DNA of 64,000 nt, taken from contig JAJDCX010000053.1 in assembly GCA_029260615.1 (NCBI GenBank), positions 1-64,000 on the forward strand, read 5' to 3'. The notes under the pieces were generated by a model. That model was not told the origin of the DNA. It saw only the letters and a program-made list of their open reading frames with translations, and searched no databases. Below, piece after piece: positions 1-64,000 of the stretch (positions within the stretch are counted from its first letter, which is position 1; the number at the start of each line of letters is the position of its first letter). The DNA comes from Phycisphaeraceae bacterium. GTDB taxonomy: Bacteria; Planctomycetota; Phycisphaerae; Phycisphaerales; Phycisphaeraceae. Both the position numbers and the translations under genes were made by a program.

Positions 1-499
1 CGTGCCAGGCGTCAGAGAAGGTTACGCCGTCCGGTGGTGTGATGGGCCAGCTTGCGTACAGGTAGAAGCGGGCGCTGAGGTTGTCCGGGTTTTGCCGCGC
101 CTGTTGCACCAGCGATTTGAATCCCAGGTATTCCTGGGTCAGCGTGCTTCCGCTGAATGGCTGTAGGGTAATGGCGTCCCACGAGTTGTCCGCAAAGGCC
201 GGGGCATACGTCCCGAAACTGTTCGGGGCGACGCAGACATCGTCGGGGTTGGCTGCGATGTAATCAAGTGATTTGTTGCATTTGATGTGATAGCCAGTGG
301 TAAGTTGTTGGCCTGCGTCACTGGCGAGATCCGGCAGGCCGAGGCTTATACGACCATCCCAGGTCAGGCTGTTGCCCACATGGTACGAGGATAGCGATTG
401 AGCCTGGGCGGTCGCCGCATGGATGAAGGCGAGTTGGAGCGAAATGAGTGAGATGGCTAACCGCGCGCAACGACCGCGCGGTGATTTGCGGGAGCGCAT
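1..499 (-). CDS. secreted protein, possibly SGNH/DUF4886-like (3' end beyond window)
   Basis: The gene runs off the left edge; the first 166 residues are visible. The ATG at 499 has an AGGAGA ribosome binding site 7 bases upstream. Residues 1-33 form a signal peptide: a basic start, a hydrophobic core, and a likely cut after TAQA. The mature protein opens with YHVGNSLTWD, which resembles the GNSLT/GNSFT first block of secreted SGNH-hydrolase-like (DUF4886) proteins. That block would carry the nucleophile Ser44. Export is clear; the hydrolase family is inferred from this one motif, because the other catalytic blocks lie outside the window. Confidence 0.6.
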   Translation of the reverse strand, partial: MRSRKSPRGRCARLAISLISLQLAFIHAATAQAQSLSSYHVGNSLTWDGRISLGLPDLASDAGQQLTTGYHIKCNKSLDYIAANPDDVCVAPNSFGTYAPAFADNSWDAITLQPFSGSTLTQEYLGFKSLVQQARQNPDNLSARFYLYASWPITPPDGVTFSDAWH

Positions 500-735
500 C
501 ACCGTTCTCCTGGGTTACTCGAAATGTCTCCGTGCCCGGTCTTTAGGAACACCCCGAAGGGGCCCCTGGAGATCAACACGTTGACAGCCCAATTCCTATG
601 CACGCCGTTCGCGGATTTGGCGCACCGTTAGCGCATCACTCCGTGAGCAGGCAGAACACTTCCGACCACACCGGCCTAATGATGATGCACTAGTAGGGAT
701 AATAAGATGGCTGACACGAACCACAACGGGTCAAT

Positions 736-1044
736 TCAAACGTCATTACCAGAGACGTCATCGTTATTGATTGGTTTCTGTAGAGCCATTACGGATTGCA
801 GATGAGTGCGCACTATAAAAAGCACCAGCTCGGTGCGGTCCTGCACTTTGAAACGTGTATACAGACGTTGTAAGTGTGAACGAACCGTTGGGACCGCGAT
901 GCTCAGCTCATCGGCGATTTGCTTGTCGCTGAGGCCGTTGAACAACTTCCGGATGACTTGCTGCTGCCGGGTTGGTAGCCCCAGCAAATCATGAAGTGAC
1001 TGCCATTCGATTTCAGTGAATACAGTGTCCCGGAAATCTGTCAT
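736..1044 (-). CDS. small LuxR-type helix-turn-helix transcription regulator
   Basis: A 102-residue protein that is almost only a GerE/LuxR DNA-binding domain. The four-helix domain spans about residues 22-85, with the scaffold and recognition helices at LSDKQIADELSIAVPTVRSH (residues 38-57) and a following helix ending in RTELV. There is no receiver or ligand-binding domain, so it would act as a stand-alone DNA binder or respond through a partner. The ATG at 1044 is preferred because GGGG lies 5 bases upstream; a TTG at 1059 would add five residues. A -10-like TATAGT lies at 1094-1099 on the minus strand. Its target genes are unknown. The neighbouring truncated secreted gene is read in the same direction about 240 bases downstream. 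Confidence 0.8.
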   Translation of the reverse strand: MTDFRDTVFTEIEWQSLHDLLGLPTRQQQVIRKLFNGLSDKQIADELSIAVPTVRSHLQRLYTRFKVQDRTELVLFIVRTHLQSVMALQKPINNDDVSGNDV

Positions 1045-1093
1045 GTTGCCCCGATTCAACTGCAGGTTAGAAGGATGTGTACCTTGCCCCTAG

Positions 1094-1144
1094 ACTATAA
1101 GCGAAATGATCGTTGTATGGAATGACATTAATTCAAATGACATT
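1094..1144 (-). promoter_or_regulatory. probable promoter and 9-mer direct repeat upstream of the small LuxR-type gene
   Basis: On the minus strand a -10-like TATAGT sits at 1094-1099. There is only a poor -35 (TTCCAT) 17 bases further upstream. The 9-mer AATGACATT (plus-strand reading) occurs at 1121-1129 and again at 1136-1144, so the repeats lie 15 bases apart over and behind the -35 position. This arrangement suits an activator or autoregulator site. It is inferred from sequence only. Confidence 0.4.
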
Positions 1145-1410
1145 GAATTAGATGGGTTTATGAGTTGATTTGCCCACTGGTTTGTGGCTCTAGGGGTCAA
1201 GAGGGGGAAGTCCGGGTAAGCGGCCGCATTTATACTATTTTGCGTGTCACCCCATGGGGTAGCTGTTTGCGTCTATCCGTGTGCTTTGGATTCGGTGGGA
1301 GACGGGGGATTTGTAATTTTGCTTCGCGGTCCTTCGGTTTGAGATTGATGATTTGTGATCTGGGGGTCGACGATCGCACGGTGGGGTTTTGAACATGCAG
1401 GATTGCGAGC

Positions 1411-1433
1411 GCGACAAGTCGCGTCGCTTCGTA
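1411..1433 (+). repeat. REP-like palindrome, family 1 copy A
   Basis: GCGACAAGTCGC (a 5-bp inverted repeat around AA) followed by GTCGCTTCGTA. The same core and a similar tail occur at 7201 and, inverted, at 16284; the core alone recurs at 20862. All four copies are intergenic. Confidence 0.6.
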
Positions 1434-1483
1434 AGTCCACGACCCCCGGCTCCTGATGATCAATTCGTAATACTAATCCCAGC

Positions 1484-1532
1484 CCTAATCCCAATCCCTA
1501 AATCCTAACCCCTAACCCCTAACCCCTAACCC
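1484..1532 (+). repeat. degenerate CCCTAA / CCCCTAA tandem mini-array
   Basis: A run of heptamers reading CCCCTAA three times in perfect register, preceded by degenerate copies (CCCTAAT, CCCAAT, CCCTAAA, CCTAA). Read on the other strand it is TTAGGGG, a telomere-like unit. It ends at the stop codon of the response regulator gene. Confidence 0.7.
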
Positions 1533-2068
1533 TCTCGCCCTTCGATGCGTTCGATGTCTTTGATGTAGGCTTCGGTGCGGTCGAGTTCGCGTTTGAGGTG
1601 GCGGACTCTTAGCAGAGACTTGACGCGGGTGATGAGTTCGAGCTTGTTGACGGGTTTGGTGACGAAGTCGTCGGTGCCGGACTCGACGCCGCGTTCGATG
1701 TCGCCCAGTTCGTTCAAGGCGGTGACCATCATGATGGGGATGGTGCGGGTCTTGGGGTCGTCTTTGAGTTTTCTGCAGACGTCGAAGCCTGACATCTTGG
1801 GCATCATGACGTCCAGGAGGATCAGGTCGGGTGTGGGTTGGTCGTCGTCTTCGACAATTTCGATGGCTTGGAGGCCATCGAACGCGGTGAGGACTTTGCA
1901 GGGGAGGTCGTCGAGGTAGGCCTGGATGAGTTCGACGTTTTGCTGGTTGTCATCGACGACGAGGATGACGGATTCGCTGAGGTCGAAGTCTTCGCCCTCG
2001 CCGCCGGCAGGCTGGGTTTGGGCGTCGGCGGTGCCGGGGTTGTTGTTGTCTTGATCGGATGGGGTCAT
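1526..2068 (-). CDS. CheY-like response regulator, receiver domain only
   Basis: A 180-residue protein. A variable, Gln/Asp/Gly-rich N-terminus (1-30) precedes one receiver domain (about 33-155) with the full active site: acidic pair Asp39/Asp40, phosphoacceptor Asp86 in LLDVMMPKMSGFD, Thr116 and Lys138 in VTKP. A short charged helical tail with RELDRTEAYIKDIE follows; there is no DNA-binding or enzyme output domain. It should therefore signal through a protein partner of a two-component system whose histidine kinase is not in the window. The start overlaps the stop of the upstream glycosyltransferase-like gene by 4 bases (ATGA), so the two are probably translationally coupled. Confidence 0.9.
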   Translation of the reverse strand: MTPSDQDNNNPGTADAQTQPAGGEGEDFDLSESVILVVDDNQQNVELIQAYLDDLPCKVLTAFDGLQAIEIVEDDDQPTPDLILLDVMMPKMSGFDVCRKLKDDPKTRTIPIMMVTALNELGDIERGVESGTDDFVTKPVNKLELITRVKSLLRVRHLKRELDRTEAYIKDIERIEGREG

Positions 2069-2892
2069 CGTGTCGTGTCCTGGGTGATCCGGTGGAGCCG
2101 TTGGCTTAGCCGGGTCAGCGTGGGTTCGTTGGTATGTTTGAGTCGGTGTTGCAGTTCCAGCAGGTCGGTGGGTGTGTCCACGTCGTGCCAGGGTGTGAGG
2201 TCCAGGAGTTTGAGGCCTGCGTTTTGGGCGGCGTTGTGGGTCTGATGGTACACCGCCTCGGTGCCCCAGTCGATGCCTGAGAGCAGCTGTGGGGCGGGGC
2301 GGTTAGTGGCGAGGCAGTAGTATCCGCCATCGCTGACGGGGCCTATGGTGGCGTCGGCGTGGTCGAGTGTGGGGAAGATGTTTTTGAGGGTTTGTGGGGG
2401 GATATCGGGGCTGTCGGTGCCGAAAAACACGGTTCTCCCGCCCCCGCCCCCGGGGTTCCCAACTCCCCGGGAGCCGTTGGATTCACTGGAGACCTGGGTT
2501 CGCTCGCCCGCTGCGGGTTCAGGGGTATTTTCTGTGTTGATTGTGTGCCAGACGTGATTCAGGCGGTCGCCGAGGTCGCCTTGACCCTGGTCGATGACCT
2601 GGAATTCGTGGGGGATTTGGAAGGCGAGTTCGGGGTCGGGTTGCTCTGGGGGTGTGTTTTGGGGGTTAGTTGGGTGGTCCAGAGCGAGGATGTGTCGGCC
2701 GGGGAGGTGGGTGAGCAGGCGGGTGAGGACGCAATCGAGCATGGCGGCGTGGATGCAGGCGGCTTGATGGGGGGAGTAATCGGGGGTTAAGCGGGTCTTG
2801 ACGCGGCCTGGGGCCGGGTGCTTGGCCATGACCACGACACAGGGGGTTGCGTGGGTTTGGACTGGGGGGGTGGTTTGGTTAATCGTTGTCAT
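2065..2892 (-). CDS. TIGR04282/DUF2064 family GT-A-fold glycosyltransferase-like protein
   Basis: A 275-residue protein that starts its domain with VVMAKHPAPGRVKTRLTP, the nucleotide-binding opening of the DUF2064 (TIGR04282) family, which has the GT-A glycosyltransferase fold. Later landmarks are a GDLGDRL segment, FFGTDSPDIP (the usual GTD-P-D strand and metal site) and GPVSDGGYY, then WGTEAVY. The family has been linked to arsenosugar synthesis in some organisms, but no such partners are seen here, so the substrate is unknown. Between the GDL helix and the FGTDSPD strand there is an extra stretch of about 35 residues rich in Gly, Ser, Pro and Asn that the family normally lacks. The gene is coupled to the downstream response regulator by an ATGA overlap. 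Confidence 0.85.
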   Translation of the reverse strand: MTTINQTTPPVQTHATPCVVVMAKHPAPGRVKTRLTPDYSPHQAACIHAAMLDCVLTRLLTHLPGRHILALDHPTNPQNTPPEQPDPELAFQIPHEFQVIDQGQGDLGDRLNHVWHTINTENTPEPAAGERTQVSSESNGSRGVGNPGGGGGRTVFFGTDSPDIPPQTLKNIFPTLDHADATIGPVSDGGYYCLATNRPAPQLLSGIDWGTEAVYHQTHNAAQNAGLKLLDLTPWHDVDTPTDLLELQHRLKHTNEPTLTRLSQRLHRITQDTTR

Positions 2893-3277
2893 GACAGGGT
2901 GTTAAGGTTATTTGATGGGGCGTGTTATTTGCTATTGTCGTGGAGAATGCTAAGATGCGATGCTCGATGCGTGGGCTGTGCTGCTGTGGGGGGGCAGGCT
3001 TAAGCATAGCGGGGGCAGGGTATCGGGGGTTGTGTGTTTTCGGGGATCTTTGGGGACTGGAAAGTATTGCGGGGTTTGAAAAGGCCTGTTGAAGCCGCGA
3101 TGAGTCGTTGGAGTAGGCTAGTTTAGGCCGTTTTAACGGGAGCGTGGCCGATCGGGGTTTGTCGGGGATTCATGACCTGATCGTGAGTAGGCCGAAGATT
3201 TATCGGAATCAGACTTGGGTCGGCACGGGACGTTGCTGGCTTGTGACATTTAGAGGAGCTCGCCGAGATTGACTGCC
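2893..3277. other. gene-free divergent intergenic region
   Basis: 385 bases between two divergent genes. G-rich on the plus strand in its first half. I see no clear promoter pair, terminator or repeat; AGAGGAG at 3252-3258 is the ribosome binding site for the next gene. Confidence 0.5.
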
Positions 3278-3763
3278 ATGACAACACCTGTTTACGACGT
3301 GAATAGTCCGTGGGAAGACCGTTGGGCGAAGCCGGAGGTCGAGCAATTGCTTGGCCCGATCGAGGAGCAGCGCCGAAAGGTTGTTGATATTTTGATTAAG
3401 CAGATCATGGCGTACCCCGGCGTGCATCAGACGGTGATCTGGCACGGGACGGGTTGGAAGTGGACGCTGCAGTTTTCCTTGTATGCCGAGGACGGTGAGC
3501 TGATTGATACGCTGGCGTACCTGGTGCCAAATCCCGAATCGCCGGTGCTGTGTATCCCGATGAAGCCGAGCACGGTGGAGAAGCTGCCGTTGAAAAGGCT
3601 GAACCGGTATATCCGTGATGCGATCCGTGTGGCGAAGCGGGCGGTGGATATCTATTGGGCGGTGTGGACGCCGACGGCGGTGACGGAGACGGAGCACCTG
3701 ATGGACCTGATTAAGCGTCGGCACAAGATCATGATGGGGCTGGAGGCTGAGAAGGCTAGTTAG
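3278..3763 (+). CDS. hypothetical cytosolic protein, weakly DUF3788-like
   Basis: A 161-residue soluble protein of unknown function. There is no signal peptide or membrane segment. The middle holds a WHGTGWKWTLQFSLY block followed by alternating strands and a basic C-terminal helical part (LKRLNRYIRDAIRVAKRAVDIYW). The GWKWTLQF...LAYLVP layout loosely recalls the DUF3788 fold, but I would not assign it. The ATG at 3278 begins MTTPVYDV. A TTG at 3269 is nearer in spacing to the AGAGGAG site at 3252-3258, so the true start may be three codons earlier. An intrinsic terminator follows 49 bases after the stop, so it is probably a single-gene transcript. Confidence 0.65.
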   Translation: MTTPVYDVNSPWEDRWAKPEVEQLLGPIEEQRRKVVDILIKQIMAYPGVHQTVIWHGTGWKWTLQFSLYAEDGELIDTLAYLVPNPESPVLCIPMKPSTVEKLPLKRLNRYIRDAIRVAKRAVDIYWAVWTPTAVTETEHLMDLIKRRHKIMMGLEAEKAS

Positions 3764-3812
3764 CTGGGCTTGGTAGTGGTTGGGAACGAATGATTCAAAA
3801 GAACCTTGATTG

Positions 3813-3841
3813 CCCACGGCCAAGCGGTCGTGGGTTTTTTA
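3813..3841 (+). terminator. intrinsic terminator after the DUF3788-like gene
   Basis: CCCACGGCC pairs with GGTCGTGGG around an AAGC loop (one G-T pair), followed by six T. It ends transcription from the preceding gene and insulates the non-coding RNA that starts about 190 bases later. Confidence 0.85.
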
Positions 3842-3968
3842 TTACGCGGTGGTAAGGGGTCGGTGGTGGTGTTGTCTGTGGCTGATAAAAACGGTCTGGT
3901 GCGGGCTCTTGGGTTACCGGGGATGTGGCGGGCTGGTGTGTATTCGTTTGGCGTTAGGTGTGGGGGAG

Positions 3969-4026
3969 AATAAAGTTTTGGAATATTTGAAAAAAACATT
4001 GACCTTTGGCGGATCGAACCGATAAT
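3969..4026 (+). promoter_or_regulatory. strong sigma-70-type promoter with UP-like AT tract for the non-coding RNA
   Basis: TTGACC at 3999-4004, a 16-base spacer and GATAAT at 4021-4026 are close to consensus. The 30 bases upstream (3969-3998) are strikingly AT-rich for this GC-rich genome, with A and T runs, as in UP elements of stable-RNA promoters. Transcription should start at about 4033. Confidence 0.8.
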
Positions 4027-4032
4027 TAGAGT

Positions 4033-4394
4033 GTCGGCGTGGCCGATCGGTAGAGGCGTAGGAAAACCCTGCGTGCTTGCCGGGTCGAGTGAAGCCGACC
4101 GAGCATCGGTGTAGAGACCCCTCTTGCCGATGGGCGTGGTGCCCCGCAAGACGTTACGGGGCGGAAAGACTCCGGCGGCCTGGCTGTACGGCGAGGCGTT
4201 GTCAGCAACGGCGCAGTACAGCGGAAGGTGACGGCTGGAACAGTGCTTTTCAGAACGGAGGTGATTCTTGGATAATGACAGTTGTACGAGTGTTCGGGGT
4301 GGGCTGCGTTAGGCAGCTCGACGGAGCTGATAAGCAGCTCCCACGCCCGGACCCACAATCTACGCCCGTCCCGATGCGTCGGGGCGGGTTTTTT
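4033..4394 (+). ncRNA. unidentified structured stable RNA of about 360 nt
   Basis: No protein frame here looks real, yet the stretch has a strong promoter and an intrinsic terminator. It folds readily by eye. A long-range closing helix pairs 4036-4042 (GGCGTGG) with 4341-4347 (CCACGCC) and continues with GTC/GAC. Local hairpins are at about 4057-4074 (AAAA loop), 4102-4132 (CATCGG...CCGATG), 4141-4162 (GCCCCG...CGGGGC), 4183-4223 (GCTGTAC...GTACAGC, enclosing CGTTG TCAG CAACG), and small stems near 4303-4345. The promoter, UP tract and closing helix are the architecture of a housekeeping RNA such as RNase P RNA, tmRNA or SRP RNA. The conserved cores of those three families are not evident, so the family is left open. 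dprA begins 130 bases downstream, behind the terminator. Confidence 0.65.
4365..4394 (+). terminator. intrinsic terminator of the non-coding RNA
   Basis: CCCGTCCCGA and TCGGGGCGGG form a 10-bp stem with one G-T pair around a TGCG loop, followed directly by six T. Confidence 0.9.
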
Positions 4395-4420
4395 AATTGG
4401 GGTCTTGGGCCCAGGGCCTG

Positions 4421-4462
4421 GGGCATAAGCATTAGCAGCTAGCCTTTAGCCGTTCGTTAAGC
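4421..4462. repeat. imperfect TTAGCC-rich low-complexity patch
   Basis: Irregular copies of TTAGC/TTAGCC (CATTAGC, CTAGCC, TTTAGCCG, TTAAGCG) lie between the non-coding RNA and dprA. Very similar patches occur at 26092-26110 and, inverted, at 52852-52875. Confidence 0.45.
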
Positions 4463-4524
4463 GGTGGTTGACTCTGGCCAGCCCCTGGACCCCAGACCCA
4501 ACATCCCTTTGCTACACTCGCTTC

Positions 4525-5682
4525 ATGGAAAATGCTGAACATGATGCGCTGTTGGCGTTGACGCTGGCGGAGGGGTTTGGGCAGACGACGATCCGGCGGT
4601 GCGTCGAGCGTTTTGGTAGTGCGGTTGAGACGCTTGGGGCGACGGTGCAGGGGTTGGGGGAGATCGAGCGGGTGGGTGCGGCGAAGGCCCGGCGGTTGCG
4701 TACGGCTTTGGATCAGACGCTGCATAGCGATGAGTTGGAAGTAGAGCGGGAGTTGATTGAGCGGTTTGGGGTTGAGTTGGTGGGGTTGAATGATGAGGGG
4801 TATCCGAGGTTGCTGAGGCATATCCCTGATCCGCCGACGTTGCTGTGGGTGCGTGGTGAATTAAAAGAATCTGATGCGCTTGGGCTGGGGATTGTTGGGG
4901 CGCGGCGATGTACGCATTACGGGCGTGAGCAGGCGGACCGTTTTGCGAGCTTGTGTGCGCAGAGCGGGTTGTGCATTGTTAGTGGTGGGGCGTATGGGAT
5001 CGATGCGGCGGCGCACCGTGCGGCGTTGCGGGTTGGTGGGCGGACGGTTGCGGTGATCGGCTCGGGGTTGGCGAAGCCTTACCCAAGCGATCATACGGAG
5101 TTGTTTGATTCGATTGCGGAGGAGGGTGCTGATCGGGGGGCGGTGGTCAGTGAGTTCCCGATGAACACGCCGCCGACGGCGCAGAATTTTCCCAGGCGTA
5201 ACCGGATAATCTCGGGGCTGTCGTTGGGTGTGTTGGTAGTGGAGGCGGCGACGCGGAGCGGTGCGTTGATCACGGCGAGGTTGGCGGTGGAGGAGCATCA
5301 CCGTGAGTTGATGGCGGTGCCCGGGCGGGTGGATGCGAAGTCTTCGGCGGGGTGTCATAAGATTATCCGTGAGGGTTGGGCGACGCTGGTGACGAGTCCG
5401 GCGGATGTGTTGGATGCGTTGGGTGAGGCGGGGCAGATGCTGAAGGTCGGGATGACGCAGGAAGATGGGGCGGCAGCGGGCGGAGGTGGTCCTGCTGAGG
5501 ATGTGGGGTTGACTGAGGCGCAGCAGAAGATTGTGGATGTGATGAGTGGGCCGAGCTCATTGGACCAGCTTGTGGCTTGGACGGGGCTGGCGATCCAGAA
5601 CGTGCAGGCGGAGCTGACGATGTTGGAGATCCGCGGGGCGGTGCGTCGGTCGGGGGGGCTGTTCACGCGGCGCGGGTCGTAG
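4525..5682 (+). CDS. dprA: DNA-processing protein DprA
   Basis: A 385-residue protein of the DprA/Smf family, which binds single-stranded DNA and loads RecA during natural transformation. The N-terminus (about 1-70) carries helix-hairpin-helix-like repeats. The Rossmann core starts at LGIVGARRCTHYG, with SGGAYGIDAAAHRAAL, GSGLAKPYPSDH, SEFPMNTPP, NFPRRNRIISGLS and ARSGALITARLA-type blocks, all diagnostic. The C-terminus (about 325-385) is a winged-helix-like domain following a Gly-rich linker. The ATG at 4525 (MENAEHDAL) is chosen because the family alignment begins there; the frame is open to 4468 without similarity. hisD follows 77 bases later in the same direction. Confidence 0.95.
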   Translation: MENAEHDALLALTLAEGFGQTTIRRCVERFGSAVETLGATVQGLGEIERVGAAKARRLRTALDQTLHSDELEVERELIERFGVELVGLNDEGYPRLLRHIPDPPTLLWVRGELKESDALGLGIVGARRCTHYGREQADRFASLCAQSGLCIVSGGAYGIDAAAHRAALRVGGRTVAVIGSGLAKPYPSDHTELFDSIAEEGADRGAVVSEFPMNTPPTAQNFPRRNRIISGLSLGVLVVEAATRSGALITARLAVEEHHRELMAVPGRVDAKSSAGCHKIIREGWATLVTSPADVLDALGEAGQMLKVGMTQEDGAAAGGGGPAEDVGLTEAQQKIVDVMSGPSSLDQLVAWTGLAIQNVQAELTMLEIRGAVRRSGGLFTRRGS

Positions 5683-5759
5683 GCGGCTTTGTCTGGTATA
5701 GTTTCCGGTCCGGTCAAGACGCGGTTTTGGCTGGGTTACACAGACACGGAATACCTACG

Positions 5760-7127
5760 ATGCTCCCGGTTTTTGATCAAAATACGTCCGAAGGTCGGTT
5801 GGGGTTGCAGGCTTGCCTGGATCAACTGCGTGGCACGGCGGGTGCCGACGGCAAGGTGGCGGAGGTTGTCTGCGGCATCCTTGCGGATGTGCGAGAGAAC
5901 GGTGACGCGGCGTTGGCGGGTTATGTAGTCAAGTTCAGCGACCCGTCGTTTACGGCTGACCGTTTGCGTGTCAGCGCGGAAGAATTGGCGGGGGCGTCGA
6001 AGCTTGTTGATGCGGATTTGTTGGATGCGATCAAGACGGCGATTGCTCAGGTGCGTGAGTACCAAGAGCACATTATGCCTAAGCGGGTTGAGCCGGTGAC
6101 GATAGGGGGGGCTGAGCTTGGGCTGCGTTTCACGCCGATGGATAGCGTGGGGCTGTGCGTGCCGGGTGGTACGGCGGTGTTGTTTTCTACGTTGATTATG
6201 CTGGCGGTGCCGGCAATTGTGGCGGGGGTTGATCCTAAGTGTATTAGTGTGGCACACCCGTTGCCGACACGACCCCCCGGAAGTTCCCCCGGTTCTCCTG
6301 GAAGTATCGATGGTGGGTCGCAGGATAAAAACTCCGGGGGTGATATTTCGCCGATCGTGTTGGCTGCTGCGCACCTGTTGGGTATTGATAAGGTTTACCG
6401 TGTGGGTGGTGCGGAGGCGGTGGCGGCGATGGCGTATGGGACGGATACGGTTGAGGCGGTGGACTTCATTGCTGGGCCGGGGAATGTGTATGGGCAGTTG
6501 GCTAAGGCTCAGGTGTCTGGGACGGTGGGGATCGACGGGTTTTATGGGCCTAGCGAGATCGTGACGATCGCGGATGAGACGGCGGACCCGGTTCGTATCG
6601 CGGCGGATCTGATCGCCCAGGCGGAGCACGACCCGGGGAAGTGTTTTCTGGTGGTCTGGTCGCGTGAGGTGTTGGACGGGATCGTTGCGGAGGTGCAGAG
6701 CCAGTTGGGTGATCGCCGACGGCGTGACGCGATTGTGCGCGCGTTAGAGGATGAATCGTGTGCGGTGCTGGTGAAAGATATTGATGAAGCGGCGGCGGTG
6801 GCGAACCGTTTTGCGGCGGAGCATGTGAATCTGGCGGTCGCTGACCCCGATGCGTTGTTGGAGAAGGTCCGGCACGCTGGGGAGGTGTTTATAGGTGACA
6901 CGACCCCGGTCGCTGCGGGTGATTACTACGCGGGGCCGAGCCACTGCTTGCCGACCGCGACGACGGCGCGTTTTACCAGCGGGGTGAGTGTTTACACCTT
7001 TTTGAAGCGCACGGGGACGGTTGCTTACCGCGAGGGTATGCCGGCGTTGGCGATCGATCACGTCGCGAAGATGGCGGAGGCGGAGGGGCTGGACGGCCAC
7101 GCGCATTCGGCACGGGTGCGGGGTTGA
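5760..7127 (+). CDS. hisD: histidinol dehydrogenase
   Basis: Catalyses the last two oxidations of histidine synthesis, L-histidinol to L-histidine with NAD, as a cytosolic zinc enzyme. The 455-residue length is slightly above the usual 430. Diagnostic blocks are YRVGGAEAVAAMAYGT, FIAGPGNVYG, GPSEIVTIADETADP with AEHDP (zinc and base residues), FAAEHVNLAV and SGVSVYTFLKR near the end. Between about residues 171 and 195 there is a Pro/Gly/Ser-rich insertion (PPGSSPGSPGS...), just before GDISPIVLAAA, where other HisD proteins have a short loop. At the DNA level the insert is bounded by a near-perfect inverted repeat. No other his genes are nearby. The ATG at 5760 gives MLPVFDQN; the frame is open further upstream inside dprA, which is a shadow. 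Confidence 0.96.
   Translation: MLPVFDQNTSEGRLGLQACLDQLRGTAGADGKVAEVVCGILADVRENGDAALAGYVVKFSDPSFTADRLRVSAEELAGASKLVDADLLDAIKTAIAQVREYQEHIMPKRVEPVTIGGAELGLRFTPMDSVGLCVPGGTAVLFSTLIMLAVPAIVAGVDPKCISVAHPLPTRPPGSSPGSPGSIDGGSQDKNSGGDISPIVLAAAHLLGIDKVYRVGGAEAVAAMAYGTDTVEAVDFIAGPGNVYGQLAKAQVSGTVGIDGFYGPSEIVTIADETADPVRIAADLIAQAEHDPGKCFLVVWSREVLDGIVAEVQSQLGDRRRRDAIVRALEDESCAVLVKDIDEAAAVANRFAAEHVNLAVADPDALLEKVRHAGEVFIGDTTPVAAGDYYAGPSHCLPTATTARFTSGVSVYTFLKRTGTVAYREGMPALAIDHVAKMAEAEGLDGHAHSARVRG
6274..6340 (+). repeat. inverted-repeat-bounded in-frame insertion within hisD
   Basis: CCCCCGGAAGTT at 6274-6285 and AACTCCGGGGG at 6330-6340 are inverted copies differing by one base deletion. The segment between them encodes the extra Pro/Gly/Ser-rich loop of HisD. 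This looks like a small palindromic element inserted in frame. Confidence 0.45.
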
Positions 7128-7200
7128 CGACAGGCTTATCCCCTTGGGGGTGTAGCTTATCCGACGCAGGTCCAGTGACCATTTTAAATGTGGTGAAGAC

Positions 7201-7223
7201 GCGATAAGTCGCGGCGCTTTGTA
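7201..7223 (+). repeat. REP-like palindrome, family 1 copy B
   Basis: GCGATAAGTCGC followed by GGCGCTTTGTA, a close relative of the copy at 1411. It lies in the gap between the convergent hisD and PH-domain genes. Confidence 0.55.
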
Positions 7224-7237
7224 TCGCGGATCGGTGG

Positions 7238-7852
7238 TTACCGGTAGCGGTTGAGTGTCTGGACGATTTTCTGGTGGACCTGCAGGGGGCTGGAGAGCAT
7301 GAGCCAGTAGGTTTCGGCGACGGCGGTGCCTGCGGTGGCGACGGCGATGGTGCCCAGGGCGAAGAGTCTTTCGCGGAGGCTGAAGAGCATGTTGGTGTGT
7401 TGGACTTTTTGCAGGGGGGTCTCGAAGACACGGACACGGATGACGCCGGCGACGGTGATGATGCGGCGGTCGGTGAGGACGTAGACCCTTGAGAGCCATT
7501 CGAGGAACTGCCAGAAGAGTCGCAGCAGCAGGAGGGTGATCGCGGCGAGGAGTGTGTTTTGCCGGCTGAATCCCAGGTTCAGGTAGGTGTTGGCGAGGTC
7601 GAGGGCTATGGCGAGGATCACGATCCCGGTGAGGGCACGCAGGGGTGCGAGGAGGATGAACCAGGGGCTGGGCTTGAGCAGGAGGACGATGATTTCGCCG
7701 GGTTGGAGGAGTTCTGCGGGGAGCATGCCCGCGGCGCGTGCGGCGGCTTCCTCTGCACTGGTTTCGCCGGTGAGCCCTTCGGCCAGGCGGTGGGGTGTGG
7801 CCGAGGTGTGGCGGTGTTTGCTCGGGGGTGGTTCGGTGGTGGTGGGGGTCAT
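7238..7852 (-). CDS. bacterial PH-domain (DUF304/YdbS-type) membrane protein
   Basis: A 204-residue protein with a disordered Thr/Pro-rich N-terminus (1-35), then GEIIVLLLKPSPWFILLAPL leading into two hydrophobic helices (about 75-130), and a soluble C-terminal domain beginning YVLTDRRIITVAGV. The LTDRRII block is the hallmark of bPH2/DUF304 domains. The C-terminus (FETPLQKVQHTNMLFSLRERLFALGTIAVATAG) matches the same family. It likely sits in the inner membrane with the PH domain in the cytosol; its ligand is unknown. The ATG at 7852 starts MTPTTTEPPP. The 23 codons open upstream overlap a hairpin-rich spacer and are unlikely to be translated. Confidence 0.85.
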   Translation of the reverse strand: MTPTTTEPPPSKHRHTSATPHRLAEGLTGETSAEEAAARAAGMLPAELLQPGEIIVLLLKPSPWFILLAPLRALTGIVILAIALDLANTYLNLGFSRQNTLLAAITLLLLRLFWQFLEWLSRVYVLTDRRIITVAGVIRVRVFETPLQKVQHTNMLFSLRERLFALGTIAVATAGTAVAETYWLMLSSPLQVHQKIVQTLNRYR

Positions 7853-7891
7853 GGGGTTGGGTTTTGTGTGTATCAGGCGTAAGGGCAACAC

Positions 7892-7926
7892 GCGGATCTT
7901 TGATCCGCCGCTAAACGGCAAGCCTG
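7892..7926. repeat. hairpin plus REP-like family 2 copy
   Basis: GCGGATC and GATCCGC form a perfect 7-bp hairpin around TTT at 7892-7908. Directly adjoining, 7908-7923 read on the minus strand is GCTTGCCGTTTAGCGG, one mismatch from the GCTTGCGGTTTAGCGG at 61528 and close to the copy at 44979. Confidence 0.45.
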
Positions 7927-8002
7927 TGTGCGACGGCTATCGTTGATCTCTTTGTTCATAGACGTATGGGGGCGGATTGGAAAGCATATTTAGGCGTGTC
8001 GG

Positions 8003-8572
8003 TCAGGTCTGGGTGTAGACGTGTTTTTTGAGGGTGACGATGTCTGGGAGGTTGCGGTAGTAGTCGTTGTAGTCCAGGCCGTAGCCGACGACGAACTCGT
8101 CGGGGATGTCGAAGGCGGCGTAGTCGACGTGGAAGCTCATGGCAGAGGGTATTTTTTTGCGTAGGAGGACGCAGGTGCGGAGGCTGATGGGGTTGCGTTT
8201 CTGGATGACTTCTTTGACCAGGCGGAGTGTGTTGCCGGAGTCGAGGATGTCGTCGATGACCACGACGTGGTTATTGCTGAGGTCTTTGGGGAGCTTGGTG
8301 AGTTCCGCTTCGATGCTGGCGCCGCGGCTGGAGGTGGCGGTGCCAGGGTAGCTGGTGACGCTCATGACGCGTATCTGCATGGGAATGGGGAGCCTGCGTA
8401 TGAGGTCGGCGAGGAAGATGATGCCGCCGGTGAGGATGGGGACGAGGGTGACCTCGCCGGGGCCGTCTTTGGTCTCTGAGAGGAGGTCGGCGGCGATGGT
8501 TTTCGCCAGCTCGTCCAGGCGTTGGCTGATGGCGTCACGGTCGATCAGGACGTGGTCGATGTCGTCTTGCAT
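8003..8572 (-). CDS. hpt: hypoxanthine phosphoribosyltransferase
   Basis: Purine salvage enzyme converting hypoxanthine or guanine plus PRPP to IMP or GMP in the cytosol. The 189-residue length is typical. The PRPP loop VVIDDILDSGNTL lies in the middle, preceded by VTLVPILTGGIIFLADLIRRL and the flexible-loop motif MSVTSYPGT. The C-terminus has IPDEFVVGYGLDYNDYYRNLPDI, a signature of bacterial Hpt. The gene stands alone, divergent from the FlgI-like lipoprotein gene. The ATG at 8572 fits the family N-terminus. Confidence 0.96.
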   Translation of the reverse strand: MQDDIDHVLIDRDAISQRLDELAKTIAADLLSETKDGPGEVTLVPILTGGIIFLADLIRRLPIPMQIRVMSVTSYPGTATSSRGASIEAELTKLPKDLSNNHVVVIDDILDSGNTLRLVKEVIQKRNPISLRTCVLLRKKIPSAMSFHVDYAAFDIPDEFVVGYGLDYNDYYRNLPDIVTLKKHVYTQT

Positions 8573-8727
8573 GGTTCATAGTGTATCAGTGTGATAGGGG
8601 TGGGTTTTTTGGGGTTTTTGTGGGGCGGAATGGGGGTGGGGGTGGTAGAGGCGGGGCTTGACCCCGGGGGGGGCAGGGCGGACAATACGAGGCTTCCTGA
8701 TCCACTAGTTTTACCGACAGGATCGCC

Positions 8728-10674
8728 ATGACAGACAAAAAACGATGCAGCGTCTGCCCGCCCCCGTGTCCGGCTGGTGATGGTAGACGAGGGGTTATAG
8801 CGTGGCGATGGGCGTGGGGTTTTGCGTCTGCGCTTGGGTTGTGTGGGGTGTTGGTTGTGGGGGGGTGTGAGACATCAACGGTTCCGACCCGGGCGCCGGG
8901 CAGCACGCCTGCGCCGACCTACACGGGGCCGGCGTATTTGAGGGGGACCATCGGGTCGGTGGCGAGGCTTAGGCCGGGCACGGAACGGGCGATCCTGGTT
9001 AATGGTTACGGGATCGTTATCAATCTTAACGGGACGGGTTCGACCAGCGCCCCGCCTGCGTTGCGGCAGGCGATGATTAATCAGATGAAGAAGTACGGTC
9101 TGGGCAGCGCCCGGATGAATACGCAGGCGATGACCCCGGAGCGGGTGTTGGCGGACCCGAACACGGCGGTGGTGCGGATCGACGGGTTCATCCCGCCTGG
9201 TGCGGCCCCGGGCCTGCGGTTTGATGTGCTGGTGACGGCGGTGGATTCGCAGACGACGAGCCTGGCGGGGGGGACGCTGTGGACGGCGACGTTGGGGGTT
9301 AACGGCGCGGGGCAAGCGTTTAAGTTTATCCACGAGCAGGCCACGGCATACGGGCCGATCTACGACAACCCTTACCACGCGGGGCCGAGCACGGGTGAGC
9401 CTGCGGAGTTTGGGCGACAGCAGTCGATGATTGTTGCAGGCGGCAAGACCACGGCAGCGCGAGACCTGGAATTGGTTTTGAATCAGTCCAGCTACACACG
9501 CAGCCGGGCCATTGCGGACCGTATCAACGAGCGTTTTGGCAAGGCGACGGATCTTAAGCAGCTAGCCAACCCCGTGTCGGACCAGTTGATCCAGATCCAC
9601 GTCCCGCCGCGGTATCAAAACGATCCTGGTGGGTTGGTCGATCTGATCATGCACTTGTACCTGCAGACCGGCCCGGGTTTTGAGTCGGGGCAGGCCCGGC
9701 GGCTGGGGCAGGTGCTTGAAGAGCGGCCGGAGGCTGAGGAGCCGGTGACGCTGGCTTGGCAGGCGATGGGTCGGCCGGTGGTGGGGGTGTTAAGGGAGTC
9801 GTACCGGCATCCGAAGATGGGGAACCGTCTGGCGGCGTTGGAAGCGGGTGCGTGGCTTGGGGACGAGCGTGCGAGCCAATCGCTTTCGGAGTTGGCTGGC
9901 GATCCTGACCCGGCGATCCGGGCCCGTGTGGGGCGGGCTATGGTCTCGCTGCCCAAGTCAATCAAGGGGGCACGGGCCCTAAAGCAACTGCTGAATGATG
10001 AAGACGCCACGGTGCGGATCACGGCGTATGAATCGCTTGCCACGATCAATGATAGGCTGATTACGAGCGGTCGGGTGGTGGTGGCTGATGAGTCGGGCAC
10101 GAAGATCAAGTACGTCATCGACACGGTTCCCAGCGAGAAACCGCTTGTTTATATCTCCCAGTTGGGGGTGCCTCGGATCGTGATTTTCAACCCGGAACTT
10201 GGGTTTGAGACCCCGCTATTGGCGCGTGTCTGGGACAACCGGCTGATGCTCTCGATGGAGCCCGGGCAGGGGTATCTGGATGTTTTCTATCAGCGGTCGT
10301 TGGGGTCGGGCAGGGGCGGGGATGCCAACGGGGGTTCTGTGAAGTTCAAGGCGGTTGCGGACCTTAAGACCCTGATATATCTGCTGGGGCAGCACCCGCC
10401 GCCGGGCGAACAGGCGAATGAGGGGCTGGGGCTGACCTACAGCCAGGTGGTGGATGTGGTGTATCAGTTGTGCATGCGTGGCGAGGTGGACGCGCCGATC
10501 GAGGTGCGGGTCAGTTCGCTGGCGAAGCAGATCGTCGATCTGGAGAACGCACAGACCCCGGGTGCTCGTCCCGAGACCGGGCCTGGGGTGCCTGGTGAAG
10601 AGTCTTTGATTGAATCGTCGCCCGATACACAGGAGGCTTTGCCTCTGGTGGTCAGGCCGGAGACAGGCCCGTAG
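8728..10674 (+). CDS. FlgI-like lipoprotein with HEAT repeats
   Basis: A 648-residue exported protein. A hydrophobic segment (about 29-46) ends in VVGGC, so Cys47 is probably lipidated. Residues 90-400 follow the plan of the flagellar P-ring protein FlgI: ILVNGYGIVINLNGTG, AVVRIDGFIPPGAAPGLRFDVLVTA, then SLAGGTLWTATL. Residues about 345-440 are HEAT-like helical repeats (LAALEAGAWLGDERASQSL, DPDPAIRARVGRAM, LNDEDATVRITAYESL). The tail is rich in Glu, Pro and Thr. No flagellar gene lies nearby, so this is probably a ring-forming or envelope relative rather than a true P-ring; that role is inferred. A proline-rich linker (56-66) follows the lipid anchor. Confidence 0.75.
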   Translation: MTDKKRCSVCPPPCPAGDGRRGVIAWRWAWGFASALGLCGVLVVGGCETSTVPTRAPGSTPAPTYTGPAYLRGTIGSVARLRPGTERAILVNGYGIVINLNGTGSTSAPPALRQAMINQMKKYGLGSARMNTQAMTPERVLADPNTAVVRIDGFIPPGAAPGLRFDVLVTAVDSQTTSLAGGTLWTATLGVNGAGQAFKFIHEQATAYGPIYDNPYHAGPSTGEPAEFGRQQSMIVAGGKTTAARDLELVLNQSSYTRSRAIADRINERFGKATDLKQLANPVSDQLIQIHVPPRYQNDPGGLVDLIMHLYLQTGPGFESGQARRLGQVLEERPEAEEPVTLAWQAMGRPVVGVLRESYRHPKMGNRLAALEAGAWLGDERASQSLSELAGDPDPAIRARVGRAMVSLPKSIKGARALKQLLNDEDATVRITAYESLATINDRLITSGRVVVADESGTKIKYVIDTVPSEKPLVYISQLGVPRIVIFNPELGFETPLLARVWDNRLMLSMEPGQGYLDVFYQRSLGSGRGGDANGGSVKFKAVADLKTLIYLLGQHPPPGEQANEGLGLTYSQVVDVVYQLCMRGEVDAPIEVRVSSLAKQIVDLENAQTPGARPETGPGVPGEESLIESSPDTQEALPLVVRPETGP

Positions 10675-10865
10675 GTCGGTCCGCAGACAGGTGTTACCCC
10701 TTGCGGAGAGACCCGCAGGTAGACGAAGAGGCCCGTTTCCATGATGATGTACCAGGGGAGAACCTCGGCCCGCGCCTTGTCGGCGGGGCCACACCTGACC
10801 GGTCCTTTTGGAGCCGGGGAGTGCCGGTTGACGATGAATTTTAAATCGACATGGAGGTCGATCAT
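10675..10865 (+). promoter_or_regulatory. smc 5' leader with strong ribosome binding site
   Basis: 191 bases without a gene. GGAGGT at 10853-10858, 7 bases before the ATG at 10866, is one of the best Shine-Dalgarno sites in the window and decides the smc start over the in-frame ATG at 10851. No clear promoter was found. Confidence 0.5.
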
Positions 10866-13800
10866 ATGCGCTTAGCGAAGGTAACCCTGGCGGGGTTCAA
10901 GTCTTTCGCCGACAAGACCGAGATCGTGTTCGACGCACCTGTCGTCGGCATTGTCGGTCCCAACGGCTGTGGCAAGTCTAATATCGTGGACGCGATCAAG
11001 TGGGTGCTGGGCGAACAGTCCGCCAAGAGCCTGCGTGGCGGGGCGATGATGGACGTCATCTTCAACGGGTCAGCGAACCGCAAGCCCTCGGGGATGGCGG
11101 CGGTCACCCTTACTTTTGAAAATACCCCCGGGGACGATGGCACCCGCCACCTGGCGTTGGACCAGGACGAGGTCGCGGTGACACGCCAGCTCTTCCGTGA
11201 CGGGACCAGCGAATACCTGGTGAACAGCCAGCGGGTCCGGCTTCGAGATGTCCGTGAGCTATTCATGGATACCGGGATCGGGACCGACGCTTACTCGGTG
11301 ATCGAGCAGGGGAAGGTCGATGTGCTGCTGCAGTCCAATGCGGTGGAGCGTCGCTCGATCTTCGAGGAGGCGGCTGGGATCAGCCGGTTCAAGGCCCGTA
11401 AGAAAGAGGCGATCCGCAAGCTGGAGCGCACCGAGCGCAACCTGGACATGGTGCGTCAGCGTCTGGAAGACACCGAGCGTCGGCTGCGCAGCGTGAAGAT
11501 GCAGGCGGCCCGTGCGAGGTCGTTCCAGGAACACAATGTCCGTCTGCGCGAGTTACAGCTCAGTTACGCCCTGGCGGAGTACCACAAGCTGCAGACCGAG
11601 TTGAGCGAGCTTAATGAGTTGCTTGAGCAGGCTGAGGCGGACCGCACGGCTGCGGCCCGTCGGCTTAACGAGCGCGAAGAGGCGATCGCGGACGCGGAGT
11701 TGGAACAGCAATCGGTTCTCGCCAAGCAGAAGCGGCTGGACCACGACCGGTTAGAGCAGCAATCGCAGAAAGATCAGGCGCAGCAGCGAATCAACTTCGC
11801 CCGCTCGTCCCTGGAAGAGGCCCGTCGGCAGACGCAGCGTGACACGGATCGCTTTGAAGAGCTGACCGTTAACCGCGAGAAGCTGACTGCTGACCACCAG
11901 GAGCAAACGTTGCTGGTCGAACGGTTGGCTGGGGAGCAGAGCGACTGTGAATCGCGTCTCGAATCCGCGCAGCAAGAACACAGCGAGCTGCAGCACGGGT
12001 TGAATGAGAAGCGTTCCCAGCTTGAAGATGACAAGGCGGGGATCATCAACCTGATGCGGCGGACATCGCAGCTTCACAATGAGATCAACTCGCTGGACGC
12101 TTTTGAAACCAGCCTGGTATCCACCCGGGAGAAGCTCAACGAGCGAGCGGGGACGGTGACCGAGCAGTTGGAAAAACTGCTGGGCTCCCGGGACGCCGCG
12201 ACGGCTAAGCGGGTTGAGGTCAAATCACTGCTTGAAGCCGAGGCGATTCAGTTTGAGCAGCAGACCCAGTTGGCTGAGCGTTTTGACACTGAGCAGCGCG
12301 GACTGACCCAGCGGTTGGGCGACGCTAAGGAGAAACGCTCCGGTCTGGAATCACGTCGTGGCTTGCTCCAGGAGATGCAGGACAAGCAGGAGGGTGTTGC
12401 CGACCCGGTTAAAGCGGTGCTTGCCCGGGCTGCTTCACAGGACGGAGAAGATCGGAACACGTTTGGTTTTGTGCGGGGATTGCTTGCCGAGCTATTGGAA
12501 ACGGATGTGGATCGCGCGGCGGTTGTTGAGGCGGCGCTGGGTGAATACCAGCAGGCGTTGATCGTTAACAAGCTGACCGATATCTGTTCTGACAATGGCG
12601 GCAAGACCGCGGTCGAATCTTTGGCCGGTCGGGTGACGTTTGTTTCGTTGGACCATCCGCCGTTGCCGAAGCAGCTTGGAAGTGAGATGCGGAAGGTTGG
12701 GGATGGTAGGTTCGTCAAGCTGATTGCGGCGGTCGATCTGGTGCGTTTCCCGGATTGGCTTGGGCCGGTGGTTTGGCGTCTGCTGGGCAGGACGTTCGTC
12801 GTAGAAAATCTGACGCAGGCGCTTGAGCTGCGGTCGCAGATGCCCGATGGTTGCCGGTTTGTCACCGAGACGGGTGAGTTGCTGGAGGCCGACGGGCGGG
12901 TGTTCGCTGGACCGCTTAGTGGGGCTGCCGGTGGGTTGATTAGTCGGCGTAGCGAGTTGGCGTTGTTGCGTATCCAGATCGGTGAGTTGGACGAGTCGAT
13001 TTCTCGGGACACGCAGTCACTCTCGCAGTTGTCTGACCAGGCGGCGCATGCCGAGCAGGTCTGTAATGACTTACGTCAATCGATTTATGAAGCTAAGTCG
13101 ATGTCGGCGGAGTTGGGCAGCAAGCTGGAGGTGCTGGACGAGCAGGTCGCGGGGCTCGAGCGCGAGCAGCCCGTGCTTGCGGCGGAGACCGAACAGATCC
13201 ACCGTCAGCTTAAGGAGGCGGACGAGAAGCGTGCCGGTCATAAGACCGAGGCCGAGCAGCTTGAGCAGGATTCCGCCGAGCGCCAGGAGCGTATCGACAC
13301 GGCCCAATCGCAGATCGACGGGTTGGCTGCCCAGGCCGAGGCGGCCCGTGAAGCGGTGACGGCGGTGCGGATCGAATCGGGCAAGACGGCGGAGCAGTTG
13401 GCATCGGCGCAGCGTCAGGTCCGACAGGTGGAGATCGCGTCTGCGGATGTTGATCGGCAGAGGAAACTTATTGAGGACCAGCTTGCGGGATACCACGAGC
13501 GTATCGCGGACTTCGAGCAGACCGAGGCGCAGGCGAACGAGCAGGCCGAGCAGGCGGACCGATTGCTTCATGGTTTGATTACGCAGTGCGAGTTGGCGCA
13601 GCGTAAGGCCGACCAGGCTAACGCGGCGTTGGCGGAGTTGAAGACGGCGGTGCAGGCTCACCGTGCCGAGGTCGAGCAGGCCGATGGGGAACTGCACAAG
13701 TTGCAGGTCCGGCAACGCGAGTTGGAGGTCAAATCCGACAGCGTGCGTCAGCGTGGGCATGAGCAGTTGGACCTGGATGTCACCGAGGCGTATGAGCGTG

Positions 13801-14930
13801 TGTTGGCTGGTGTGTCGGTTAATGATGAGCCCAGTGATGCGGATGCTGGGGGCGATGAAGAGGATCAGGCGGCGTTGCGTGCGCTCGACGGCGATGAGTC
13901 GGAAGGGGAAGCTGGAGCCGATGCGGACGACGAAACGGCGGATGACATGGCGGGGCGATTCGATATCGACTGGCAGGCGGTCGAGACCGAGATCAATGAG
14001 TTGCGTGGGAAGATCGCCCGGCTTGGGACGGTGAACGTCGATGCGATCGCCGAGCAGGACCAGCTCGAGGGCCGGCAGGACGAGTTGGCGGATCAGGTGG
14101 GCGACATCGCGCAGGCGAAGGCCGATCTTGAGAAGCTGATCCAGCAGATCAACGACGACTCCCGCAAGCGTTTTGAAGATACGTTTAACACGATCAAAGA
14201 AAACTTCGCCGGGCAAGACGGGTTATTCCGCAAGCTGTTCGGCGGCGGGCGTGCGGACCTGTTTTTGCAGCCGGACGAGGATGGGAACATCGATGTACTG
14301 GAATCCGGGATCGAGATCCGTGCCAAGCCCCCGGGCAAGGAGCCTTGCTCGATCAGCCAGCTTTCGGGTGGTGAGAAGACGATGACGGCGGTCGCGTTGC
14401 TGATGGCGATTTTTAAAACCAAGCCTTCGCCTTACGCGCTATTGGACGAAGTCGATGCGGCGTTGGATGAGGCGAACGTCGAGCGGTTCACGCAGGTGAT
14501 CCAGAGCTTCCTGGATGTGTCGCACTTCATCGTTATCACGCACCACAAGCGGACGATGCAGATGTGCGACGTGCTGTATGGGATTACCCAGCAGGAGCGG
14601 GGCGTCTCCAAGCGCGTCTCGGTTCGGTTCGATCAGGTCAGCCACGACGGGCGGATTTCTGACGAGGCGGTGCGCGATCAGACCAAGTTGGATAGCGAGG
14701 CCGAAGCATCCTCAGTGGATTCCGTGTCAGCGGAGTCTGTTGTCGAGCCTGTGTCTGAACCGGTATCCGGGGTTGTGCCTGAGCCTGCAGTTGCGGAGTC
14801 TGAGCCGGCGGTTGCGGTAGTCGTGGGTGAGGATGGCAACGGGCGCGGCGGAGCGGCGGGGGGGACGCCGCGTGAGCAGCTCGCATCAATGTTGGAAGGC
14901 CGAGACCCGGTCGAAGTAGAGGCGAACTAA
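10866..14930 (+). CDS. smc: chromosome segregation protein SMC
   Basis: A structural maintenance of chromosomes ATPase, 1354 residues (usual 1150-1200). The N-terminal ATPase half has Walker A GPNGCGKS at 31-38. Two long coiled coils flank a hinge at about 530-690 ([12 protein letters not shown]... to the Gly-rich GPLSGAAGG). The C-terminal half has signature [10 protein letters not shown] (about 1163) and Walker [17 protein letters not shown]. Two oddities stand out. One is an Asp/Glu-rich insertion of about 45 residues at roughly 988-1035, inside the second coiled coil near the head. The other is a tail of about 80 residues after the ATPase head with repeated Glu-Pro-Val, Gly and Ser, probably disordered. 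Partners ScpA and ScpB are not in the window. The next gene starts 31 bases downstream. Confidence 0.97.
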
Positions 14931-14961
14931 GACGCCCGCAGACGCGACACCTATTACGGAT

Positions 14962-15726
14962 GTGAATGACCCACGGCTGCGGCCTTATACCGCGCTGAAG
15001 GACCGGCAACTCGCTGCGGAGGCTGGGCTCTTTGTCTGCGAGGGTGAACACAATGTCCGGCGGTTGTTGGCATCGAAGTACGAGGCGGTTTCGCTGTTGA
15101 TCGCGGAGCATCGGCTTGCTTCATGGGCTGGGGACGTCTGCGATGGGACAACGATCTACACGGCGTCGAATGACTTGTTGTCCGAGGTGGTGGGGTTTGC
15201 ATTTCATCTGGGTGTGTTGGCCTGCGGGGTGCGTCCAGCGGACAAGCCGGTGACGTCACTGCTGCCGGCCCGGACGCTTGTGGTGTTGCCGGAGATACGC
15301 AACGTAGAGAATCTTGGTTTGATCGTTCGAGCGGCACATGGGTTGGGTGCTGATGGGCTGTTGCTTAGTGATATCGGTTGCGATCCGTTTGCTCGGCGTG
15401 CGATCCGTGTGTCGATGGGGTCGGTGTTTGGTTTGCCGATCGTGCGCTCGGGTGATCTTGGGGCTGATCTTAAACTGTTGCGTGATGCGCACGGGATGGC
15501 GTTGGTCGCGGCGGTTTTAGATGAGGAGTCGCAGCCGTTGGATAGGTATGTGCGTCCCGTAGGATCGGGTGGGGTGGCGTTGGTTTTGGGTAATGAGCCG
15601 GACGGGCTGGAACGGCATTGGGTCGATCTGTGTGACCAGAAGGTGACGATCCCGATGTCGGCGGGTGTGGATTCGCTGAACGTTGCGGTCGCGGCGGGTA
15701 TTGTGCTGCATCATCTTTTGCGGTGA
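14962..15726 (+). CDS. SpoU/TrmH-family RNA 2'-O-methyltransferase
   Basis: A 254-residue SPOUT-fold methyltransferase that transfers a methyl group from S-adenosylmethionine to a ribose in tRNA or rRNA. An N-terminal substrate-binding domain (about 1-95; FVCEGEHNVRRLL) precedes the SpoU core with motif 1 LPEIRNVENLGLIVRAAHGLGADGLLL, motif 2 ALVLGNEPDGL and motif 3 VTIPMSAGVDSLNVAVAAGIVLH. Asn and Arg in motif 1 and the knot residues in motifs 2 and 3 are present. The target nucleotide is unknown. Translation appears to start at GTG 14962; no good ribosome binding site is seen. It probably shares the smc transcript. Confidence 0.9.
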   Translation: MNDPRLRPYTALKDRQLAAEAGLFVCEGEHNVRRLLASKYEAVSLLIAEHRLASWAGDVCDGTTIYTASNDLLSEVVGFAFHLGVLACGVRPADKPVTSLLPARTLVVLPEIRNVENLGLIVRAAHGLGADGLLLSDIGCDPFARRAIRVSMGSVFGLPIVRSGDLGADLKLLRDAHGMALVAAVLDEESQPLDRYVRPVGSGGVALVLGNEPDGLERHWVDLCDQKVTIPMSAGVDSLNVAVAAGIVLHHLLR

Positions 15727-15893
15727 TATCTGGGGAAAAAAGAGGCGTTACGTCCAGTGTATCCGTGTGTTTATGCAAAGCAGCAGGTGTGGTTTATCTG
15801 GTTTGGTTATGGTTTGATGCGGGGACTTAACTGGGGGGGTGAATCTACCGATCCTGACGATTGGTTGGGTTGCCAATACAAGGAGCCGATAAG

Positions 15894-16232
15894 ATGAAAA
15901 ATCAATCGCAGTGGGACGGTGCAGATCGACGAGTTTCGGTACGTGTCGCGGGGCAGGGCCAGCTCAAGGCGGCGGTGGTCGATGAGCATGGGCAGATACG
16001 GTCGATTCTCCGGCACGCGCAGGTCGTGAATGTCAGCGGCGGGGGGCTTGCGTTTACTTCAGAGGTGCCGGCGGAAGTAGGTGAGACCGTAAGTATCCGC
16101 ACACCCGAGGCGCGGGTAAATCCTTTCCGTGTGCGTATTGTGGGTGCCAGCAGGCGCGGTGACGGGCGCTGTGAACTGCGGGCGGAGTTGGTCGAAGGCG
16201 CGATCCCGGCGTCTCTGATGTATGACTGGTAG
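15894..16232 (+). CDS. PilZ-domain protein
   Basis: A 112-residue single-domain protein. RRVSVRV near the start and VNVSGGGLAF about 38 residues later correspond to the RxxxR and (D/N)xSxxG motifs of PilZ, the usual cyclic di-GMP receptor. The first motif is DRRVSVRV, so at least two Arg are available; Asn-Val-Ser replaces the more common Asp-x-Ser. The ATG at 15894 has AGGAG 8 bases upstream, which favours it over an in-frame GTG-type start at 15861. It is probably a cytosolic adaptor; its partner is unknown. The HDOD-GGDEF protein at 59.4 kb is the only likely cyclic di-GMP synthase in the window. Confidence 0.8.
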   Translation: MKNQSQWDGADRRVSVRVAGQGQLKAAVVDEHGQIRSILRHAQVVNVSGGGLAFTSEVPAEVGETVSIRTPEARVNPFRVRIVGASRRGDGRCELRAELVEGAIPASLMYDW

Positions 16233-16283
16233 ACTCGGGTATCGGGTGTTGGGTTCGGAGGCCGGTGGTCGCTATGAACCGTC

Positions 16284-16295
16284 GCGACTTGTCGC
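16284..16295 (-). repeat. REP-like palindrome, family 1 copy C
   Basis: GCGACTTGTCGC; read on the minus strand it is GCGACAAGTCGC followed by GACGGTTCATA, matching the tails of copies A and B. A (CACC)n-like run of about 20 bases adjoins it at 16295-16314. Confidence 0.55.
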
Positions 16296-16344
16296 ACCCA
16301 CCCACCCACCCACATATGATTAATGTGTGAGGACCTAAATAGAA

Positions 16345-16377
16345 AAGCCCACGTTCAATGAGCGTGGGCTTCTTTGC
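16345..16377. terminator. bidirectional intrinsic terminator between the PilZ and LOG-like genes
   Basis: AAGCCCACG and CGTGGGCTT form a perfect 9-bp stem around a 9-base loop. A T-rich run follows on the plus strand and an A-rich run precedes it, so it can end both convergent genes. Confidence 0.85.
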
Positions 16378-16410
16378 TTTTAGAGATTAATCGTGAAGCG
16401 TGAGGGGTTG

Positions 16411-17523
16411 TTAGGCTACGTCGGCGTTGGCTTTGTCCATCTCGTTGATGCGATCGATCATCATGCGTAGTTTGCCGTAGGCGCGTTTGGCGAAGACGAA
16501 GCGGATTCTTGGGAGTTCGCGGTGGGATTTTTCCTGTTCCATCGGGCCGGCCTGCTCGATCTTTCCTTCTTTGACCAGGTCGGCGAACTCTTCGTTGAGT
16601 GCTTCTATCTGTGTGTCGCGGAGCGGACGGTGCATGCGGAAGATGAGTGTGTCGTTGACGAACCGCTGTGAATGGTAGTTGCGGTAGAAGTCCAGGACGT
16701 GTTGAGCGGCGTCCTGGGGGTTGTCGTAGACACGGTAGAGAGAGAGGTCTTCCTTGTTGATTAATCCGGCGGTGAGAAGTTCTTCGCGGACGTACTGGTC
16801 CCAGCGTTTCCAGTAGGTCAGGCCCGGTGCGTCGACCATGACGATGGGTATGGTGGGCGCTTTGCCGGTTTGTACCAGGGTGAGTGCTTCGAAACCTTCG
16901 TCTTGGGTGCCGAAGCCGCCTGCGAAGAGTGCGACGGCTTTTGATTGCCACATGAACATGAGCTTGCGTGTGAAGAAGTAGCGGAAGTTGATGAGCTTTG
17001 GGTCGCCGACGATGTGTTGGTTGGCGTTTGTTTCGAAGGGGAGCCGTATGGAGACGCCGAAGGAGGCTTCGCGTCCTGCGCCGCCGTTGCCCGCGGCCAT
17101 GATGCCGCCGCCTGCGCCGGTGATGACCATCCAGCCGCTCTCGGCCATGATTTTACCGAAGTCGGATGCGGCCTGGTAGGTAGGGTGGTCTTCTTGCGTG
17201 CGGGCGGAGCCGAAGATCGAGATCTTGGGTGTTCCCTGGTAGGGGCGGAATATTTTTAGTGCGTACCGCAGTTCTTTGATGCTTCGGCTGACGAGTTTCA
17301 GTTCGCCGTCGTCCGCGCCGTCGGCGAGTAGCTTGGTCGCGGTGTGGATTAATTCCCGGATGCGTTTGGCGGAGGTGGTTTGGGGGTCGCCACCGGATTC
17401 GACGATCACCTGTTGGATGGCGTCGGACAGGGGGTGGTCGGTGTCTTGGCCGTTGTGTCCGTTATCCGACGGGTTGGTTGTGTGTTGCTCGCGTAATTCA
17501 CGGACGATTTCTGCTTCGCTCAT
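16411..17523 (-). CDS. LOG-family (TIGR00730-like) Rossmann-fold protein
   Basis: A 370-residue protein with a long helical N-terminal part (1-105) and a Rossmann core starting IFGSARTQEDHPTY. Later blocks are VITGAGGGIMAAGNGGA, LMFMWQSKAVALFAGGFGTQDEGFEAL and PIVMVDAPG. The family includes cytokinin-activating phosphoribohydrolases (LOG), whose hallmark is PGGxGTxxE. Here Ala replaces the first Pro (AGGFGTQDE) but the catalytic-type Glu is present. Proteins of this longer type are widespread in bacteria, and their substrate is probably a nucleoside monophosphate; this is family-level inference. The gene is transcribed alone and ends at the bidirectional terminator. Confidence 0.85.
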   Translation of the reverse strand: MSEAEIVRELREQHTTNPSDNGHNGQDTDHPLSDAIQQVIVESGGDPQTTSAKRIRELIHTATKLLADGADDGELKLVSRSIKELRYALKIFRPYQGTPKISIFGSARTQEDHPTYQAASDFGKIMAESGWMVITGAGGGIMAAGNGGAGREASFGVSIRLPFETNANQHIVGDPKLINFRYFFTRKLMFMWQSKAVALFAGGFGTQDEGFEALTLVQTGKAPTIPIVMVDAPGLTYWKRWDQYVREELLTAGLINKEDLSLYRVYDNPQDAAQHVLDFYRNYHSQRFVNDTLIFRMHRPLRDTQIEALNEEFADLVKEGKIEQAGPMEQEKSHRELPRIRFVFAKRAYGKLRMMIDRINEMDKANADVA

Positions 17524-17789
17524 CGCTGTCTGATTCCTCTGTTACGATTTCTCTGGATTAAATATGTTCAACTCCATATTTTACCACAGGAGGCGAGATC
17601 GCCAAGCGGGAATCTTTGCCATTGCCTCAAAGAGGTGCGATTCATCGCATGTATCCGCCGGGGCGTACCGGGATCACAGGCTGGCACCCGGACTGAGACA
17701 GTCAAGGCGCATAATTTTATCCCCCGGCGAGTTGGGCGCTCGTTTGGGGCTTGGTATGGGCACTTCGGGGGAGGGGCTTGAGCTAGTTA

Positions 17790-18152
17790 TCAGGGGCCAT
17801 AGGGGCTGGAACTAGAGCCGGCTTCGGCGAGCATCCCGATGATAAAGAAGACGACGTAAAGCAGGCCGAGGCATATCCCGACGATCCCGCAGATCAAGCC
17901 GCCGAGCGCCAGGCCGGAGGATGCCCCGCCGGCGCGTCCTTCTGCGACGTCTTTCTTGGCCAAGATGCCGAAGATAACGGCACCGGCGCCCAACAGGACC
18001 GCTATGAGGCCGAAGCAGAAGCACGATGGGAGGGAGAGGATGCCCAGCACTAACGAGGTGATGGCCTTGCCCGAGGTGGGGAGTTGAGCTTCAGGCTGTG
18101 GCGGCATCGGGGTGGCGGTTGGTTGGTCAGAGCCGGCGAATTCGTCTGTCAT
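17790..18152 (-). CDS. small DUF4190-type membrane protein
   Basis: A 120-residue protein. A Pro/Gln-rich cytosolic start (1-28) is followed by SGKAITSLVLGILSL and two hydrophobic hairpins (about 30-65 and 85-110), the DUF4190 pattern. A Gly/Ala-rich linker with KKDVAEGRAGG separates them. Its sequence and layout match the C-terminal part of the gene just upstream, so the two are probably duplicates. It is the last gene of a three-gene minus-strand cluster with the carbonic-anhydrase-like gene. Function unknown. Confidence 0.75.
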   Translation of the reverse strand: MTDEFAGSDQPTATPMPPQPEAQLPTSGKAITSLVLGILSLPSCFCFGLIAVLLGAGAVIFGILAKKDVAEGRAGGASSGLALGGLICGIVGICLGLLYVVFFIIGMLAEAGSSSSPYGP

Positions 18153-18206
18153 GTCTTGGTTCCTTGCAAGAGTGTGTGGGGGTGAGTCGGTGTGTGGTAG
18201 AGGTGA

Positions 18207-18743
18207 TTATGGGTTGGCGTTGATAGCGAAGATGATGAAAGCCACGATCCCGAGGAGGTAGAGCAGGCCCAGGCACAGTCCGATGATGCCGCAGACGAGC
18301 CCGGCGGTGGCCATGGGTTGGGTGGAAGCGCCGGCCTTGCCGGCTTTGAATTGTGCTTTGGCTTGTTTAGCGAAGAAGATCGCCAGGATGCCGCAGATGA
18401 TTGCGGGTACGCCGTAGAACACGCAGGCGGGGATGGAGCAGATGCCCAGGACCAGTGAGGCGACTGATTTGCCGGAGGTCGGTAGGGTTTGACCGTAGAA
18501 CGATGGGGCGACGGCGCGTCCGCATTCCGGGCATGTCGAGCCGATGGCGATGCCGGTGAGGTTGTAGCCGCACTGGATGCAGAAAAGGGATGTTGGTTCG
18601 GGAGAGACGGGGGCGGCGTAGTTAGGCGATGTTGATGTCGGGGAAGACAGTGGGGGGACGGGTTCAGCATCTTGGGCCGGGTCCGGGCCCGGCTCTGTGT
18701 CATAGGGGTCTAATTCATCCTGGGGCGGGTCGTCGTGATTCAT
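18207..18743 (-). CDS. zinc-ribbon DUF4190-type membrane protein
   Basis: A 178-residue protein with an acidic, Pro-rich N-terminus (1-50), a zinc ribbon FCIQCGYNLTG...STCPECGRAV (about 53-77; four Cys), then SGKSVASLVLGICSI and two membrane hairpins as in DUF4190. It resembles the gene 54 bases downstream with a ribbon added. Its start overlaps the stop of the carbonic-anhydrase-like gene by 4 bases (ATGA), so they are likely co-translated. Function unknown; the ribbon probably has a structural or partner-binding role in the cytosol. Confidence 0.75.
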   Translation of the reverse strand: MNHDDPPQDELDPYDTEPGPDPAQDAEPVPPLSSPTSTSPNYAAPVSPEPTSLFCIQCGYNLTGIAIGSTCPECGRAVAPSFYGQTLPTSGKSVASLVLGICSIPACVFYGVPAIICGILAIFFAKQAKAQFKAGKAGASTQPMATAGLVCGIIGLCLGLLYLLGIVAFIIFAINANP

Positions 18744-19246
18744 GTGGATAGGTTCCGGGCGTCCGTGTCCGTGTGTGTGGGGCTGAGGTCCAACGCCACG
18801 GGGGTGAAACGCATGCCGTTGGGGGTGCGTTTCGCGAAGAAGCCTTCGATGTGAGTGAGGCCGGTGGCGTCGGCGATGGTGCGTGCGGCCTTGGTGAGGT
18901 CGACGTCTTGGCGTGGGCGGAGCTTGTCGTTTGGGATACCCAGGCGGTGTTCGTAAAAGGCGCAGCCTTGGTGTTGGATGAGTACGACTCGGGTGAGGCT
19001 GTGGGCCTCGGTGAGGAAGATCAGTTCGTCGATGACGGCGCGTTGGTGTGCCAGGTCATCGGGATAACCGGCCAGCCTTGCAGGTCCGCCGGGGAGCGCG
19101 ACCCGGTCGTATCGTGGCAGTCCCAGGCCGTTTTTCAGGAAGTCGTCGAAGTGTTCGCCGACCCGGCCGTCGCTGCAATAGACGGCGGCGGCGTGTATGC
19201 GTTCCTGGTTGTATGCGACCGGTGAGGTATATTCCATCTGCGGCAT
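18740..19246 (-). CDS. beta-carbonic-anhydrase-like protein
   Basis: A 168-residue cytosolic protein. It has the beta-carbonic-anhydrase landmarks in the right order: CSDGRVGEHF near residue 24 (Cys ligand with the Asp/Arg dyad) and VVLIQHQGCAFYEHRLG near 90 (the HxxC zinc pair). LPGGPARLAG stands where typical enzymes have the Gly-rich active-site strand. All three zinc ligands and the Asp-Arg pair are therefore present, but the protein is shorter and divergent from classical Can, so carbonic anhydrase activity is probable, not certain. It leads a cluster with two DUF4190-type membrane proteins and overlaps the next gene by 4 bases. Confidence 0.7.
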   Translation of the reverse strand: MPQMEYTSPVAYNQERIHAAAVYCSDGRVGEHFDDFLKNGLGLPRYDRVALPGGPARLAGYPDDLAHQRAVIDELIFLTEAHSLTRVVLIQHQGCAFYEHRLGIPNDKLRPRQDVDLTKAARTIADATGLTHIEGFFAKRTPNGMRFTPVALDLSPTHTDTDARNLST

Positions 19247-19381
19247 CCCCTACGCAAATCTTAATGTGCGGATTGTAGTTTATGAGGCAGTTACGCGATA
19301 GCCCATCGGGCGGTGGGTGGCCTGGCGGTTGGGCAGGTGCTGCGTGGCTGGGGTGTGAGTCCGGGGGTGCGTTGGGGCAGA

Positions 19382-20251
19382 TCAGTAGAGGTTGGGGACG
19401 TAGCGCTGCGCCGATTTGGGTGGTCGGCGGTAGCCCTGGTCCTCTTGGCGTTTGGGGAGTTTGATCGACTTGGCCGGCGAGTCTTCGTAGGGGATCAGGC
19501 TTAATAGGTGACGGATCGTATTAAGACGGGCACGGCGTTTGTCATCCGCATCAACAACGTACCAGGGCGCGATGCTGGTGTCGGTGTACTTGAACATCTC
19601 GTCCTTGGCTTTGGAATACTCGACCCACTTGGTGCGGGATTTCAGGTCCATGGGGCTGAGCTTCCAGAGCTTGGTTGGGTCGTGGATGCGGGCCTGGAAG
19701 CGTTTTTCCTGCACATCATCGCTGACGGAGAACCAGTACTTGACGATCTGGATGCCAGATAGCACCAGCATCCGCTCGAACTGCGGGCAGGAGCGGAGGA
19801 ACTCCTGGTACTGGTCGTCGGTGCAGAAATTCATGACGTGTTCGACGCCTGCGCGGTTGTACCAACTGCGGTCGAGCAGCACGACCTCTCCAGCTGCGGG
19901 GAGGTGCGATGCGTAACGCTGGAAGTACCACTGGGATTTTTCGCGCTCGGTTGGTGTGCCCAGCGCGACGACCCGGAAGGTACGCGGGCTGATGCGTTCG
20001 GTGATCCGCTTGATGACCCCGCCCTTGCCGGCCGCGTCTCGGCCCTCGAAGATCACGATGACTTTGAGTTTCTTGTCACGCACCCAGGCCTGGAGTTTGA
20101 CCAGCTCGGCCTGGAGACGCAGCAGCTCTTCTTCGTAGAACTTGCGTGGCAGCTTCCCAGACTTAGACGGTGTAGCGGGCTGGTCCGAGGTCTTGTCCTT
20201 TTTCTTGGGCTTGTGTGAGCCCTTGGGTTTTTTCTTCTTATCTTTGGACAT
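19382..20251 (-). CDS. ppk2: polyphosphate kinase 2
   Basis: Transfers phosphate between polyphosphate and nucleoside di- or monophosphates in the cytosol. The 289-residue single-domain form is typical of PPK2. A Lys-rich N-terminus (1-35) precedes the P-loop VIVIFEGRDAAGKGGVIKRI (about 66-85). The lid and Walker B segment VVLLDRSWYNRAGVEHVMNF, then SVSDDVQEKRFQAR and KLSPMDLKSRTKWVEYSKAKDEMF, complete the signature. These blocks fit class I enzymes (ADP phosphorylating) best, but subclass cannot be fixed by eye. No polyphosphate kinase 1 or exopolyphosphatase gene lies next to it. Confidence 0.94.
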   Translation of the reverse strand: MSKDKKKKPKGSHKPKKKDKTSDQPATPSKSGKLPRKFYEEELLRLQAELVKLQAWVRDKKLKVIVIFEGRDAAGKGGVIKRITERISPRTFRVVALGTPTEREKSQWYFQRYASHLPAAGEVVLLDRSWYNRAGVEHVMNFCTDDQYQEFLRSCPQFERMLVLSGIQIVKYWFSVSDDVQEKRFQARIHDPTKLWKLSPMDLKSRTKWVEYSKAKDEMFKYTDTSIAPWYVVDADDKRRARLNTIRHLLSLIPYEDSPAKSIKLPKRQEDQGYRRPPKSAQRYVPNLY

Positions 20252-20345
20252 GATGGTCTAATGTATCAGATCGGCCAGACGCCGGCCCGGCTTGATCCGA
20301 CAGGCTTGTCAGCGGATGATGCCGGCCCGTCATTAGGAGCTGTGC

Positions 20346-20858
20346 ATGTCGATCCCGAAGATGAGGCCGAGTTTTTTGTTGATCGTTGGCCTGACGCATA
20401 AAGAGGCGATCGAGCGTATCCGTGGGCTGGTCGAACACCCCGATGGCCGATTCACCGGCAAAATCGTTGGCAAACACATCATGCTCACCGTCAGCGAAAA
20501 AGACCGCCACTTCTGGTCGCCTTGGCTGGATATGGAGGTTCTGGAAGAAGAAGATGATGAGGATAGCGGGGAGTCAGCTCAAGGCGGGGCGGCGACCGTG
20601 CGTGGCCGATTCATGCCGCATCCTAATATCTGGACGGCGTACATGGCGGCCTACTTCGGGCTGGGCACGTTTGGCCTGTTCGCCGCGTGTTTCGCTTATG
20701 CCCAGTGGGTGACGGAAAGCCCGCCGACGGCGCTGTGGGGCGTGGGGTTGAGTGTGGTGTTAACGGTAGCGGTGTGGTGGTCGGCGCAGGTTGGGCAGAA
20801 GTTGGCGCGGGGGCAGATGGAGGTTTTGATGGAGGTGGTGGGGGGGGCGTTGGAGTAG
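20346..20858 (+). CDS. hypothetical protein with two membrane helices
   Basis: A 170-residue protein of unknown function. Residues 1-75 look like a small cytosolic alpha/beta domain (GKIVGKHIMLTVSEKDRHFWSPWLDM), followed by an acidic stretch EEEDDEDSGES. Two hydrophobic helices (about 100-120 and 128-146) and a C-terminal amphipathic helix (ARGQMEVLMEVV) follow. It is divergent from ppk2 with a gap of about 95 bases. Base use is normal for the genome. No family recognised. Confidence 0.65.
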   Translation: MSIPKMRPSFLLIVGLTHKEAIERIRGLVEHPDGRFTGKIVGKHIMLTVSEKDRHFWSPWLDMEVLEEEDDEDSGESAQGGAATVRGRFMPHPNIWTAYMAAYFGLGTFGLFAACFAYAQWVTESPPTALWGVGLSVVLTVAVWWSAQVGQKLARGQMEVLMEVVGGALE

Positions 20859-20861
20859 GAC

Positions 20862-20873
20862 GCGACTTGTCGC
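20862..20873 (-). repeat. REP-like palindrome, family 1 copy D, abutting a transposase remnant
   Basis: GCGACTTGTCGC lies three bases after the stop of the upstream gene's adjoining spacer and one base beyond the stop codon (20875-20877, minus strand) of a REP-associated transposase fragment. Confidence 0.65.
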
Positions 20874-20874
20874 G

Positions 20875-21060
20875 TCATTGGCCGTAGGGCGTTACCATAT
20901 TCCACCGTTGCGGCTTGAACCCAGCCTTAATGGGATTTTGTTCAACGTAACGAATCGCAGCAAGCAAGTGTTCCTTGGGTCGGATGAACGGGTGCCAGTA
21001 CTTCCGTGTTCAGGGTGAAGGTAGCGTCCAGTTCAGACAAGGGTAATCCGCTATCGGCTT
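20875..21060 (-). pseudogene. remnant of a REP-associated tyrosine transposase (RAYT, IS200-like)
   Basis: On the minus strand, 20875-21000 encode about 41 residues ending YWHPFIRPKEHLLAAIR, then YVEQNPIKAGFKP and a Trp before a TGA stop. The RYVEQNPIKAG block is the characteristic C-terminal helix of Y1 transposases of the RAYT type. Immediately upstream the frame is broken by a stop; the next frame gives a plausible continuation (SELDATFTLNTE), which suggests a frameshift, and the catalytic HUH and Tyr regions are missing. It is therefore a decayed 3' fragment. Its position next to a REP-like palindrome is what an active RAYT would leave behind. Confidence 0.7.
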
Positions 21061-21127
21061 GACCCCATCATCATTTAGCCTGGCCGTAGCTTATGGCTGT
21101 TTCGTGCGCACTAATGCGGGCTACTTT

Positions 21128-21421
21128 TTACGCATCAGAATCGGTCTGATTTCCAACCGTTAGATACATAGATGCGACTTCTGAGAGTAGTACAGTAATA
21201 GCGTTCTTGCCGCCTAACAATATGAAATCGTTCTTTCTGTTGCTGGATAGGTATTTGCCAAAGTTCTTTCTTAAGACTTCCGGCAGGTTACTATTCTTCA
21301 GTGATATTGTTTGGATCGCACCCGATCTGTATACGATTGTGACACTCTGAGGTTCTATATTCAGGCCTTCTTCAACTGCCACCATGCTCTCGCTAGTCAT
21401 AGTCTCTTCATGCTGCGCCAT
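21128..21421 (-). CDS. small hypothetical protein of lower GC content
   Basis: A 97-residue protein with no family I recognise. It has alternating strands (EPQSVTIVYRSGAIQTISLKN; NDFILLGGKNAITVLLSEVASMYL) suggesting a compact beta-rich fold, and no signal peptide or membrane helix. AAGGA lies about 12 bases before the ATG. Its base composition is clearly more AT-rich than its neighbours, and it sits beside a transposase remnant, so acquisition from elsewhere is plausible. Confidence 0.55.
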   Translation of the reverse strand: MAQHEETMTSESMVAVEEGLNIEPQSVTIVYRSGAIQTISLKNSNLPEVLRKNFGKYLSSNRKNDFILLGGKNAITVLLSEVASMYLTVGNQTDSDA

Positions 21422-21506
21422 TTACTGTTTGTCCTTGCCGTGTGGTTGGGTTGTAAGCGGAGAATCGCTTTTGCTTAAATTTCACGTCCGTGAAGCGACG
21501 TGGTCA

Positions 21507-22766
21507 TCACCCCATATGCTCAATAATCGCATCGCCGAACTCGCTGCACTTCAGTAGCTTGGCGTCGTCCATCTGGCGTTCGAAGTCGTAGGTGACAGTT
21601 TTGGCACCGATGGCGCCGTTGATGCCCTTGATGATGAGGTCGGCGGCTTGGGTCCAGCCCATGTGGCGGAACATCATTTCGCCGGAGAGGATGACGGAGC
21701 CGGGGTTGACCTTGTCTTGGCCGGCGTACTTGGGTGCGGTGCCATGGGTGGCCTCGAAGATGGCGCAGCCGGTGTCGTAGTTGATGTTGGCGCCGGGTGC
21801 GATGCCGATGCCGCCGACGCAGGCGGCGAGTGCATCGGAGATGTAGTCGCCGTTGAGGTTCAGGGTCGCGATGACGCTGTAGTCGGCTGGGCGTGTGAGG
21901 ATCTGTTGGAGCATGGCGTCGGCGATGACGTCTTTGATGATGATGGGTTGGCCGTTCTTTGGGCTCTTGAATGAGCACCAGGGGCCGCCGTCCAGTTCGG
22001 TTGCGCCGAAGTGGTCCTTGGCGGTCTGGTAGCCCCAGTCGCGGAAGGCGCCTTCGGTGAACTTCATGATGTTGCCCTTGTGGACGAGTGTGACGGAGTC
22101 GCGTTCGTTGTCGATGGCGTACTGGATGGCTGCTTTGACGAGGCGTTCGGTGCCTTCCTGGGAGACGGGCTTGATGCCGAAGCCGGCGGTCTTGGGGAAG
22201 CGGACCTTCTTGAAGGGCTCGGGGAAGTTTTCAGCGAGGAGCTTGCCGAACTTCTCGCAGTCGTCCGTGCCCTGTTCAAACTCGATGCCTGCGTAGATGT
22301 CTTCGGAGTTTTCGCGGTAGATGACCATGTCGGTGAGGTCGGGACGCTTGACCGGGGAGGGGACGCCGGTGAACCAGCGGACGGGACGGAGGCAGGTGTA
22401 GAGGTCGAGGATCTGGCGTAGCGCGACGTTCAGCGAACGGATGCCGCCGCCGACGGGGGTGGTCAGCGGGCCCTTGATGCCGACGTAGAAGGTCTTGAAT
22501 GCTTCGAGTGTTTCATCGGGGAGCCAGCTACCGGTCTGCTCGAATGCTTTTTCGCCTGCGAGGACTTCTTTCCAAGCGACGGACTTTTCACCGCCGTAGG
22601 CTTTTTCGACGGCGGCGTCGAAGACGCGCTGGCTGGCGGCCCAGATGTCAGGGCCGATGCCGTCGCCTTCGATGAAGGGGAGGATCGGGTGGTTGGGGAT
22701 GTCGTACTTGCCGTCCTTGAAGAGGATGGGCTGACCGGCGGTGGCTGGGGTGGTGGTCTGTGTCAT
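21507..22766 (-). CDS. icd: isocitrate dehydrogenase (NADP type)
   Basis: Oxidative decarboxylation of isocitrate to 2-oxoglutarate in the citric acid cycle; a 419-residue homodimeric cytosolic enzyme of the E. coli type. Landmarks are [12 protein letters not shown], the substrate block [12 protein letters not shown] with its Ser (the regulatory phosphorylation site in E. coli), [13 protein letters not shown], the [26 protein letters not shown] metal region and the cofactor block [19 protein letters not shown]. The ATG at 22766 ([11 protein letters not shown]) has GGAG 10 bases upstream; a much longer frame exists but lacks similarity. Three tandem decamers lie upstream (22809-22838). Mdh of the same cycle lies at 55.1 kb. 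Confidence 0.97.
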
Positions 22767-22808
22767 GGGTAAAATCTCCGAATCTCTATTGTTTATAACG
22801 GGTTGTGA

Positions 22809-22838
22809 GTGTAAATCTGTGTAAAACTGTGTGAATTT
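22809..22838 (+). promoter_or_regulatory. three tandem decamers upstream of icd
   Basis: GTGTAAATCT, GTGTAAAACT and GTGTGAATTT follow each other without gaps, one helical turn apart, 43-72 bases upstream of the icd start. A TATAAA lies between them and the gene. This resembles a cooperative binding site for a regulator or an activating AT-phased tract. Confidence 0.45.
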
Positions 22839-22889
22839 GGGGGGTTTAGACGCATCCGCCACCGTTGGAGGCGGGCGAAGACCATGTAG

Positions 22890-22895
22890 TATAAT
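22890..22895 (+). promoter_or_regulatory. perfect -10 element for the secreted protease gene
   Basis: TATAAT at 22890-22895, with a weak TTGGAG -35 at 19-base spacing. The start codon follows 65 bases later. A small hairpin (CCGCC...GGCGG) overlaps the -35 region. Confidence 0.4.
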
Positions 22896-22960
22896 CAAAT
22901 ACCTTGATTCATTCCCACGGCGGGGTTTAATTGCGTGTAGCCCGGCGGTGGGAGGGATAA

Positions 22961-24703
22961 ATGGAGCGGCGGATGAGACGACTCACAAAGGCGGTTTGCG
23001 CGGTATCCATGCTGGCTGTGGCCGGGGTGGTGGGGGATGCGCAGGCGATTGAGACGGCGGTGCAGGCGGTGGGGGCGTCGCCGGGCCAGCTATCGGCCTA
23101 CACCATCGGCGGGCAGGTGATCGATGGCACGGGCATCCGTATCGCGGACCTGGATACCCAGATCGACCCGGACCATCCGGCGCTTGCAGGGAAGATCGCC
23201 TCGCACACGGACTACTCCGGGGAGGGGCTGATCGATCCCGATACCGAGTTCCAAGCTTTTACGACCGCCAACGGGCCGCGGGTCTGGGTCAACGACCTGC
23301 ACGCCACGGCGGTGGTTGGTGTGATGGTCAGCAACGGGCTGGATTCCCAGGGCACGCAGACCGGGCATATCGGTATCTCGCCGGGCGCGACGGTGGATAT
23401 TGCAAAGTACTGGGAAAGCAATCTGAATAAGAATGTCAACGGTGCGATCCAGGCGGGGTTCGACCTGACGGCTGGCTCGGCGAGCATCGTGCTTGTGGAA
23501 GACCAGAGCTCTGACATACTCGCGAAAGGTGGATTTCCGTTCACGGAGTCGCTGGATTACCTGGCGTATGCGCGTGACACGCTGGTGATTATCCCCGCGG
23601 GGAACTCGGGGCCTGATAACCCGGCGTTTTCCGTGCCGGCGGATGCCTACAACGGGCTGACGGTTGGCGCGACGGACGCGACATTTAACAAGGTGGCTCC
23701 ATTTAGTAACTCTGGGCCGACGGATGACGATGGAGTCGGGCGTGCTAAGCCGGACCTGTTGGCACCGGGTGTGGGGATCGTTGTGCCGTTTGGGGGTTGG
23801 GAAGACGACGACGGTCGCGACGGCAGCGCGGCGGTGAATTATAAGGGCCCGGGTGCTGCGGATGTCACGCAGTTTATGGCCCCGAACATATCGGCTGAGG
23901 ATGATGTGGATTCGGATTGGGTGACGGTGTCGGGGACGAGTTTTTCCGGGCCGATCGTCGCGGGCGCTGGGGCGCTGCTGCAGCAGTGGGGGGCGCACAA
24001 GGGGATGGACACATCCAACGAGACGATGCGCGCGGTGATGATTAACTCGGCGAACAAAGTCGATGGTGTGCTTGGTATGACGCGGACGATTGTGGACCGT
24101 GAGGATCAGGATTGGCTGGCGAGCGAGGCGTACCTGTCGGAGGACGTGCCTTTGGATAACCAGATGGGTGCGGGGCAGTTGGATGTGTCGCGTGCATTTG
24201 AGCAGTACGACGCGGGGGAACAGGGCCCGGGCGTGGTGTCGATGATCGGGTGGGACAAGCAAGAGGCTGTCGACCAGGGCGAATTCTTTGATTATGTGTT
24301 GGAAGACTCGTTGCTGGCGGGTGACTATGTTTCGGCGACGTTGGCGTGGGACCGGCTGTTACTGCATTTCGATAACGGCATCACCGGTGTCTATGAACCG
24401 GGCATAGACAGCTTCTTCGATCTGGCGTTGACCAATCTGGATCTTTTCTTAATGCCCCTGGGCGAGACCGACACCGCCAACGCGGTGTGGAGTTCGACGA
24501 GTCAGGTTGACAGCATCGAGCACCTTTTTTTCCAGGTGCCTCAGGCGGGAGACTACAAGTTTCGTGTGTCTGTTGAAGAAAGTTTCCCGCAGGGCCCCGG
24601 CTTTGCGATAGCCTGGTGGGCCGGCGTGCCCGAGCCGACGAGTGGGGGGGTGTTGGTGGTGATGTTGGGGTTGATCGGCAGGCGGGCGGGTCGGCGGACA
24701 TGA
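22961..24703 (+). CDS. subtilisin-like (S8) protease with PEP-CTERM anchor
   Basis: A 580-residue exported serine protease. The signal peptide spans about 1-29. The catalytic triad is visible: Asp in [15 protein letters not shown], His in [17 protein letters not shown], Ser in [18 protein letters not shown], with the oxyanion Asn in [13 protein letters not shown]. The C-terminal third is a beta-sandwich-like domain. The last 26 residues read [18 protein letters not shown] followed by RRAGRRT: PEP motif, hydrophobic helix and basic tail, so an exosortase system should process it at the cell surface. GGGAGGG lies 5 bases before the ATG at 22961. The spacing between His and Asp is short compared with Bacillus subtilases. 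Confidence 0.9.
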
Positions 24704-24719
24704 ACGCACAGCCGGTGGG

Positions 24720-25847
24720 TTATTGAGGCTGGTTTGTGCGGGTGGCGTGTTTAGCTAATTCAACCCAATACGGGCTCTTGTTTAGTTGTAGTTGGAAGTC
24801 TTCGGCAAATAGTTCTTTGCCCGGGCGGTCGGTGGGCCAGGACTCGTCGAGGAATTGCCAGGCGAGGTCGGTGTGGCCGGTGTAGATGAGGTCGAGCATG
24901 GTGGACCAGAGTGCGGATGATGGCCAGAGTTGTTCGTTGTTGGTGAGGCTTTGGTGGACTTGGTGTGCGAGTTGGTTCCATTGCTCGGGCGGTGGCGGTG
25001 GGGCGGCCATCAGATGGGGGGCGGTTCGGTAGGTGGTGCCATCGTATTGAAGCACGATGCGTGGTGCGGGGGATGATGCGAACGAGGTGTTCCAGTAGGC
25101 GAAAGTCCAATCGTGTAGGGATACTTCAAGATCGCCATCGCCGTCAATATCTGTAAAGTCCGCGTTCCCATGGGCGGGAGTGATTCGTGCGATTTCATTG
25201 GCCGAACCATCTTGTATGTCAAACAGGATGTGTTCGGTGCAGCAGTGTGCGCCGCCGGAGTAGGTAGTGATAATGACGTTGGGGCGTCCGTCGTCGGTGA
25301 TGTCTTCGCCCATGCCTATGTGGGAGTCGTCGGGCAGTCGGGCTCCCAGTTCAATCCGGTAGTCTGTCAGTTCATAGAGGGTGTTCGATCCGCTTTTAAT
25401 TCTGCAGATGGTGTCGTAGTTCCAGTCACGTCGATCGGAGTAGATGCCGAATGTAACTTCGTTGATCCGGTGGTGAGCGATCTGCTTCATGGGGGAGAAG
25501 TAGTAGATCGGGCCGTAGTAGGTGTAGTAGACCCAGCCGTAAACTCTGACACGTCGCTGAACGACGAACAGGGGCAACGCGATAGCGAAGAGCAAGCTGA
25601 GTAATGCGGTTTTGTAGTGTCGTCGTATCTTGCCGGGGCGGTCACGGCGGATGGGGGTGTGTCCGCATTCGGGGCAGGTTTGAGAGATGCCGCCGGTGAG
25701 GTCGTACCAGCACTTGGGGCAGCGGGGTCTGCCATCGGGTTTGCTGGGGAACAGGGCCCGGCAGGTCATGGTCAGGCCCGCCACAAACAGCAGCAGGGCC
25801 AGTATTCGCCCGCTCCAGGGGGCCATCCATGGCATGAGGTCAGACAT
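24720..25847 (-). CDS. zinc-ribbon membrane protein with extracytoplasmic VCBS/FG-GAP-like domain
   Basis: A 375-residue protein. One membrane helix (about 13-31), a zinc ribbon CPKCWYDLTG...CPECGHTP (about 43-63) and a second helix (about 80-95) are followed by a large domain. That domain contains TDDGRPNVIITTYSGGAHCC and DFTDIDGDGDLEVSLHDWTF, calcium-loop-like repeats as in FG-GAP/VCBS proteins. The ribbon lies between two helices, so it is probably cytosolic and the large domain outside. Function unknown. The stop lies 16 bases beyond that of the convergent protease gene. Similar CPxC...CPECG proteins occur at 18.2, 31.2 and 36.7 kb. Confidence 0.75.
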   Translation of the reverse strand: MSDLMPWMAPWSGRILALLLFVAGLTMTCRALFPSKPDGRPRCPKCWYDLTGGISQTCPECGHTPIRRDRPGKIRRHYKTALLSLLFAIALPLFVVQRRVRVYGWVYYTYYGPIYYFSPMKQIAHHRINEVTFGIYSDRRDWNYDTICRIKSGSNTLYELTDYRIELGARLPDDSHIGMGEDITDDGRPNVIITTYSGGAHCCTEHILFDIQDGSANEIARITPAHGNADFTDIDGDGDLEVSLHDWTFAYWNTSFASSPAPRIVLQYDGTTYRTAPHLMAAPPPPPEQWNQLAHQVHQSLTNNEQLWPSSALWSTMLDLIYTGHTDLAWQFLDESWPTDRPGKELFAEDFQLQLNKSPYWVELAKHATRTNQPQ

Positions 25848-25898
25848 GGCTGTGAGTTTAATTCAATTGATATGGGCCGTCAGCCGATGGGAAAAGGG

Positions 25899-25928
25899 TT
25901 GACATCGGTCATCCAGATGTCGTACACT
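25899..25928 (+). promoter_or_regulatory. promoter of the leuA leader
   Basis: A perfect TTGACA at 25899-25904, an 18-base spacer and TACACT at 25923-25928. Transcription should start at about 25935, only about 3 bases before the leader ORF's ATG, so the leader would be read from an almost leaderless transcript. Confidence 0.65.
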
Positions 25929-25937
25929 GAGTAACTC

Positions 25938-26021
25938 ATGAACCACCGGACCGCTATTACCGCCGCGAATAAGCTTGCAGGGCTGCTAGGTAGCCTCGAG
26001 CTTATGGCACGCGCCGGATAG
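25938..26021 (+). CDS. leucine-rich leader peptide of leuA
   Basis: A 27-codon ORF: MNHRTAITAANKLAGLLG then SLELMARAG and a TAG stop. Five Leu codons fall within ten codons (25974-26003; CTT, CTG, CTA, CTC, CTT). It lies between a promoter and a terminator upstream of leuA. The stop codon lies inside the 5' arm of an antiterminator stem. This is the arrangement of ribosome-mediated transcription attenuation: stalling at Leu codons when charged tRNA-Leu is scarce would leave the antiterminator arm free, while completion to the stop would mask it. Inferred from sequence; no ribosome binding site is seen. Confidence 0.7.
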   Translation: MNHRTAITAANKLAGLLGSLELMARAG

Positions 26022-26084
26022 GGTCTTGCGAAGGTTTAGTTTGTAACCAACCGCCCTGTCTGGCTTGAGCCGACAGGGTTTTTT
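26013..26084 (+). promoter_or_regulatory. leuA attenuator: antiterminator and terminator alternatives
   Basis: GCCGGATAGGG at 26013-26023 can pair continuously over 11 positions with CCCTGTCTGGC at 26054-26064 (two G-U pairs); a further U-G pair extends it to 26024/26053. The second segment is the whole 5' arm of the terminator hairpin, so the two structures exclude each other. The antiterminator arm covers the leader stop codon at 26019-26021. Confidence 0.7.
26054..26084 (+). terminator. intrinsic terminator (attenuator) upstream of leuA
   Basis: CCCTGTC(T)GGC, a TTGA loop and GCCGACAGGG form a 10-bp stem with one bulged T, followed by six T. leuA starts 70 bases further on, so this terminator must be bypassed for leuA expression. 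Confidence 0.85.
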
Positions 26085-26091
26085 ATTTGGA

Positions 26092-26118
26092 GCGGTTAGC
26101 CGTTAGCCTTTAGACAGA
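26092..26118. repeat. TTAGCCG / TTAGCCT low-complexity patch
   Basis: GGTTAGCCGTTAGCCTTTAG between the attenuator and leuA; similar text occurs upstream of dprA (4421-4462) and upstream of nusB/ftsY (52852-52875). Confidence 0.4.
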
Positions 26119-26153
26119 CAATAGCCGTGGTGGCTTAGCGATGGAGCATGATG

Positions 26154-27800
26154 ATGAGCGATTCCAGTGACCAAAATGTTGCCCCCGAAAACAACCCCGC
26201 ACCCGGTGGTGTGGAGCGCACCCCGATCCGCATCTTCGACACGACGCTGCGTGACGGGGAGCAGTCGCCGGGCGCGAGCCTGAACCATCAGGAGAAGATG
26301 GAGATCGCCCGTCAGCTTGAGGCGCTGGGTGTGGATGTGATCGAGGCGGGGTTCCCGATCACAAGCCAGGGTGACTTCGAGGCGGTGGGTGCGATCGGCA
26401 AGGAGCTGGACAGGGCGATCGTGGCGGGGTTGTCCCGCTGTGTGCCGCGCGATATTGATCGTGCGGGGGAAGCGCTCAAGGGCGCGAATAACCCGCGTAT
26501 CCATGTGTTTTGCGCGACCAGTCGGATCCATCGTGAGCACAAACTCAAGAAGGCGTTCGAGGAGATCGTTACGCTGTCGGTTGATTCGGTCAAGCGTGCC
26601 CGACAGTTTGTGGATGATGTGGAGTTCAGCCCGGAAGACGGGTCTCGGACGGAATTGAATTACCTGGTCGATGTCACGGCGGCGGTTATCGAGGCCGGGG
26701 CGACGACTGTAAATATCCCCGACACGGTGGGGTACGCGGTCCCCGAGGAGTATGGCCACATCTTCTCCTATGTCCGTGAGAAACTCCCGCAGATCGCCCG
26801 TGATGGGATTTATCTTTCGTCGCACTGCCACAACGACCTGGGGTTGGCGGTTGCGAACTCGCTGGCGGCGGTAGCTGGGGGTGCGCGTCAGGTCGAGTGT
26901 ACGATCAATGGGATCGGTGAACGTGCGGGGAATGCGTCGCTTGAGGAGTTTGTGATGGCGTTGCGCACACGGTCTGATTACTACAAGCAATACGAGACCG
27001 GCATCGTCACGAAAAAGATCTTCCCGATCTCCCGGATGGTTTCGAGTCTCACGGGCCTGCAGGTGCAGCGGAACAAGGCGGTCGTGGGGGAAAACGCTTT
27101 TGCGCACGAGGCGGGTATCCATCAGGACGGGATGCTCAAGAACCGTAACACCTACGAGATCATGGACCCGACCTCGATCGGTGTGCCCGAATCTAAATTG
27201 GTTTTGGGTAAGCACTCTGGTCGACACGCGTTGGGGGATCGGATTACCGAGTTGGGCCATTCATTGGACGGCGAGACACTGGACAAGGTGTATGAAGCGT
27301 TCAAGGCCCTGGCCGACAAGAAGAAGGATGTCTATGACGAAGACATCGAGGCGATCCTGGATGAGCAATTGGCGACCGGCCGACGGCTGTGGGAACTGGT
27401 GCGTTTCCAAGTTACCAGCGGCACCGGCGTGATCGCGACCGCGACGATCGTGCTGCGAGATTCATCGGGGACCGAGAAGACCGACGCCTCAACCGGTGAC
27501 GGCCCGATCGACGCCTGCTACTCCGCTGTTCAACGGATCACCGGGGTCAAGGTTACGCTCGAAGACTACCAGACCCGCGCGATCACCGGGGGCAAGGATG
27601 CCCAGGGCGAGGCCACGGTTCAGGTCCGTCACCACGACCGCAAGGTTCGTGGCCGGGGCTTGAGTACGGACGTGATCGAGGCGGCGGTGAAGGCGTATCT
27701 TTCGGCGATCAACCGGATCAAGACCACCGAAGAACGAAAGGTCAACGCAACGATGATGAACGGGGATGCGGCGTCCACGGGTAAGGCGGCGCAGCCATGA
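26154..27800 (+). CDS. leuA: 2-isopropylmalate synthase
   Basis: First committed step of leucine synthesis: acetyl-CoA plus 2-oxoisovalerate gives 2-isopropylmalate. About 548 residues. The catalytic TIM barrel (about 20-290) has FDTTLRDGEQSPGASL (metal and base residues), SRCVPRDI, SHCHNDLGLAVANSLAAV (two metal His) and GIGERAGNASLEE. The linker has EAGIHQDG. The C-terminal part (about 395-530) is the leucine-sensing allosteric domain, with GTGVIATATIVL and GDGPIDACYSAV. GGAG at 26143-26146 best serves the third of three consecutive ATGs, at 26154; 26148 is possible. It is preceded by a leader-peptide attenuator and overlaps a GNAT gene by 4 bases. Confidence 0.96.
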   Translation: MSDSSDQNVAPENNPAPGGVERTPIRIFDTTLRDGEQSPGASLNHQEKMEIARQLEALGVDVIEAGFPITSQGDFEAVGAIGKELDRAIVAGLSRCVPRDIDRAGEALKGANNPRIHVFCATSRIHREHKLKKAFEEIVTLSVDSVKRARQFVDDVEFSPEDGSRTELNYLVDVTAAVIEAGATTVNIPDTVGYAVPEEYGHIFSYVREKLPQIARDGIYLSSHCHNDLGLAVANSLAAVAGGARQVECTINGIGERAGNASLEEFVMALRTRSDYYKQYETGIVTKKIFPISRMVSSLTGLQVQRNKAVVGENAFAHEAGIHQDGMLKNRNTYEIMDPTSIGVPESKLVLGKHSGRHALGDRITELGHSLDGETLDKVYEAFKALADKKKDVYDEDIEAILDEQLATGRRLWELVRFQVTSGTGVIATATIVLRDSSGTEKTDASTGDGPIDACYSAVQRITGVKVTLEDYQTRAITGGKDAQGEATVQVRHHDRKVRGRGLSTDVIEAAVKAYLSAINRIKTTEERKVNATMMNGDAASTGKAAQP

Positions 27801-28369
27801 GTGTATTATCCCCCGGGGTGGTCACGTTGCGCGATGGCCGGGAGGTAACGGTCCGTTCCGCAGTCCCTGAAGATGCCGAGGCGGTGATCCGTTACCTAGA
27901 AATCGGCCAACCGGAATTCACGAAGTATGTGGTGTCTGAACCCGATGAGTTCAACATTACTGCTGAACAGGAACGAGACTGGATATTGGCTCAAGAGCAT
28001 GCAACAGGGGCGATGGTCTTGATTGCAGAAGCCGCAAAAGAGGTTGTCGGTTTGCTTAACTGTAGCGTTCAATCTCGTCGCCGCATAGCGCACGTCGGCC
28101 AGATTGGCATGACACTACGCAGGGCGTATTGGGGTTCGGGACTGGGATCGGCGATGATGACACTGCTGATTGAATGGGCTCAGGCTCATCCGGTGTTGGA
28201 GATGCTTCAGTTGTCGGTCTATGCGGACAACCACAGGGCGATCAGGCTGTATCGTAAGTGCGATTTCGTGGAAGCCGGGCGTCTGCCTGGGCGCACGAAG
28301 TTTGGGCCGGGCGAGTACAAGGACGATCTGATCATGTGCCGCCGGGTCGACGGGGGTGACGAGTCATGA
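27797..28369 (+). CDS. GNAT-family N-acetyltransferase
   Basis: A 190-residue acetyl-CoA-dependent acetyltransferase of the RimI/YjcK type. The acetyl-CoA binding motif A is HVGQIGMTLRRAYWGSGLG (the R-x-x-x-G-x-G turn), followed by the helix SAMMTLLIEWAQAHP. Motif B covers LSVYADNHRAIRLYRKCDFVEAGRLPG. The substrate is unknown. The start overlaps the leuA stop by 4 bases (ATGA), and the stop overlaps the next acetyltransferase start likewise, so leuA and both acetyltransferase genes form one tightly coupled unit under the leuA attenuator. Parts of the gene are somewhat less GC-rich than leuA. Confidence 0.88.
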   Translation: MSVLSPGVVTLRDGREVTVRSAVPEDAEAVIRYLEIGQPEFTKYVVSEPDEFNITAEQERDWILAQEHATGAMVLIAEAAKEVVGLLNCSVQSRRRIAHVGQIGMTLRRAYWGSGLGSAMMTLLIEWAQAHPVLEMLQLSVYADNHRAIRLYRKCDFVEAGRLPGRTKFGPGEYKDDLIMCRRVDGGDES

Positions 28370-29508
28370 ACTTCACTTACCGGGTTGATGACGAGATCTC
28401 GCTTCGTTTGATCGAGCCCCGGCACGCCGAGGGATTGTTTGCGTTGGTGGATGCGAATCGTGATGTGTTGTTGCCTTGGATGCGGTGGGTGAATGAGGTG
28501 ACGGACGCCGAGGTGTTGCGTGGGATGATCGGTCAGTGGGTTGCGCAGACGGCCGAGACCGGGTGCATGAGCCTGGGGATCGAGTTGGATGGGGAATTGG
28601 TGGGGGTGGTGTTTCACATTCGGCCGGACTTGGTGAATAAGCAGGTGGAGGTTGGGTATTGGCTGGCGGCGTCGGCGCGGGGCAGGGGGGCGGCGATCCG
28701 TGCTGTGCGTGCGATGTTAGATATGACGTTTCGTGACCCGGGTTTTAATCGTGTGAACGTTCGCGTTGCGCCGGGGAACACGGCGAGCTTGGCGTTGGCC
28801 GAACGACTGGGGCTGACCCGGGAGGGTGTGACGCGGCAGGCTTGGCTTGCTGACGGCAGGTATTGTGACGCGGTCGAGTTTGGTGTGTTGGCCCAGGAGT
28901 GGGAGGTGACGTCGCCGGCGTTTTCGTTGACCTGTCGAGTCGATACTGGTTTAGAATTGCGTGTTTTGGAACCGCGTCATGCGAATGAGTTATATATGCT
29001 GATCGACGCCAACCGAGATCACATTGGTCGTTGGATGCCTTGGTGTACGCAAGGGTATGGTCTGAAGGATGCCGAGATATTTATCCAAGGAAACCTGGCC
29101 GGTTTGGTGAAGGGTCTTGGGATGACGCTGGCGATGGTTTATCAAGGCGAACTCGTAGGTGGAATCGGCAATCAGCCGGTGGATGTGGTTAACCGTAGCG
29201 CGGATATCGGATACTGGTTGGCTGAATCGGCGCAGGGCAACGGGATCGTGACCCGGGCAGCCCGGGCGATGGTGGATTATTCATTGGTCGATATGGGGCT
29301 AAATCGGGTGACGATTCACACCGCCACTGAAAACAAACGTAGTGCAGCGGTGCCCGAGCGATTGGGATTCGGGCTCGTAAGTGTCAGGCGGCAGGCCGAA
29401 GCGTTGAACGGCAAACAGGTGGACCAGATTGAGTATGCCATGCTGGCGGATGAATGGACGGTGGGTCAAGAGGGGGTGACAAGGCCCGATAACCCGTTAA
29501 CCCCTTGA
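28366..29508 (+). CDS. tandem two-domain GNAT acetyltransferase (RimJ/RimL type)
   Basis: A 380-residue protein made of two homologous acetyltransferase domains. Domain 1 (about 1-180) opens with ISLRLIEPRHAEGLFALVDANRD and has motif A VEVGYWLAASARGRGAAIRAVRAML. Domain 2 (about 190-365) repeats it: LELRVLEPRHANELYMLIDANRD and ADIGYWLAESAQGNGIVTRAARAMV. Both keep the Q/R-G-x-G-type acetyl-CoA loop, so both may be active. RimJ/RimL relatives acetylate N-termini of ribosomal proteins or small molecules; the substrate here is unknown. The tandem arrangement most simply reflects duplication and fusion. It overlaps the previous gene by 4 bases. Confidence 0.88.
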   Translation: MNFTYRVDDEISLRLIEPRHAEGLFALVDANRDVLLPWMRWVNEVTDAEVLRGMIGQWVAQTAETGCMSLGIELDGELVGVVFHIRPDLVNKQVEVGYWLAASARGRGAAIRAVRAMLDMTFRDPGFNRVNVRVAPGNTASLALAERLGLTREGVTRQAWLADGRYCDAVEFGVLAQEWEVTSPAFSLTCRVDTGLELRVLEPRHANELYMLIDANRDHIGRWMPWCTQGYGLKDAEIFIQGNLAGLVKGLGMTLAMVYQGELVGGIGNQPVDVVNRSADIGYWLAESAQGNGIVTRAARAMVDYSLVDMGLNRVTIHTATENKRSAAVPERLGFGLVSVRRQAEALNGKQVDQIEYAMLADEWTVGQEGVTRPDNPLTP

Positions 29509-29629
29509 ACCGATCTTCAGCCCGCCGCGTATAAAGGGCTGTGAAGCAGGGGATTGGGTGAGTGACGCCCAGCCCGTAAGACTGCCCTAGAATGAACCGA
29601 TACTTACCTTAGAGGGGAAGCCCGGACCT

Positions 29630-31072
29630 ATGAGTACTACGACACGACCTGCGGCGATCGGAGAAACCCAGTTGCCTACGACCGACCAGGGCCGTGATAA
29701 AACGGTCAAGCACTTTGTGTTGGACACCAACGTCCTGCTGCACAATTCTGCGGCGTTGTACATGTTTGACGACAACGAGGTCGTGATCCCGTTCACGGTC
29801 CTTGAAGAGTTGGACAAGTTCAAGAGCATGAACGACGACAACGGGCGATCCGCGCGCGAGGTGATCCGGCAGTTGGATCGGCTGCGTGCCAAAGGCCATC
29901 TGACGCAGGGCGTGAAGTGGAACGGGCACGGTGGGCGGATCCGTGTTGAGTTTGCGGTGGAGGATCGGCCTAAGTGGCTCAAGGAGGATGTGCCGGACAA
30001 CCGGATCATCGGCGTGGCCTGGGGGCTCAAGGAACGGGGGCTGCGCACCGTCCTGATTACCAAAGACATCAACGTCAGGCTCAAGTCCGATGCACTGGGT
30101 ATCCAGACTGAGGACTTCGAGGCCCAGAAGGTCGATAGCGACCGGTTGTATGCCGGCTATATTTCGTTGGATGTGCCGTCCTCGATCATCGACACGCTGT
30201 ATGAAGAGAAGCTGATCGAGACTCACGAGCTCGCCCCGCACCTGATCCAACACACCGAAGATGGCGAAGAGATCAAGCACGAATTGCATGCCAACCAGTT
30301 CCTGATTCTCAAGGACCCGGTGGATGAATCGCATACGGGGATCGCGCGGAGGTTGGCTGACACGGATCACGCGATCCCGATCCACGGCCCGCGTAAGCCG
30401 GTGTATGGGATCATGGCACGCAACGTCCAGCAGACCATGGCGATGGACCTGCTATTGGATGACGAGGTCAAGCTGGTCACCCTGCTGGGCGCAGCGGGCA
30501 CGGGCAAGACGCTGATTGCCCTTGCCGCGGGGATGGCCAAGACGTTTACCGAGAAGCGTTACGACAAGATGCTCGTTGCGCGGCCGATCATGCCTATGGG
30601 TAAAGACATCGGTTACCTGCCGGGTGACAAGGACGAGAAGCTTTCCGCCTGGATGCAGCCTATTTTTGACAACCTTAGTTACCTGTTGTCGACGCGGGGC
30701 GCGGGTGCTCAACACGCCGACTCTAAGCCGGCCGAGCAGCGGATCAAGTCGATGATGGAGACCGGGCAGCTCGTGCTTGAGCCGTTGACCTATATCCGTG
30801 GGCGGTCGATCCCGCATCAGTTCATGATTATCGACGAGGCGCAGAACCTCACGCCTCACGAGGTCAAGACGATTGTCTCACGGGTCGGCGAGGGCACGAA
30901 GATCATCCTCACCGGAGACGTCGCCCAGATCGACAACCCGTATCTGGACGCGTCGAGCAACGGCCTGTCCTACATGATCGAACGGCTTAAGGGCCAGGCG
31001 ATGGTGGGCCACGTTACGTTAGCTAAGAGCGAACGCAGCGAGTTGGCGAGCATCGCGGCGGACAAGCTGTAA
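29630..31072 (+). CDS. PIN domain / PhoH-like ATPase fusion (YlaK type)
   Basis: A 480-residue protein. The N-terminal PIN ribonuclease domain (about 25-165) has HFVLDTNVLLHN, EELDKF and a later acidic pair in VLITKDINVRLKSD, so the metal-binding acidic residues are present. The C-terminal PhoH ATPase (about 260-480) has Walker A LLGAAGTGKTLIALAAG at about 283-299, VARPIMPMGKDIGYLPGDKDEKL, Walker B FMIIDEAQNLTPHEVKTI and the sensor ILTGDVAQIDNPYLD. Such fusions are thought to couple RNA unwinding with cleavage. It stands alone with a 120-base upstream gap. Confidence 0.93.
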   Translation: MSTTTRPAAIGETQLPTTDQGRDKTVKHFVLDTNVLLHNSAALYMFDDNEVVIPFTVLEELDKFKSMNDDNGRSAREVIRQLDRLRAKGHLTQGVKWNGHGGRIRVEFAVEDRPKWLKEDVPDNRIIGVAWGLKERGLRTVLITKDINVRLKSDALGIQTEDFEAQKVDSDRLYAGYISLDVPSSIIDTLYEEKLIETHELAPHLIQHTEDGEEIKHELHANQFLILKDPVDESHTGIARRLADTDHAIPIHGPRKPVYGIMARNVQQTMAMDLLLDDEVKLVTLLGAAGTGKTLIALAAGMAKTFTEKRYDKMLVARPIMPMGKDIGYLPGDKDEKLSAWMQPIFDNLSYLLSTRGAGAQHADSKPAEQRIKSMMETGQLVLEPLTYIRGRSIPHQFMIIDEAQNLTPHEVKTIVSRVGEGTKIILTGDVAQIDNPYLDASSNGLSYMIERLKGQAMVGHVTLAKSERSELASIAADKL

Positions 31073-31159
31073 CCAGCCGCCTGGGGCGTGACGAGGGTAA
31101 CAACACATCTCCCACAGTCTCTCAGGACGCACGGGGTTTAAGGCTGGTAGAATGCGCCC

Positions 31160-31990
31160 ATGCAACTGAAACGCACTTTCCTTCTGGGCGTGATCGGGTC
31201 GCTGTCTCTGGCGGCGCTAATCGGAATATGGGCTTTGCTGTTCGATTCATTTTTCGGGATTGAAGATGAGGTATTCGGGACACTCGGCAGTGTGCTGCTG
31301 TTCTGTCTGCCCGCAATGGCCGCCTCGGTCATGATGGAGAAGCGTCACTGGACAAGGGTCATGATTGGTGATCTGGTTCTGTGCCTGGTCGGAGTCATTT
31401 TTTATATCTTGGTCGTTTGGGACATCTTGACATGGGGGCTCTTCAGGCAGAGTTGGTTTAATGATTTTATATGGAAGATGATGATCTTGCTGGTGACTTG
31501 GGCGATGTCGTTGCCATGGATGGCGATGCTGGCGATTTGCAGATTCCGCAACTGGTTCAACAGGATCAGGCTGCTATCGATTTTATCGGTGTTCGTTACT
31601 GCGGCGATGATCACGTTGGGTATGATCTTCGAGCCCAATGAGGACGTGTACTTCAGGGCTCTTGGGGCCGTGGCGATTCTCACCGCGCTGGGGACGATCA
31701 CCGTCCCGATTCTTGCCAAGGTCGTGGGGATAGACAAGGTGGCTGGGGTTGAGTCCACGGCGATGGAGTTAGAGATCACCTGCCCGCGATGTCGGTTGCA
31801 TCAGGTGGTTCAAACGGGTCATTCGCGGTGTGCGGGGTGTAAATTGCGGTTTGAGATTAAAATCGAGGAACCCCGCTGCCCGCGGTGCGACTATTTATTA
31901 CATAAGCTGACGGAGCCGGTCTGCCCGGAGTGTGGGCTTGAACTGGGGGCTGACGAGGTCGTGCAAAGCGCGGCGGGGCCGAAGACATAG
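31160..31990 (+). CDS. polytopic membrane protein with C-terminal double zinc ribbon
   Basis: A 276-residue protein with about six hydrophobic helices (roughly 6-28, 38-55, 68-92, 105-128, 134-155 and 165-190), then a cytosolic tail. That tail holds two ribbons: CPRCRLHQVV...CAGCKLRF and CPRCDYLLHKLTEPVCPECG. The gene is less GC-rich than the neighbours. It ends 6 bases before the AsmA-like gene, so they are probably co-transcribed. No family recognised; it belongs to the recurrent zinc-ribbon membrane type of this window. Confidence 0.7.
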   Translation: MQLKRTFLLGVIGSLSLAALIGIWALLFDSFFGIEDEVFGTLGSVLLFCLPAMAASVMMEKRHWTRVMIGDLVLCLVGVIFYILVVWDILTWGLFRQSWFNDFIWKMMILLVTWAMSLPWMAMLAICRFRNWFNRIRLLSILSVFVTAAMITLGMIFEPNEDVYFRALGAVAILTALGTITVPILAKVVGIDKVAGVESTAMELEITCPRCRLHQVVQTGHSRCAGCKLRFEIKIEEPRCPRCDYLLHKLTEPVCPECGLELGADEVVQSAAGPKT

Positions 31991-31996
31991 GAGCGC

Positions 31997-34900
31997 ATGA
32001 TGAGTGATACGAAAACAACCAGGCAGGCAGGCGGCACGGAGGTCGGGGGGGCTGGTGTGCCCAAACGGCGTTGGCTTCGGCGGTTGATCGTGGCTGGGGT
32101 GCTGTTGCTGATTGTGTTGGTGGTTTTGGTGCTGTTGGTGCCGACGCTTTTGAGTACAGGTGCGGGCAAGCGGTTTGTGTTGGGGGTGGTTAACGATCAG
32201 ATTACGGGCGAAGTGGATGCGGATGGTTTGAGTGTGGGGTGGCTAAGCGGGCAGAGCTTGACGGGTGTGGTGGTGCGTGATGGGGATGGTGCCGAGGTGG
32301 CGCGTGTCGGCCGAGTTGAGTTGGCGGATGCGTCGTTGCTGTCGCTGGTGCGTGGCGAGCTATCACTGGGTGAGTTGCAGATCGAATCGGTGACGGCAGA
32401 TATCGTCGGTTACGAAGACGGGACAACGAATCTACAGCGGGCACTTGCCGGGCAAGGCGTCTCCTCAACACCCTCGGGAACAGCATCCCCAGGCAAATCA
32501 CCTCCGGGCACGACGTCGCATGGGAAGAGCACGCCGGGGAGCGGTGGGGCTGGGGGTAAGGATTGGCCAAGCGGGTTGTCGTTTGGGTTGGTCGTGCGTG
32601 ATGTTGATATTGCTTACAAGGCCGAGGGGGTCGCCGAGCCCATACGGCTGGCGGTGAGCGAGGCCGATCTATCAGCGAAGGACCCATCGCATCTGGTTTT
32701 GAAACTCAGCGCGGAACTGAGTCAGGGTCAACATGTAGGCACGCTGACTGCAGACGCGGAAATCAGCCAGTTATTCGATGCTGCTGGCGTGTACCAGTCA
32801 GACATCGCAAGCACCCAGATCAATGCGGACGTAACCGACCTACCGATCGAGTTGCTGGATACGCTGCTGGCTCAGGACGGCAAGCTTCTGGCTCTGCTTG
32901 GACCTGTGCTGAATGGCCATGTACGGGCTGATGTAACCGCGGGTGGCGGGACCGCTTCGATTACGGCCAATAGTGAAAATCTGGATATCAATGGCAAGGT
33001 CGCGTTCGGCGAGGACGGCGTGACGAATGACGGCGAGTCGGCGATCCTGCTGACACTGACGCCTGATGCTTGGACAGCCCTGACGGTCCGAGATAGTAAG
33101 CAGGCCAGCACGCTCAGCGAATCTGTCGAGGTCGTAATAAAACTGCGGTCGCTTGGCCTGCCGATCGGTGACGATGGGCTGGACACAGAAAACGTGAGCC
33201 TTGACTTTGGCCTGACGATCGGTGACACGCGGTTATTGATCGACGGCGTCGGTGAGGTCACGCTGACATCGACCACAGGTGATATCAGCACTACGCAGTT
33301 GGACAAGCTGCTGGCCGCCAGCTTCCACACCACCAGTGGGATCAACCGCAAGCCCGGTGGGGTAGAGGTGGATATCCAACTCGCCGACCTGTTGGACGCC
33401 AACCAGGGACTCAATACCGCCGGCCTGTCGGCGAAGATTAACGGGGTGCTTACGAACGCACCGATCGCTGCGATCCTCGACGAGTTGATGCCCGGCGTGA
33501 CGCGAGGCTTGGCGACGCGGTCGTTGGGTCCTACTGTTGACGCTAGGCTGAAATTCAACGCCGCCCCCCGCAGCGATAGCACAGGCATGGCGGGCGGGTT
33601 CGATCTAGACATCCTCACAGAAGGCGGTGAGGCCGGGCTCAATTCCACTTTGATTGGATCATTTCAATACGACAAGAACGCTATCCAGGCCACGCTCATC
33701 GACGGCTCGTACGCTAGGTTTACACTGACGCCGGAACTTTTGGCGGCGTACGGGGAGGCGTTTGGTGAGTCTGATGAAAGAAAGGCGGCCAAGGACACCA
33801 CGAGCAAGGCGGATGTCACCTTAGGTGCGCCCGCCACCTTTAAGCTGGACCTGACCCATGCGTCTGCCGAGATGTTGTCTATAGGAGAGGTTGGGTACGA
33901 ACTCAACCCGGATTCCTTGATGTTGACCGGCAAGCTCAGCAGTACCGGGGTCCGCGTCGATCAGGCTGGCAAACGCGCTGCAACGCTGAAGGACTTGCTC
34001 GTTGATATCAAGAGCTCGGGGCTGGCGGGTGAAACGCGGATGGTGTTGAATGCCAACGTTAATTATCCCACGTTAACGGGTGACGCACCTAAACCCGGGT
34101 TGATTGAATCCACGACCACCGTCAGTGGGTTGGTGGGTGATGATGGGGCTATCGAACTGTCCAGCGCGTCGTACCAAACCGATACACAGATCCGTCAGGC
34201 CCCGATCGATCTGATCGATTCGATGCTTGATTTGAAGGGGGAACTGGTCGCTTCTGTTGGGCCACGTGCATTGCTGAAGGTGGACGGCGTCTATTCGCCC
34301 GGTGAGCAAGGTGAGCAAGGCGGGTTTGATCTACTATTGAAGAGCCGGTCTGCGTCGGCTGATATGAAGCTGTTGATGGAGAACGGACTGTGGGCGCTCA
34401 AGGCGGATGCGCCGCTTAGTTTCCGGGTTACGCCTCGGCTGTCTCAGACGATGCTTAAGAAGGTCAACCCGTTTCTGGGCGGGGCCCTATCCGCCAAGCT
34501 GCCGATCGGGGTAACGGTGAAGCAGGAAGGGTTTTCCGTGCCGTTGCATGACGCGGGGGTTGCGGATGTTAATGCCGATTTTAAATTGGAGCTTGGTGAG
34601 TTGGACCTGCGTGGCGAGGGTGTGCTCAAGGATGTGTTGGAGCAGTTAGGTGTGAGTGATAACAAGCTGCTGAACGCCAAGTTCAGCCCGGTGGTGATCA
34701 ACTTGGTCGGGGGGAAGCTGTCGTACACAGACCTGACTATGACCATGGATGATGTGGTGCTTGGTTTCTCCGGCGATGTGGATTTGAATAGTGAACGGCT
34801 TGATCTGCGGATGACGATCCCCGGTACGTCGTTGGCGAACATCAAGTGGCTTAGGGGCGCGATACCGCCGGACCAGGTGATCGTGATCCCGTTGACCGGG

Positions 34901-35338
34901 ACGTTTGATAAGCCAGCACTTGATTTCAAACTGCTTAGCGGGGAGATCGCCAAGGCGGCGTTGCAGGGCCAACTCAAGGGGACGGTTGGGGATGCGATCG
35001 GTGACGAGATCGGAGGGGAGGCGGGCACGCTGCTTGGGGGTTTGCTTGGCGAGTTGCTTACCGGGCAAAAGCCGCAGGAGCAGGATACGACCGACGGGTC
35101 GGTCGATGTGTCGGCAGAGGTGCCTTCAGAGGTGTCGGCCGAAGTAACCAGTGAGCAGCAGGCGGAGCTCGATGCGCAGGAGGCAGCACGGAAAAAGCGA
35201 GAGAGGCAGGCTGCGAATCAACTCCTGACCGAGGAAGAACGAGCGGAACGCCGGGAACGCTGGCGGAAGCGCCGCGAACGGCTTGAGCGTCTCGAACGTG
35301 AACAGGCCCAGCGCGATGCCCAGCAGGCCCAGCCCTGA
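31997..35338 (+). CDS. AsmA-like envelope protein
   Basis: A 1113-residue protein. One N-terminal membrane anchor (about 25-52) is preceded by a basic KRRWLRR patch. A very long periplasmic region of repeated beta-rich segments follows, of the AsmA/TamB/YhdP type thought to bridge inner and outer membrane for lipid traffic. The end (about 930-1035) has VDLNSERLDLRMTIPGTSLANIKWLRGAIPPDQVIVIPLTGTFDKPALDF, the AsmA-C-terminal pattern. Residues about 153-195 are a Pro/Gly/Ser/Thr-rich insert. The last 60 residues are a highly charged Glu/Arg helix. It probably shares a transcript with the preceding zinc-ribbon gene. The Mla pair at 39 kb would work in the same envelope. Confidence 0.75.
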   Translation: MMSDTKTTRQAGGTEVGGAGVPKRRWLRRLIVAGVLLLIVLVVLVLLVPTLLSTGAGKRFVLGVVNDQITGEVDADGLSVGWLSGQSLTGVVVRDGDGAEVARVGRVELADASLLSLVRGELSLGELQIESVTADIVGYEDGTTNLQRALAGQGVSSTPSGTASPGKSPPGTTSHGKSTPGSGGAGGKDWPSGLSFGLVVRDVDIAYKAEGVAEPIRLAVSEADLSAKDPSHLVLKLSAELSQGQHVGTLTADAEISQLFDAAGVYQSDIASTQINADVTDLPIELLDTLLAQDGKLLALLGPVLNGHVRADVTAGGGTASITANSENLDINGKVAFGEDGVTNDGESAILLTLTPDAWTALTVRDSKQASTLSESVEVVIKLRSLGLPIGDDGLDTENVSLDFGLTIGDTRLLIDGVGEVTLTSTTGDISTTQLDKLLAASFHTTSGINRKPGGVEVDIQLADLLDANQGLNTAGLSAKINGVLTNAPIAAILDELMPGVTRGLATRSLGPTVDARLKFNAAPRSDSTGMAGGFDLDILTEGGEAGLNSTLIGSFQYDKNAIQATLIDGSYARFTLTPELLAAYGEAFGESDERKAAKDTTSKADVTLGAPATFKLDLTHASAEMLSIGEVGYELNPDSLMLTGKLSSTGVRVDQAGKRAATLKDLLVDIKSSGLAGETRMVLNANVNYPTLTGDAPKPGLIESTTTVSGLVGDDGAIELSSASYQTDTQIRQAPIDLIDSMLDLKGELVASVGPRALLKVDGVYSPGEQGEQGGFDLLLKSRSASADMKLLMENGLWALKADAPLSFRVTPRLSQTMLKKVNPFLGGALSAKLPIGVTVKQEGFSVPLHDAGVADVNADFKLELGELDLRGEGVLKDVLEQLGVSDNKLLNAKFSPVVINLVGGKLSYTDLTMTMDDVVLGFSGDVDLNSERLDLRMTIPGTSLANIKWLRGAIPPDQVIVIPLTGTFDKPALDFKLLSGEIAKAALQGQLKGTVGDAIGDEIGGEAGTLLGGLLGELLTGQKPQEQDTTDGSVDVSAEVPSEVSAEVTSEQQAELDAQEAARKKRERQAANQLLTEEERAERRERWRKRRERLERLEREQAQRDAQQAQP

Positions 35339-35400
35339 TACCCTGCCTATGATTACCCCAAACCCAGCCGACACTCCTTAATTCTAAAGCACAACGACCC

Positions 35401-36654
35401 ATGCCAACCCAGCCCCCCATCGACATCGACCCCGCGACTATCCCGATGCAACGCCGACGCTTTGGGCGGACCGGACTGGATATGCCTGTGTTCAGTTGCG
35501 GTGGGATGCGCTACCAAGACGGTTGGAAAGACAAGCCGTTAGATGAGATTGCCGACGGGTTCCAGGACAACCTGGAAGCGACGATTCGCCGGGCGGTTGA
35601 GCTTGGGATCAACCATATCGAAACGGCGCGTGGCTACGGCCCAAGTGAACGGCAACTGGGGCTGGTCCTCCCCAAGCTCCCCCGCGACAAGATCATCGTG
35701 CAGACCAAGGTTGGTTTAGAGAAAGACCCCGAGGTCTTCCGCAATAATTTCCACGAGTCATTGGACCGCCTGCAACTGGATCACGTCGATCTGTTCGGTC
35801 TGCATGGGATCAACGACCGGGAGAGCTACGAGTGGGCCTGCAACCCAGGTGGGTGTTTCGATGTGGCGCAGGAACTCCGTCGGGAGGGGAAGGTGCGTTT
35901 CATTGGGTTCTCAACTCACGGCCCGCTTGACGTGATCCTCGATGCGATCCGTCACGGCGAACCGGAGACCGGCAAGGGGTTCGATTATGTGAACCTGCAT
36001 TGGTACTACATCTTCCGGCGCAACTGGCCGGCGATTCAAGAGGCGATCCGTCGGGACATGGGCGTGTTCATCATCAGCCCGTCGGACAAGGGGGGGATGC
36101 TGTACAAGCCCTCTGCCAAGCTGGTGGAGTTGTGCAAGCCGTTGCATCCGATTGTGTTTAACGACCTGTTTTGTCTGGCGCGCGACAAGGTGCATACGCT
36201 AAGTGTGGGCGCCGCCAGGCCCAGCGATTTTGATCTGCATATGCAGGCTCTTTCACTGTTTGATCGGGCCGAGGAATTGATCGGGCCTATCGAGGAGAGG
36301 CTGGGTAAGGCGATGCGGCAGGCGACCGGCGTGGACCATCCCGAAGACATGGGCCGGGGCATGCCTGATCATAAAGATGTCCCCGGGGAACTGAATCTGG
36401 AGATCATGCTCTGGCTGCGTAACCTGACCGTTGGTTGGGACATGCTGGATTACGGGAAGATGCGTTTTAATCTTTTGGGCAACGCCGACGCCTGGTTCCC
36501 CGGCGGCAAGCCGAGCAATCTGCACGATATCGATCCTGCGGAGCTGGTCCGAACCGCCGGCGACTCGCCGTTTGCGGGGGAAGTCCCGGGCTTGTTGCGT
36601 GAAGCGGTCGACCTGCTTGGTGGCGAGGAAGTCAAACGGCTCAGCGAGTCTTGA
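35401..36654 (+). CDS. aldo/keto reductase family oxidoreductase
   Basis: A 417-residue NAD(P)H-dependent oxidoreductase. The TIM barrel has RRFGRTGLDMPVFSCGGMR, GINHIETARGYGPSERQLG (Tyr acid/base with the preceding acidic residue), IIVQTKVG (Lys) and a LDHVDLFGLHGIND strand (His in place). FIGFSTHG and SPSDKGGML belong to the cofactor side. About 100 residues after the barrel (310-417) form an extra helical domain, as in longer bacterial members. The substrate is unknown. It is convergent with the zinc-ribbon gene that follows. Confidence 0.9.
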   Translation: MPTQPPIDIDPATIPMQRRRFGRTGLDMPVFSCGGMRYQDGWKDKPLDEIADGFQDNLEATIRRAVELGINHIETARGYGPSERQLGLVLPKLPRDKIIVQTKVGLEKDPEVFRNNFHESLDRLQLDHVDLFGLHGINDRESYEWACNPGGCFDVAQELRREGKVRFIGFSTHGPLDVILDAIRHGEPETGKGFDYVNLHWYYIFRRNWPAIQEAIRRDMGVFIISPSDKGGMLYKPSAKLVELCKPLHPIVFNDLFCLARDKVHTLSVGAARPSDFDLHMQALSLFDRAEELIGPIEERLGKAMRQATGVDHPEDMGRGMPDHKDVPGELNLEIMLWLRNLTVGWDMLDYGKMRFNLLGNADAWFPGGKPSNLHDIDPAELVRTAGDSPFAGEVPGLLREAVDLLGGEEVKRLSES

Positions 36655-36697
36655 TCCTCTCGCAATTATTATGCGGTTGGTACTGGTCTTACCTAGA

Positions 36698-37693
36698 TTA
36701 AAGCAATCCGAGGACGATTGCCAAGATGCCGAAGAAAATAAACAGCCGCAAAACCGTTATCGCTAAGAGGGTGACCATGATCTCTACGAAATCAAGATCA
36801 AACATCCAGTAGAGGAATGGGCCACATATTATGAAATATATGCTCACGGCGACGAATACACCGAATCCAAATGTGACTGCTGAAATCCAGCCGAGGATAA
36901 AATCGGCTAACGCAAGCGGTCCGATTGCGATTGATGTCAGTTTCAGTACACCGATCATCAGTGGCCCGAAGCTAGTATCCAAGATCTTGACGGTGATGAT
37001 GGCGGCGACAAGCATCAGCGGGGCCATCAAAAGGATCTGCAGGCCACAACTAATCGCTGCCTCTACATACCAAGAGACTACTGCGTATTGTGGGTTGTAG
37101 AATAACCAAGCGTTGTAAAAGGTAAATCCGAATCCAATAGCGATCAGGATCAACGGCAGCCACAGGTCGATGAACCGGCTTTCTTTGACTTCGTCGTCGT
37201 GATCTTCCAGGGCCCGTGAGATGGGGCTGGTCCCGATTGAGGCCATCACGCTGTCGGGGATTTTGGCACTGTTATTGGGGGGTGTATCCGGCGAGTCGCC
37301 ATCGACGACATTGGTCTGGACCCGCTTGCCCTTTTTGAGGTTGTATCCACACTTGATGCAGATGACGGCCCCGGGCTTGATCGATTGGTTGCACGCGGGG
37401 CATCGGCCGGTCTGGTCGGCGGACTTCTGGGCGGCGGATGGGGGGGCTTCGACGATGGATTCGTCGATCCCGGTGAGATCCAGCTCGTAGGTATCCGACT
37501 CTTGCTGGCGTTCGGCCTTTGGGGCTTTGGGCAGCGGGTCCACCGCCTCGGCAACACGCCCGGGGACGGTGGGGATGCGGATCTTTTTAGCGCAGTTCGA
37601 GCACTGGGCTTTGCGGTCGGCTATCTGGGTCGACCACAGGAACCGCTTGTGGCAATGCGGGCAAGTGAAGCTTTTATTTGAACCCTGACTCAT
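36698..37693 (-). CDS. zinc-ribbon membrane protein
   Basis: A 331-residue protein. The N-terminus has two zinc ribbons: TCPHCHKRFLW...CSNCAKKI (about 11-39) and CPACNQSIKPGAVICIKCGYNLKKG (about 98-122). A linker follows and then about five membrane helices (roughly 178-205, 212-245, 252-275, 280-300 and 308-330). Genes with this plan are common in planctomycetes, with no known role. The ATG at 37693 (MSQGSNKS) has GGGGCC upstream and begins close to the first ribbon; a 20-codon extension is unlikely. Confidence 0.75.
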   Translation of the reverse strand: MSQGSNKSFTCPHCHKRFLWSTQIADRKAQCSNCAKKIRIPTVPGRVAEAVDPLPKAPKAERQQESDTYELDLTGIDESIVEAPPSAAQKSADQTGRCPACNQSIKPGAVICIKCGYNLKKGKRVQTNVVDGDSPDTPPNNSAKIPDSVMASIGTSPISRALEDHDDEVKESRFIDLWLPLILIAIGFGFTFYNAWLFYNPQYAVVSWYVEAAISCGLQILLMAPLMLVAAIITVKILDTSFGPLMIGVLKLTSIAIGPLALADFILGWISAVTFGFGVFVAVSIYFIICGPFLYWMFDLDFVEIMVTLLAITVLRLFIFFGILAIVLGLL

Positions 37694-37854
37694 CGAGGCC
37701 CCGTCGGTACATCTGAAAGAGTCTAGGCTCTTCGGAGGGTGGGGCGTTGTCAAGTTTTCAGCGTTTTATCTGGCCCCTGTGGGGTGCCGCCTTGGCGTAA
37801 GGTCGGCGGGAGACTATCCTTTGGGCTTGACCACAAGGAAGTGCGAGTAGCCCC

Positions 37855-38970
37855 ATGACAGTACCTCTTTTAGACCTAAATCGGCAGCACGAAACCCTTA
37901 TGCCCCAGCTTCGGCAGGTGTTTGAGGAGGTGACCCGTTCCGGCCAGTTTATCCTCGGCAAATACGTCCAGCAGTTCGAGCAGGAACTGGCGGCGTACTG
38001 CGGCGTCAAGCACGCGATCGGGGTCTCTTCGGGGACCGACGCACTGCTGGTGTCACTGCTGGCGATGGGGATCGGCCCCGGCGATGAGGTCATCACCACG
38101 CCGTTCACCTTCTTCGCCACCGCGGGCTGTATCGCCCGGGCGGGTGCCACGCCGGTGTTCGTCGATATCAACCCCCGTACTTATAACCTCCAGGCCCAAG
38201 ACATCCAGGGGGCGATCACCAAGAAGACCAAGGCGATTATGCCGGTCCATCTATACGGGCTCAGCGCCAATATGGACGCGATCATGGAGATTGCCCAGGC
38301 GAACGGCTTGAAGGTGATTGAAGACGCAGCACAGGCGTCCGGTGCGCGTTACCACGACAGGCCGGTCGGGTCGATCGGAGACGTGGGCTGTTTCAGTTTC
38401 TATCCGACAAAGAATCTTGCGGGGATGGGTGACGGTGGGGCGTGTGTGACCAATGACGATGAGTTGGCAGAGAAGCTGCGTCAGATGCGCAACCACGGCG
38501 CCGACCGGGCCGACCACTTCCCAAGTGTTGGGGGCAACTTCCGTCTGGACGGCTACCAGGCCGGGTTCCTGAGTGTGAAGCTGCCGCTGTTGGATAGCTG
38601 GTGCGACAGCCGCCGCGAACACGCCGACCGATATGGCCGAGAGCTCGAAGAGGTGGCGATCACCACGCCGTTCGAGAGCCAGAACCGCCACCACGTCTAC
38701 AACCAATACACGGTGCGTGTCCGTGGCAAGGGGATGCGTGACGGGCTGCGTCACCACCTCACCGCGTGTGGGATCGGTTGTCGTATTTATTACACCCGGC
38801 CGCTGCACCTTCAGCCGTGCTTCGCGGATTTGGGGTACACCCCCGGCAGCCTGCCCTTCGCCGAGGAGGCGTGTGAGCAGGTGCTGAGCCTGCCGTCGTT
38901 CCCGGAGATGACCACCCAGGAGCAGGACGAGGTGATCGCGTGTGTCAGTGACTTCTTTCTCGCCGAGTGA
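37855..38970 (+). CDS. DegT/DnrJ/EryC1/StrS-family sugar aminotransferase
   Basis: A 371-residue PLP-dependent aminotransferase that converts nucleotide-linked keto-sugars to amino-sugars for surface glycans or secondary metabolites. Typical blocks are VPLLDLNRQH, IGVSSGTDALLVSLLAMGIGPGDEVITTPFTFFATAGCI, PVHLYGLSANMDAI, VIEDAAQASGA and SFYPTKNLAGMGDGGACVT, whose Lys forms the Schiff base. The end has YYTRPLHLQP. The sugar substrate is unknown and no other glycan genes adjoin. Its TGA is immediately followed by the GTG of the mlaF-like gene. Confidence 0.92.
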   Translation: MTVPLLDLNRQHETLMPQLRQVFEEVTRSGQFILGKYVQQFEQELAAYCGVKHAIGVSSGTDALLVSLLAMGIGPGDEVITTPFTFFATAGCIARAGATPVFVDINPRTYNLQAQDIQGAITKKTKAIMPVHLYGLSANMDAIMEIAQANGLKVIEDAAQASGARYHDRPVGSIGDVGCFSFYPTKNLAGMGDGGACVTNDDELAEKLRQMRNHGADRADHFPSVGGNFRLDGYQAGFLSVKLPLLDSWCDSRREHADRYGRELEEVAITTPFESQNRHHVYNQYTVRVRGKGMRDGLRHHLTACGIGCRIYYTRPLHLQPCFADLGYTPGSLPFAEEACEQVLSLPSFPEMTTQEQDEVIACVSDFFLAE

Positions 38971-39915
38971 GTGACCCAAGTGACCGATAGGCCAGACAAC
39001 CCGGGCCAAGATACGCCGCGTCCTCCTGACGAGCACCTCGTCGGCGGCGCGGGGTGGCGGCCTTACCCGGCGACGATGCTCGGGCCGGAAACCGGTACCA
39101 CAACCCGTGCGCATCGGCCCGGCGGTGACACGCTCGTCCACTTGGACAATGTGTATAAAAGCTTCGGCACGCTGCGGGTTCTCAATGGTGTCTCGCTGCA
39201 GATCAAGCGGGGCCAGACCACCGTCATCATCGGGCCCTCCGGCACGGGCAAGAGCGTGCTGTTGAAGCTGATCGTCGGGCTGCTGACTCCCGATCAGGGC
39301 GAAGTCTTCTACGACGATCAACGGGTCAACACGATGTCCCCCAAAGAGTTGGTCGGGATCCGCAAGGAGATCGGGTTTCTCTTCCAGATGAGCGCGCTGT
39401 TCGACTCGATGGATGTCGGCCAGAACGTGGAATTCCCACTGGTTGAGCATACGGACATGACTGCCGCCCAGCGTGACGAACGGGTGGACCGGGTGTTACG
39501 GATGGTTGGGTTGTCTGGGCTTCAACGCAAATGGCCCTCGATGATGTCCGGTGGGCAGAAGAAGCGGGTGGCGTTGGCGCGGGCGATCGTGCTTGAGCCC
39601 AGGCTGGTCATGTACGACGAGCCGACCACCGGGCTGGACCCGATCCGCGCCGACCTGATTAACGAACTGATTATCGCGCTGAACACCAAGTTCGGGATTA
39701 CCAGCATCGTGGTGACACACGACATGGCCAGCGCGGCGAAGATTGCGGACCGGATGCTGCTTCTTTACGATGGGAACATCATCTGCGACGGCGACCCCGA
39801 GACCTTCTTAAGAAGCGAGAACCCGCTGGTTCAGCGTTTTATCCAGGGGCAGGCGGACCAGATCGAATTGGAGTCGATCCGACAGGGCCTGGGCACACAA
39901 GAGACCAGTGGATAA
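38971..39915 (+). CDS. Mla-type ABC transporter ATP-binding protein (MlaF-like)
   Basis: A 314-residue ATPase of the phospholipid-transport (Mla/Ttg2A) branch of ABC transporters. A 55-residue N-terminal extension precedes the domain. Walker A is IIGPSGTGKSVLLKLI, the Q-loop is FLFQMSALFDSMDVGQNVEFPL (the length and SMDVxxN motif are typical of MlaF), the signature is MMSGGQKKRVALARA, Walker B is LVMYDEPTTGLDP, and the H-loop is VVTHDM. It starts at GTG, directly after the preceding stop; a second GTG at 38980 is possible. The MCE-domain partner follows 17 bases later. The permease (MlaE) is not present in the window. Confidence 0.92.
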   Translation: MTQVTDRPDNPGQDTPRPPDEHLVGGAGWRPYPATMLGPETGTTTRAHRPGGDTLVHLDNVYKSFGTLRVLNGVSLQIKRGQTTVIIGPSGTGKSVLLKLIVGLLTPDQGEVFYDDQRVNTMSPKELVGIRKEIGFLFQMSALFDSMDVGQNVEFPLVEHTDMTAAQRDERVDRVLRMVGLSGLQRKWPSMMSGGQKKRVALARAIVLEPRLVMYDEPTTGLDPIRADLINELIIALNTKFGITSIVVTHDMASAAKIADRMLLLYDGNIICDGDPETFLRSENPLVQRFIQGQADQIELESIRQGLGTQETSG

Positions 39916-39932
39916 TCGGCTGGGAGTCTACC

Positions 39933-40928
39933 ATGAAAGAAAGCACAGTCAGCATGTTCGTGGGGGCAACCACCATCGCGGGGATCGTAGGTCTGGCGTG
40001 GTTGATGGCAGAGATCGGTGGTCTGTCCAAGTCATTAGAAGGCGGGTACAGCGTGACGATTACCTCGCCGGACGCCGCGGGTCTGCACAAAGACAGCCGG
40101 GTGACGTATAGCGGGATCGACATCGGGCGCATCGATTCGATTGCGTTTCAGGAGCGGCCCAAGACCGGGGTCGTGGCGATCGCCTTGGTCACAACCGATG
40201 GCCTGGAACTGCCCGACGACGTGACCGTACGGATCCAGAACCCGCTGCTTGGAGGTTCCGCCACGGCCGCGCTGGTCCGCGGACCGGGCCCCGTTGCCGG
40301 CTACCTCCCGACGGACGGCTCGGCAACCATCACCGGGGCACCGGAGGTTGGTTTCTCGCAGGTGGCCGAGGAGTTGCGCAACGCACTGGGCGGTCCGATG
40401 GAGGAGTTCAAGCGGATATCCGACAACTTCGACGTGCTTAGCAGCGAATGGACCCAGGTTGCAGAAAACATCAACCTGTTGGTCGAGCAACGCAGCACCG
40501 ATGCGGTCGATGAAGGCGACGCCATGGGGAACATGGCGACCGTATTGGCGCGGACAGACAAGCGTTTGGCTGAGCTCAAGCTGGCGATCGAGGGGGTCAA
40601 CCTCTACATCAACGACGAGGAGCTGCGAGGTGATGTGCGTACAACCGCCGCCAACGCACGCGAGCTTACCCAGCGGTTCAATGACAGCATGACCACGCTC
40701 CGCACCCGCTACGTCGCGGTCGCTGATGACCTCAGTTCGGTGGTTCAGTCCATGCAAAAACTGGCGGACAAGACCCTCGAGGGCGGCGGGACGTTCGGGA
40801 AAATGATGAGTGACCCGGCCCTCTATGAAAACCTCAACGACGCCTCGCAACGCCTCAAAGCCGCGATCGACGACGTACGTCTGCTGGTCGAAAAATGGAA
40901 GGCCGAAGGCGTGCCGGTGCAGTTTTAG
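39933..40928 (+). CDS. MCE-domain lipid-binding protein (MlaD-like)
   Basis: A 331-residue protein with an N-terminal membrane anchor (about 6-26), then one MCE domain (about 38-118) with YSVTITSPDAAGLHKDSRVTYSGIDIGRI and NPLLGGSATAALV. A long helical C-terminal part (about 135-331) resembles the tail that lines a lipid tunnel. It should form a hexamer in the periplasm and pass lipids between membranes with the ATPase encoded just upstream. The long C-terminal tail makes it closer to needle-forming MCE proteins than to short E. coli MlaD. Its stop lies close to the apgM start. Confidence 0.88.
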   Translation: MKESTVSMFVGATTIAGIVGLAWLMAEIGGLSKSLEGGYSVTITSPDAAGLHKDSRVTYSGIDIGRIDSIAFQERPKTGVVAIALVTTDGLELPDDVTVRIQNPLLGGSATAALVRGPGPVAGYLPTDGSATITGAPEVGFSQVAEELRNALGGPMEEFKRISDNFDVLSSEWTQVAENINLLVEQRSTDAVDEGDAMGNMATVLARTDKRLAELKLAIEGVNLYINDEELRGDVRTTAANARELTQRFNDSMTTLRTRYVAVADDLSSVVQSMQKLADKTLEGGGTFGKMMSDPALYENLNDASQRLKAAIDDVRLLVEKWKAEGVPVQF

Positions 40929-40952
40929 TTGGAGCTAACAGCAACTCCCCTC

Positions 40953-42158
40953 ATGAAATACGTCATCATCATCCCCGACGGCGCAGCTGATTTACCCGTA
41001 GACGATCTAGGTGGCAAGACCCCGCTTCAGGCCGCCGACACGCCCAACACCGACCACCTGGCGATGATAGGCCGGCTCGGCACCGCCGCGACCACGCCTA
41101 AGGGCATGCCCTGCGGCAGCGATGTCTGCACGATGAGTCTGCTGGGTTACGACCCCGTCAAATACCACTCCGGCCGGGCCCCCCTTGAAGCCGCGGCGCT
41201 GGGCATCGAGCTCAACGACACCGATTGGATATTCCGGGTCAACTTCGTCACCGTGATCGACGGGAAGATGCAGGACCACTCGGCGGGGCACATCACCGAC
41301 GAGGAAGCCCGCCGGTTGTTGACCGAGTTCGCCAGCCGGGTTGATCTGCCCGGGGCGACGCTGTATCCCGGCGTGAGTTACCGCAACATCATGGTCGACT
41401 CCTCGGACCGTGACTGGGGCGAGCTGGTCACCGTCCCTCCTCACGACGTCCCCGGCGAACCGATCCTCCGTCACTTACCCGTCGGTGGTGAATACGCACC
41501 GCTACTACACACCCTGATGGACCGCAGCGCCCAGATGTTCGAGACACACGAGATCAACCTGACTCGCCAGGAGATGGGCGAACTCCCCGCGACGCACCTC
41601 TGGCCTTGGGGGCAGGGCAAGAAACCCTCGATGCCCAGCTTCGAGTCACGATTCAAACTCAAGGGCGCGATGATTACAGCTGTGGACCTGCTTGCAGGGA
41701 TATCCCACTTCATCGGCTGGGACCGCCTGGATGTCCCCGGCCAAACCAGCTACCACGACAACGACTACATCGCCACCGGCAAGCACGCCATCGCCGCGAT
41801 CGAAAACTACGATGTGCTGTGTGTCCACGTCGAGGCTCCGGATGAAGCCAGCCACGCCGCGGACGTTCAGACCAAGGTCGCCGCCATCGAAGCGATCGAC
41901 AAGCACGTTGTTGGCCCGATCCACGAAGCCCTACAAAAACGTGGTGAAGACTGGCGCATCCTGATTCTGCCTGACCACTACACCCGCGTCGATAACCGCA
42001 AGCACCACCCGACCCCCGTCCCGTTCCTGATGGCCGGGAAGAACGTCCGCTCGGTCCGCGAGGTTACATTCAGTGAAGAGAACGCCGACAGCTCCGATCT
42101 GCACATCGACTACGGGCATGAGCTGATGGAATATTTTCTGCAAAGCGGGTTGGTGTAG
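40953..42158 (+). CDS. apgM: cofactor-independent phosphoglycerate mutase (ApgM type)
   Basis: Interconverts 3- and 2-phosphoglycerate in glycolysis; an alkaline-phosphatase-superfamily metalloenzyme of 401 residues, the archaeal-type form. Landmarks are MKYVIIIPDGAADLP, PCGSDVCTMSLLGYDP (the Ser nucleophile in SDVCTMSLLGYDP), YHSGRAPLEAAALGIEL, CVHVEAPDEASHAAD (metal residues), ILPDHYTRVDNRKHHPTPVPFLM and DLHIDYGHELMEYFL. The start is ATG 40953; a TTG at 40929 is in frame but not needed by homology. It may share the mla transcript, with 24 bases between the MCE stop and the start. Confidence 0.93.
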   Translation: MKYVIIIPDGAADLPVDDLGGKTPLQAADTPNTDHLAMIGRLGTAATTPKGMPCGSDVCTMSLLGYDPVKYHSGRAPLEAAALGIELNDTDWIFRVNFVTVIDGKMQDHSAGHITDEEARRLLTEFASRVDLPGATLYPGVSYRNIMVDSSDRDWGELVTVPPHDVPGEPILRHLPVGGEYAPLLHTLMDRSAQMFETHEINLTRQEMGELPATHLWPWGQGKKPSMPSFESRFKLKGAMITAVDLLAGISHFIGWDRLDVPGQTSYHDNDYIATGKHAIAAIENYDVLCVHVEAPDEASHAADVQTKVAAIEAIDKHVVGPIHEALQKRGEDWRILILPDHYTRVDNRKHHPTPVPFLMAGKNVRSVREVTFSEENADSSDLHIDYGHELMEYFLQSGLV

Positions 42159-42187
42159 AAATACTGGAAGTTTGAAAAGCAGAAAAG

Positions 42188-42206
42188 CAAGTCGTTTGCG
42201 ACTTCG
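42188..42206 (+). repeat. hairpin after apgM
   Basis: AAGTCG and CGACTT pair around TTTG, followed after CGCG by TTTTATT. It is a weak terminator-like or REP-like hairpin. Confidence 0.35.
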
Positions 42207-42258
42207 CGTTTTATTCTCAACACACGACCCTCACACCTGCTCCCTGAATCCTCACAAA

Positions 42259-43617
42259 CTACCGCCCCCAACCGCCTTTAGCTTCGCCGTCGTCGTAGTC
42301 GCCGACGATGACCGCGGTGCTGCCCATCGCGTGGAACTGATCTAGTTGGCGTTTGCCGATGCGGATGGACATCGTGACGGTATCGTTTTCGTAGGTGCGC
42401 TCCAGCACGTTGGCGCGGTTCTCCAGGAAGTGGATCGCTTTGCCATCGGTGTTGGCTAGTTGAAGCTCCAGATCGACCATGCCCCCTCGGGCTTCACTGC
42501 GGACCGCGTCGAGTACCGCGTCCAGCCCGTCCTGCGTCTTGGCACTTAACGGGATACTCCCGGGATGCTCCTGTTGGAACACCAAGAGGTCTGCGTTATG
42601 CGTCAGCAGGTCGGTCTTATTCAACAGCAGCATCCGCTTGGGCTCGGTCGCGCCGATGTCGTCAAGCACATCCATCACCGTGCGGTACTGCTGCGCCGCC
42701 CGGGGGTGGGAGACATCCAACACCACCAGCAATAGGTCCGCGTGGATCGCTTCTTCGAGCGTGGCTTTGAAGCTGGCGACCAGGTGGTGGGGGAGGTTGC
42801 GGACGAAGCCGACCGTGTCCGAGAGCATCACCGCGTCGCCGCCGCCCATGTCCCACTTGCGGGTCCGTGTCGAGAGGGTGGCAAACAGTTTGTCATCCGC
42901 ATACGCCCCGCCGGCCTGTCCGCTGGCGGATTCGATCGTGGCGTTGAACACCGTGCTCTTGCCCGCATTCGTATACCCGACCAGGCAGACGGTGTAGAAG
43001 TCCTTGTTGCGTGCGTTGACCTCGCGGGTCTTGCGCCCCTGCACCTCTTTGATCTCGCGTTTGAGCTGCGCCTTTTTTCGTTGCACGATCCGGCGGTCGA
43101 TCTCAAGTTGTTGTTCGCCTGGCCCGCGTGTGCCGATCCCGACAGGGGAGCCGCCGGCGATCCGTTCGAGGTGGTCCCACATCGCACGCAGCCGGGGGTA
43201 GGTATATTCCAACTGCGCCAACTCGACCTGCAGCTTGGCCTCGTGGGACCGGGCTCGCGAGGCGAAGATGTCCAGGATCAGCTCGCTGCGGTCCAGCACC
43301 TTGCGTTCAACGACCTTCTCAATGTTCCCGATCTGTGACGGCGACAGGTCGTTGTCGAAGATGACGACCTGGGCGTCGTGGACATCGCACATGAGCTTGA
43401 GCTCTTCGACCTTCCCCTTGCCGATGAACGTCTTGGCGTTGGGCTTGCTCAGCTTCTGCATGAGTTGGTCGCAGCAGATCGCGCCCGCGGTATCGACCAG
43501 GGAGCGCAGCTCCGCCAGTGGGTCGTGTGGGTCCGACCCGTCATTGGGCAGCAGGGCCACGACAAGGATCGCCCGCTCCTGCTGCACCGCCAGTTGTTCT
43601 CGTTGCATCTGCGTCAT
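42259..43617 (-). CDS. hflX: ribosome-associated GTPase HflX
   Basis: A 452-residue GTPase that splits and rescues stalled ribosomes. The HflX N-terminal domain (about 15-190) has FIGKGKVEELK, VVIFDNDLSPSQ, VLDRSELILDIFASRARSHEAKLQVELAQLEY and GGSPVGIGTRGPGEQQLEIDRR. The G domain has G1 GYTNAGKST, G3 DTVGFVRNLPHHLVASF, G4 LLNKTDLL and G5 SAKTQDGLDAV. The C-terminal domain (about 380-452) is longer than in minimal HflX. The gene is transcribed alone, divergent from the Y-family polymerase gene. Confidence 0.96.
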   Translation of the reverse strand: MTQMQREQLAVQQERAILVVALLPNDGSDPHDPLAELRSLVDTAGAICCDQLMQKLSKPNAKTFIGKGKVEELKLMCDVHDAQVVIFDNDLSPSQIGNIEKVVERKVLDRSELILDIFASRARSHEAKLQVELAQLEYTYPRLRAMWDHLERIAGGSPVGIGTRGPGEQQLEIDRRIVQRKKAQLKREIKEVQGRKTREVNARNKDFYTVCLVGYTNAGKSTVFNATIESASGQAGGAYADDKLFATLSTRTRKWDMGGGDAVMLSDTVGFVRNLPHHLVASFKATLEEAIHADLLLVVLDVSHPRAAQQYRTVMDVLDDIGATEPKRMLLLNKTDLLTHNADLLVFQQEHPGSIPLSAKTQDGLDAVLDAVRSEARGGMVDLELQLANTDGKAIHFLENRANVLERTYENDTVTMSIRIGKRQLDQFHAMGSTAVIVGDYDDGEAKGGWGR

Positions 43618-43709
43618 AGACGGGCCATTCTAGCGGGGGTTGGGGGGCAGGGGTTCGCGGTTAAGGCTTCGGGTGCAGGGGTCGGCCTGATGGGGCTTTT
43701 TCACAGCCC

Positions 43710-43738
43710 TTGACGAGCCTATTTGTACGGTATATGTT
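43710..43738 (+). promoter_or_regulatory. promoter of the Y-family polymerase gene
   Basis: TTGACG at 43710-43715, 17 bases, TATGTT at 43733-43738. The predicted start of transcription is 1-3 bases before the ATG at 43747, so the message is probably leaderless. GGTAT occurs twice (43729, 43740) but no known LexA box is evident. Confidence 0.5.
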
Positions 43739-43746
43739 AGGTATTT

Positions 43747-44961
43747 ATGGGCCCCCTCAAATACCTTTTTCTGGATATGAACAGCTACTTCGCGTCGGTG
43801 GAGCAGCAGGACCGCCCGGGGCTGCGAGGTCGGCCGGTGGGGGTGGTGCCGACGATGGTGGCGACGACCTGCTGCATCGCCGCCAGCTACGAGGCCAAGG
43901 CGCTTGGGGTGAAGACCGGGACCGGTGTGCGGGATGCTCAACGGCTGTGCCCGGATATCCGGCTGGTCGAGGCCCGGCCGAAGCGCTACGTCCAGTGTCA
44001 CCACCAGATCGTCGAGGCGGCTGAGTCGTGCCTGCACATCGACCAGATCCCATCCATCGACGAGATGTACGGCCGACTCTTAGGCAGCGAACGCCAGCCC
44101 CAGCGTGCCGCCGAGATCGCACACGCCGTCAAGGCCGCCATCCGTAGCCGGGTCGGCGCGTTTGTCCGCTGCTCGATCGGGTTGGCACCGAATCCCTGGC
44201 TCGCCAAGGTCGCCACCGACCTGCAGAAGCCCGACGGCATGGTCATGATCCTCCCCGAACAGATGCCCGAAAAAATCTGCACCCTCAAACTCACCGACCT
44301 CCCCGGCATCGCACGGGGCATGCACACCCGCCTTCAATGCCACAACATCCACACCGTCGCTCAACTCTGCTCACTATCCAGGCAACAGATGTCGGCCATC
44401 TGGAAGAGTGACGTGCTGGGTTCGTTGTGGTGGCACCAACTCAACGGCCACGATCTGCCGTACCGCCGGACCCATCGGCGGACGGTGGGGCACTCGCATG
44501 TGTTGCCGCCGAAGTGGCGCACCGATGCCGGGGCCCGGGCGGTGTCGGTCCGCATGATCCACAAGGCCGCCGCGCGGATGCGCCGCATGCACTACGTCGC
44601 CAGCCACCTCACCGCGAATGTCCGTTACCTGGATGCCCCAAAATGGAAACGCAGGGCACCGCTAGGGCTTTGTGGGGATACCCTGACCATGCTGCGCGTC
44701 TTCGCCGAACTCTGGCGTGACAAACCCCTGGGTTCACCGTTGCAGGTCGCGGTCCAGCTTGATGGCCTGGTTCCCCTGAATACCGCCCCCATCCCGCTAT
44801 TTGATGAACCCCGCCACCTCGCCGACCTGGCTGACGCCATGGACCGGATCGACCACAAGTTCGGCCACCACAGCATCTACTTCGGCTCGATGTTCGGTGC
44901 CCAGTCCACCGCCCCGACCCGCATCAGCTTTACCCAAGTCCCGGGGGAGGAGGAGTTTTAA
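43747..44961 (+). CDS. Y-family DNA polymerase (DinB/UmuC-like)
   Basis: A 404-residue translesion polymerase-like protein. The first catalytic block is FLDMNSYFASVEQ (metal-binding Asp10; Phe as steric gate); the second is SIDEMYG (Asp and Glu present) where most family members read SIDExxLD. The fingers region has AASYEAKALGVKTG. A helix-hairpin-helix follows in LTDLPGIARGMHTRL. The three metal-binding acidic residues are therefore intact. The C-terminal little-finger part (about 245-380) is divergent, so bypass specificity cannot be told. No imuA, dnaE2 or umuD gene adjoins. It is likely expressed from a leaderless message. Confidence 0.85.
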   Translation: MGPLKYLFLDMNSYFASVEQQDRPGLRGRPVGVVPTMVATTCCIAASYEAKALGVKTGTGVRDAQRLCPDIRLVEARPKRYVQCHHQIVEAAESCLHIDQIPSIDEMYGRLLGSERQPQRAAEIAHAVKAAIRSRVGAFVRCSIGLAPNPWLAKVATDLQKPDGMVMILPEQMPEKICTLKLTDLPGIARGMHTRLQCHNIHTVAQLCSLSRQQMSAIWKSDVLGSLWWHQLNGHDLPYRRTHRRTVGHSHVLPPKWRTDAGARAVSVRMIHKAAARMRRMHYVASHLTANVRYLDAPKWKRRAPLGLCGDTLTMLRVFAELWRDKPLGSPLQVAVQLDGLVPLNTAPIPLFDEPRHLADLADAMDRIDHKFGHHSIYFGSMFGAQSTAPTRISFTQVPGEEEF

Positions 44962-44970
44962 CGACCCTCG

Positions 44971-45047
44971 TAAGCCGCTTGCGGCTTAGCGGTCCTTGGT
45001 AGGCGCGGCCCGCCAGCCCGCAGGCCCCGCCGCGTGTAACGCGGCGG
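44971..45047. repeat. two adjacent palindromic intergenic repeats (REP-like family 2)
   Basis: TAAGCCGCTTGCGGCTTA (44971-44988) is a perfect 8-bp inverted repeat around TT, continuing GCGGTCC. CCGCCGCG TGTAA CGCGGCGG (45027-45047) is a perfect 8-bp hairpin touching the stop codon of the convergent PEP-CTERM gene. The first shares GCTTGCGGCTTAGCGGTCC with 61528-61546 (one mismatch). Confidence 0.6.
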
Positions 45048-46706
45048 CTACGAAAGATTCGTTGACCGCTTATTCAGGATCAACACCGCACCCACAACCA
45101 ACACCGCGAACGTCCCCGGCTCGGGAATCGTCGCGACGAAGATGCCGGAGGTGCTGTCTGTGAAATGGAGCGTGAACGCGAGTTGGCCCGCGTCGTTGAA
45201 GGCGGGGGTCGGCAAGGACCCATTGGACCCGCCGGTTGCGGTGTTGATGGTGCGGATCGTGCGGAGGTCTTCGATCAGCGGGTCGTCGTTGACATCAAAC
45301 AAGTCACCCGAACGGGCGATCAGTGTGAGCAGGCCGGTGGGGTCGGTCGCCCAGATGCCGCGGTCGTTGGTGTCATCTACACCTGTCCCGGATAGGCTGC
45401 CCATAAACGCTACCTGGCCCGCAGCGTTGAGAACGAGTTTGCCGAAGCTTCTGTGTCTCACGCCTTGGGCCGTGCCCGTTGCGGCGTCGAATTCACGCGC
45501 AATCAGGCTATATGAGCCGGGGCCTCCCGACCAGATGCCGCCGTCATTTATGACACCCACACCCGGGCCGGTGAGGAGGCCTGCGAACGCGGTCTGGCCG
45601 GCGTCGTTGAGCTCGGGTGAACTTAAACTGCTGTACACCACACCTGGGGCCATGCCCGGTGCGGCGTCGCCTTCACGGACCAGCAGACTCAACGAACCGG
45701 AACCTTCTGACCAGATACCGTTGTCATTCGAGGAGGTAACACCCGGGCCGGTGAGGGAGCCTGCAAACGCGATCTGGCCGGTGTTGTTGAATTTGGGAAA
45801 GATTATTTTGCTGTATACCACACCCGGAGCCGTGTCCGGTGCGGCGTCGCCAGTACGCACGGCCAGGCTAAGTGAGCCGGAAACGTCCGACCAGATGCCC
45901 ACATCATTGGTGGAGTCTACGCCGGTGCCGGTGAGCGTGCTCCAAAACACCGTCTGTCCTGCGGTGATGGGCAGGGGTTCGCCCAAGAAGCCAAACACCA
46001 CACCCGGGCCCGTGCCCGCAGCGGCGTTGCCTTCACGCGCGACCAGGCTAAGCGAGCCGGAACGCTCCGACCAGATCCCCTCATTATTGGTGGTGTCTAC
46101 GTTGGTGCCGGTGAGACTGGCACGGAACACCGTTTGGCCTGCGTTGTTGAGCACAGGGTTGAAGGTTGTACCACTAAAAGAAAAAGTACTGAACGTAGCA
46201 CCCGCAGGTGTGCCTGGTACGACGCTGCCTGCGCGCGCGACCAGATTCAGTGAGCCTGAACCCTCCGACCATAGGCCAGCAAAGTTCGTACGGCCCACGC
46301 CCGTGCCAGCGAGAGAGGCACTGAATGCCGTCTGGCCCGCGTCGTTGATTTTGGGTGTGAAAAAACGGAAATACTCCACGCCCGCTCCGGCACCAGGCGC
46401 GGGGCTGCCTGCCCTTGCGACCAGGCTCAGCGAGCCTGCCCCCTCTGACCAAATGCCGGTGATATTCGTGAGGTCCACACCCGGGCCGGTGACGGAAGAC
46501 CTGAACGCGATTTGACCGGCGCTGTTGAACGCGGGGGGGGTTGCGATGACGTTGTACACCACGCCCGAGGCAGTGCCCGGTGCGGGGTTGCCGGTCAAAA
46601 CGCGGGTGTCGTAGCTGACGGCCGCGTGCGTGTTGATGGCTGTAAAGGCAATCACCGCCGCCATGGTTGCACCGATCGCGCACGTCTTGAACAGCTTCCA
46701 TGTCAT
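45048..46706 (-). CDS. secreted repeat protein with PEP-CTERM anchor (DUF7453-like repeats)
   Basis: A 552-residue exported protein. The signal peptide spans about 1-29 (cut near THA). About eight copies of a 55-65-residue beta-rich repeat follow, with consensus FN.AGQ.AF...L.G.GV....D.GIW.....SL.LVAR.G..APG. The C-terminus is IPEPGTFAVLVVGAVLIL then NKRSTNLS, a PEP-CTERM sorting signal. The repeats probably form a beta-propeller-like or solenoid surface structure. Function unknown; exosortase processing is expected. The ATG at 46706 has AGGAGA 7 bases upstream. A promoter lies upstream at 46793-46833. Confidence 0.85.
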   Translation of the reverse strand: MTWKLFKTCAIGATMAAVIAFTAINTHAAVSYDTRVLTGNPAPGTASGVVYNVIATPPAFNSAGQIAFRSSVTGPGVDLTNITGIWSEGAGSLSLVARAGSPAPGAGAGVEYFRFFTPKINDAGQTAFSASLAGTGVGRTNFAGLWSEGSGSLNLVARAGSVVPGTPAGATFSTFSFSGTTFNPVLNNAGQTVFRASLTGTNVDTTNNEGIWSERSGSLSLVAREGNAAAGTGPGVVFGFLGEPLPITAGQTVFWSTLTGTGVDSTNDVGIWSDVSGSLSLAVRTGDAAPDTAPGVVYSKIIFPKFNNTGQIAFAGSLTGPGVTSSNDNGIWSEGSGSLSLLVREGDAAPGMAPGVVYSSLSSPELNDAGQTAFAGLLTGPGVGVINDGGIWSGGPGSYSLIAREFDAATGTAQGVRHRSFGKLVLNAAGQVAFMGSLSGTGVDDTNDRGIWATDPTGLLTLIARSGDLFDVNDDPLIEDLRTIRTINTATGGSNGSLPTPAFNDAGQLAFTLHFTDSTSGIFVATIPEPGTFAVLVVGAVLILNKRSTNLS

Positions 46707-47155
46707 GGCATGTCTCCTATTAAAATTAATCCCCGTTGACAAACTCAGCGGCCAGGTTTTCTCCCCGCTGACCCCGGAATCTCGCTTACCTTGCGTAAGA
46801 CGACATAAGAGTACCATATTGTATCAATCTCTGTCAATCATTTTATTAGAATGTTCACAATAATATTGTGATTGTTCGGGTTCACGGGTTCGTACATCGC
46901 ACGATATAGTTCTCGACGCCGGGCGTGTTCGTGGTGAAGTATGACGGGACGATTGCTGACGGTCGCGGGGGATCCACCTCAGGCAAGTTCAAGGCTATAA
47001 TGACTGAGTGGGGCAGGATTCCAGCCCGGCAGGGGAGGTAAAATGGGTTTTTAGCTGGGCTTGCATCCGATCGTCGGCTCGGATACGCTATTGGGCTCGA
47101 TTGGACCCCTATATACCCCCGAACCGCGTTTAGGACGCTGAAAAGGGCGATTGCC
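46707..47155. other. gene-free region upstream of rpmB
   Basis: 449 bases. The first part is AT-rich and holds the promoter of the PEP-CTERM gene. The remainder has no convincing frame on either strand; a 96-codon minus-strand frame (46882-47172) overlaps the start of rpmB and looks spurious. A TATATA at about 47112 may be part of an rpmB promoter without a clear -35. Confidence 0.5.
46746..46833 (-). promoter_or_regulatory. promoter and 5' leader hairpin of the repeat-rich PEP-CTERM gene
   Basis: On the minus strand a perfect TTGACA is followed 18 bases later by TACTCT, giving a leader of about 90 bases. The leader carries a CAGCGG...CCGCTG hairpin (46746-46770) ahead of the ribosome binding site. 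Confidence 0.55.
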
Positions 47156-47428
47156 ATGCCACGAGTTTGCACATTTACCGGCCGACGGACCTCCGCTGGC
47201 AGAACCTACACCCTTCGCGGTAAGGCGAAGTACCTCGGCGGCGTGGGTACCAAGATCACCGGCAAGACCAAGCGGACCTTCCGCCCGAACATCCAGACGG
47301 TGACCGCCCTGGTCGATGGGTCGCCTCAGCGGATCAAGGTCTCGGTCAAGGCCATCCGTAGTGGGCTGGTTATCAAGCCTCTGAAGCGTAAATACGCCTA
47401 CAAGCCTGAAGCTGCCGCCACGGAATAA
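47156..47428 (+). CDS. rpmB: 50S ribosomal protein L28
   Basis: A 90-residue ribosomal protein of the large subunit. It begins MPRVCTFTGRRTSAGR and continues KITGKTKRTFRPNIQTV, then KVSVKAIRSGLVIKPLKR: the L28 pattern of a basic start, NxQ strand and VSxKAIRSGxV helix. The Cys4-type zinc residues of some L28 proteins are mostly lacking (a single Cys). A short acidic/alanine tail ends it. It lies 381 bases upstream of dnaG, in the position that rpsU takes in the enterobacterial dnaG-rpoD operon. Confidence 0.93.
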   Translation: MPRVCTFTGRRTSAGRTYTLRGKAKYLGGVGTKITGKTKRTFRPNIQTVTALVDGSPQRIKVSVKAIRSGLVIKPLKRKYAYKPEAAATE

Positions 47429-47809
47429 TCCCCCGGAAGTGAGTGGTCCCTGCCTCGGATGCGTGCCCGCCGGCCTCCCGGGAGCTCGCCACCGGACAGG
47501 TGCCCCGGTCATCGACGGTATGCCCGACCCATCGGATGCACGTTTTTTTCATCGGATATCACAAGATTTTCTTGACTGACAGTACCGGCCCGGCAATCCT
47601 ACTAGATAGATAAAGCTGACCCCCCGGACCCCCGGATACCCCCGACCCCGTTTCAGACGATTCAGCAGTTCATGCGGAGACGACAATCGACGAGGCCAAC
47701 GCACCACCTGCCGGCCCGATTGCGACCAGATTCCCCGCCGCTTAGACCGATACGCTAACCAAACTCCGCTACTCACCGTCGGCGTCTTAAACCGCGCCAC
47801 GCCGGGCCG
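47429..47809. other. gene-free region between rpmB and dnaG
   Basis: 381 bases with no convincing gene. A TTGACT at about 47573 may be a -35 element, but the best -10 candidate (TACTAG) is at poor spacing. No terminator hairpin was found after rpmB. Confidence 0.4.
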
Positions 47810-49798
47810 ATGCGTATGGCTATCCGAGAAGACATCAAAGACCGCGTCCAGCAGGCGACCGACATCGTCCGCCTCATCGGCGAGCAGGTGGCTCTACGGC
47901 CTAAGGGCAAGGAGTTCGCGGGTCTGTGCCCGTTCCACGACGATAAGAACCCGTCGATGCAGGTCTCGCCGATCAAGCAGATATACAAGTGCTTTAGCTG
48001 CGGGGCTGGCGGTGATGCGTTCAGCTTCGTGATGAACTACCACAAGATGAACTTCCCCGAGGCGATCAAGCACCTGGCGGAGCGTGCGGGGATTGAGGTG
48101 GTGGAGCAGGACAGGCGGTCAAGCCCAGGCGACAGCGAGCGGGTCAGCGAACGCAAGCAGATCGCTGGTGCCAACGCCCAGGCGGTGGAGTTTTTTCGGA
48201 CTTTATTGAAGCATCAAGATCACGGCCAGATCGCGCGGGACTACATCGAACGGCGGGGGATTAGCCCGGAAATGGTGGCAGATTTTCAGATCGGCTACGC
48301 CCTGGATGGCTGGGACGGGCTGGTGCAGATGATCGAGCACAAGAGTTGGGATCAGACTGGGTTTGAGTTTGCGGGGCTCGTTAGTCAGCGCGACTCGGGA
48401 GGGTATTACGACCGCCTGCGTCACCGTCTGATCTTCCCGATCTTCGATGCGATTGGCCGACCCATCGCGTTTGGCGGGCGGAAGATCCGTGAGGAGGACG
48501 AGCCAAAGTACCTGAACAGCCCGGAGACCAAGCTCTTTAATAAGTCGGCGACGCTGTACGGGTTGCACCTGGCGAAGAAGCCGATCATCGATAGCAAGAC
48601 CGCGGTGATTGTCGAGGGGTATACCGATGTGATCGCCTGCCATCAGGGCGGGGCGAGGAATGTGGTGGCGACGCTGGGTACGGCGTTAACCAGCGAGCAT
48701 GTGCGTGAGCTTCGGCGTTATGCCGAGAAGGTCGTGCTGATCTTCGATGCGGATGAGGCGGGTCAGAAGGCGGCGGATCGTGCGGTTGAGTTGTTCCTTA
48801 CCGGGGATCTGGACGTAGCGATCGCGGTGCTGCCGGATGGTTTGGACCCGGCTGACATGATGTCACAAGAAGACGGCCCGCAGCGTTGGGACGAAGCAGT
48901 TAAGTCGGCTCATGACGCGATGACGTACCAGTTTGAACGTCTTAGCGAGCAGATGGACGGCACCACGACGCTGACCGGGCGACAGAAATTGGCGGATGCT
49001 TACCTGACCCGTCTGGCCCAGCTTGGGCTTGCCCGGGTCGGTGCGATACGCAGGGCCCTGATCGTCCAACGGCTGGCGGGGATTCTGCACATGGGTGAGC
49101 AGGCGGTCAGTGACCTATTGACCCGCAAGGCCGCGACCGCGAGGCAGGCCCCCCGGATAGCCCCCAGGCCGGTTTATACGGATGTAACGCCCAGTGAAGA
49201 TGGGCAAGATTCGGCCCCCCAAGAGTATGAGGAATATGTCCCAGATGGGGTTGCCTCGACCGATTCTCGACGTAGACTTAAGGCGTTGGAATTAGCGGAA
49301 CGGCAGGTGATAGGTTGCCTGATCCGGGATAATCAGCGGTTTGGCCAGGTCCTGGCTGACGGTCGGACGTTCGATGAGGCGGTTTCGTCGGCGGATTTCG
49401 TTACGTCTGAAAATAGCAGGCTGTTCCAGCGTGTATTTGACCGGCTTGGTGCTGGGGAAACGATCACGCTGGCGGGCCTGTTGGGCGATCTTGCGTCCGA
49501 GAGTGAGCAGGGCTTGTCGGATATTTTGACCCAGGCGGATGCGGATGTAGACGCAGCCACCGGGGGGCGTTTCGATCAGGTTGACCAATTGCTCGGGCTC
49601 GCTGCCCAGGCCCTGTTGGACCACCACCGCGAAGCGCAGTATCGCCAGCACAAGCAGACGCTCGCCGCAGGCGGCGGGACAGGGGGAGCCGAGGGTGCCG
49701 ATCAAGGCGGGCTGGATAGTGCCCAACTGCTTCGGCGGATGATCGAGCACCGCAGGGACAACCCCTCCCCGGTGCGGATCGCGCGTGTCGGGAAATGA
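47810..49798 (+). CDS. dnaG: DNA primase DnaG
   Basis: Makes RNA primers at the replication fork. The 662-residue protein has the CHC2 zinc finger at Cys40, His43, Cys61 and Cys64. The TOPRIM catalytic core (about 180-370) includes FDAIGRPIAFGGRKI and AVIVEGYTDVIACHQGGARNVVATLGTALT (Glu of TOPRIM), then VVLIFDADEAGQKAADRA (DxD motif). The C-terminal region (about 490-640), helical, is the helicase-interaction domain. ATG 47810 is used; ATG 47816 is equally possible. rpoD follows 216 bases later, as in the macromolecular-synthesis arrangement. Confidence 0.97.
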   Translation: MRMAIREDIKDRVQQATDIVRLIGEQVALRPKGKEFAGLCPFHDDKNPSMQVSPIKQIYKCFSCGAGGDAFSFVMNYHKMNFPEAIKHLAERAGIEVVEQDRRSSPGDSERVSERKQIAGANAQAVEFFRTLLKHQDHGQIARDYIERRGISPEMVADFQIGYALDGWDGLVQMIEHKSWDQTGFEFAGLVSQRDSGGYYDRLRHRLIFPIFDAIGRPIAFGGRKIREEDEPKYLNSPETKLFNKSATLYGLHLAKKPIIDSKTAVIVEGYTDVIACHQGGARNVVATLGTALTSEHVRELRRYAEKVVLIFDADEAGQKAADRAVELFLTGDLDVAIAVLPDGLDPADMMSQEDGPQRWDEAVKSAHDAMTYQFERLSEQMDGTTTLTGRQKLADAYLTRLAQLGLARVGAIRRALIVQRLAGILHMGEQAVSDLLTRKAATARQAPRIAPRPVYTDVTPSEDGQDSAPQEYEEYVPDGVASTDSRRRLKALELAERQVIGCLIRDNQRFGQVLADGRTFDEAVSSADFVTSENSRLFQRVFDRLGAGETITLAGLLGDLASESEQGLSDILTQADADVDAATGGRFDQVDQLLGLAAQALLDHHREAQYRQHKQTLAAGGGTGGAEGADQGGLDSAQLLRRMIEHRRDNPSPVRIARVGK

Positions 49799-50014
49799 CA
49801 TGGCTTGGTTGGTATTGAGATGGTTTGATTTGAGATCGATGCTTGTTTCTGTGAAGCGGGCATGAAGATGGCGGAGAGGATTGGGGGACGTCGGCCCGGC
49901 ACGGAAGTCGGAGCGGATTACGACAGGGACGCACGCCGTTGGGACAGGTACCCGGCGGCAACACGAGAGGCTGCGGCAGGCGATAGCGTCGGCCGCGAAT
50001 AAGAGGCAACACCC

Positions 50015-51763
50015 TTGATTAACGTATTGCACCCAGCGGTCGTGGAACTGATCGGCGGCGGAAGCAGACGCGGCTTCATCACCTTCGATGAACTCAACGC
50101 TTTGCTCCCCGACGAGTACGTCGATACCAAAAAGGTCGATGAACTACTCGTGAGGTTTGCTGTCGAAGGCATCAAGCTGGTTGACGAGATCTCTGTGCCC
50201 CACGAGTACCGGGCCAAGCTCATCCGGCACGACGACGATCCTGAAAAGGATCAGGAGGAAAGCGCGGGTACCGACGACGAGGGCGATCCGCTTCTCACCG
50301 CCGAGCAGGCCAAGGCCGAGTTCGCCCAGGCCCTCCAGGATGCTGTCAGCAAGCGTATCGACGACCCCGTCCGCATGTACCTCACTCAGATGGGCGAGAT
50401 CAGCCTGCTGACCCGCGAGGAAGAGATCCGGCTGGCGAAGAAGATCGAGACGACCCGGATGATCTTCCGCCGTAAGGTCTTGGAAAACGACTACGCGATT
50501 AAGAGTTCGGTCGAGGTGCTCGAGCAGGTCCACGAAGGCGATCTGCCTTTCGACCGGACGATGAAGATCTCGACGGCCGAGGAAGACGCCAAGGGCAAGA
50601 TCGCCTCGCGGATCCCGGTCAACCTCAAGACCGTCAAGCGTCTGTTGGACCTCAACCGCATGGGCTGGGACGAGCTGGATGCCCCGGGCAGGATCGCCAA
50701 GGCCCGTGCCCAGGAGATCGAAGGCCGCCTGTCTATCCGCCGCCGCAAGATGACGACCCTGATCGAAGAGTTGAGCCTGCGTACCAGCAAGGTCCAGCCG
50801 CTCTTGAAGAAGCTGCGCTCGATCGCCAACAAGATGACCGAGCTGCGCAACACCGTCGCCAAGGCCAGGGATTTCCCCGACCGTTACGACCCCGAAGACA
50901 TCATGGTCATGCGTGAAGAGCTAGCCGGGATGCGCAGCCTCGTGCTGTGCGAGCCCGACGAACTTATCCGCCGGGTCCGTGAGATCACGATGGTGTTCGA
51001 CGAGTACGAGCAGGCCAAACGCGACCTCTCCGGCGGGAACCTACGGCTGGTCGTCTCGATCGCCAAGAAATACCGCAACCGCGGCTTGGCGTTCCTGGAC
51101 ATCATCCAGGAAGGCAACACCGGCCTGATGCGGGCCGTCGATAAGTACGAATACAAGCGGGGTTACAAGTTCTCGACCTACGCCACCTGGTGGATCCGTC
51201 AGGCCATCACCCGCGCGATCGCAGACCACGCACGCACCATCCGTATCCCGGTGCACATGATCGAGACGATGAGCAAGCTGCGTAACATCGCCAAGAACCT
51301 GCTTCAGGATCTTGGCCGTGAGCCCACCATCGAGGAGATCGCTGAGGCCGCCGAGATGCCTGTCACCGAAGCTCGGCGGGTCATGAAGATCAGCCGACAC
51401 CCCATCAGCCTCGACCGCCCGGTCGGCGAGAGCGAAGACTCCTACTTCGGGGACTTCATCGAGGACCAGGCCGCCGACAACCCCTCGGAGACCGCGACCA
51501 GCGACATGCTCCGCGGCCGGATCGAGCAGGTCCTCAAGACCTTGACCTACCGCGAACGTGAGATCATCAAGCTCCGCTACGGCATCGGTGACGGCTACAC
51601 CTACACGCTCGAAGAGGTCGGCCGAATATTCAAGGTCACCCGTGAACGTGTCCGACAGGTCGAAGCCAAGGCCATCCGCAAACTTCAACACCCCGTCCGC
51701 GCACGCAAGCTCCAAGGCTTCGTCGATGGCACGTTGGAAGAAGAAGAAATGATGCGGAACTGA
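50015..51763 (+). CDS. rpoD: RNA polymerase primary sigma factor RpoD
   Basis: The housekeeping sigma factor, 582 residues. Region 1.1 starts close to the N-terminus (residues about 5-60, with [18 protein letters not shown]). Region 1.2 is [31 protein letters not shown] long non-conserved insert lies between. Region 2 is [77 protein letters not shown] (several sub-blocks); regions 3 and 4 end with [29 protein letters not shown]. The start codon is TTG at 50015, with AGAGG 10 bases upstream; homology to region 1.1 supports it. An intrinsic terminator follows. Confidence 0.97.
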
Positions 51764-51800
51764 CCCGCATCAGTTTCAACCACTTAACCTGAAAACAACA

Positions 51801-51827
51801 GCCCCGCCCGAAAGGGTGGGGTTTTTT
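51801..51827 (+). terminator. intrinsic terminator after rpoD
   Basis: CCCCGCCC and GGGTGGGG form an 8-bp stem (one G-T) with a GAAA tetraloop, followed by six T. Confidence 0.92.
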
Positions 51828-51893
51828 GTCATGTACCCAAGTCATTTTGATGGGTTTTACCCTGATCCCTATTGGCCGATCCGTCCACGTCGT

Positions 51894-52823
51894 CTACTCC
51901 GCGAACATCGCATCCACGAACTTCGCCGGGTCGAACGGCTCGACGTCGTCGGGGGTTTCGCCCACGCCGATGAATTTGACGGGGATGTTCAGGGCTTCGC
52001 GGATGGCGATCACGATCCCGCCGCGGGCTGTGCCGTCGAGTTTGGATAGGAAGATGCCGGTGACATCGGTGGCGTCGGCGAAGACCTTGGCCTGGTTGAT
52101 CCCGTTCTGCCCGGTGGTCGCGTCGATCACGAGGATGACCTCGTGCGGTGCCCCCGGTATCTGCTTAGCAACCACTGACCGTATCTTGGTTAGCTGTCGC
52201 ATCAGGTGGTCTTGTGTGTGCAGCCGCCCGGCGGTGTCCAAGACCAGCACATCCACATCACGCGCGACCGCAGCCTGGGCCGCATCAAACGCGACCGCCG
52301 CCGGGTCGCCGCCTTGTTGCCCCTTGATAACCTGCACGTCTAAGCGTTCGGACCAGACCTCCAACTGCTCGACCGCCGCGGCGCGGAACGTGTCGCAGGC
52401 CGCCAATAGCACGGTCTTGCCCTCATCACGCAGGCTCTTGGTGATCTTGGCGATGCTTGTGGTCTTGCCCGCCCCGTTGATCCCCGCAACCAAAATCACC
52501 GTTGGCCCTTCGCCGGGCGCGGCGAAGTGCAGGCTGCGATCCGCCTGGGGATAATACGCACGCAACTGGTCTTTGAGGAATTCGAGCGCCTCGTCGCCGG
52601 AGGTGATCTCGCTGCGTTCGTAGGCGGCCTGGATGTCCTTGCGGATCTCCACCGCCGTCTTCACCCCGATGTCCGCCTGGATCATCGCGCGTTCGAGGTC
52701 TTTGAGCAGTTCCGGGCTGAGCTTCTTGCCCGTGAGGATCGTCCGTACCGTCGATGCCGACCCGGAGCGTGTCCTGGCCAGGCCCTGCTTGAGTTTGTTA
52801 AGTGCGGACTTAAAGAGGCTCAT
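51894..52823 (-). CDS. ftsY: signal recognition particle receptor FtsY
   Basis: The SRP receptor GTPase that delivers nascent membrane proteins to the translocon. The 309-residue protein lacks the long acidic A domain of E. coli; an N helical domain (1-90) precedes the G domain. G1 is VAGINGAGKTTSIAKI, followed by ACDTFRAAAVEQLEVW, G3 VLVLDTAGRLHTQ, G4 LSKLDGTARGG and the closing GVGETPDDVEPFDPAKFVDAMF. It is read after nusB and ribH in the same direction, suggesting one transcript ribH-nusB-ftsY. Confidence 0.97.
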   Translation of the reverse strand: MSLFKSALNKLKQGLARTRSGSASTVRTILTGKKLSPELLKDLERAMIQADIGVKTAVEIRKDIQAAYERSEITSGDEALEFLKDQLRAYYPQADRSLHFAAPGEGPTVILVAGINGAGKTTSIAKITKSLRDEGKTVLLAACDTFRAAAVEQLEVWSERLDVQVIKGQQGGDPAAVAFDAAQAAVARDVDVLVLDTAGRLHTQDHLMRQLTKIRSVVAKQIPGAPHEVILVIDATTGQNGINQAKVFADATDVTGIFLSKLDGTARGGIVIAIREALNIPVKFIGVGETPDDVEPFDPAKFVDAMFAE

Positions 52824-52851
52824 AGGCGGGTATCGGGGTTGGGGTATCGGC

Positions 52852-52875
52852 TAAGAGCAAAGGCTAAAAGCTAAT
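52852..52875 (-). repeat. TTAGCC-rich low-complexity patch between nusB and ftsY
   Basis: Minus-strand text CATTAGCTTTTAGCCTTTG continues with TTAGCCG nearby. It resembles 4421-4462 and 26092-26110. It overlaps the last codons and stop region of nusB. Confidence 0.35.
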
Positions 52876-53434
52876 GGCTCTCTTTGTCCTTCGCATCATC
52901 AAGCCAGGCCTTCTCGTCGGTGGGGGCGGCCTCGGCAGACTCATCTTCCCCTGCATCTCCCGGCTCAACGGTCTTTGCCAATTTATCCAACACGCCGTTG
53001 ACGAACGCGGGGCTCTGCTCGCTGGCGTAGTGCTTGGCCAACTCGACCGCCTCGTTGATCGCGACTTTAACAGGGGCGTGGCCGGTGATGATTTCGTGGT
53101 ACGCCAATCTCAGAATCGCCCGATCGACCGGCGGCTGGCGGTGGGTCGGCCATTCCGGGGCAAGCCCGGCGATCTTGCCGTCCGCTTCGCTGTGTTGCTC
53201 CCACGCCGCCTGCGCCAGGTCCGTGCCTTGCTCGCGCACACGGGGGTTGTCGAAGTCGTTGTCCAGCCCGTCCATGATCGCCTGGCGGTCACGCACACCG
53301 GTTACATCCATCTGGTACAGCACCTGCATCGCAAGCCGACGCACATCCCGGCGGTTGCCGGGCGCGATCTCGCCGTTGTCAGAAGCTGATTTGTTTTCTG
53401 CCATCGTGTCTTTCATGTCCTTCGCACCCATCAC
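52871..53434 (-). CDS. nusB: transcription antitermination protein NusB
   Basis: Binds boxA of rRNA leader transcripts and NusE in the antitermination complex. 187 residues, with acidic unstructured tails at both ends. The all-helical core (about 28-160) begins RRDVRRLAMQVLYQMDVTGV and has PVDRAILRLAYHEIITGHAPVKVAINEAVELAKHYASEQSPAFVNGVLDKLA, diagnostic for NusB (given here in overlapping blocks). The starting Met is uncertain; several ATGs occur in the first eleven codons. It lies 13 bases after the ribH stop. Confidence 0.93.
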   Translation of the reverse strand: MMGAKDMKDTMAENKSASDNGEIAPGNRRDVRRLAMQVLYQMDVTGVRDRQAIMDGLDNDFDNPRVREQGTDLAQAAWEQHSEADGKIAGLAPEWPTHRQPPVDRAILRLAYHEIITGHAPVKVAINEAVELAKHYASEQSPAFVNGVLDKLAKTVEPGDAGEDESAEAAPTDEKAWLDDAKDKESH

Positions 53435-53447
53435 TAACTACGAGTCA

Positions 53448-53927
53448 CTAAATCTTCTTCATCAGGTCCGCCATCTCGATCCCGGTCATCATCGCGCTGC
53501 GCCCGGCGTTGCCCATCTTCGAGCCCGCCCGATTCACCGCCTGTTCCAGCGTATCACACGTCAGCACCCCAAAGATGCAAGGCACCCCGGTCATCACACC
53601 CACATCCTTGATCCCCTTGGCTGTCTGCTCGACCACGTGGTCGTAGTGATCGGTCTCCCCACGGATCACACACCCCAGACAGATCACCGCCTTGTACTCG
53701 CCGGACTCCGCCAACTTCTTGGCCGTCACCGGCAGTTCAAAGCTCCCCGGCACCCACACCACCGTCAAACCCTCCACATCCCCACCCAGCCGCTTCCATG
53801 TGTCCACCGCCCCGTCTAGCAGGTGCTTGGTGATGAATTCATTAAACCGAGCCACCACCACCGCGATCTTCACGTTGTTGTCAGCGATCAGGTCGCCTTG
53901 GATAGCTTCAGGTGGGGTTTCAGGCAC
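53448..53927 (-). CDS. ribH: 6,7-dimethyl-8-ribityllumazine synthase
   Basis: Condenses the pyrimidine and butanone phosphate precursors in the penultimate step of riboflavin synthesis; forms a hollow capsid-like shell. The core has IAVVVARFNEFITKHLLDGA, VVWVPGSFELPVTAKKLAESG, AVICLGCVIRGETDHYDHVVEQTAKGI (catalytic His) and PCIFGVLTCDTLEQAVNRAG. A long open frame extends upstream to 54134 without family similarity. No ATG lies near the expected start; a GTG at 53927 gives a normal 159-residue protein and a TTG at 53954 is the alternative. No ribosome binding site is clear. Confidence 0.9.
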   Translation of the reverse strand: MPETPPEAIQGDLIADNNVKIAVVVARFNEFITKHLLDGAVDTWKRLGGDVEGLTVVWVPGSFELPVTAKKLAESGEYKAVICLGCVIRGETDHYDHVVEQTAKGIKDVGVMTGVPCIFGVLTCDTLEQAVNRAGSKMGNAGRSAMMTGIEMADLMKKI

Positions 53928-54148
53928 AGCGGGCTCGTAGGGAGGGTGTTCCAAGTGAGCTACGCATTTTACAGGCTGGTGAAGGCAGTTGCCAACGGCG
54001 GATTCAATTAGAGGTAAGCATATAAACACCTCAGATCCTGACCTCGTCGCTTGACCATCTGTCCCAATGCCCCACAATGATGGCGAGCCGCCCGTTTGCT
54101 CCCGTGGGCGGCTTGTGATCTGCCGGGGAGTCATTGATCGGGGATGTC

Positions 54149-55033
54149 ATGTTTAAAGCTCAAGAGTTGATTGTAGACAACCGTTTTTTCCTGCTCGGGT
54201 TGGATCACTTGTATCGCGAGGCAATGAAAGAGCATGAGAGTGATAAGTTACTAACGTGCGCTGAAGAGGTTGCAAAAAAACTGGAGGTACCGCCAACTGA
54301 TGTGCCGATCGAGGGCTACTACAACGAAAGCCCAGAGCTTACGCGGTACTTCCGATTGATGAGGGCTCTTCAAGAGGTCGAGATTGCTCGTGAAGCGGAG
54401 GTGATCAAACTCAAGAGCTATAACCGGCTTAAGCAAGTGACCGCGTCTCCGATATTTGGTCTATCCGCAGAAAGGAATACCATGTTTCCCGGTGGGAGGG
54501 ACGCATTGTATTGCGCTCTTGATTGCACCATGGTGGATAATTGGAACGTACCGCACTTAGTGGAAGCTGCATATAGAGCCGCCGTCGGCTCAGACGACTA
54601 CTCACTAGTGACATTGTCGGTTCTGGCTAAGGATCCAGTAGTGATTGCTGCATGTCGAGAGACGGTGGTGCTTTATGCGGAAGTGTATTTTTCTGGGGCC
54701 GGACCAGCTCCAAGATACAAATACGTGTGGCGTGTAGATGAAATTATTGAAAAACGGGCTCGGTTATTTGTCTCGACCTTCAATAAATTGATGGGTGAGT
54801 CATTGCCGAAGCCATGTGCAGCCAAAGCAAAGCAGTTTTACCTCGCTTCAAAGAACATAAATTTCGAAGGTCGATGTGTGCGTATAGGAGCTGATGACAG
54901 TATCAGGCCGGTCAGGCATTACCACTGGGCTATCACTTTTCAGCAGGGCGAAGGCTATGTGGTCAACGACTTCTGGGACACCGATCTCTGGACCACCCAG
55001 CGGTATCAGGCGCAGCAGGAACCAGAACTCTGA
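54149..55033 (+). CDS. hypothetical protein of lower GC content
   Basis: A 294-residue soluble protein with no family I recognise. The N-terminal half is helical (DHLYREAMKEHESDKLLTCAEE; ELTRYFRLMRALQEVEIAREA). The middle contains Cys and aromatic residues (ALYCALDCTMVDNWNVPHLVEAAYRAAVG). The C-terminus is beta-like (HYHWAITFQQGEGYVVNDFWD). No signal peptide or membrane segment. Codon use and composition are more AT-rich than either flank except for the last 50 codons. ATG 54149 is preferred over a TTG at 54134. It lies between ribH (divergent) and mdh, and may be an acquired orphan. Confidence 0.65.
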   Translation: MFKAQELIVDNRFFLLGLDHLYREAMKEHESDKLLTCAEEVAKKLEVPPTDVPIEGYYNESPELTRYFRLMRALQEVEIAREAEVIKLKSYNRLKQVTASPIFGLSAERNTMFPGGRDALYCALDCTMVDNWNVPHLVEAAYRAAVGSDDYSLVTLSVLAKDPVVIAACRETVVLYAEVYFSGAGPAPRYKYVWRVDEIIEKRARLFVSTFNKLMGESLPKPCAAKAKQFYLASKNINFEGRCVRIGADDSIRPVRHYHWAITFQQGEGYVVNDFWDTDLWTTQRYQAQQEPEL

Positions 55034-55143
55034 TCCAGTACCGTGTTAAGTCCCCCTCGGCTTGAACCCCGCCCGGGGGTGGCTATGATGGCCGGTCCTC
55101 GAACAGCAGACCGTTTCACCCCAATACCCAAGGATTCAGGATC

Positions 55144-56097
55144 ATGCCCAAGCGTGCGAAAATCTCTGTCATCGGCGGCGGCAATGTTGGCGCCAGTTGT
55201 GCTCTGTGGGCCGCCAGCCAGGAACTTGGCGACATCGTTGTGCTGGACATCCCCCCGGCCGAAGGCATGGTCAAGGGCAAGATGCTGGACCTGGCGCAGT
55301 GCGGACCGATGGGGCGGTTTGATAGCAAGATCACCGGGACCGTGGACTACAAGGACATCGCTGGGTCGGACGTGGTGGTGGTGACGGCTGGTATCCCGCG
55401 TAAGCCGGGGATGAGCCGAGACGACCTGATCGCGACCAACGTGAAGATCGTCAAGGACGTCAGTGAGAACATCAAGCAGCACGCCCCCGATGCGGTGGTG
55501 ATCCTGGTCAGTAACCCGCTGGACGCGATGGTCTATACCGCTTGGAAGACCACCGGGTTCCCGACCAACCAGATCGTCGGCCAGGCCGGCTGCTTGGACG
55601 TCGCACGGTTTAAGACCTTCATTGCCATGGAGACCGGCTTCAGTGTCGAAGACATCAACGCACTGCTCCTAGGCGGCCACGGCGACACGATGGTTCCATT
55701 GCCACGCTTCACCAACATCGCCGGCATCCCCATCACGCAATTCATCAGCGAGGACAGGCTCAACGAGATCGTCGACCGTGCCAAGGTCGGCGGCGGCGAG
55801 ATTGTCAAGCTCATGGGCACCAGCGCCTACTACGCCCCGGCTCTCGGCGTCATTGACATGGTTGAAGCCATCATCAAGGACAAGAAGCGCATCCTCCCCT
55901 GTGCCGCCTACTGCGACAAGGAGTTTGGGGTGGGCGGCTACTTCGTTGGCGTCCCGGTTGTGTTGGGTGCCGGCGGCGTCGAGAAGATCGTCGAGATCGA
56001 CCTCAATGCCGAAGAGCAGAAGCTGATGGATGCCTCCACCGTGCACGTTAAGAGCCTGGTCGAGGTGGTCTGCAAGGCCTTCCCCGAGTTGGCGTGA
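55144..56097 (+). CDS. mdh: malate dehydrogenase
   Basis: Oxidises malate to oxaloacetate with NAD in the citric acid cycle. The 317-residue protein is of the lactate-dehydrogenase-like type. It has the Rossmann glycine motif ISVIGGGNVGASCALW with VVLDI (Asp for NAD), the loop GIPRKPGMSRDDLIATN (substrate Arg), VSNPLDAMVYTAWK, and the catalytic LLGGHGDTMVPLPR with its His. GGGEIVKLMGTSAYYAPA follows near the end. It is a single gene with an intrinsic terminator 40 bases downstream. Confidence 0.97.
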   Translation: MPKRAKISVIGGGNVGASCALWAASQELGDIVVLDIPPAEGMVKGKMLDLAQCGPMGRFDSKITGTVDYKDIAGSDVVVVTAGIPRKPGMSRDDLIATNVKIVKDVSENIKQHAPDAVVILVSNPLDAMVYTAWKTTGFPTNQIVGQAGCLDVARFKTFIAMETGFSVEDINALLLGGHGDTMVPLPRFTNIAGIPITQFISEDRLNEIVDRAKVGGGEIVKLMGTSAYYAPALGVIDMVEAIIKDKKRILPCAAYCDKEFGVGGYFVGVPVVLGAGGVEKIVEIDLNAEEQKLMDASTVHVKSLVEVVCKAFPELA

Positions 56098-56134
56098 TCC
56101 TTCGGGCAAGCGTGCTGATTTTTGAATCATTAAA

Positions 56135-56166
56135 AACGCCCACCCATGGCTATGGGCGGGCGTTTT
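56135..56166. terminator. bidirectional intrinsic terminator after mdh
   Basis: ACGCCC(A)CCCAT, loop GGCT, ATGGG(CG)GGCGT, with TTTTATTT after it on the plus strand and TTTTTAA on the minus strand. It can serve mdh and the small minus-strand frame at 56208-56303. Confidence 0.85.
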
Positions 56167-56207
56167 ATTTATGGGTCAGTGAAGTCGTGTTCGCCTGGGG
56201 CTGTGGC

Positions 56208-56303
56208 CTAGCACAACGCAGCAAACGTCAGCATCGCGAGGATGATGATTTTACGCCGTTTGGCGATCTGATCGTGGTTCATGATGAATACGGCACTAAG
56301 CAT
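56208..56303 (-). CDS. possible 31-residue membrane microprotein
   Basis: A short frame: MLSAVFIMNHDQIAKRRK followed by the hydrophobic IIILAMLTFAALC and a stop. A KRRK stop-transfer-like patch precedes a 13-residue hydrophobic segment. GGAGAG lies 5 bases before the ATG, and an intrinsic terminator with a proper T run on this strand lies 38 bases after the stop. These flanking signals are better than chance frames show, but there is no homology evidence. Confidence 0.4.
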   Translation of the reverse strand: MLSAVFIMNHDQIAKRRKIIILAMLTFAALC

Positions 56304-56400
56304 GTATCTCTCCGTGTCAGGACGCTAAGATACCATCAATGGGCGTGCCACGGGGCGTTTTTAGAGCCAAAATAGCTATAAACCCAGTTGGGGCAGATAG

Positions 56401-58524
56401 ATGAAAAATTATGGATTGATTGATGATTTGCCTGTAAGCCGGGGGATGGGGCATCCAGGCAACACTCATAAAGGGGTGTTGTCGTGTCTAAGCCTCGTCT
56501 GGGCGGGGTGGCTTGTCGGTGCCGTGATGGGGGTTGTGTTGGTCGTGCCGGCTGTGCGGGCCCAAGAGGCGGCGGCCGAACTTGTGATCGATGCCCCGTT
56601 GCTTGATGTGAGCCACGCCCAGCGGGCCTTCCGTCAGGTCGAAGCCTGGTTGGGCGATGCTTCGGGCGCTCGGCAAGGTGCCATGCCCATCCGGGTCACG
56701 GGGTTGATCGGTGTGAGGTTGGTCTTGCGCAGCGGGGGGATCGTGGTCGGTGAGGGTGTGGCGTATCGTGAGGACTTACTTGCAGCACTTGACGGGCCGG
56801 GCCAATCGGTCGATCTGTTGCCGCTGCTCTTGCTGGCGACCGAACGTGCCGAGTTGGGTGTGCGCGAGAGCCTGGCGGATGCAAGACTGCGCGCCGTATT
56901 GGCAGGGCGGGTGTTGCGGGACACGGAAATCGTGACGGTGGCGGAGGTCGGCTCAAACCTGAGCGTTGACCTTGAGTTGGGTTATGGATTGCGTACGGTG
57001 ACTGTGCAGTCGGATGCCGGGTCTGATGAGATATTTGCTCGGTTTGCACCTTGTTATCACGGACTTGCTTTCGTGGATGCTAAACGTGGCGAGTGGTCGT
57101 GGATCTGGCCCGGGGACGCCGCTTCACGGAACATTGCGCCGCCGAACCAGTTGGTGCTTGGGCTTAAGGGGCTGGGGCTGGATCGGTCTGCGGTGGCACA
57201 GCTTGGCCGACCCGGTGGTGCGGGTTTCGCGCGGTTCCAGACGATCCACGTCGTGCGCCCTTTTGCCGGGTCTGACCCCAAGACGCTGGTGCGGTCCAGC
57301 GGCAACCTGCCCCGATACGCGGTCGGCGAGCGTGAGCTTGAAACCATCGGCGACCGCTTGATCGAACACCTCTACAACCGATTCACATCCGACGGCCAGG
57401 TGCGCGGAACCTACCACCCCACCAGCGGGCGATTTGATCCCCTGGTCGCCAGCGACGACCAGGCGGCCCTGGCTTGCTACGCGATGGTGCATTACAGCCG
57501 ATACCTCACCACCGCCAGGCCGTTTGACCAGAGTGTGGCGGCGTATGGCAGGCGGGCCACACAGGTCGCGATGGATCTGGGTGAGCGGGTGTTGGATGCC
57601 GGCGATCAAGCGGAGCCCCGGGTGGTGGCGCTGGTCTTGTTGGCGTTGATGGAAGCTCCGGTGGCTGAATCCGATCAGGCACTGCGTGACCGTCTGGGTG
57701 ACCGGCTTTTATCATTGGTGTTGCCCGAACAGGCCGACCAGCAGGTCCGGGGCAATCAGGGCGCTGCGGCGCTGGCGGCGGCAGCGTTGGCGACTTTGTA
57801 TGACCGCACACGGGAAGAACGTTTAGGGCAAGCGGTCTGGACACTGATGGGTCGTGCCTGGGGCCCAGACGATGGGGTCCCCAACCTCGTGGCCCTGCCT
57901 TGGCTGACGTTGGCGTATGAGCGGGCCGGCGACCTGTTGGCGGACAACGACCCCAGCGGAGTAAAAGAAAAAAAACTCGCCCGTCGGCGCCAGACGCTGT
58001 CGATCGTCATCGACAGGCTCTGCCGGCAGCAGGTGATTGAGAAACCCACGCTGGGGCCAGACGATGTCCTCGGTGGATTTGTCCTACAGCCCGGCCCATC
58101 GGGGAGCCCGCCGAACCCTGATTGGCGCAACGCCCAGCCGTTGATGTTCTTGTCGATCATGCTCCGTGACGACAGGGTCACGCATGACAAGGACAAGCTC
58201 GGTTGGCTCCTCTCAGCCGGCTACTCCGCACGCTTTGTCGGACAACTCATGATGGACGACGCGAGCTGCTACTACGTCCGCGACCGGGTCGCCGCGCGAG
58301 GCGGTGTCCGATTGGCTCCTTGGGATAACCGCTTGGCGCTGGCACCCACTGCGATGAGCCTGCTGGCCATAACCGAACTGCAAACCTCGTTAGCCACGTT
58401 CAAGCCAGCCCCCACCAAACCCGAGCCCAGGCCCAGCCTCCTTAGTGAAGGCAGCGCTGTGGCAGAAGATGCCCCCACGGATGTGCCTGCTTCCACTACA
58501 CAGCCCAGCCCCTCGTCGCCTTGA
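56401..58524 (+). CDS. secreted hypothetical protein, helical-barrel-like
   Basis: A 707-residue exported protein with no family I can name. A long N-terminus precedes a hydrophobic signal segment (about 33-53, cut near VRA). Residues about 60-270 contain a beta-rich region. From about 300 to 690 the sequence is helical with regularly spaced aromatic and small residues (DQAALACYAMVHYSRYL, RVVALVLLALMEAP, AAALAAAALATLYDRTREERL, LAPTAMSLLAITELQ). This recalls the alpha/alpha-barrel of glycoside hydrolase-like or terpenoid-cyclase-like toroids. The tail is Pro/Thr/Ser-rich. The start may be an internal Met at 56446 rather than 56401. Confidence 0.65.
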   Translation: MKNYGLIDDLPVSRGMGHPGNTHKGVLSCLSLVWAGWLVGAVMGVVLVVPAVRAQEAAAELVIDAPLLDVSHAQRAFRQVEAWLGDASGARQGAMPIRVTGLIGVRLVLRSGGIVVGEGVAYREDLLAALDGPGQSVDLLPLLLLATERAELGVRESLADARLRAVLAGRVLRDTEIVTVAEVGSNLSVDLELGYGLRTVTVQSDAGSDEIFARFAPCYHGLAFVDAKRGEWSWIWPGDAASRNIAPPNQLVLGLKGLGLDRSAVAQLGRPGGAGFARFQTIHVVRPFAGSDPKTLVRSSGNLPRYAVGERELETIGDRLIEHLYNRFTSDGQVRGTYHPTSGRFDPLVASDDQAALACYAMVHYSRYLTTARPFDQSVAAYGRRATQVAMDLGERVLDAGDQAEPRVVALVLLALMEAPVAESDQALRDRLGDRLLSLVLPEQADQQVRGNQGAAALAAAALATLYDRTREERLGQAVWTLMGRAWGPDDGVPNLVALPWLTLAYERAGDLLADNDPSGVKEKKLARRRQTLSIVIDRLCRQQVIEKPTLGPDDVLGGFVLQPGPSGSPPNPDWRNAQPLMFLSIMLRDDRVTHDKDKLGWLLSAGYSARFVGQLMMDDASCYYVRDRVAARGGVRLAPWDNRLALAPTAMSLLAITELQTSLATFKPAPTKPEPRPSLLSEGSAVAEDAPTDVPASTTQPSPSSP

Positions 58525-58549
58525 TGGCCGTTAATTTGAATTCGCTTTA

Positions 58550-58999
58550 TCAGTGAGCGGCTTCGATCGCGTTGACTTTTTCCAGCCGACGTGCATGGCG
58601 TTCTTCAGCGGTGAATTTGGCGTTCACAAAGGCTGTGACCAGCTCAACCGCGACCGCTTCACCGACGATCCTGGCACCCAGGCAAAGAACGTTCATGTTG
58701 TCGTGTTCTACACCCTGCCCAGCGGAGTAGGTGTCGTGGCAGACCGCGGCCCGTACGCCGTCCTGCTTGTTTGCGGCGATGCTCGCACCGACACCAGAGC
58801 CGCACAGCAGCACCCCGCGTTCGGCCTGGCCGTGTTGGATCGCCTGACCGACATACCTGGCAAAATCGGGATAATCGTCCTGCGCGTCCATTTCGTGCGC
58901 ACCTAAGTCCAGCACCTCGTGGCCAAGGCCCTCCATGAGTTCCAGCAGCGGGCGTTTCAGCGGGTATCCGCCGTGGTCACAGGCGATCGCGATTTTCAT
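58550..58999 (-). CDS. rpiB: ribose-5-phosphate isomerase B
   Basis: Interconverts ribose 5-phosphate and ribulose 5-phosphate in the pentose phosphate pathway. 149 residues, the usual length. MKIAIACDHGGYPLK opens the Rossmann-like fold; the catalytic Cys lies in GVLLCGSGVGASIAANK, and HDTYSAGQGVEHDNMNVLCLGARIVG carries the phosphate-binding and base residues. It ends HARRLEKVNAIE. It is a single gene, convergent with the secreted protein gene. Confidence 0.96.
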   Translation of the reverse strand: MKIAIACDHGGYPLKRPLLELMEGLGHEVLDLGAHEMDAQDDYPDFARYVGQAIQHGQAERGVLLCGSGVGASIAANKQDGVRAAVCHDTYSAGQGVEHDNMNVLCLGARIVGEAVAVELVTAFVNAKFTAEERHARRLEKVNAIEAAH

Positions 59000-59358
59000 A
59001 ATATCCGGCTCCCATCGGGTAGGGGGTGTTGGCGGGCATTATCCCCGGTCCACCGCCCAACGCAATGCCCCGGTCCGATAGGTCACGCTGTTTTGCTTGG
59101 CACGGTTGTAATGTGAGCTATAAAGGGCGTTTTGTCTGACATGACCTGCTGTGATGTCAAAGCAGACAAAAGTGTTGCACTGTTATATGGGGTTGCCTAC
59201 AGGCTACCCCTCATCTAGCCGAATTAGACAACATGGGGCGGTAGCGTACGCTCGGCCCCGGAGCGTAATGGGGGAGTTGGTCACAAGATGACGAGTCGTC
59301 CGCCAGTGTGCGGTCGTCATCCTGATTTAATTTGATTCTGACAGGGGAAGTCCTGCAA
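59000..59358. other. gene-free region with three hairpins upstream of the HDOD-GGDEF gene
   Basis: 359 bases. TTTTGTCTG (59130-59138) and CAGACAAAA (59163-59171) are perfect inverted repeats enclosing a second pair TGACAT/ATGTCA. ACGCTC/GAGCGT (59248-59266) forms a hairpin. GATGACGA (59287-59294) and TCGTCATC (59314-59321) enclose CCGC/GCGG. The last two would lie in the 5' untranslated region of the HDOD-GGDEF gene. No riboswitch core was recognised. Confidence 0.5.
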
Positions 59359-60870
59359 ATGGACCAGCAGTTACTTGACCGCATCCTGAAGTGCGAACGC
59401 CTGCCCAGCTTCCCAGCTATTGCGGCTAGGGTGATCGAGATGTGCGGCGACGATAACGTCAGCATCCGCGAGTTGGGCGAAGTCCTCTCGCACGATACCG
59501 CCATATCCACAAAAATACTCCGCACGATCAACAGCAGCTTCTACGGCCTACGCCACCGGGTCACCACCGTCGAGCGGGCCACCGGTATGTTGGGCATCAA
59601 CGCCGTGAAGATGCTGGCGTTGGGTTTTAGTCTGGTCCCTCAACTCAAGGGCCTGGGCGGCGAAGACTTCGATCCCACCATCATCTGGAAGCGAAGCCTG
59701 TTCGCCGCGGTTGGGGCGCACACCATCGCCCGTGAGATCAAGTTCGAGCATTACGAAGAGGCTTTCATCGCCGGACTGCTCCAAGACCTGGGCGTGATCG
59801 TGTTGCTTCAAACACTCCGCACGGATTTCGTCAAAATAATCGAGCAAACGACCAACGCCCACGGCAAGCTGCGTTCGTTGGAACAACAAGAATTGGACCT
59901 GGACCACGCTCAGGTCGGCCAGGCATTGGCCAAATTGTGGATGCTGCCCCCGGTCTTGATTACCGCGATCTGTCACCACGAAGACCCCGAAGAAGCCGTG
60001 CCCGAGTTTCAACAACTGGTTCGCTCGGTCACGTTGGGTGCCAAAGCAGCCGACTGCTTCCTCAGCCCCCAGGACCAGCAGGCCGGGCGCGTCAAGAGTT
60101 ATCTCCGACACGCCAGCCAGTGGTTCGATCTGAATCAAGAGCAGGCCGGAGCCTACCTGGAAAGCATCGAAGAGGGCACCAAGGAACTGGGCAAGATGTT
60201 CGAGATAGAGAGCTCCGCCCAACAATCCGCTACGGACCTGATGGTCATGGCCAACCAAACCCTTTCGGACCTTTCGGTTAAGGCGGTCCAAGAAGCCGCC
60301 CGCCTGGAAGAGGAAAACAAGAAATTAAACGCCCAGGCGAACTACGACCCACTGACCAGCACGCTCAACCGAGGCGGCCTGGATGATTTGCTTAAGCAGG
60401 AATTTGAGGCTGCGGGGCACACCGGCAATCCTCTGTCGGTGATCTTCTTCGACGCCGACAAGTTCAAACCCATCAACGATAATCACGGCCACCACGTCGG
60501 CGACCGGGTGTTGCAGTTGATCGCCGCTTCCATGAACGAAAACGTCTCTCCCGGCGGACGAGTTGGGCGGTACGGGGGCGACGAGTTTACGATGGTTCTC
60601 CCCGGGGTAGATGGCGCTCAGGCCACAGCCATCGCAGAGAAAGTACGCCAGCGCGTCGAGCGGGTCATCATCGAACACGACGGCGATGAAAAGCTATCGA
60701 TCACCGTCAGTGTCGGGTTGTCCAGCTACAACGGCACGGACCTACCCGGATGCCAGGCAGACCAACTCATCATCGCCGCCGACAAAGCCATGTACGCCGC
60801 CAAAGCCGCCGGGGGCAACCGCGTGTACCGCCTGCCTCCGATCGATCAGCCCAAGCAGAAAGCCGGTTGA
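59359..60870 (+). CDS. HDOD-GGDEF signalling protein, probable diguanylate cyclase
   Basis: A 503-residue cytosolic protein. The HDOD domain (about 10-215; LPSFPAIAARVIEMCGDDNVSIRELGEVLSHDTAISTKILRTINSSFYG in parts) leads to a helical coiled-coil-like linker (about 255-325). The GGDEF domain (about 335-500) has YDPLTSTLNRGGLDDLL, FFDADKFKPINDNHGHHVGDRVL and RYGGDEFTMVL, so the catalytic signature is intact and cyclic di-GMP synthesis is likely. The RxxD inhibitory site normally five residues before GGDEF is absent (SPGGRVG instead). AGGGGAAG lies 9 bases before ATG 59359. Confidence 0.93.
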   Translation: MDQQLLDRILKCERLPSFPAIAARVIEMCGDDNVSIRELGEVLSHDTAISTKILRTINSSFYGLRHRVTTVERATGMLGINAVKMLALGFSLVPQLKGLGGEDFDPTIIWKRSLFAAVGAHTIAREIKFEHYEEAFIAGLLQDLGVIVLLQTLRTDFVKIIEQTTNAHGKLRSLEQQELDLDHAQVGQALAKLWMLPPVLITAICHHEDPEEAVPEFQQLVRSVTLGAKAADCFLSPQDQQAGRVKSYLRHASQWFDLNQEQAGAYLESIEEGTKELGKMFEIESSAQQSATDLMVMANQTLSDLSVKAVQEAARLEEENKKLNAQANYDPLTSTLNRGGLDDLLKQEFEAAGHTGNPLSVIFFDADKFKPINDNHGHHVGDRVLQLIAASMNENVSPGGRVGRYGGDEFTMVLPGVDGAQATAIAEKVRQRVERVIIEHDGDEKLSITVSVGLSSYNGTDLPGCQADQLIIAADKAMYAAKAAGGNRVYRLPPIDQPKQKAG

Positions 60871-60928
60871 TGCACCGACTCCCTGCACATCCATCACAAG
60901 TTTAGTTTTCAGATCCCCAGGCAGGCCC

Positions 60929-61363
60929 TCACAGCTTCTTGAGCATCGTGCGGTGTGGGCCCATGCCCGGTATGGAGAACTCTTCTGAGACCGCCACCCA
61001 TCCAAATTTCTCATAGAACTGAATAGCAGGCACATGTGCATTGCACCAGATGTATTGGTAGGTGTCGATCTGCCTTAGCCGAGTCTCCGCAAACGATAGC
61101 AGCGACCGCCCGATCCCTCCGCCCTGGTACAAGGGGTCCACCGCCATCGCGTTGAGTTGCCACGCCGGCTCCTTGCTGAAAGGCCTGTCCAGGATCGTCA
61201 CGCACCCCACCGCGTGCTTGCCGATGATCGCGCCGATATGCATCGTCATTGATTCAACGTCTCCCTCGAAGTGCGCGTGCTTTCGGTGCCGGCCCCGGCA
61301 CAACACCGCGTGACGCAGGTCGATGATCCGGTCTACATGTACCTGGCGGATTTCCATTCCCAT
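60929..61363 (-). CDS. GNAT-family N-acetyltransferase
   Basis: A 144-residue acetyltransferase. Motif A is LNAMAVDPLYQGGGIGRSLLSFAETRLRQ, with the Q-G-G-G-I-G acetyl-CoA loop; motif B is WCNAHVPAIQFYEKFGWVAVSEEFSIPGMGPHR. It is a minimal ElaA/YjcF-like member; the substrate is unknown. The gene is convergent with the HDOD-GGDEF gene. Start ATG 61363, or 61357. Confidence 0.88.
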   Translation of the reverse strand: MGMEIRQVHVDRIIDLRHAVLCRGRHRKHAHFEGDVESMTMHIGAIIGKHAVGCVTILDRPFSKEPAWQLNAMAVDPLYQGGGIGRSLLSFAETRLRQIDTYQYIWCNAHVPAIQFYEKFGWVAVSEEFSIPGMGPHRTMLKKL

Positions 61364-61527
61364 CTACTATCCCCAAAACATCCGTTAACTTCGACCGATC
61401 TGCTATAGGCAAACCGGCACGCAAAAAACCAGTCTCCGCAGCCGCTAATCTAAAACATTCGCCCACGACCTACCCGATCTTACACGATCCGTCACAACAC
61501 GAGGTATCATCCACCCGCCGCCGCTTC

Positions 61528-61546
61528 CAAACTACGCTTGCGGTTT
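61528..61546 (+). repeat. REP-like family 2 copy
   Basis: GCTTGCGGTTTAGCGGTCC differs by one base from 44979-44997. It ends 9 bases before the AGGAG ribosome binding site of the SMP-30-like gene. Confidence 0.5.
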
Positions 61547-61567
61547 AGCGGTCCCAGGAGATACCCC

Positions 61568-62470
61568 ATGCCACTTCGATTTTTACTCGCGACAATATCC
61601 TGCCTGTTATCACTGACCCACCACTCTCAGGCACAACTCATCCCCGACGGCGTAACTGTCGAGCAGGTTGCCACTGGCTATCAGTTCACCGAGGGACCTG
61701 CCGCCGGCCCGGATGGCGCGATCTACTTCACCGACATCCCCGCCAAGCGCATCCTCCGCTTCGACCCCGACACCCACGAGACTACCATCTTCCGAGAAGA
61801 CTCCGGCCGAGCCAACGGGTTGATGTTCGATAAGCACGGCGGTCTCTATGCCTGTGAAGGCGCAGCCCAGGGCGGCAGCCGGCGCCTCTCCCGCACCGAA
61901 CCCGACGGCTCCATCACCAGCCTCGCCGACCAATGGCAAGACAAAAAACTCAACAGCCCAAACGACCTGGACATCGACCAGCAAGGTGGCGTCTACTTCA
62001 CCGACCCGCGCTACGGCAACCGCGCAGACATGCAGTCGGAGACCGAGGCCGTCTTCTATCTCACGCCCGATGGCACACTCACCCGCGTCATCAACGACCT
62101 GCAACGCCCCAACGGCATCATCCTCTCCCCCGACGATAAAACCCTCTACGTCGCCGACAACGCCGCAAAAAAAATCGTCGCCTACGACCTCGCACACCCG
62201 GGGCAACCCAATAACCCACGCCACTTTTCTGATATGGGCCCGGACCTCGGCGGCGGCTGTGACGGCATGACCGTAGATCCACACGGCCGGCTCTACGCCA
62301 CCGGCAATGAAGGCGTCTACATCTTCAACCCCAACGGCGCCCAGGCCGCACTTATCCCCACACCCGAACGACCCAGCAACTGTACCTTCGCCAACGACGG
62401 TCAAACCCTCTACATCACCGCCAGGACAAGCCTGTATCGGATCAGGTTAAACACAGCCTCGGCCCCGTAA
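61568..62470 (+). CDS. secreted SMP-30/gluconolactonase-like beta-propeller
   Basis: A 300-residue exported protein with a signal peptide (about 1-22, cut near SQA). The six-bladed propeller has blocks FTEGPAAGPDGAIYFTDIP, GRANGLMFDKHGGLYACEGA, LNSPNDLDIDQQGGVYFTDPRYG, RPNGIILSPDDKTLYVADN and GGGCDGMTVDPHGRLYATG. Metal ligands expected in the family (Glu in TEGP, Asn in SPND, Asp in GMTVD) are present. It could hydrolyse a sugar lactone in the periplasm or outside; substrate unknown. AGGAG lies 7 bases before ATG 61568, which is preferred over a longer frame. Confidence 0.9.
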   Translation: MPLRFLLATISCLLSLTHHSQAQLIPDGVTVEQVATGYQFTEGPAAGPDGAIYFTDIPAKRILRFDPDTHETTIFREDSGRANGLMFDKHGGLYACEGAAQGGSRRLSRTEPDGSITSLADQWQDKKLNSPNDLDIDQQGGVYFTDPRYGNRADMQSETEAVFYLTPDGTLTRVINDLQRPNGIILSPDDKTLYVADNAAKKIVAYDLAHPGQPNNPRHFSDMGPDLGGGCDGMTVDPHGRLYATGNEGVYIFNPNGAQAALIPTPERPSNCTFANDGQTLYITARTSLYRIRLNTASAP

Positions 62471-62530
62471 GCAGGCTGATCCCGTCACGGTGCACGCCAT
62501 GGTACGGCTTGAGCCGACAAGACATCCGCG

Positions 62531-63322
62531 TCAATTGTTTGAGTTACGACCGCCCCGGCCGAACAGCTTCGCCACCAGTTCCTCCCGGCTGTTTACATCC
62601 ACGGTGTCATACAACTCCTTGGTGTAGCTGCGGACGGTGTGGTAGCTGAGGTTCAGCGAATGCGCGATCTGATGCTGGTTTTGATTCGTCCTCAGTAGGT
62701 AGGCAATACGTACCAGACGCTGCGGCAGAGAATTAATCAGGTCACTTGGTTCCAGCCTGCCTTCGCCGTATAGCCGGTGCAACTCCGTGGTAAATAGGTG
62801 CGCCAGGCGGAGTTGCCGGGGCTCGAATTCCGTCTGCCTGTTCATGCGTTGGAACGTGTATTGGCGGACGATATTGCTTCCGGGGTATCGGAAAAACGTC
62901 ATGAGGACGTCTAAGATCCCCGCTGGCTCGATCAACTCGGGGTAGACCCGGTAGGGCATAATGTCCCGGAATGTCATCAGGTCCGATCGTGCGGTGGTGT
63001 ACACCGGGCCGGCCTGGTTCCAGGTCGCGTGCATCATCGGGGAATCACTGATCTCGGAGGTTTTTCCCCATTCCGAAAAGTAGTGGATAACCCGTGGGTC
63101 CTGGATGGTACCTGGCACCACCCGTGCCAGCCGAGTGGGTGCTTTGGGCCGAAACTCTTCAAACCGCAAAGCATAACCAAAGCTGGCTCCAAGCAGGTCG
63201 GTCATCGCATCAACGATCACGGTTTCTTGCTGCACCTGATCATGACGCAAATCCTGAGCATCACCCAAGACTCGGAACACCTCGCGGACCTCGGATAGCC
63301 TTAGCCGTTGTGACCTTTTCAT
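62531..63322 (-). CDS. LuxR-type transcription regulator
   Basis: A 263-residue protein. The N-terminal sensor-like domain (about 20-185) has no clear family; aromatic residues (RFEEFRPKAPTRLARVVPG; MMHATWNQAGPVYTTARSD) suggest a GAF/PAS-like fold. The C-terminal GerE domain (about 196-258) has the HTH LRTNQNQHQIAHSLNLSYHTVRSYTKELYDTV, followed by NSREELVAKLFG. It is a likely ligand- or redox-responsive regulator. It has a near-consensus promoter with a perfect 18-bp palindrome behind the -35, so autoregulation is plausible. Confidence 0.85.
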   Translation of the reverse strand: MKRSQRLRLSEVREVFRVLGDAQDLRHDQVQQETVIVDAMTDLLGASFGYALRFEEFRPKAPTRLARVVPGTIQDPRVIHYFSEWGKTSEISDSPMMHATWNQAGPVYTTARSDLMTFRDIMPYRVYPELIEPAGILDVLMTFFRYPGSNIVRQYTFQRMNRQTEFEPRQLRLAHLFTTELHRLYGEGRLEPSDLINSLPQRLVRIAYLLRTNQNQHQIAHSLNLSYHTVRSYTKELYDTVDVNSREELVAKLFGRGGRNSNN

Positions 63323-63385
63323 GCGCCTGCTCTACTCAAAAGAACACGGGTGCGGATCCCTTAACTGTTTTTCCTTAGAACTTCT

Positions 63386-63414
63386 ACTATCACCCCATCT
63401 GGCGTCTTTGTCAA
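63386..63414 (-). promoter_or_regulatory. strong promoter of the LuxR-type regulator gene
   Basis: On the minus strand TTGACA (63409-63414), a 17-base spacer and GATAGT (63386-63391). The start of transcription is expected at about 63379, giving a leader of about 57 bases before ATG 63322. Confidence 0.75.
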
Positions 63415-63420
63415 TGAAAA

Positions 63421-63438
63421 TACCCGCAATTGCGGGTA
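63421..63438 (-). promoter_or_regulatory. 18-bp perfect palindrome, probable operator
   Basis: TACCCGCAATTGCGGGTA, a perfect palindrome, sits 7 bp upstream of the -35 of the LuxR-type gene. Placement just upstream of the -35 suits an activator or autoregulator dimer. Confidence 0.6.
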
Positions 63439-63709
63439 GTTGCCGCACTTGCAAGCAGGTAAGGTATGGATCTTAAATGGATTGCGCCTTCCGGGGGAGC
63501 AATTCAACGTCGGGAGTGAAGTTTGTCGTGTATGGCCATCCCAGGCCGAACTGCGTGACGGGGTACTATCCTGCCGCGTAAATGCTTGCCAACCCTTACT
63601 TAACTGCCAACCCTTCGAGCGGCCACGCCTGCGGACTTTGGTGAGCTATCTCAGGGGTGGGTACACGCTAGCAACGAGATAATTTTTGCACGGTCCTGCA
63701 GGCAAACGG

Positions 63710-64000
63710 CTACGGGGTTTCTACCTGGTGCAGTTCATCAAGCAGCACATCGGCGGCGGCCTGTTGGAAATGTTTCTGTGTGAAATGCTCACGGATTGAT
63801 CGGAACGCCTCATGCTGATCCCGTCTCGCGGGGCCGTCTTTCAGCAACGGCGAAATCGCCCGGACCAATGCATCGACATCGCCGAAGTGGGGTATCAACT
63901 CGGGCACCACCCGCCCAAGTCCCATCGACTCACCGATCAGATTAGGCAACGCCAACGTGCGTGTGTTAATCAGCCACCGCCCTAACAGATGCCACTGGTA
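63710..64000 (-). CDS. lpxB: lipid-A-disaccharide synthase, C-terminal part (5' end beyond window)
   Basis: Only the last 96 residues are inside the window. They contain YQWHLLGRWLINTRTLALP then NLIGESMGLGRVVPELIPHFGD, which match the LpxB C-terminus (the SLPNLLAG...VVPELxQ block that binds UDP). LpxB joins two acylglucosamine units in lipid A synthesis at the inner membrane, implying an outer membrane with LPS-type lipid. The tail (FTQKHFQQAAADVLLDELHQV) is a normal C-terminal helix. Confidence 0.8.
   Translation of the reverse strand, partial: YQWHLLGRWLINTRTLALPNLIGESMGLGRVVPELIPHFGDVDALVRAISPLLKDGPARRDQHEAFRSIREHFTQKHFQQAAADVLLDELHQVETP

Follow-up and report, generated by a model that had tools for sequence, protein, structure and literature searches.

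A single-copy structured RNA shared by many Planctomycetota, with an extended Shine-Dalgarno sequence and an in-frame mini-ORF

The window, a 64,000-nucleotide stretch from the genome of a Phycisphaeraceae bacterium, contains at 3969-4394 an RNA gene some 360 bases long, which has a promoter and a terminator of its own and on sequence comparison is a single-copy gene shared by many Planctomycetota. The RNA carries an extended Shine-Dalgarno (SD) sequence and an in-frame mini-ORF, both missed in the preliminary description, and together these change the kind of RNA that it is; judged by its relatives, the family is also more widespread and more unusual than that description had supposed. Comparison across genomes shows a transcription unit independent of its neighboring genes, with a conserved fold, an exceptional SD and selection for translation; gating by ribosomes, action in trans and the output of the RNA are what we infer. 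Ribosomes very probably read the RNA and alter its shape. The reading that we prefer, with somewhat under an even chance of being right, is of a free-standing RNA whose fold would be switched by ribosome binding and translation of the mini-ORF and which would act in trans on a partner. The coordinates of the features are collected in Table 1.

Table 1. Features of the RNA gene and its surroundings, in window coordinates
Feature	Position	Strand	Description
Terminator of upstream gene	3812-3840	+	separates the upstream gene from the RNA
Promoter	3999-4026	+	-35 TTGACC (3999-4004), 16-base spacer, -10 GATAAT (4021-4026)
5' domain	4033-4099	+	GTCGGC/GCCGAC helix enclosing a hairpin with conserved A-rich loop GGAAAACC; MFE
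Conserved CGAGC and helix P3	4100-4132	+	P3 pairs 4104-4109 with 4127-4132; from alignment
Helix P4	4141-4162	+	GCCCCG/CGGGGC; conserved GACG in loop (4150-4153)
Basal extension of P5	4164-4250	+	GAAAG (4164-4168) with CTTTT (about 4246-4250); ends just before the SD
Helix P5	4171-4239	+	TCCGGC (4171-4176) with GCTGGA (4234-4239); variable apical hairpin
Extended SD	4257-4267	+	GGAGGTGATTC; run of 9 bases exactly complementary to the 16S 3' end
Mini-ORF	4268-4312	+	MDNDSCTSVRGGLR; TTG start, 14 codons, TAG stop; in frame in relatives
Helix P6	4300-4343	+	4300-4307 (last sense codons) with 4334-4343, stop codon inside
Intrinsic terminator	4364-4394	+	GCCCGTCCCGATGCGTCGGGGCGGGTTTTTT; 11-bp stem, loop of 4, T-run

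The strong promoter and the textbook terminator proposed in the preliminary description were both borne out. The promoter is a good one of sigma-70-like type that agrees with the consensus at 10 of 12 positions, and the same element stands at the same place in congeners and in other members of the family, with a similar AT-rich stretch upstream of it kept in the congeners; transcription probably starts at about 4032-4035. A terminator is likewise conserved in relatives at the position equivalent to that in the window. As the upstream gene ends in a terminator of its own, the RNA is a separate unit.

With this housekeeping-like layout, two identities had been considered at the outset, a highly divergent housekeeping RNA or a new lineage-specific RNA. 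An Rfam 15 scan of 3969-4394 gave no match at the gathering threshold and no plausible match when relaxed to E <= 1, and no tRNA-like domain or element was found in this interval. Covariance models for RNase P RNA (RF00010, class A), tmRNA (RF00023), SRP RNA (RF00169) and 6S RNA (RF00013), as well as those for OLE RNA and other large structured RNAs of Rfam 15, had no match there either. Searching the rest of the same genome located rnpB on contig C72 (260.7 bits with the class A model), tmRNA (ssrA) at G000:C38:3625-3979 (L021, 121 bits), SRP RNA (ffs) on C89 (49.5 bits, above the cut-off) and a 6S-like RNA at G000:C39:14830-14988, which at 37.8 bits lies below the Rfam cut-off of 46.4 and is possibly a divergent planctomycete 6S RNA. 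With each of the four placed elsewhere, 6S RNA as a sub-cut-off match, the first of the two identities fails despite the gene layout, and the probability that the locus is a divergent RNase P RNA, tmRNA, SRP RNA or 6S RNA is close to nil. The second is supported, with the qualification that the lineage concerned is no narrower than an order and extends into further classes of the phylum. The tmRNA on C38 was recognized by the Rfam model and missed by ARAGORN, so planctomycete tmRNA is divergent. A literature search found no paper describing the RNA of 3969-4394. As set apart by Rfam 15 and the literature searched, it is a genuine new family; the planctomycete RNA candidate "Rhodopirellula-1", listed without an Rfam number (PMC2864571), stands outside this comparison.

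The first nucleotide search recovered close copies from the same genus and, from further genera, short matches to the core, and alignment of these relatives gave two conserved blocks, GTGCCCCG...GACGT...CGGGGC...TCCGGCGGCC and GGYGACGGCTGGAAC, the latter followed by GGAGGTGATCC. A covariance model built from this alignment and restricted to the core (R1) matched 32 of 51 genomes of the family and 97 of 301 genomes of the order, always as a single copy except in the window's own assembly. The retrained model (R2) also matched, more weakly than in the order, in further families of the class and, beyond it, in additional classes of the phylum Planctomycetota, with E-values for far matches of 1.4e-14 (G651), 5.9e-14 (G664) and 4.6e-12 (G415). 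Because R2 ends at the SD and the mini-ORF lies outside it, the mini-ORF found behind most of these far matches and the subsequent hairpin found behind many of them constitute independent support. Decoy loci of GC-rich genomes reached at most 19.5 bits, as against at least 64 bits for true members in the same search.

About a third of the family genomes gave no R1 match, and some members of the family may really be without the RNA. A relaxed rescan of 35 negative genomes yielded four weak matches, of which one was a true copy (G037) and three were false: one was the reverse complement of the 16S 3' end (G012), and two were without SD and ORF (G015 and G016). A further weak match, G579, was likewise false. 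As model matches with E > 1e-4 are partly false, the per-genome frequency of the RNA is uncertain. A degenerate DNA pattern applied to 84,980 genomes returned 118 matching stretches, only two of them true by context, and a covariance rescan of 73 of the 118 loci gave high scores to the same two alone. Seven pattern matches fell in viral contigs, where the model gave weak scores that never exceeded 18.2 bits, and carriage by phages was rejected. The window's assembly holds a second copy of the RNA on contig C85 (L010, G000:C85:1-12000), which is syntenic with window positions 1533-6584 at 78-92% identity; given this synteny gene duplication was set aside, and C85 is probably a contig of a sister species within the assembly.

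The strong internal structure noted in the preliminary description is confirmed by a folding energy of -172.2 kcal/mol, compared with -149.3 +/- 6.0 in dinucleotide shuffles (z = -3.8, 0/100), and by helices that covary in subfamilies f2 and f3. Its closing helix between the ends stands in part: 9 of 11 pairs form in the window (4027-4037 with about 4352-4362) and 11 of 11 in the congener G003, but the helix can be traced within the genus only. What other families share is the helix of GTCGGC (4033-4038) with GCCGAC (4094-4099), the partners of which, by inspection, change together in relatives (for example GUUGCAG/CUGCGAC in G036).

Covariation was tested on seven helices in the 18 sequences of f2, where 93.6% of cells are paired, compared with 84.6% in shuffles. 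Double changes occur at 21 pairs and in 65 cells, compared with 19.1 +/- 3.8 cells in shuffles (0/500 as high), and sliding the helices lowers the paired cells to 32-46%. Within f2, P4 is paired in 97.2% of cells with double changes at 5 of 8 pairs, P5 in 95.6-98.1% with double changes, and P6 in 92.3% and 88.9%, again with double changes; P6 is seen in f3 too, and the equivalent of P3 covaries in both subfamilies. Subfamily f3 independently shows the same architecture, with double changes at 21 of 50 pairs. The preliminary description had proposed a search for homologs with covariation; such homologs exist, and covariation makes this a well-supported fold. Support is weaker for the basal extension of P5, whose own strands pair better than swapped ones with 47 of 5000 shuffles as good. 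The outer strand of P6 consists of the last codons of the mini-ORF, covarying with sequence past the stop codon, and encloses a nested hairpin, CAGCTC(GACG)GAGCTG, at 4314-4329. A conserved GACG also lies in the internal loop of P5 (4230-4233), so that the motif recurs in P4, in P5 and in the P6 loop (4320-4323), and it is found further within an upstream CGACGA of relatives; this recurrence suggests repeated contact with one partner, for which GACG would be a candidate binding site.

Just past the P5 extension lies the extended SD. In relatives it usually reads GGAGGUGAUCC, with the consensus GGAGGTGATCC, and the 16S 3' end GGCTGGATCACCTCCT is present in the window's genome. Exact runs of at least 9 and up to 14 bases were found in 61 of 70 complete relatives, while a 9-base match occurs in none of 343 ordinary ORFs of at least 150 aa (window and 60 neighborhoods). 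The predicted pairing energy of the SD has a median of about -23 kcal/mol and is -19.0 in the window, far above the strength of ordinary genes (window ORF median -7.3). Pairing of this order could also belong to a ribosome sponge, in which an abundant RNA would tie up 30S subunits by titrating or parking them on its SD and translation of the mini-ORF would be a release step only. Since SD genes are reported to be few in Planctomycetes (PMC5397173), the extended SD would then be selective; the elaborate conserved 5' domain and the GACG motifs would be superfluous to such a sponge, which we regard as decidedly unlikely.

The rpsU (bS21) mRNA of Bacteroidota is a parallel case of an exceptionally strong SD in a lineage where SDs are rarely used; it carries an extended SD and is preferentially translated by ribosomes that lack bS21 and have an accessible anti-SD (PMC9976891). 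In Phycisphaerales, by contrast, the extended SD sits in the RNA and the product is a mini-peptide; rpsU there has no extended SD, with at most 7 matching bases, and bS21 autoregulation as in Bacteroidota was rejected for this reason. OLE RNA, also large, conserved and structured, with a proposed SD/anti-SD link, binds bS21 through a mimic of that pairing (PMC12054373); the planctomycete RNA differs in having no Rfam match and in an SD that leads into an ORF, and it is not known to bind bS21.

The preliminary description saw no credible protein in this gene, and here it was wrong, since the 14-codon ORF and its extended SD (4257-4312) are conserved in frame in relatives. In nearly every complete copy of the order an SD-like sequence is followed by a start codon 0-3 bases downstream. 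The mini-ORF usually has 9-14 codons, and across 70 complete copies the peptides are mostly of 10-14 residues, with the consensus M-x(2-4)-D-C-x-x-G-L-[R/H]-x before the stop. The UGU codon for Cys shares the frame of the start codon in 64 of 65 cases, though its place varies among codons 4, 5, 6 and 7, so that insertions and deletions come in threes, and differences at codon positions 1, 2 and 3 number 19, 33 and 43 in 17 independent close pairs. By the measure applied to dual-function RNAs, frame, SD strength and codon-position bias point through comparison to a translated short ORF, and selection for its translation is well supported. A regulatory small RNA in which the mini-ORF is incidental or a mere stability device would agree with a free-standing unit that ends in a terminator and has no conserved neighbor; frame, start, stop and SD are conserved beyond expectation for an incidental ORF, and this explanation appears very unlikely.

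In f2, f3 and the outgroup classes a pseudoknot forms between the short apical loop of P5 and the first part of the mini-ORF. In 40 short-loop sequences the score was 14.0 for each sequence's own partners and 12.27 +/- 0.33 for swapped loops and ORFs (0/5000), in a swap test that ignores the relatedness of the sequences; inside f2 alone the result was 76/2000, and in the window's own subfamily, with its longer P5, the test gave no signal. A pseudoknot adjoining the SD is typical of translational control, and together with the in-frame ORF and its conserved Cys codon in the order it leads to another explanation, that the RNA is a tiny mRNA whose micropeptide (DCxxGL[RH]) is the product and whose 230-base structured 5' part provides riboswitch-like control of translation. 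Longer Cys-rich versions of 26-33 aa occur in L017, L229, L239 and L240 (for example MSDCTCCPGNCCEKPTSCCGHRSGLH), the first three of which count in its favor. Yet the core of the RNA is better conserved than the peptide, which diverges strongly beyond the order and in other classes has lost the Cys and much of its sequence, and because of this divergence the peptide product may be of no importance. The pseudoknot and P6 pairing account for part of the ORF conservation, with helix overlap alone a possible cause of part of that in the last codons, and 9-14 residues is very short. The tiny mRNA is in our judgment the strongest of the alternatives, though still rather improbable.

In the window's family the RNA is flanked by the gene of a conserved protein of about 160 aa on one side and by dprA/hisD on the other. 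The protein, which is upstream (window 3281-3763), had no Pfam match and keeps its synteny with the RNA at 17 loci of the family. In other families the neighbors include EF-G and PAP2, FtsK and a carboxyltransferase, semialdehyde dehydrogenase, LpxD, an epimerase, valS and nth, on either strand, and no conserved co-oriented downstream gene was found across the families compared. The mini-ORF, followed by alternative hairpins in which its last codons pair and by a terminator, resembles a leader-peptide attenuator, and the synteny in the window's family would fit a cis-acting leader of dprA. Because neighbors and their orientation change between families, however, the RNA is not the leader of one conserved gene; the dprA attenuator was rejected, and a cis-acting leader in general, largely refuted by downstream genes that are unrelated and may lie on the opposite strand, has only a minute probability.

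RNAIII of Staphylococcus and SgrS are dual-function RNAs, both coding and regulatory, and the RNA described here is like them a structured, free-standing RNA with a short translated ORF, translation in this case being indicated by comparison. It differs in an ORF of only 9-14 codons in most members with codons built into conserved helices, in an SD complementary to nearly all of the 16S 3' end and in a family that spans several classes, and has no sequence or Rfam relation to either. Its structure is conserved outside the ORF as well. With tmRNA it shares a free-standing, housekeeping-like character, one or more pseudoknots and a mini-ORF of about 10 codons. However, its ORF has a start codon and an SD where tmRNA has a resume codon, no tRNA-like domain was found in it, and the genome has its own tmRNA.

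Under the preferred reading, that of a ribosome-gated RNA, free 30S subunits with an accessible anti-SD would bind the 9-14-base SD and translate the mini-ORF, and the initiating, travelling or terminating ribosome would have to disrupt both the pseudoknot where the ORF begins and the P6 helix of the last codons. The RNA would thus alternate between a ribosome-free and a ribosome-bound fold, and once switched would act in trans on a putative partner. Counting against this reading are the absent pseudoknot signal in the window's own subfamily, the divergence of the peptide beyond the order, the third of family genomes with no match, and the helix overlap as a sufficient cause for some of the last-codon conservation.

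Single-copy structured RNAs that are kept in several classes of one phylum are rare, and such conservation points to a basic role in the cell. Taken together, an extended SD, a mini-ORF built into conserved helices and the lack of an attached target gene suggest that this RNA is under the control of ribosomes themselves. Through it one can ask directly what planctomycetes, in which SD pairing is seldom used, do with the anti-SD that they have retained. More speculatively, and on balance unlikely, the RNA may sense the state of the ribosome pool throughout the phylum, reporting on or titrating 30S subunits with a free anti-SD, with its fold and its action in trans switched by translation. If this is true, such a sensor would be the ribosome counterpart of 6S RNA.

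Follow-up and report, generated by a model that had tools for sequence, protein, structure and literature searches.

Ribosome-mediated attenuation is a classical form of gene control. The leu, his and trp attenuators of the Proteobacteria combine a leader peptide rich in the end product, an intrinsic terminator and a rival antiterminator, and the leuA leader described here is built likewise. A 2010 survey (PMC2965389) gives leader-peptide systems as known only in the Proteobacteria and Actinobacteria, to which it adds the Firmicutes. For Streptomyces lividans, one study (PMC8079986) describes leader peptides (leuL, trpL, ilvL and thrL among the names) that precede leuA, leuS, trpE, trpS, ilvBHC and thrS and were mapped as leaderless transcripts; one of the two Leu leaders, apparently that of leuA, is given there as being without a typical terminator, as are the leuA leaders of other Actinobacteria. 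Most actinobacterial leuA genes carry a LEU pseudoknot element, according to another paper (PMC1262725), and in Corynebacterium glutamicum leader peptides are described before trpE, leuA, ilvB and aroF (PMC3890552). A paper on the Planctomycetes (PMC4833913) treats, in its first third, only leader-gene distances, and no title or abstract among the open-access matches listed in our literature search deals with attenuation in Planctomycetes.

The locus considered here lies in a stretch of 64,000 nucleotides from a Phycisphaeraceae bacterium (assembly GCA_029260615.1, contig JAJDCX010000053.1, positions 1 to 64,000 of the forward strand), hereafter the window. Compared with the proteobacterial attenuators, its leuA leader has no Rfam match at the gathering score, its start would be near-leaderless (judging from promoter spacing) whereas theirs are Shine-Dalgarno driven, and the 5' arm of its antiterminator contains the leader stop codon, a single antiterminator helix sufficing when only the downstream RNA is folded. 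From the actinobacterial leuA leaders, as far as the cited sources describe them, it differs in having a U-tailed terminator and a covarying antiterminator; the presence of that terminator likewise separates it from the actinobacterial LEU element, in which the run of Leu codons pairs with the leuA Shine-Dalgarno site in a pseudoknot without a terminator. The original prediction had interpreted the region upstream of leuA as a leucine attenuator with a nearly leaderless leader peptide, an interpretation supported by the conserved parts and covarying stems documented below. We put at roughly 0.93 the probability that the leuA leader responds to charged tRNA-Leu by ribosome-mediated transcription attenuation on a near-leaderless mRNA.

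The leuA locus

The predicted elements of the locus, all on the forward strand, are as follows.

25899 to 25928, forward: sigma-70-type promoter (TTGACA at 25899-25904, an 18-nt spacer, TACACT at 25923-25928)
25938 to 26021, forward: leader ORF of 27 codons, ATG at 25938-25940, stop TAG at 26019-26021, peptide MNHRTAITAANKLAGLLGSLELMARAG
25974 to 26003, forward: Leu codon cluster, five Leu in ten codons
26013 to 26024, forward: antiterminator 5' arm, which includes the leader stop codon (26019-26021), assessed by covariation and a permutation test
26053 to 26064, forward: shared arm, serving as antiterminator 3' arm and terminator 5' arm
26054 to 26084, forward: intrinsic terminator (stem 26054-26078, T-run 26079-26084), assessed by covariation
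26148 to 27800, forward: leuA, 2-isopropylmalate synthase (Pfam HMGL-like and LeuA_dimer; NCBIfam NF002086)
27797 to 28369, forward: GNAT acetyltransferase, its start overlapping the leuA stop (27797/27800)
28366 to 29508, forward: double GNAT acetyltransferase, its start overlapping the previous stop (28366/28369)

The leuA product scores 762 bits against NF002086, for which the cut-off is 532. LeuA proteins of named relatives are at most 58% identical to it, in a collection that may omit records near the window, and since the four best matches are all planctomycetal, placement in the phylum Planctomycetota would fit the LeuA matches. A simple scan found no promoter or terminator in this run of overlapping genes; the same scan misses the leader's own terminator, as we read it because no bulge was allowed. 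Homologues of one or both acetyltransferases lie near leuA in 12 of 34 other loci, seven of which (L033-L039) are without downstream DNA, and support for the acetyltransferase genes sharing a leucine response, as they may, is weaker than that for the leuA leader.

Conservation of the leader ORF and its Leu codons

Among 61 genomes searched, the window's own included, 37 have a close LeuA (>700 bits), and the exclusion of two at contig ends (L017 and L032) leaves 35, own included, with upstream DNA. A short ORF with Leu codons precedes leuA in all 35, at distances of 96-424 nt from the end of the ORF to about LeuA residue 26. Direct reading of the sequence confirms the predicted 27-codon ORF with five Leu codons in ten, the Leu residues falling at codons 13, 16, 17, 20 and 22. 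When ATG starts only were considered within 450 nt upstream, at least five Leu in ten residues were found in 28 of the 35 leaders, compared with none on the reverse strand and a shuffle mean of 0.5; three of the leaders are weaker, namely L029 (4 Leu in 24 codons), L031 (3 Leu in 20 codons) and L039 (GTG start, 15 codons). Leu accounts for 25% of codons in the leader frame and for 8.5% and 4.6% in the other two, such that the enrichment of this upstream ORF in codons for the end product is both conserved and frame-specific. The five leaders available from the own genus share Leu at all five positions even as the codon differs at four of them, and many non-Leu residues vary. CTT and CTA make up 30% and 13% of the Leu codons in the 35 leaders versus 9% and 5% in seven window genes, and TTA/TTG are rarer (6% versus 30%), in a comparison that is rough because the leaders are drawn from many genomes.

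Promoter and predicted near-leaderless start

The TTGACA/TACACT promoter of the original prediction is present as described, with the leader ATG beginning 9 nt past the -10 box. Alone it is weak evidence (1 site versus 0.5 expected); the same -35/-10 layout precedes the leader in relatives. A search blind to amino acids, which demanded only an ORF of 8-60 codons whose start codon follows a -35/-10 pair at 4-12 nt, returned an ORF in 35 of 35 upstream regions and exactly one in 34; an ORF with at least three Leu in ten was returned in 34 regions. The reverse strand gave 1 such ORF (Leu-rich 0) and shuffles a mean of 3.0 (Leu-rich 0.8). In L008, whose stretch is truncated at the promoter, the search settled on a different ORF, the true promoter being visible in a separate reading. 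The decisive evidence above chance is conservation, not the promoter alone.

With any distance from 0 to 60 nt allowed, a best promoter could be assigned to 34 leaders (none for L008), and in all 34 it is still only 6-12 nt away from the start codon, which is too close for a Shine-Dalgarno site if transcription starts where expected; a Shine-Dalgarno-like word precedes the start in one leader, L004. From this spacing we infer that the leader start is near-leaderless. The original prediction had put the ORF about 3 bases after the transcription start, of which the close spacing holds throughout these relatives and the figure itself depends on an assumed start near 25935.

Terminator, antiterminator and covariation

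The terminator stem pairs 26054-26060 with 26072-26078 and adds an inner GGC/GCC, for -18.1 kcal/mol, so that a predicted intrinsic terminator separates the leader ORF from the first gene. A U-tailed terminator occurs in 34 of 35 leuA leaders, L039 being the one without, and the terminator originally placed at 26054-26084 is thus borne out by stem, T-run and conservation, and by the covariation given below. It would not serve the ORF at 24720-25847, taken as the next gene upstream and without a Pfam match, because that ORF is on the other strand. The competing helix, predicted as an alternative pairing of 11-12 bp, joins 26013-26024 to 26053-26064 through 12 pairs that include three G-U pairs, for -22.5 kcal/mol; as had been claimed, it uses up the terminator 5' arm and spans the stop codon. 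Shuffled sequences did as well in 0 of 300 cases in one run and in 1 of 300 in another, and folding of the leader gave z = -2.9, with 2 of 200 shuffles equally good.

Covariation was assessed in a 34-row alignment; L039, having no terminator, was left out of it and of the permutation and folding tests. In the terminator helix 94.8% of cells are paired and five of eight pairs have changed on both sides, a number reached by 0 of 500 shuffles. In the antiterminator helix 80.2% of cells are paired, and 26 cells have changed on both sides against a shuffle mean of 9.0 (0 of 500 reach this); 6 of its 12 pairs show a double change, a number that 81 of 500 shuffles reach. For both helices, none of the 500 shuffles and none of the slid controls attains the covariation score, the slid controls falling far short in pairing as well as in score. 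Pairs around the stop codon mostly vary little and hence say little about structure. Swapping terminator arms between genomes weakens the antiterminator, from a mean of -17.4 kcal/mol with own arms to -15.3 kcal/mol when permuted, and none of 20,000 permutations was as good in a set of 30 genomes in which one own-genus row was kept and four of five were left out. Taken singly, eight of the 30 leaders (L015, L020, L022, L023, L029, L031, L035 and L036) fail to beat their own shuffles (31-197 of 300 as good), and six further leaders are marginal (13-22 of 300). The original prediction had called for an alignment of upstream regions and was to be given up if relatives lacked a conserved ORF, Leu codons or competing stems; the alignment shows leader ORF, Leu codons, promoter spacing and both stems to be conserved, with both stems covarying.

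Folding models of the switch

Two models addressed whether the leader would switch. In the first, an equilibrium folding of the whole leader with a ribosome mask, the window's own leader did not switch, its terminator staying at 0.88 or above at every ribosome position tested. With the ribosome at the main Leu cluster, 9 of 34 leaders switched, 24 were unchanged and 1 went the wrong way; at the best single Leu codon, the terminator dropped in 25 of 34. As a modelling outcome, this speaks either against the attenuation reading or against equilibrium folding as the model.

The second model, attempted after the first, folded only the RNA downstream of the ribosome, a choice made because the ribosome has already passed the upstream RNA, and because the terminator 3' arm is the last part to be made. 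The leading edge of the ribosome lies 15 nt past the first P-site base, and this geometry was used. For the own leader, the modelled terminator stands at 0.99 with the ribosome at the stop codon and the antiterminator at 0.63, 0.95, 0.96 and 0.79 with the ribosome at Leu 13, 16, 17 and 20, the terminator still winning at the last Leu codon, 22 (0.85). These own-codon values come from a table ending at 26085 and differ from those of the 34-leader test, in which the RNA stops at the terminator end. In the latter, stalling costs the terminator in 30 of 34 leaders and in none acts the opposite way; four (L020-L023) do not switch and L031 is borderline. The locus has an antiterminator exclusive of the terminator that a ribosome at the stop codon would mask, yet the first model shows no switch for the own leader.

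Other amino-acid leaders in the same genome

The finding is larger than first stated: the putative leuA attenuator is one of about six candidate amino-acid leaders in the genome. Searching this genome for a strict leaderless-promoter pattern gave 27 matches, the leuA leader among them, versus 7 in a backward control, and the siblings of the leuA leader are these.

thrS leader: Thr, MLNTTTTTTTTPTLG..., with a run of eight Thr; found by the leaderless-promoter pattern
DAHP synthase leader: aromatic (Phe/Tyr/Trp), MRQRSFFFGYFWF...; found by the leaderless-promoter pattern
ilvB leader: Val, ...VRVVVVVS; found by the leaderless-promoter pattern
citramalate synthase leader: Ile, MPHAAAIIIEITIQSSPR; found by covariance model R1
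ileS leader: Ile, MSAELPISIAQIIIHSPGTR; located by using the IleS of a relative as query

Citramalate synthase, DAHP synthase and the relative's IleS score above their NCBIfam cut-offs; thrS and ilvB, with partial queries, score below. Recurrence in relatives was counted without regard to promoters, as an ATG ORF within 400 nt upstream that has at least five matching residues in ten, own genome included and with one ileS locus left out whose match starts inside the gene. Such ORFs precede thrS in 13 of 30 loci (reverse strand 0), DAHP synthase in 19 of 22 (reverse 0), citramalate synthase in 16 of 25 (reverse 2) and ileS in 6 of 29 (reverse 1); the count for ilvB with Val, Ile and Leu taken together, 21 of 23 (reverse 5), is weak because these are common residues. 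With a promoter required, the counts are 9 of 30 for thrS, 20 of 25 for citramalate synthase (at least four Ile), 20 of 23 for ilvB (Val/Ile/Leu together) and 4 of 22 for DAHP synthase, whose near-leaderless start is thus indicated in few relatives.

Five of the six own leaders (leuA, citramalate synthase, ileS, thrS and DAHP synthase) have a U-tailed terminator, and in four of these five the antiterminator is above shuffles, that of thrS being matched by 49 of 300. No U-tailed terminator was found at the ilvB leader of the own genome; a GCGG..CCGC hairpin directly follows the stop in 17 of 23 ilvB loci, and the leader ends in VVVS in 10 of 23. Since leaders followed by terminators also stand before citramalate synthase, ileS, thrS and DAHP synthase, this type of control would seem to be used habitually in the lineage. 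The thrS leader of S. lividans has two Thr (PMC8079986) where a run of eight is found here, and in C. glutamicum (PMC3890552), of a different phylum, a single genome has leader peptides at a comparable group of genes, to which citramalate synthase, ileS and thrS are added here.

Proposed mechanism and alternatives

In the scheme that we infer from the sequence, which covers start site, translation, stalling, termination and leucine response, transcription would start a few bases before the leader ATG, and the mRNA on which the leader is translated would be leaderless, or almost so, and have no Shine-Dalgarno site. When Leu-tRNA is plentiful, the first ribosome would reach the stop codon and cover 26013-26024, leaving 26053-26064 to pair with 26072-26078 as the terminator, and polymerase would halt at the T-run. 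When Leu-tRNA is scarce, the ribosome would stall at codons 13-20, and 26013-26024 would stay free to pair with 26053-26064 before the terminator 3' arm is made; leuA, and probably the two overlapping acetyltransferase genes, would then be transcribed.

The leader might instead act by another route, through Rho together with ribosome passage or through translational coupling, the terminator being a partial roadblock and the rival helix unimportant. The ilvB leader, which lacks a U-tailed terminator in this same genome, and the eight leuA leaders whose antiterminators are no better than shuffles would both be at home in such a scheme, which we nevertheless regard as unlikely in view of the near-universal U-tailed terminator of the leuA leaders, the covariation of the antiterminator and its preference for its own arm. 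A small functional protein as the product of the short ORF, with the hairpin merely the terminator of that ORF, would agree with the presence of the ORF in every genome with upstream DNA and with its having its own promoter; we consider this very improbable, since peptide lengths vary (15-31 aa), peptides outside the genus are alike mainly in Leu runs and often in the end encoded by the antiterminator arm, and other genes of the genome carry other amino acids at the same place. Equally remote is a small-molecule riboswitch or T-box, for although a leader RNA and terminator do precede a biosynthetic gene, the conserved parts are Leu codons and two helices, no Rfam family reaches its gathering score in the window (the leader itself giving only two matches, far below that score), and the Rfam scan found no T-box covariance match in the whole window.

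Distribution in the class and phylum

The attenuator reading was followed outward in a class sample of 298 genomes, in which LeuA was found at E 1e-150 or better in 142 (143 places). Fifteen of these places belong to the own order; 76 of the other 128 were read and 71 could be evaluated, the remainder having no leuA part in the stretch (L377, L384, L387 and L398) or only 46 nt (L385). At least five Leu in ten residues occur upstream of leuA in 49 of the 71 (reverse strand 2, shuffles 1.6). Under strict filters covariance model R1 reaches E 1e-5 in 18 genomes of this sample, 13 of them from the own family or a single sister family; among the other five, the match in G346 is just upstream of its own leuA and those in the remaining four lie elsewhere. 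The leader RNA is thus recognisable mainly among close relatives. R1 matches at E of about 1e-5 to 1e-3 that by eye resemble gene-end terminators, and two tRNA genes (L207 and L208), were set aside.

A phylum sample had LeuA at E 1e-120 in 44 of 149 genomes, and 11 of the 28 loci examined outside the own order pass the Leu-cluster test (reverse strand 1, shuffles 0.6). In some of these phylum loci the leader is preceded by a Shine-Dalgarno-like AGGAG (L150 and L151), and in others it looks leaderless (L164 and L174). Among 80 named loci, 22 were read, with candidate Leu-rich short ORFs in a few (e.g., L041, L042, L062 and the Verrucomicrobia record L072). We think it probable, at a level of confidence clearly below that for the leuA leader itself, that genes for amino-acid synthesis and aminoacyl-tRNA synthetases in this lineage of the Planctomycetota are under a network of attenuators, ribosome-mediated and near-leaderless (leuA for Leu, citramalate synthase and ileS for Ile, thrS for Thr, DAHP synthase for Phe/Tyr/Trp and ilvB for Val), with the leader stop codon inside the antiterminator, and that the leuA leader is long established in the class and extends to further Planctomycetota, in some of them with a Shine-Dalgarno-like site.

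Implications

The kind of system is known, leaderless leuA leaders having been described in Actinobacteria, and its presence in the Planctomycetota appears to be new. A conserved set of such leaders in this phylum, if true, would point to an earlier origin of attenuation or to more frequent origins, and would show attenuation to be repeatedly paired with leaderless initiation. Since ribosomes have to load on the leader within a few bases of the 5' end, these genes would offer a direct test of whether leaderless initiation tightens transcription-translation coupling, and they yield testable predictions of nutrient control in the Planctomycetota.

Leaders upstream of other amino-acid genes

Outside leuA, short ORFs rich in particular amino acids, each a proposed ribosome-mediated attenuator leader, lie upstream of the following genes in the same genome (G000; C, contig; L, locus read).

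G000:C57, about 29531-29774 (L235 / L245): Thr-run leader MLNTTTTTTTTPTLGTTDAPGVWAVAC, 5' of thrS
G000:C77, about 38700-38910 (L002 / L320): Ile-rich near-leaderless leader MPHAAAIIIEITIQSSPR, 5' of the citramalate synthase gene
G000:C34, upstream of 157149 (L456): Ile-containing leader MSAELPISIAQIIIHSPGTR, 5' of ileS
G000:C69, about 25874-26149 (L239 / L275): aromatic-rich leader MRQRSFFFGYFWFTRTRAALGTE, 5' of DAHP synthase
G000:C59, about 43526-43830 (L236 / L297): Val-rich leader ending in VVVVVS, 5' of ilvB

The citramalate synthase and ileS leaders are both accompanied by a terminator and an antiterminator, and those of thrS and DAHP synthase carry a terminator. When short ORFs with an ATG start were counted in the 400 nt upstream of each gene (own locus included, no promoter required), at least five Ile codons in ten were found at 16 of the 25 citramalate synthase loci, and Thr runs at 13 of the 30 thrS loci, some of them from other families within the order. 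Aromatic-rich ORFs precede DAHP synthase at 19 of 22 loci, but a near-leaderless promoter was detected at only 4 of the 22.

Leu leaders and leaderless-type promoters elsewhere

The relative G021 matches the leuA leader covariance model strongly at a second site besides its own leuA (G021:C202:26384-26472, L178; leader MTTSPSTFAAGLKLPELLGLLARVG). In distant families of the class (f8, f9 and f93; L410-L425), the Leu leader, judged by eye, often has LLLLRR or a similar sequence at its end, after which comes a stretch of GGCGC or GCGC with no obvious U-tailed terminator.

Within the window, a leaderless-type promoter at 43710-43749 has its ATG at the start of a 404-aa ORF (N-terminal MGPLKYLFLDMNSYFASVEQQ) that resembles a Y-family DNA polymerase.

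The ilvB leader

The ilvB leader lacks a U-tailed terminator, and a GCGG..CCGC hairpin lies directly 3' of the leader stop codon in 17 of 23 ilvB loci; its mechanism possibly differs from that of the other leaders.
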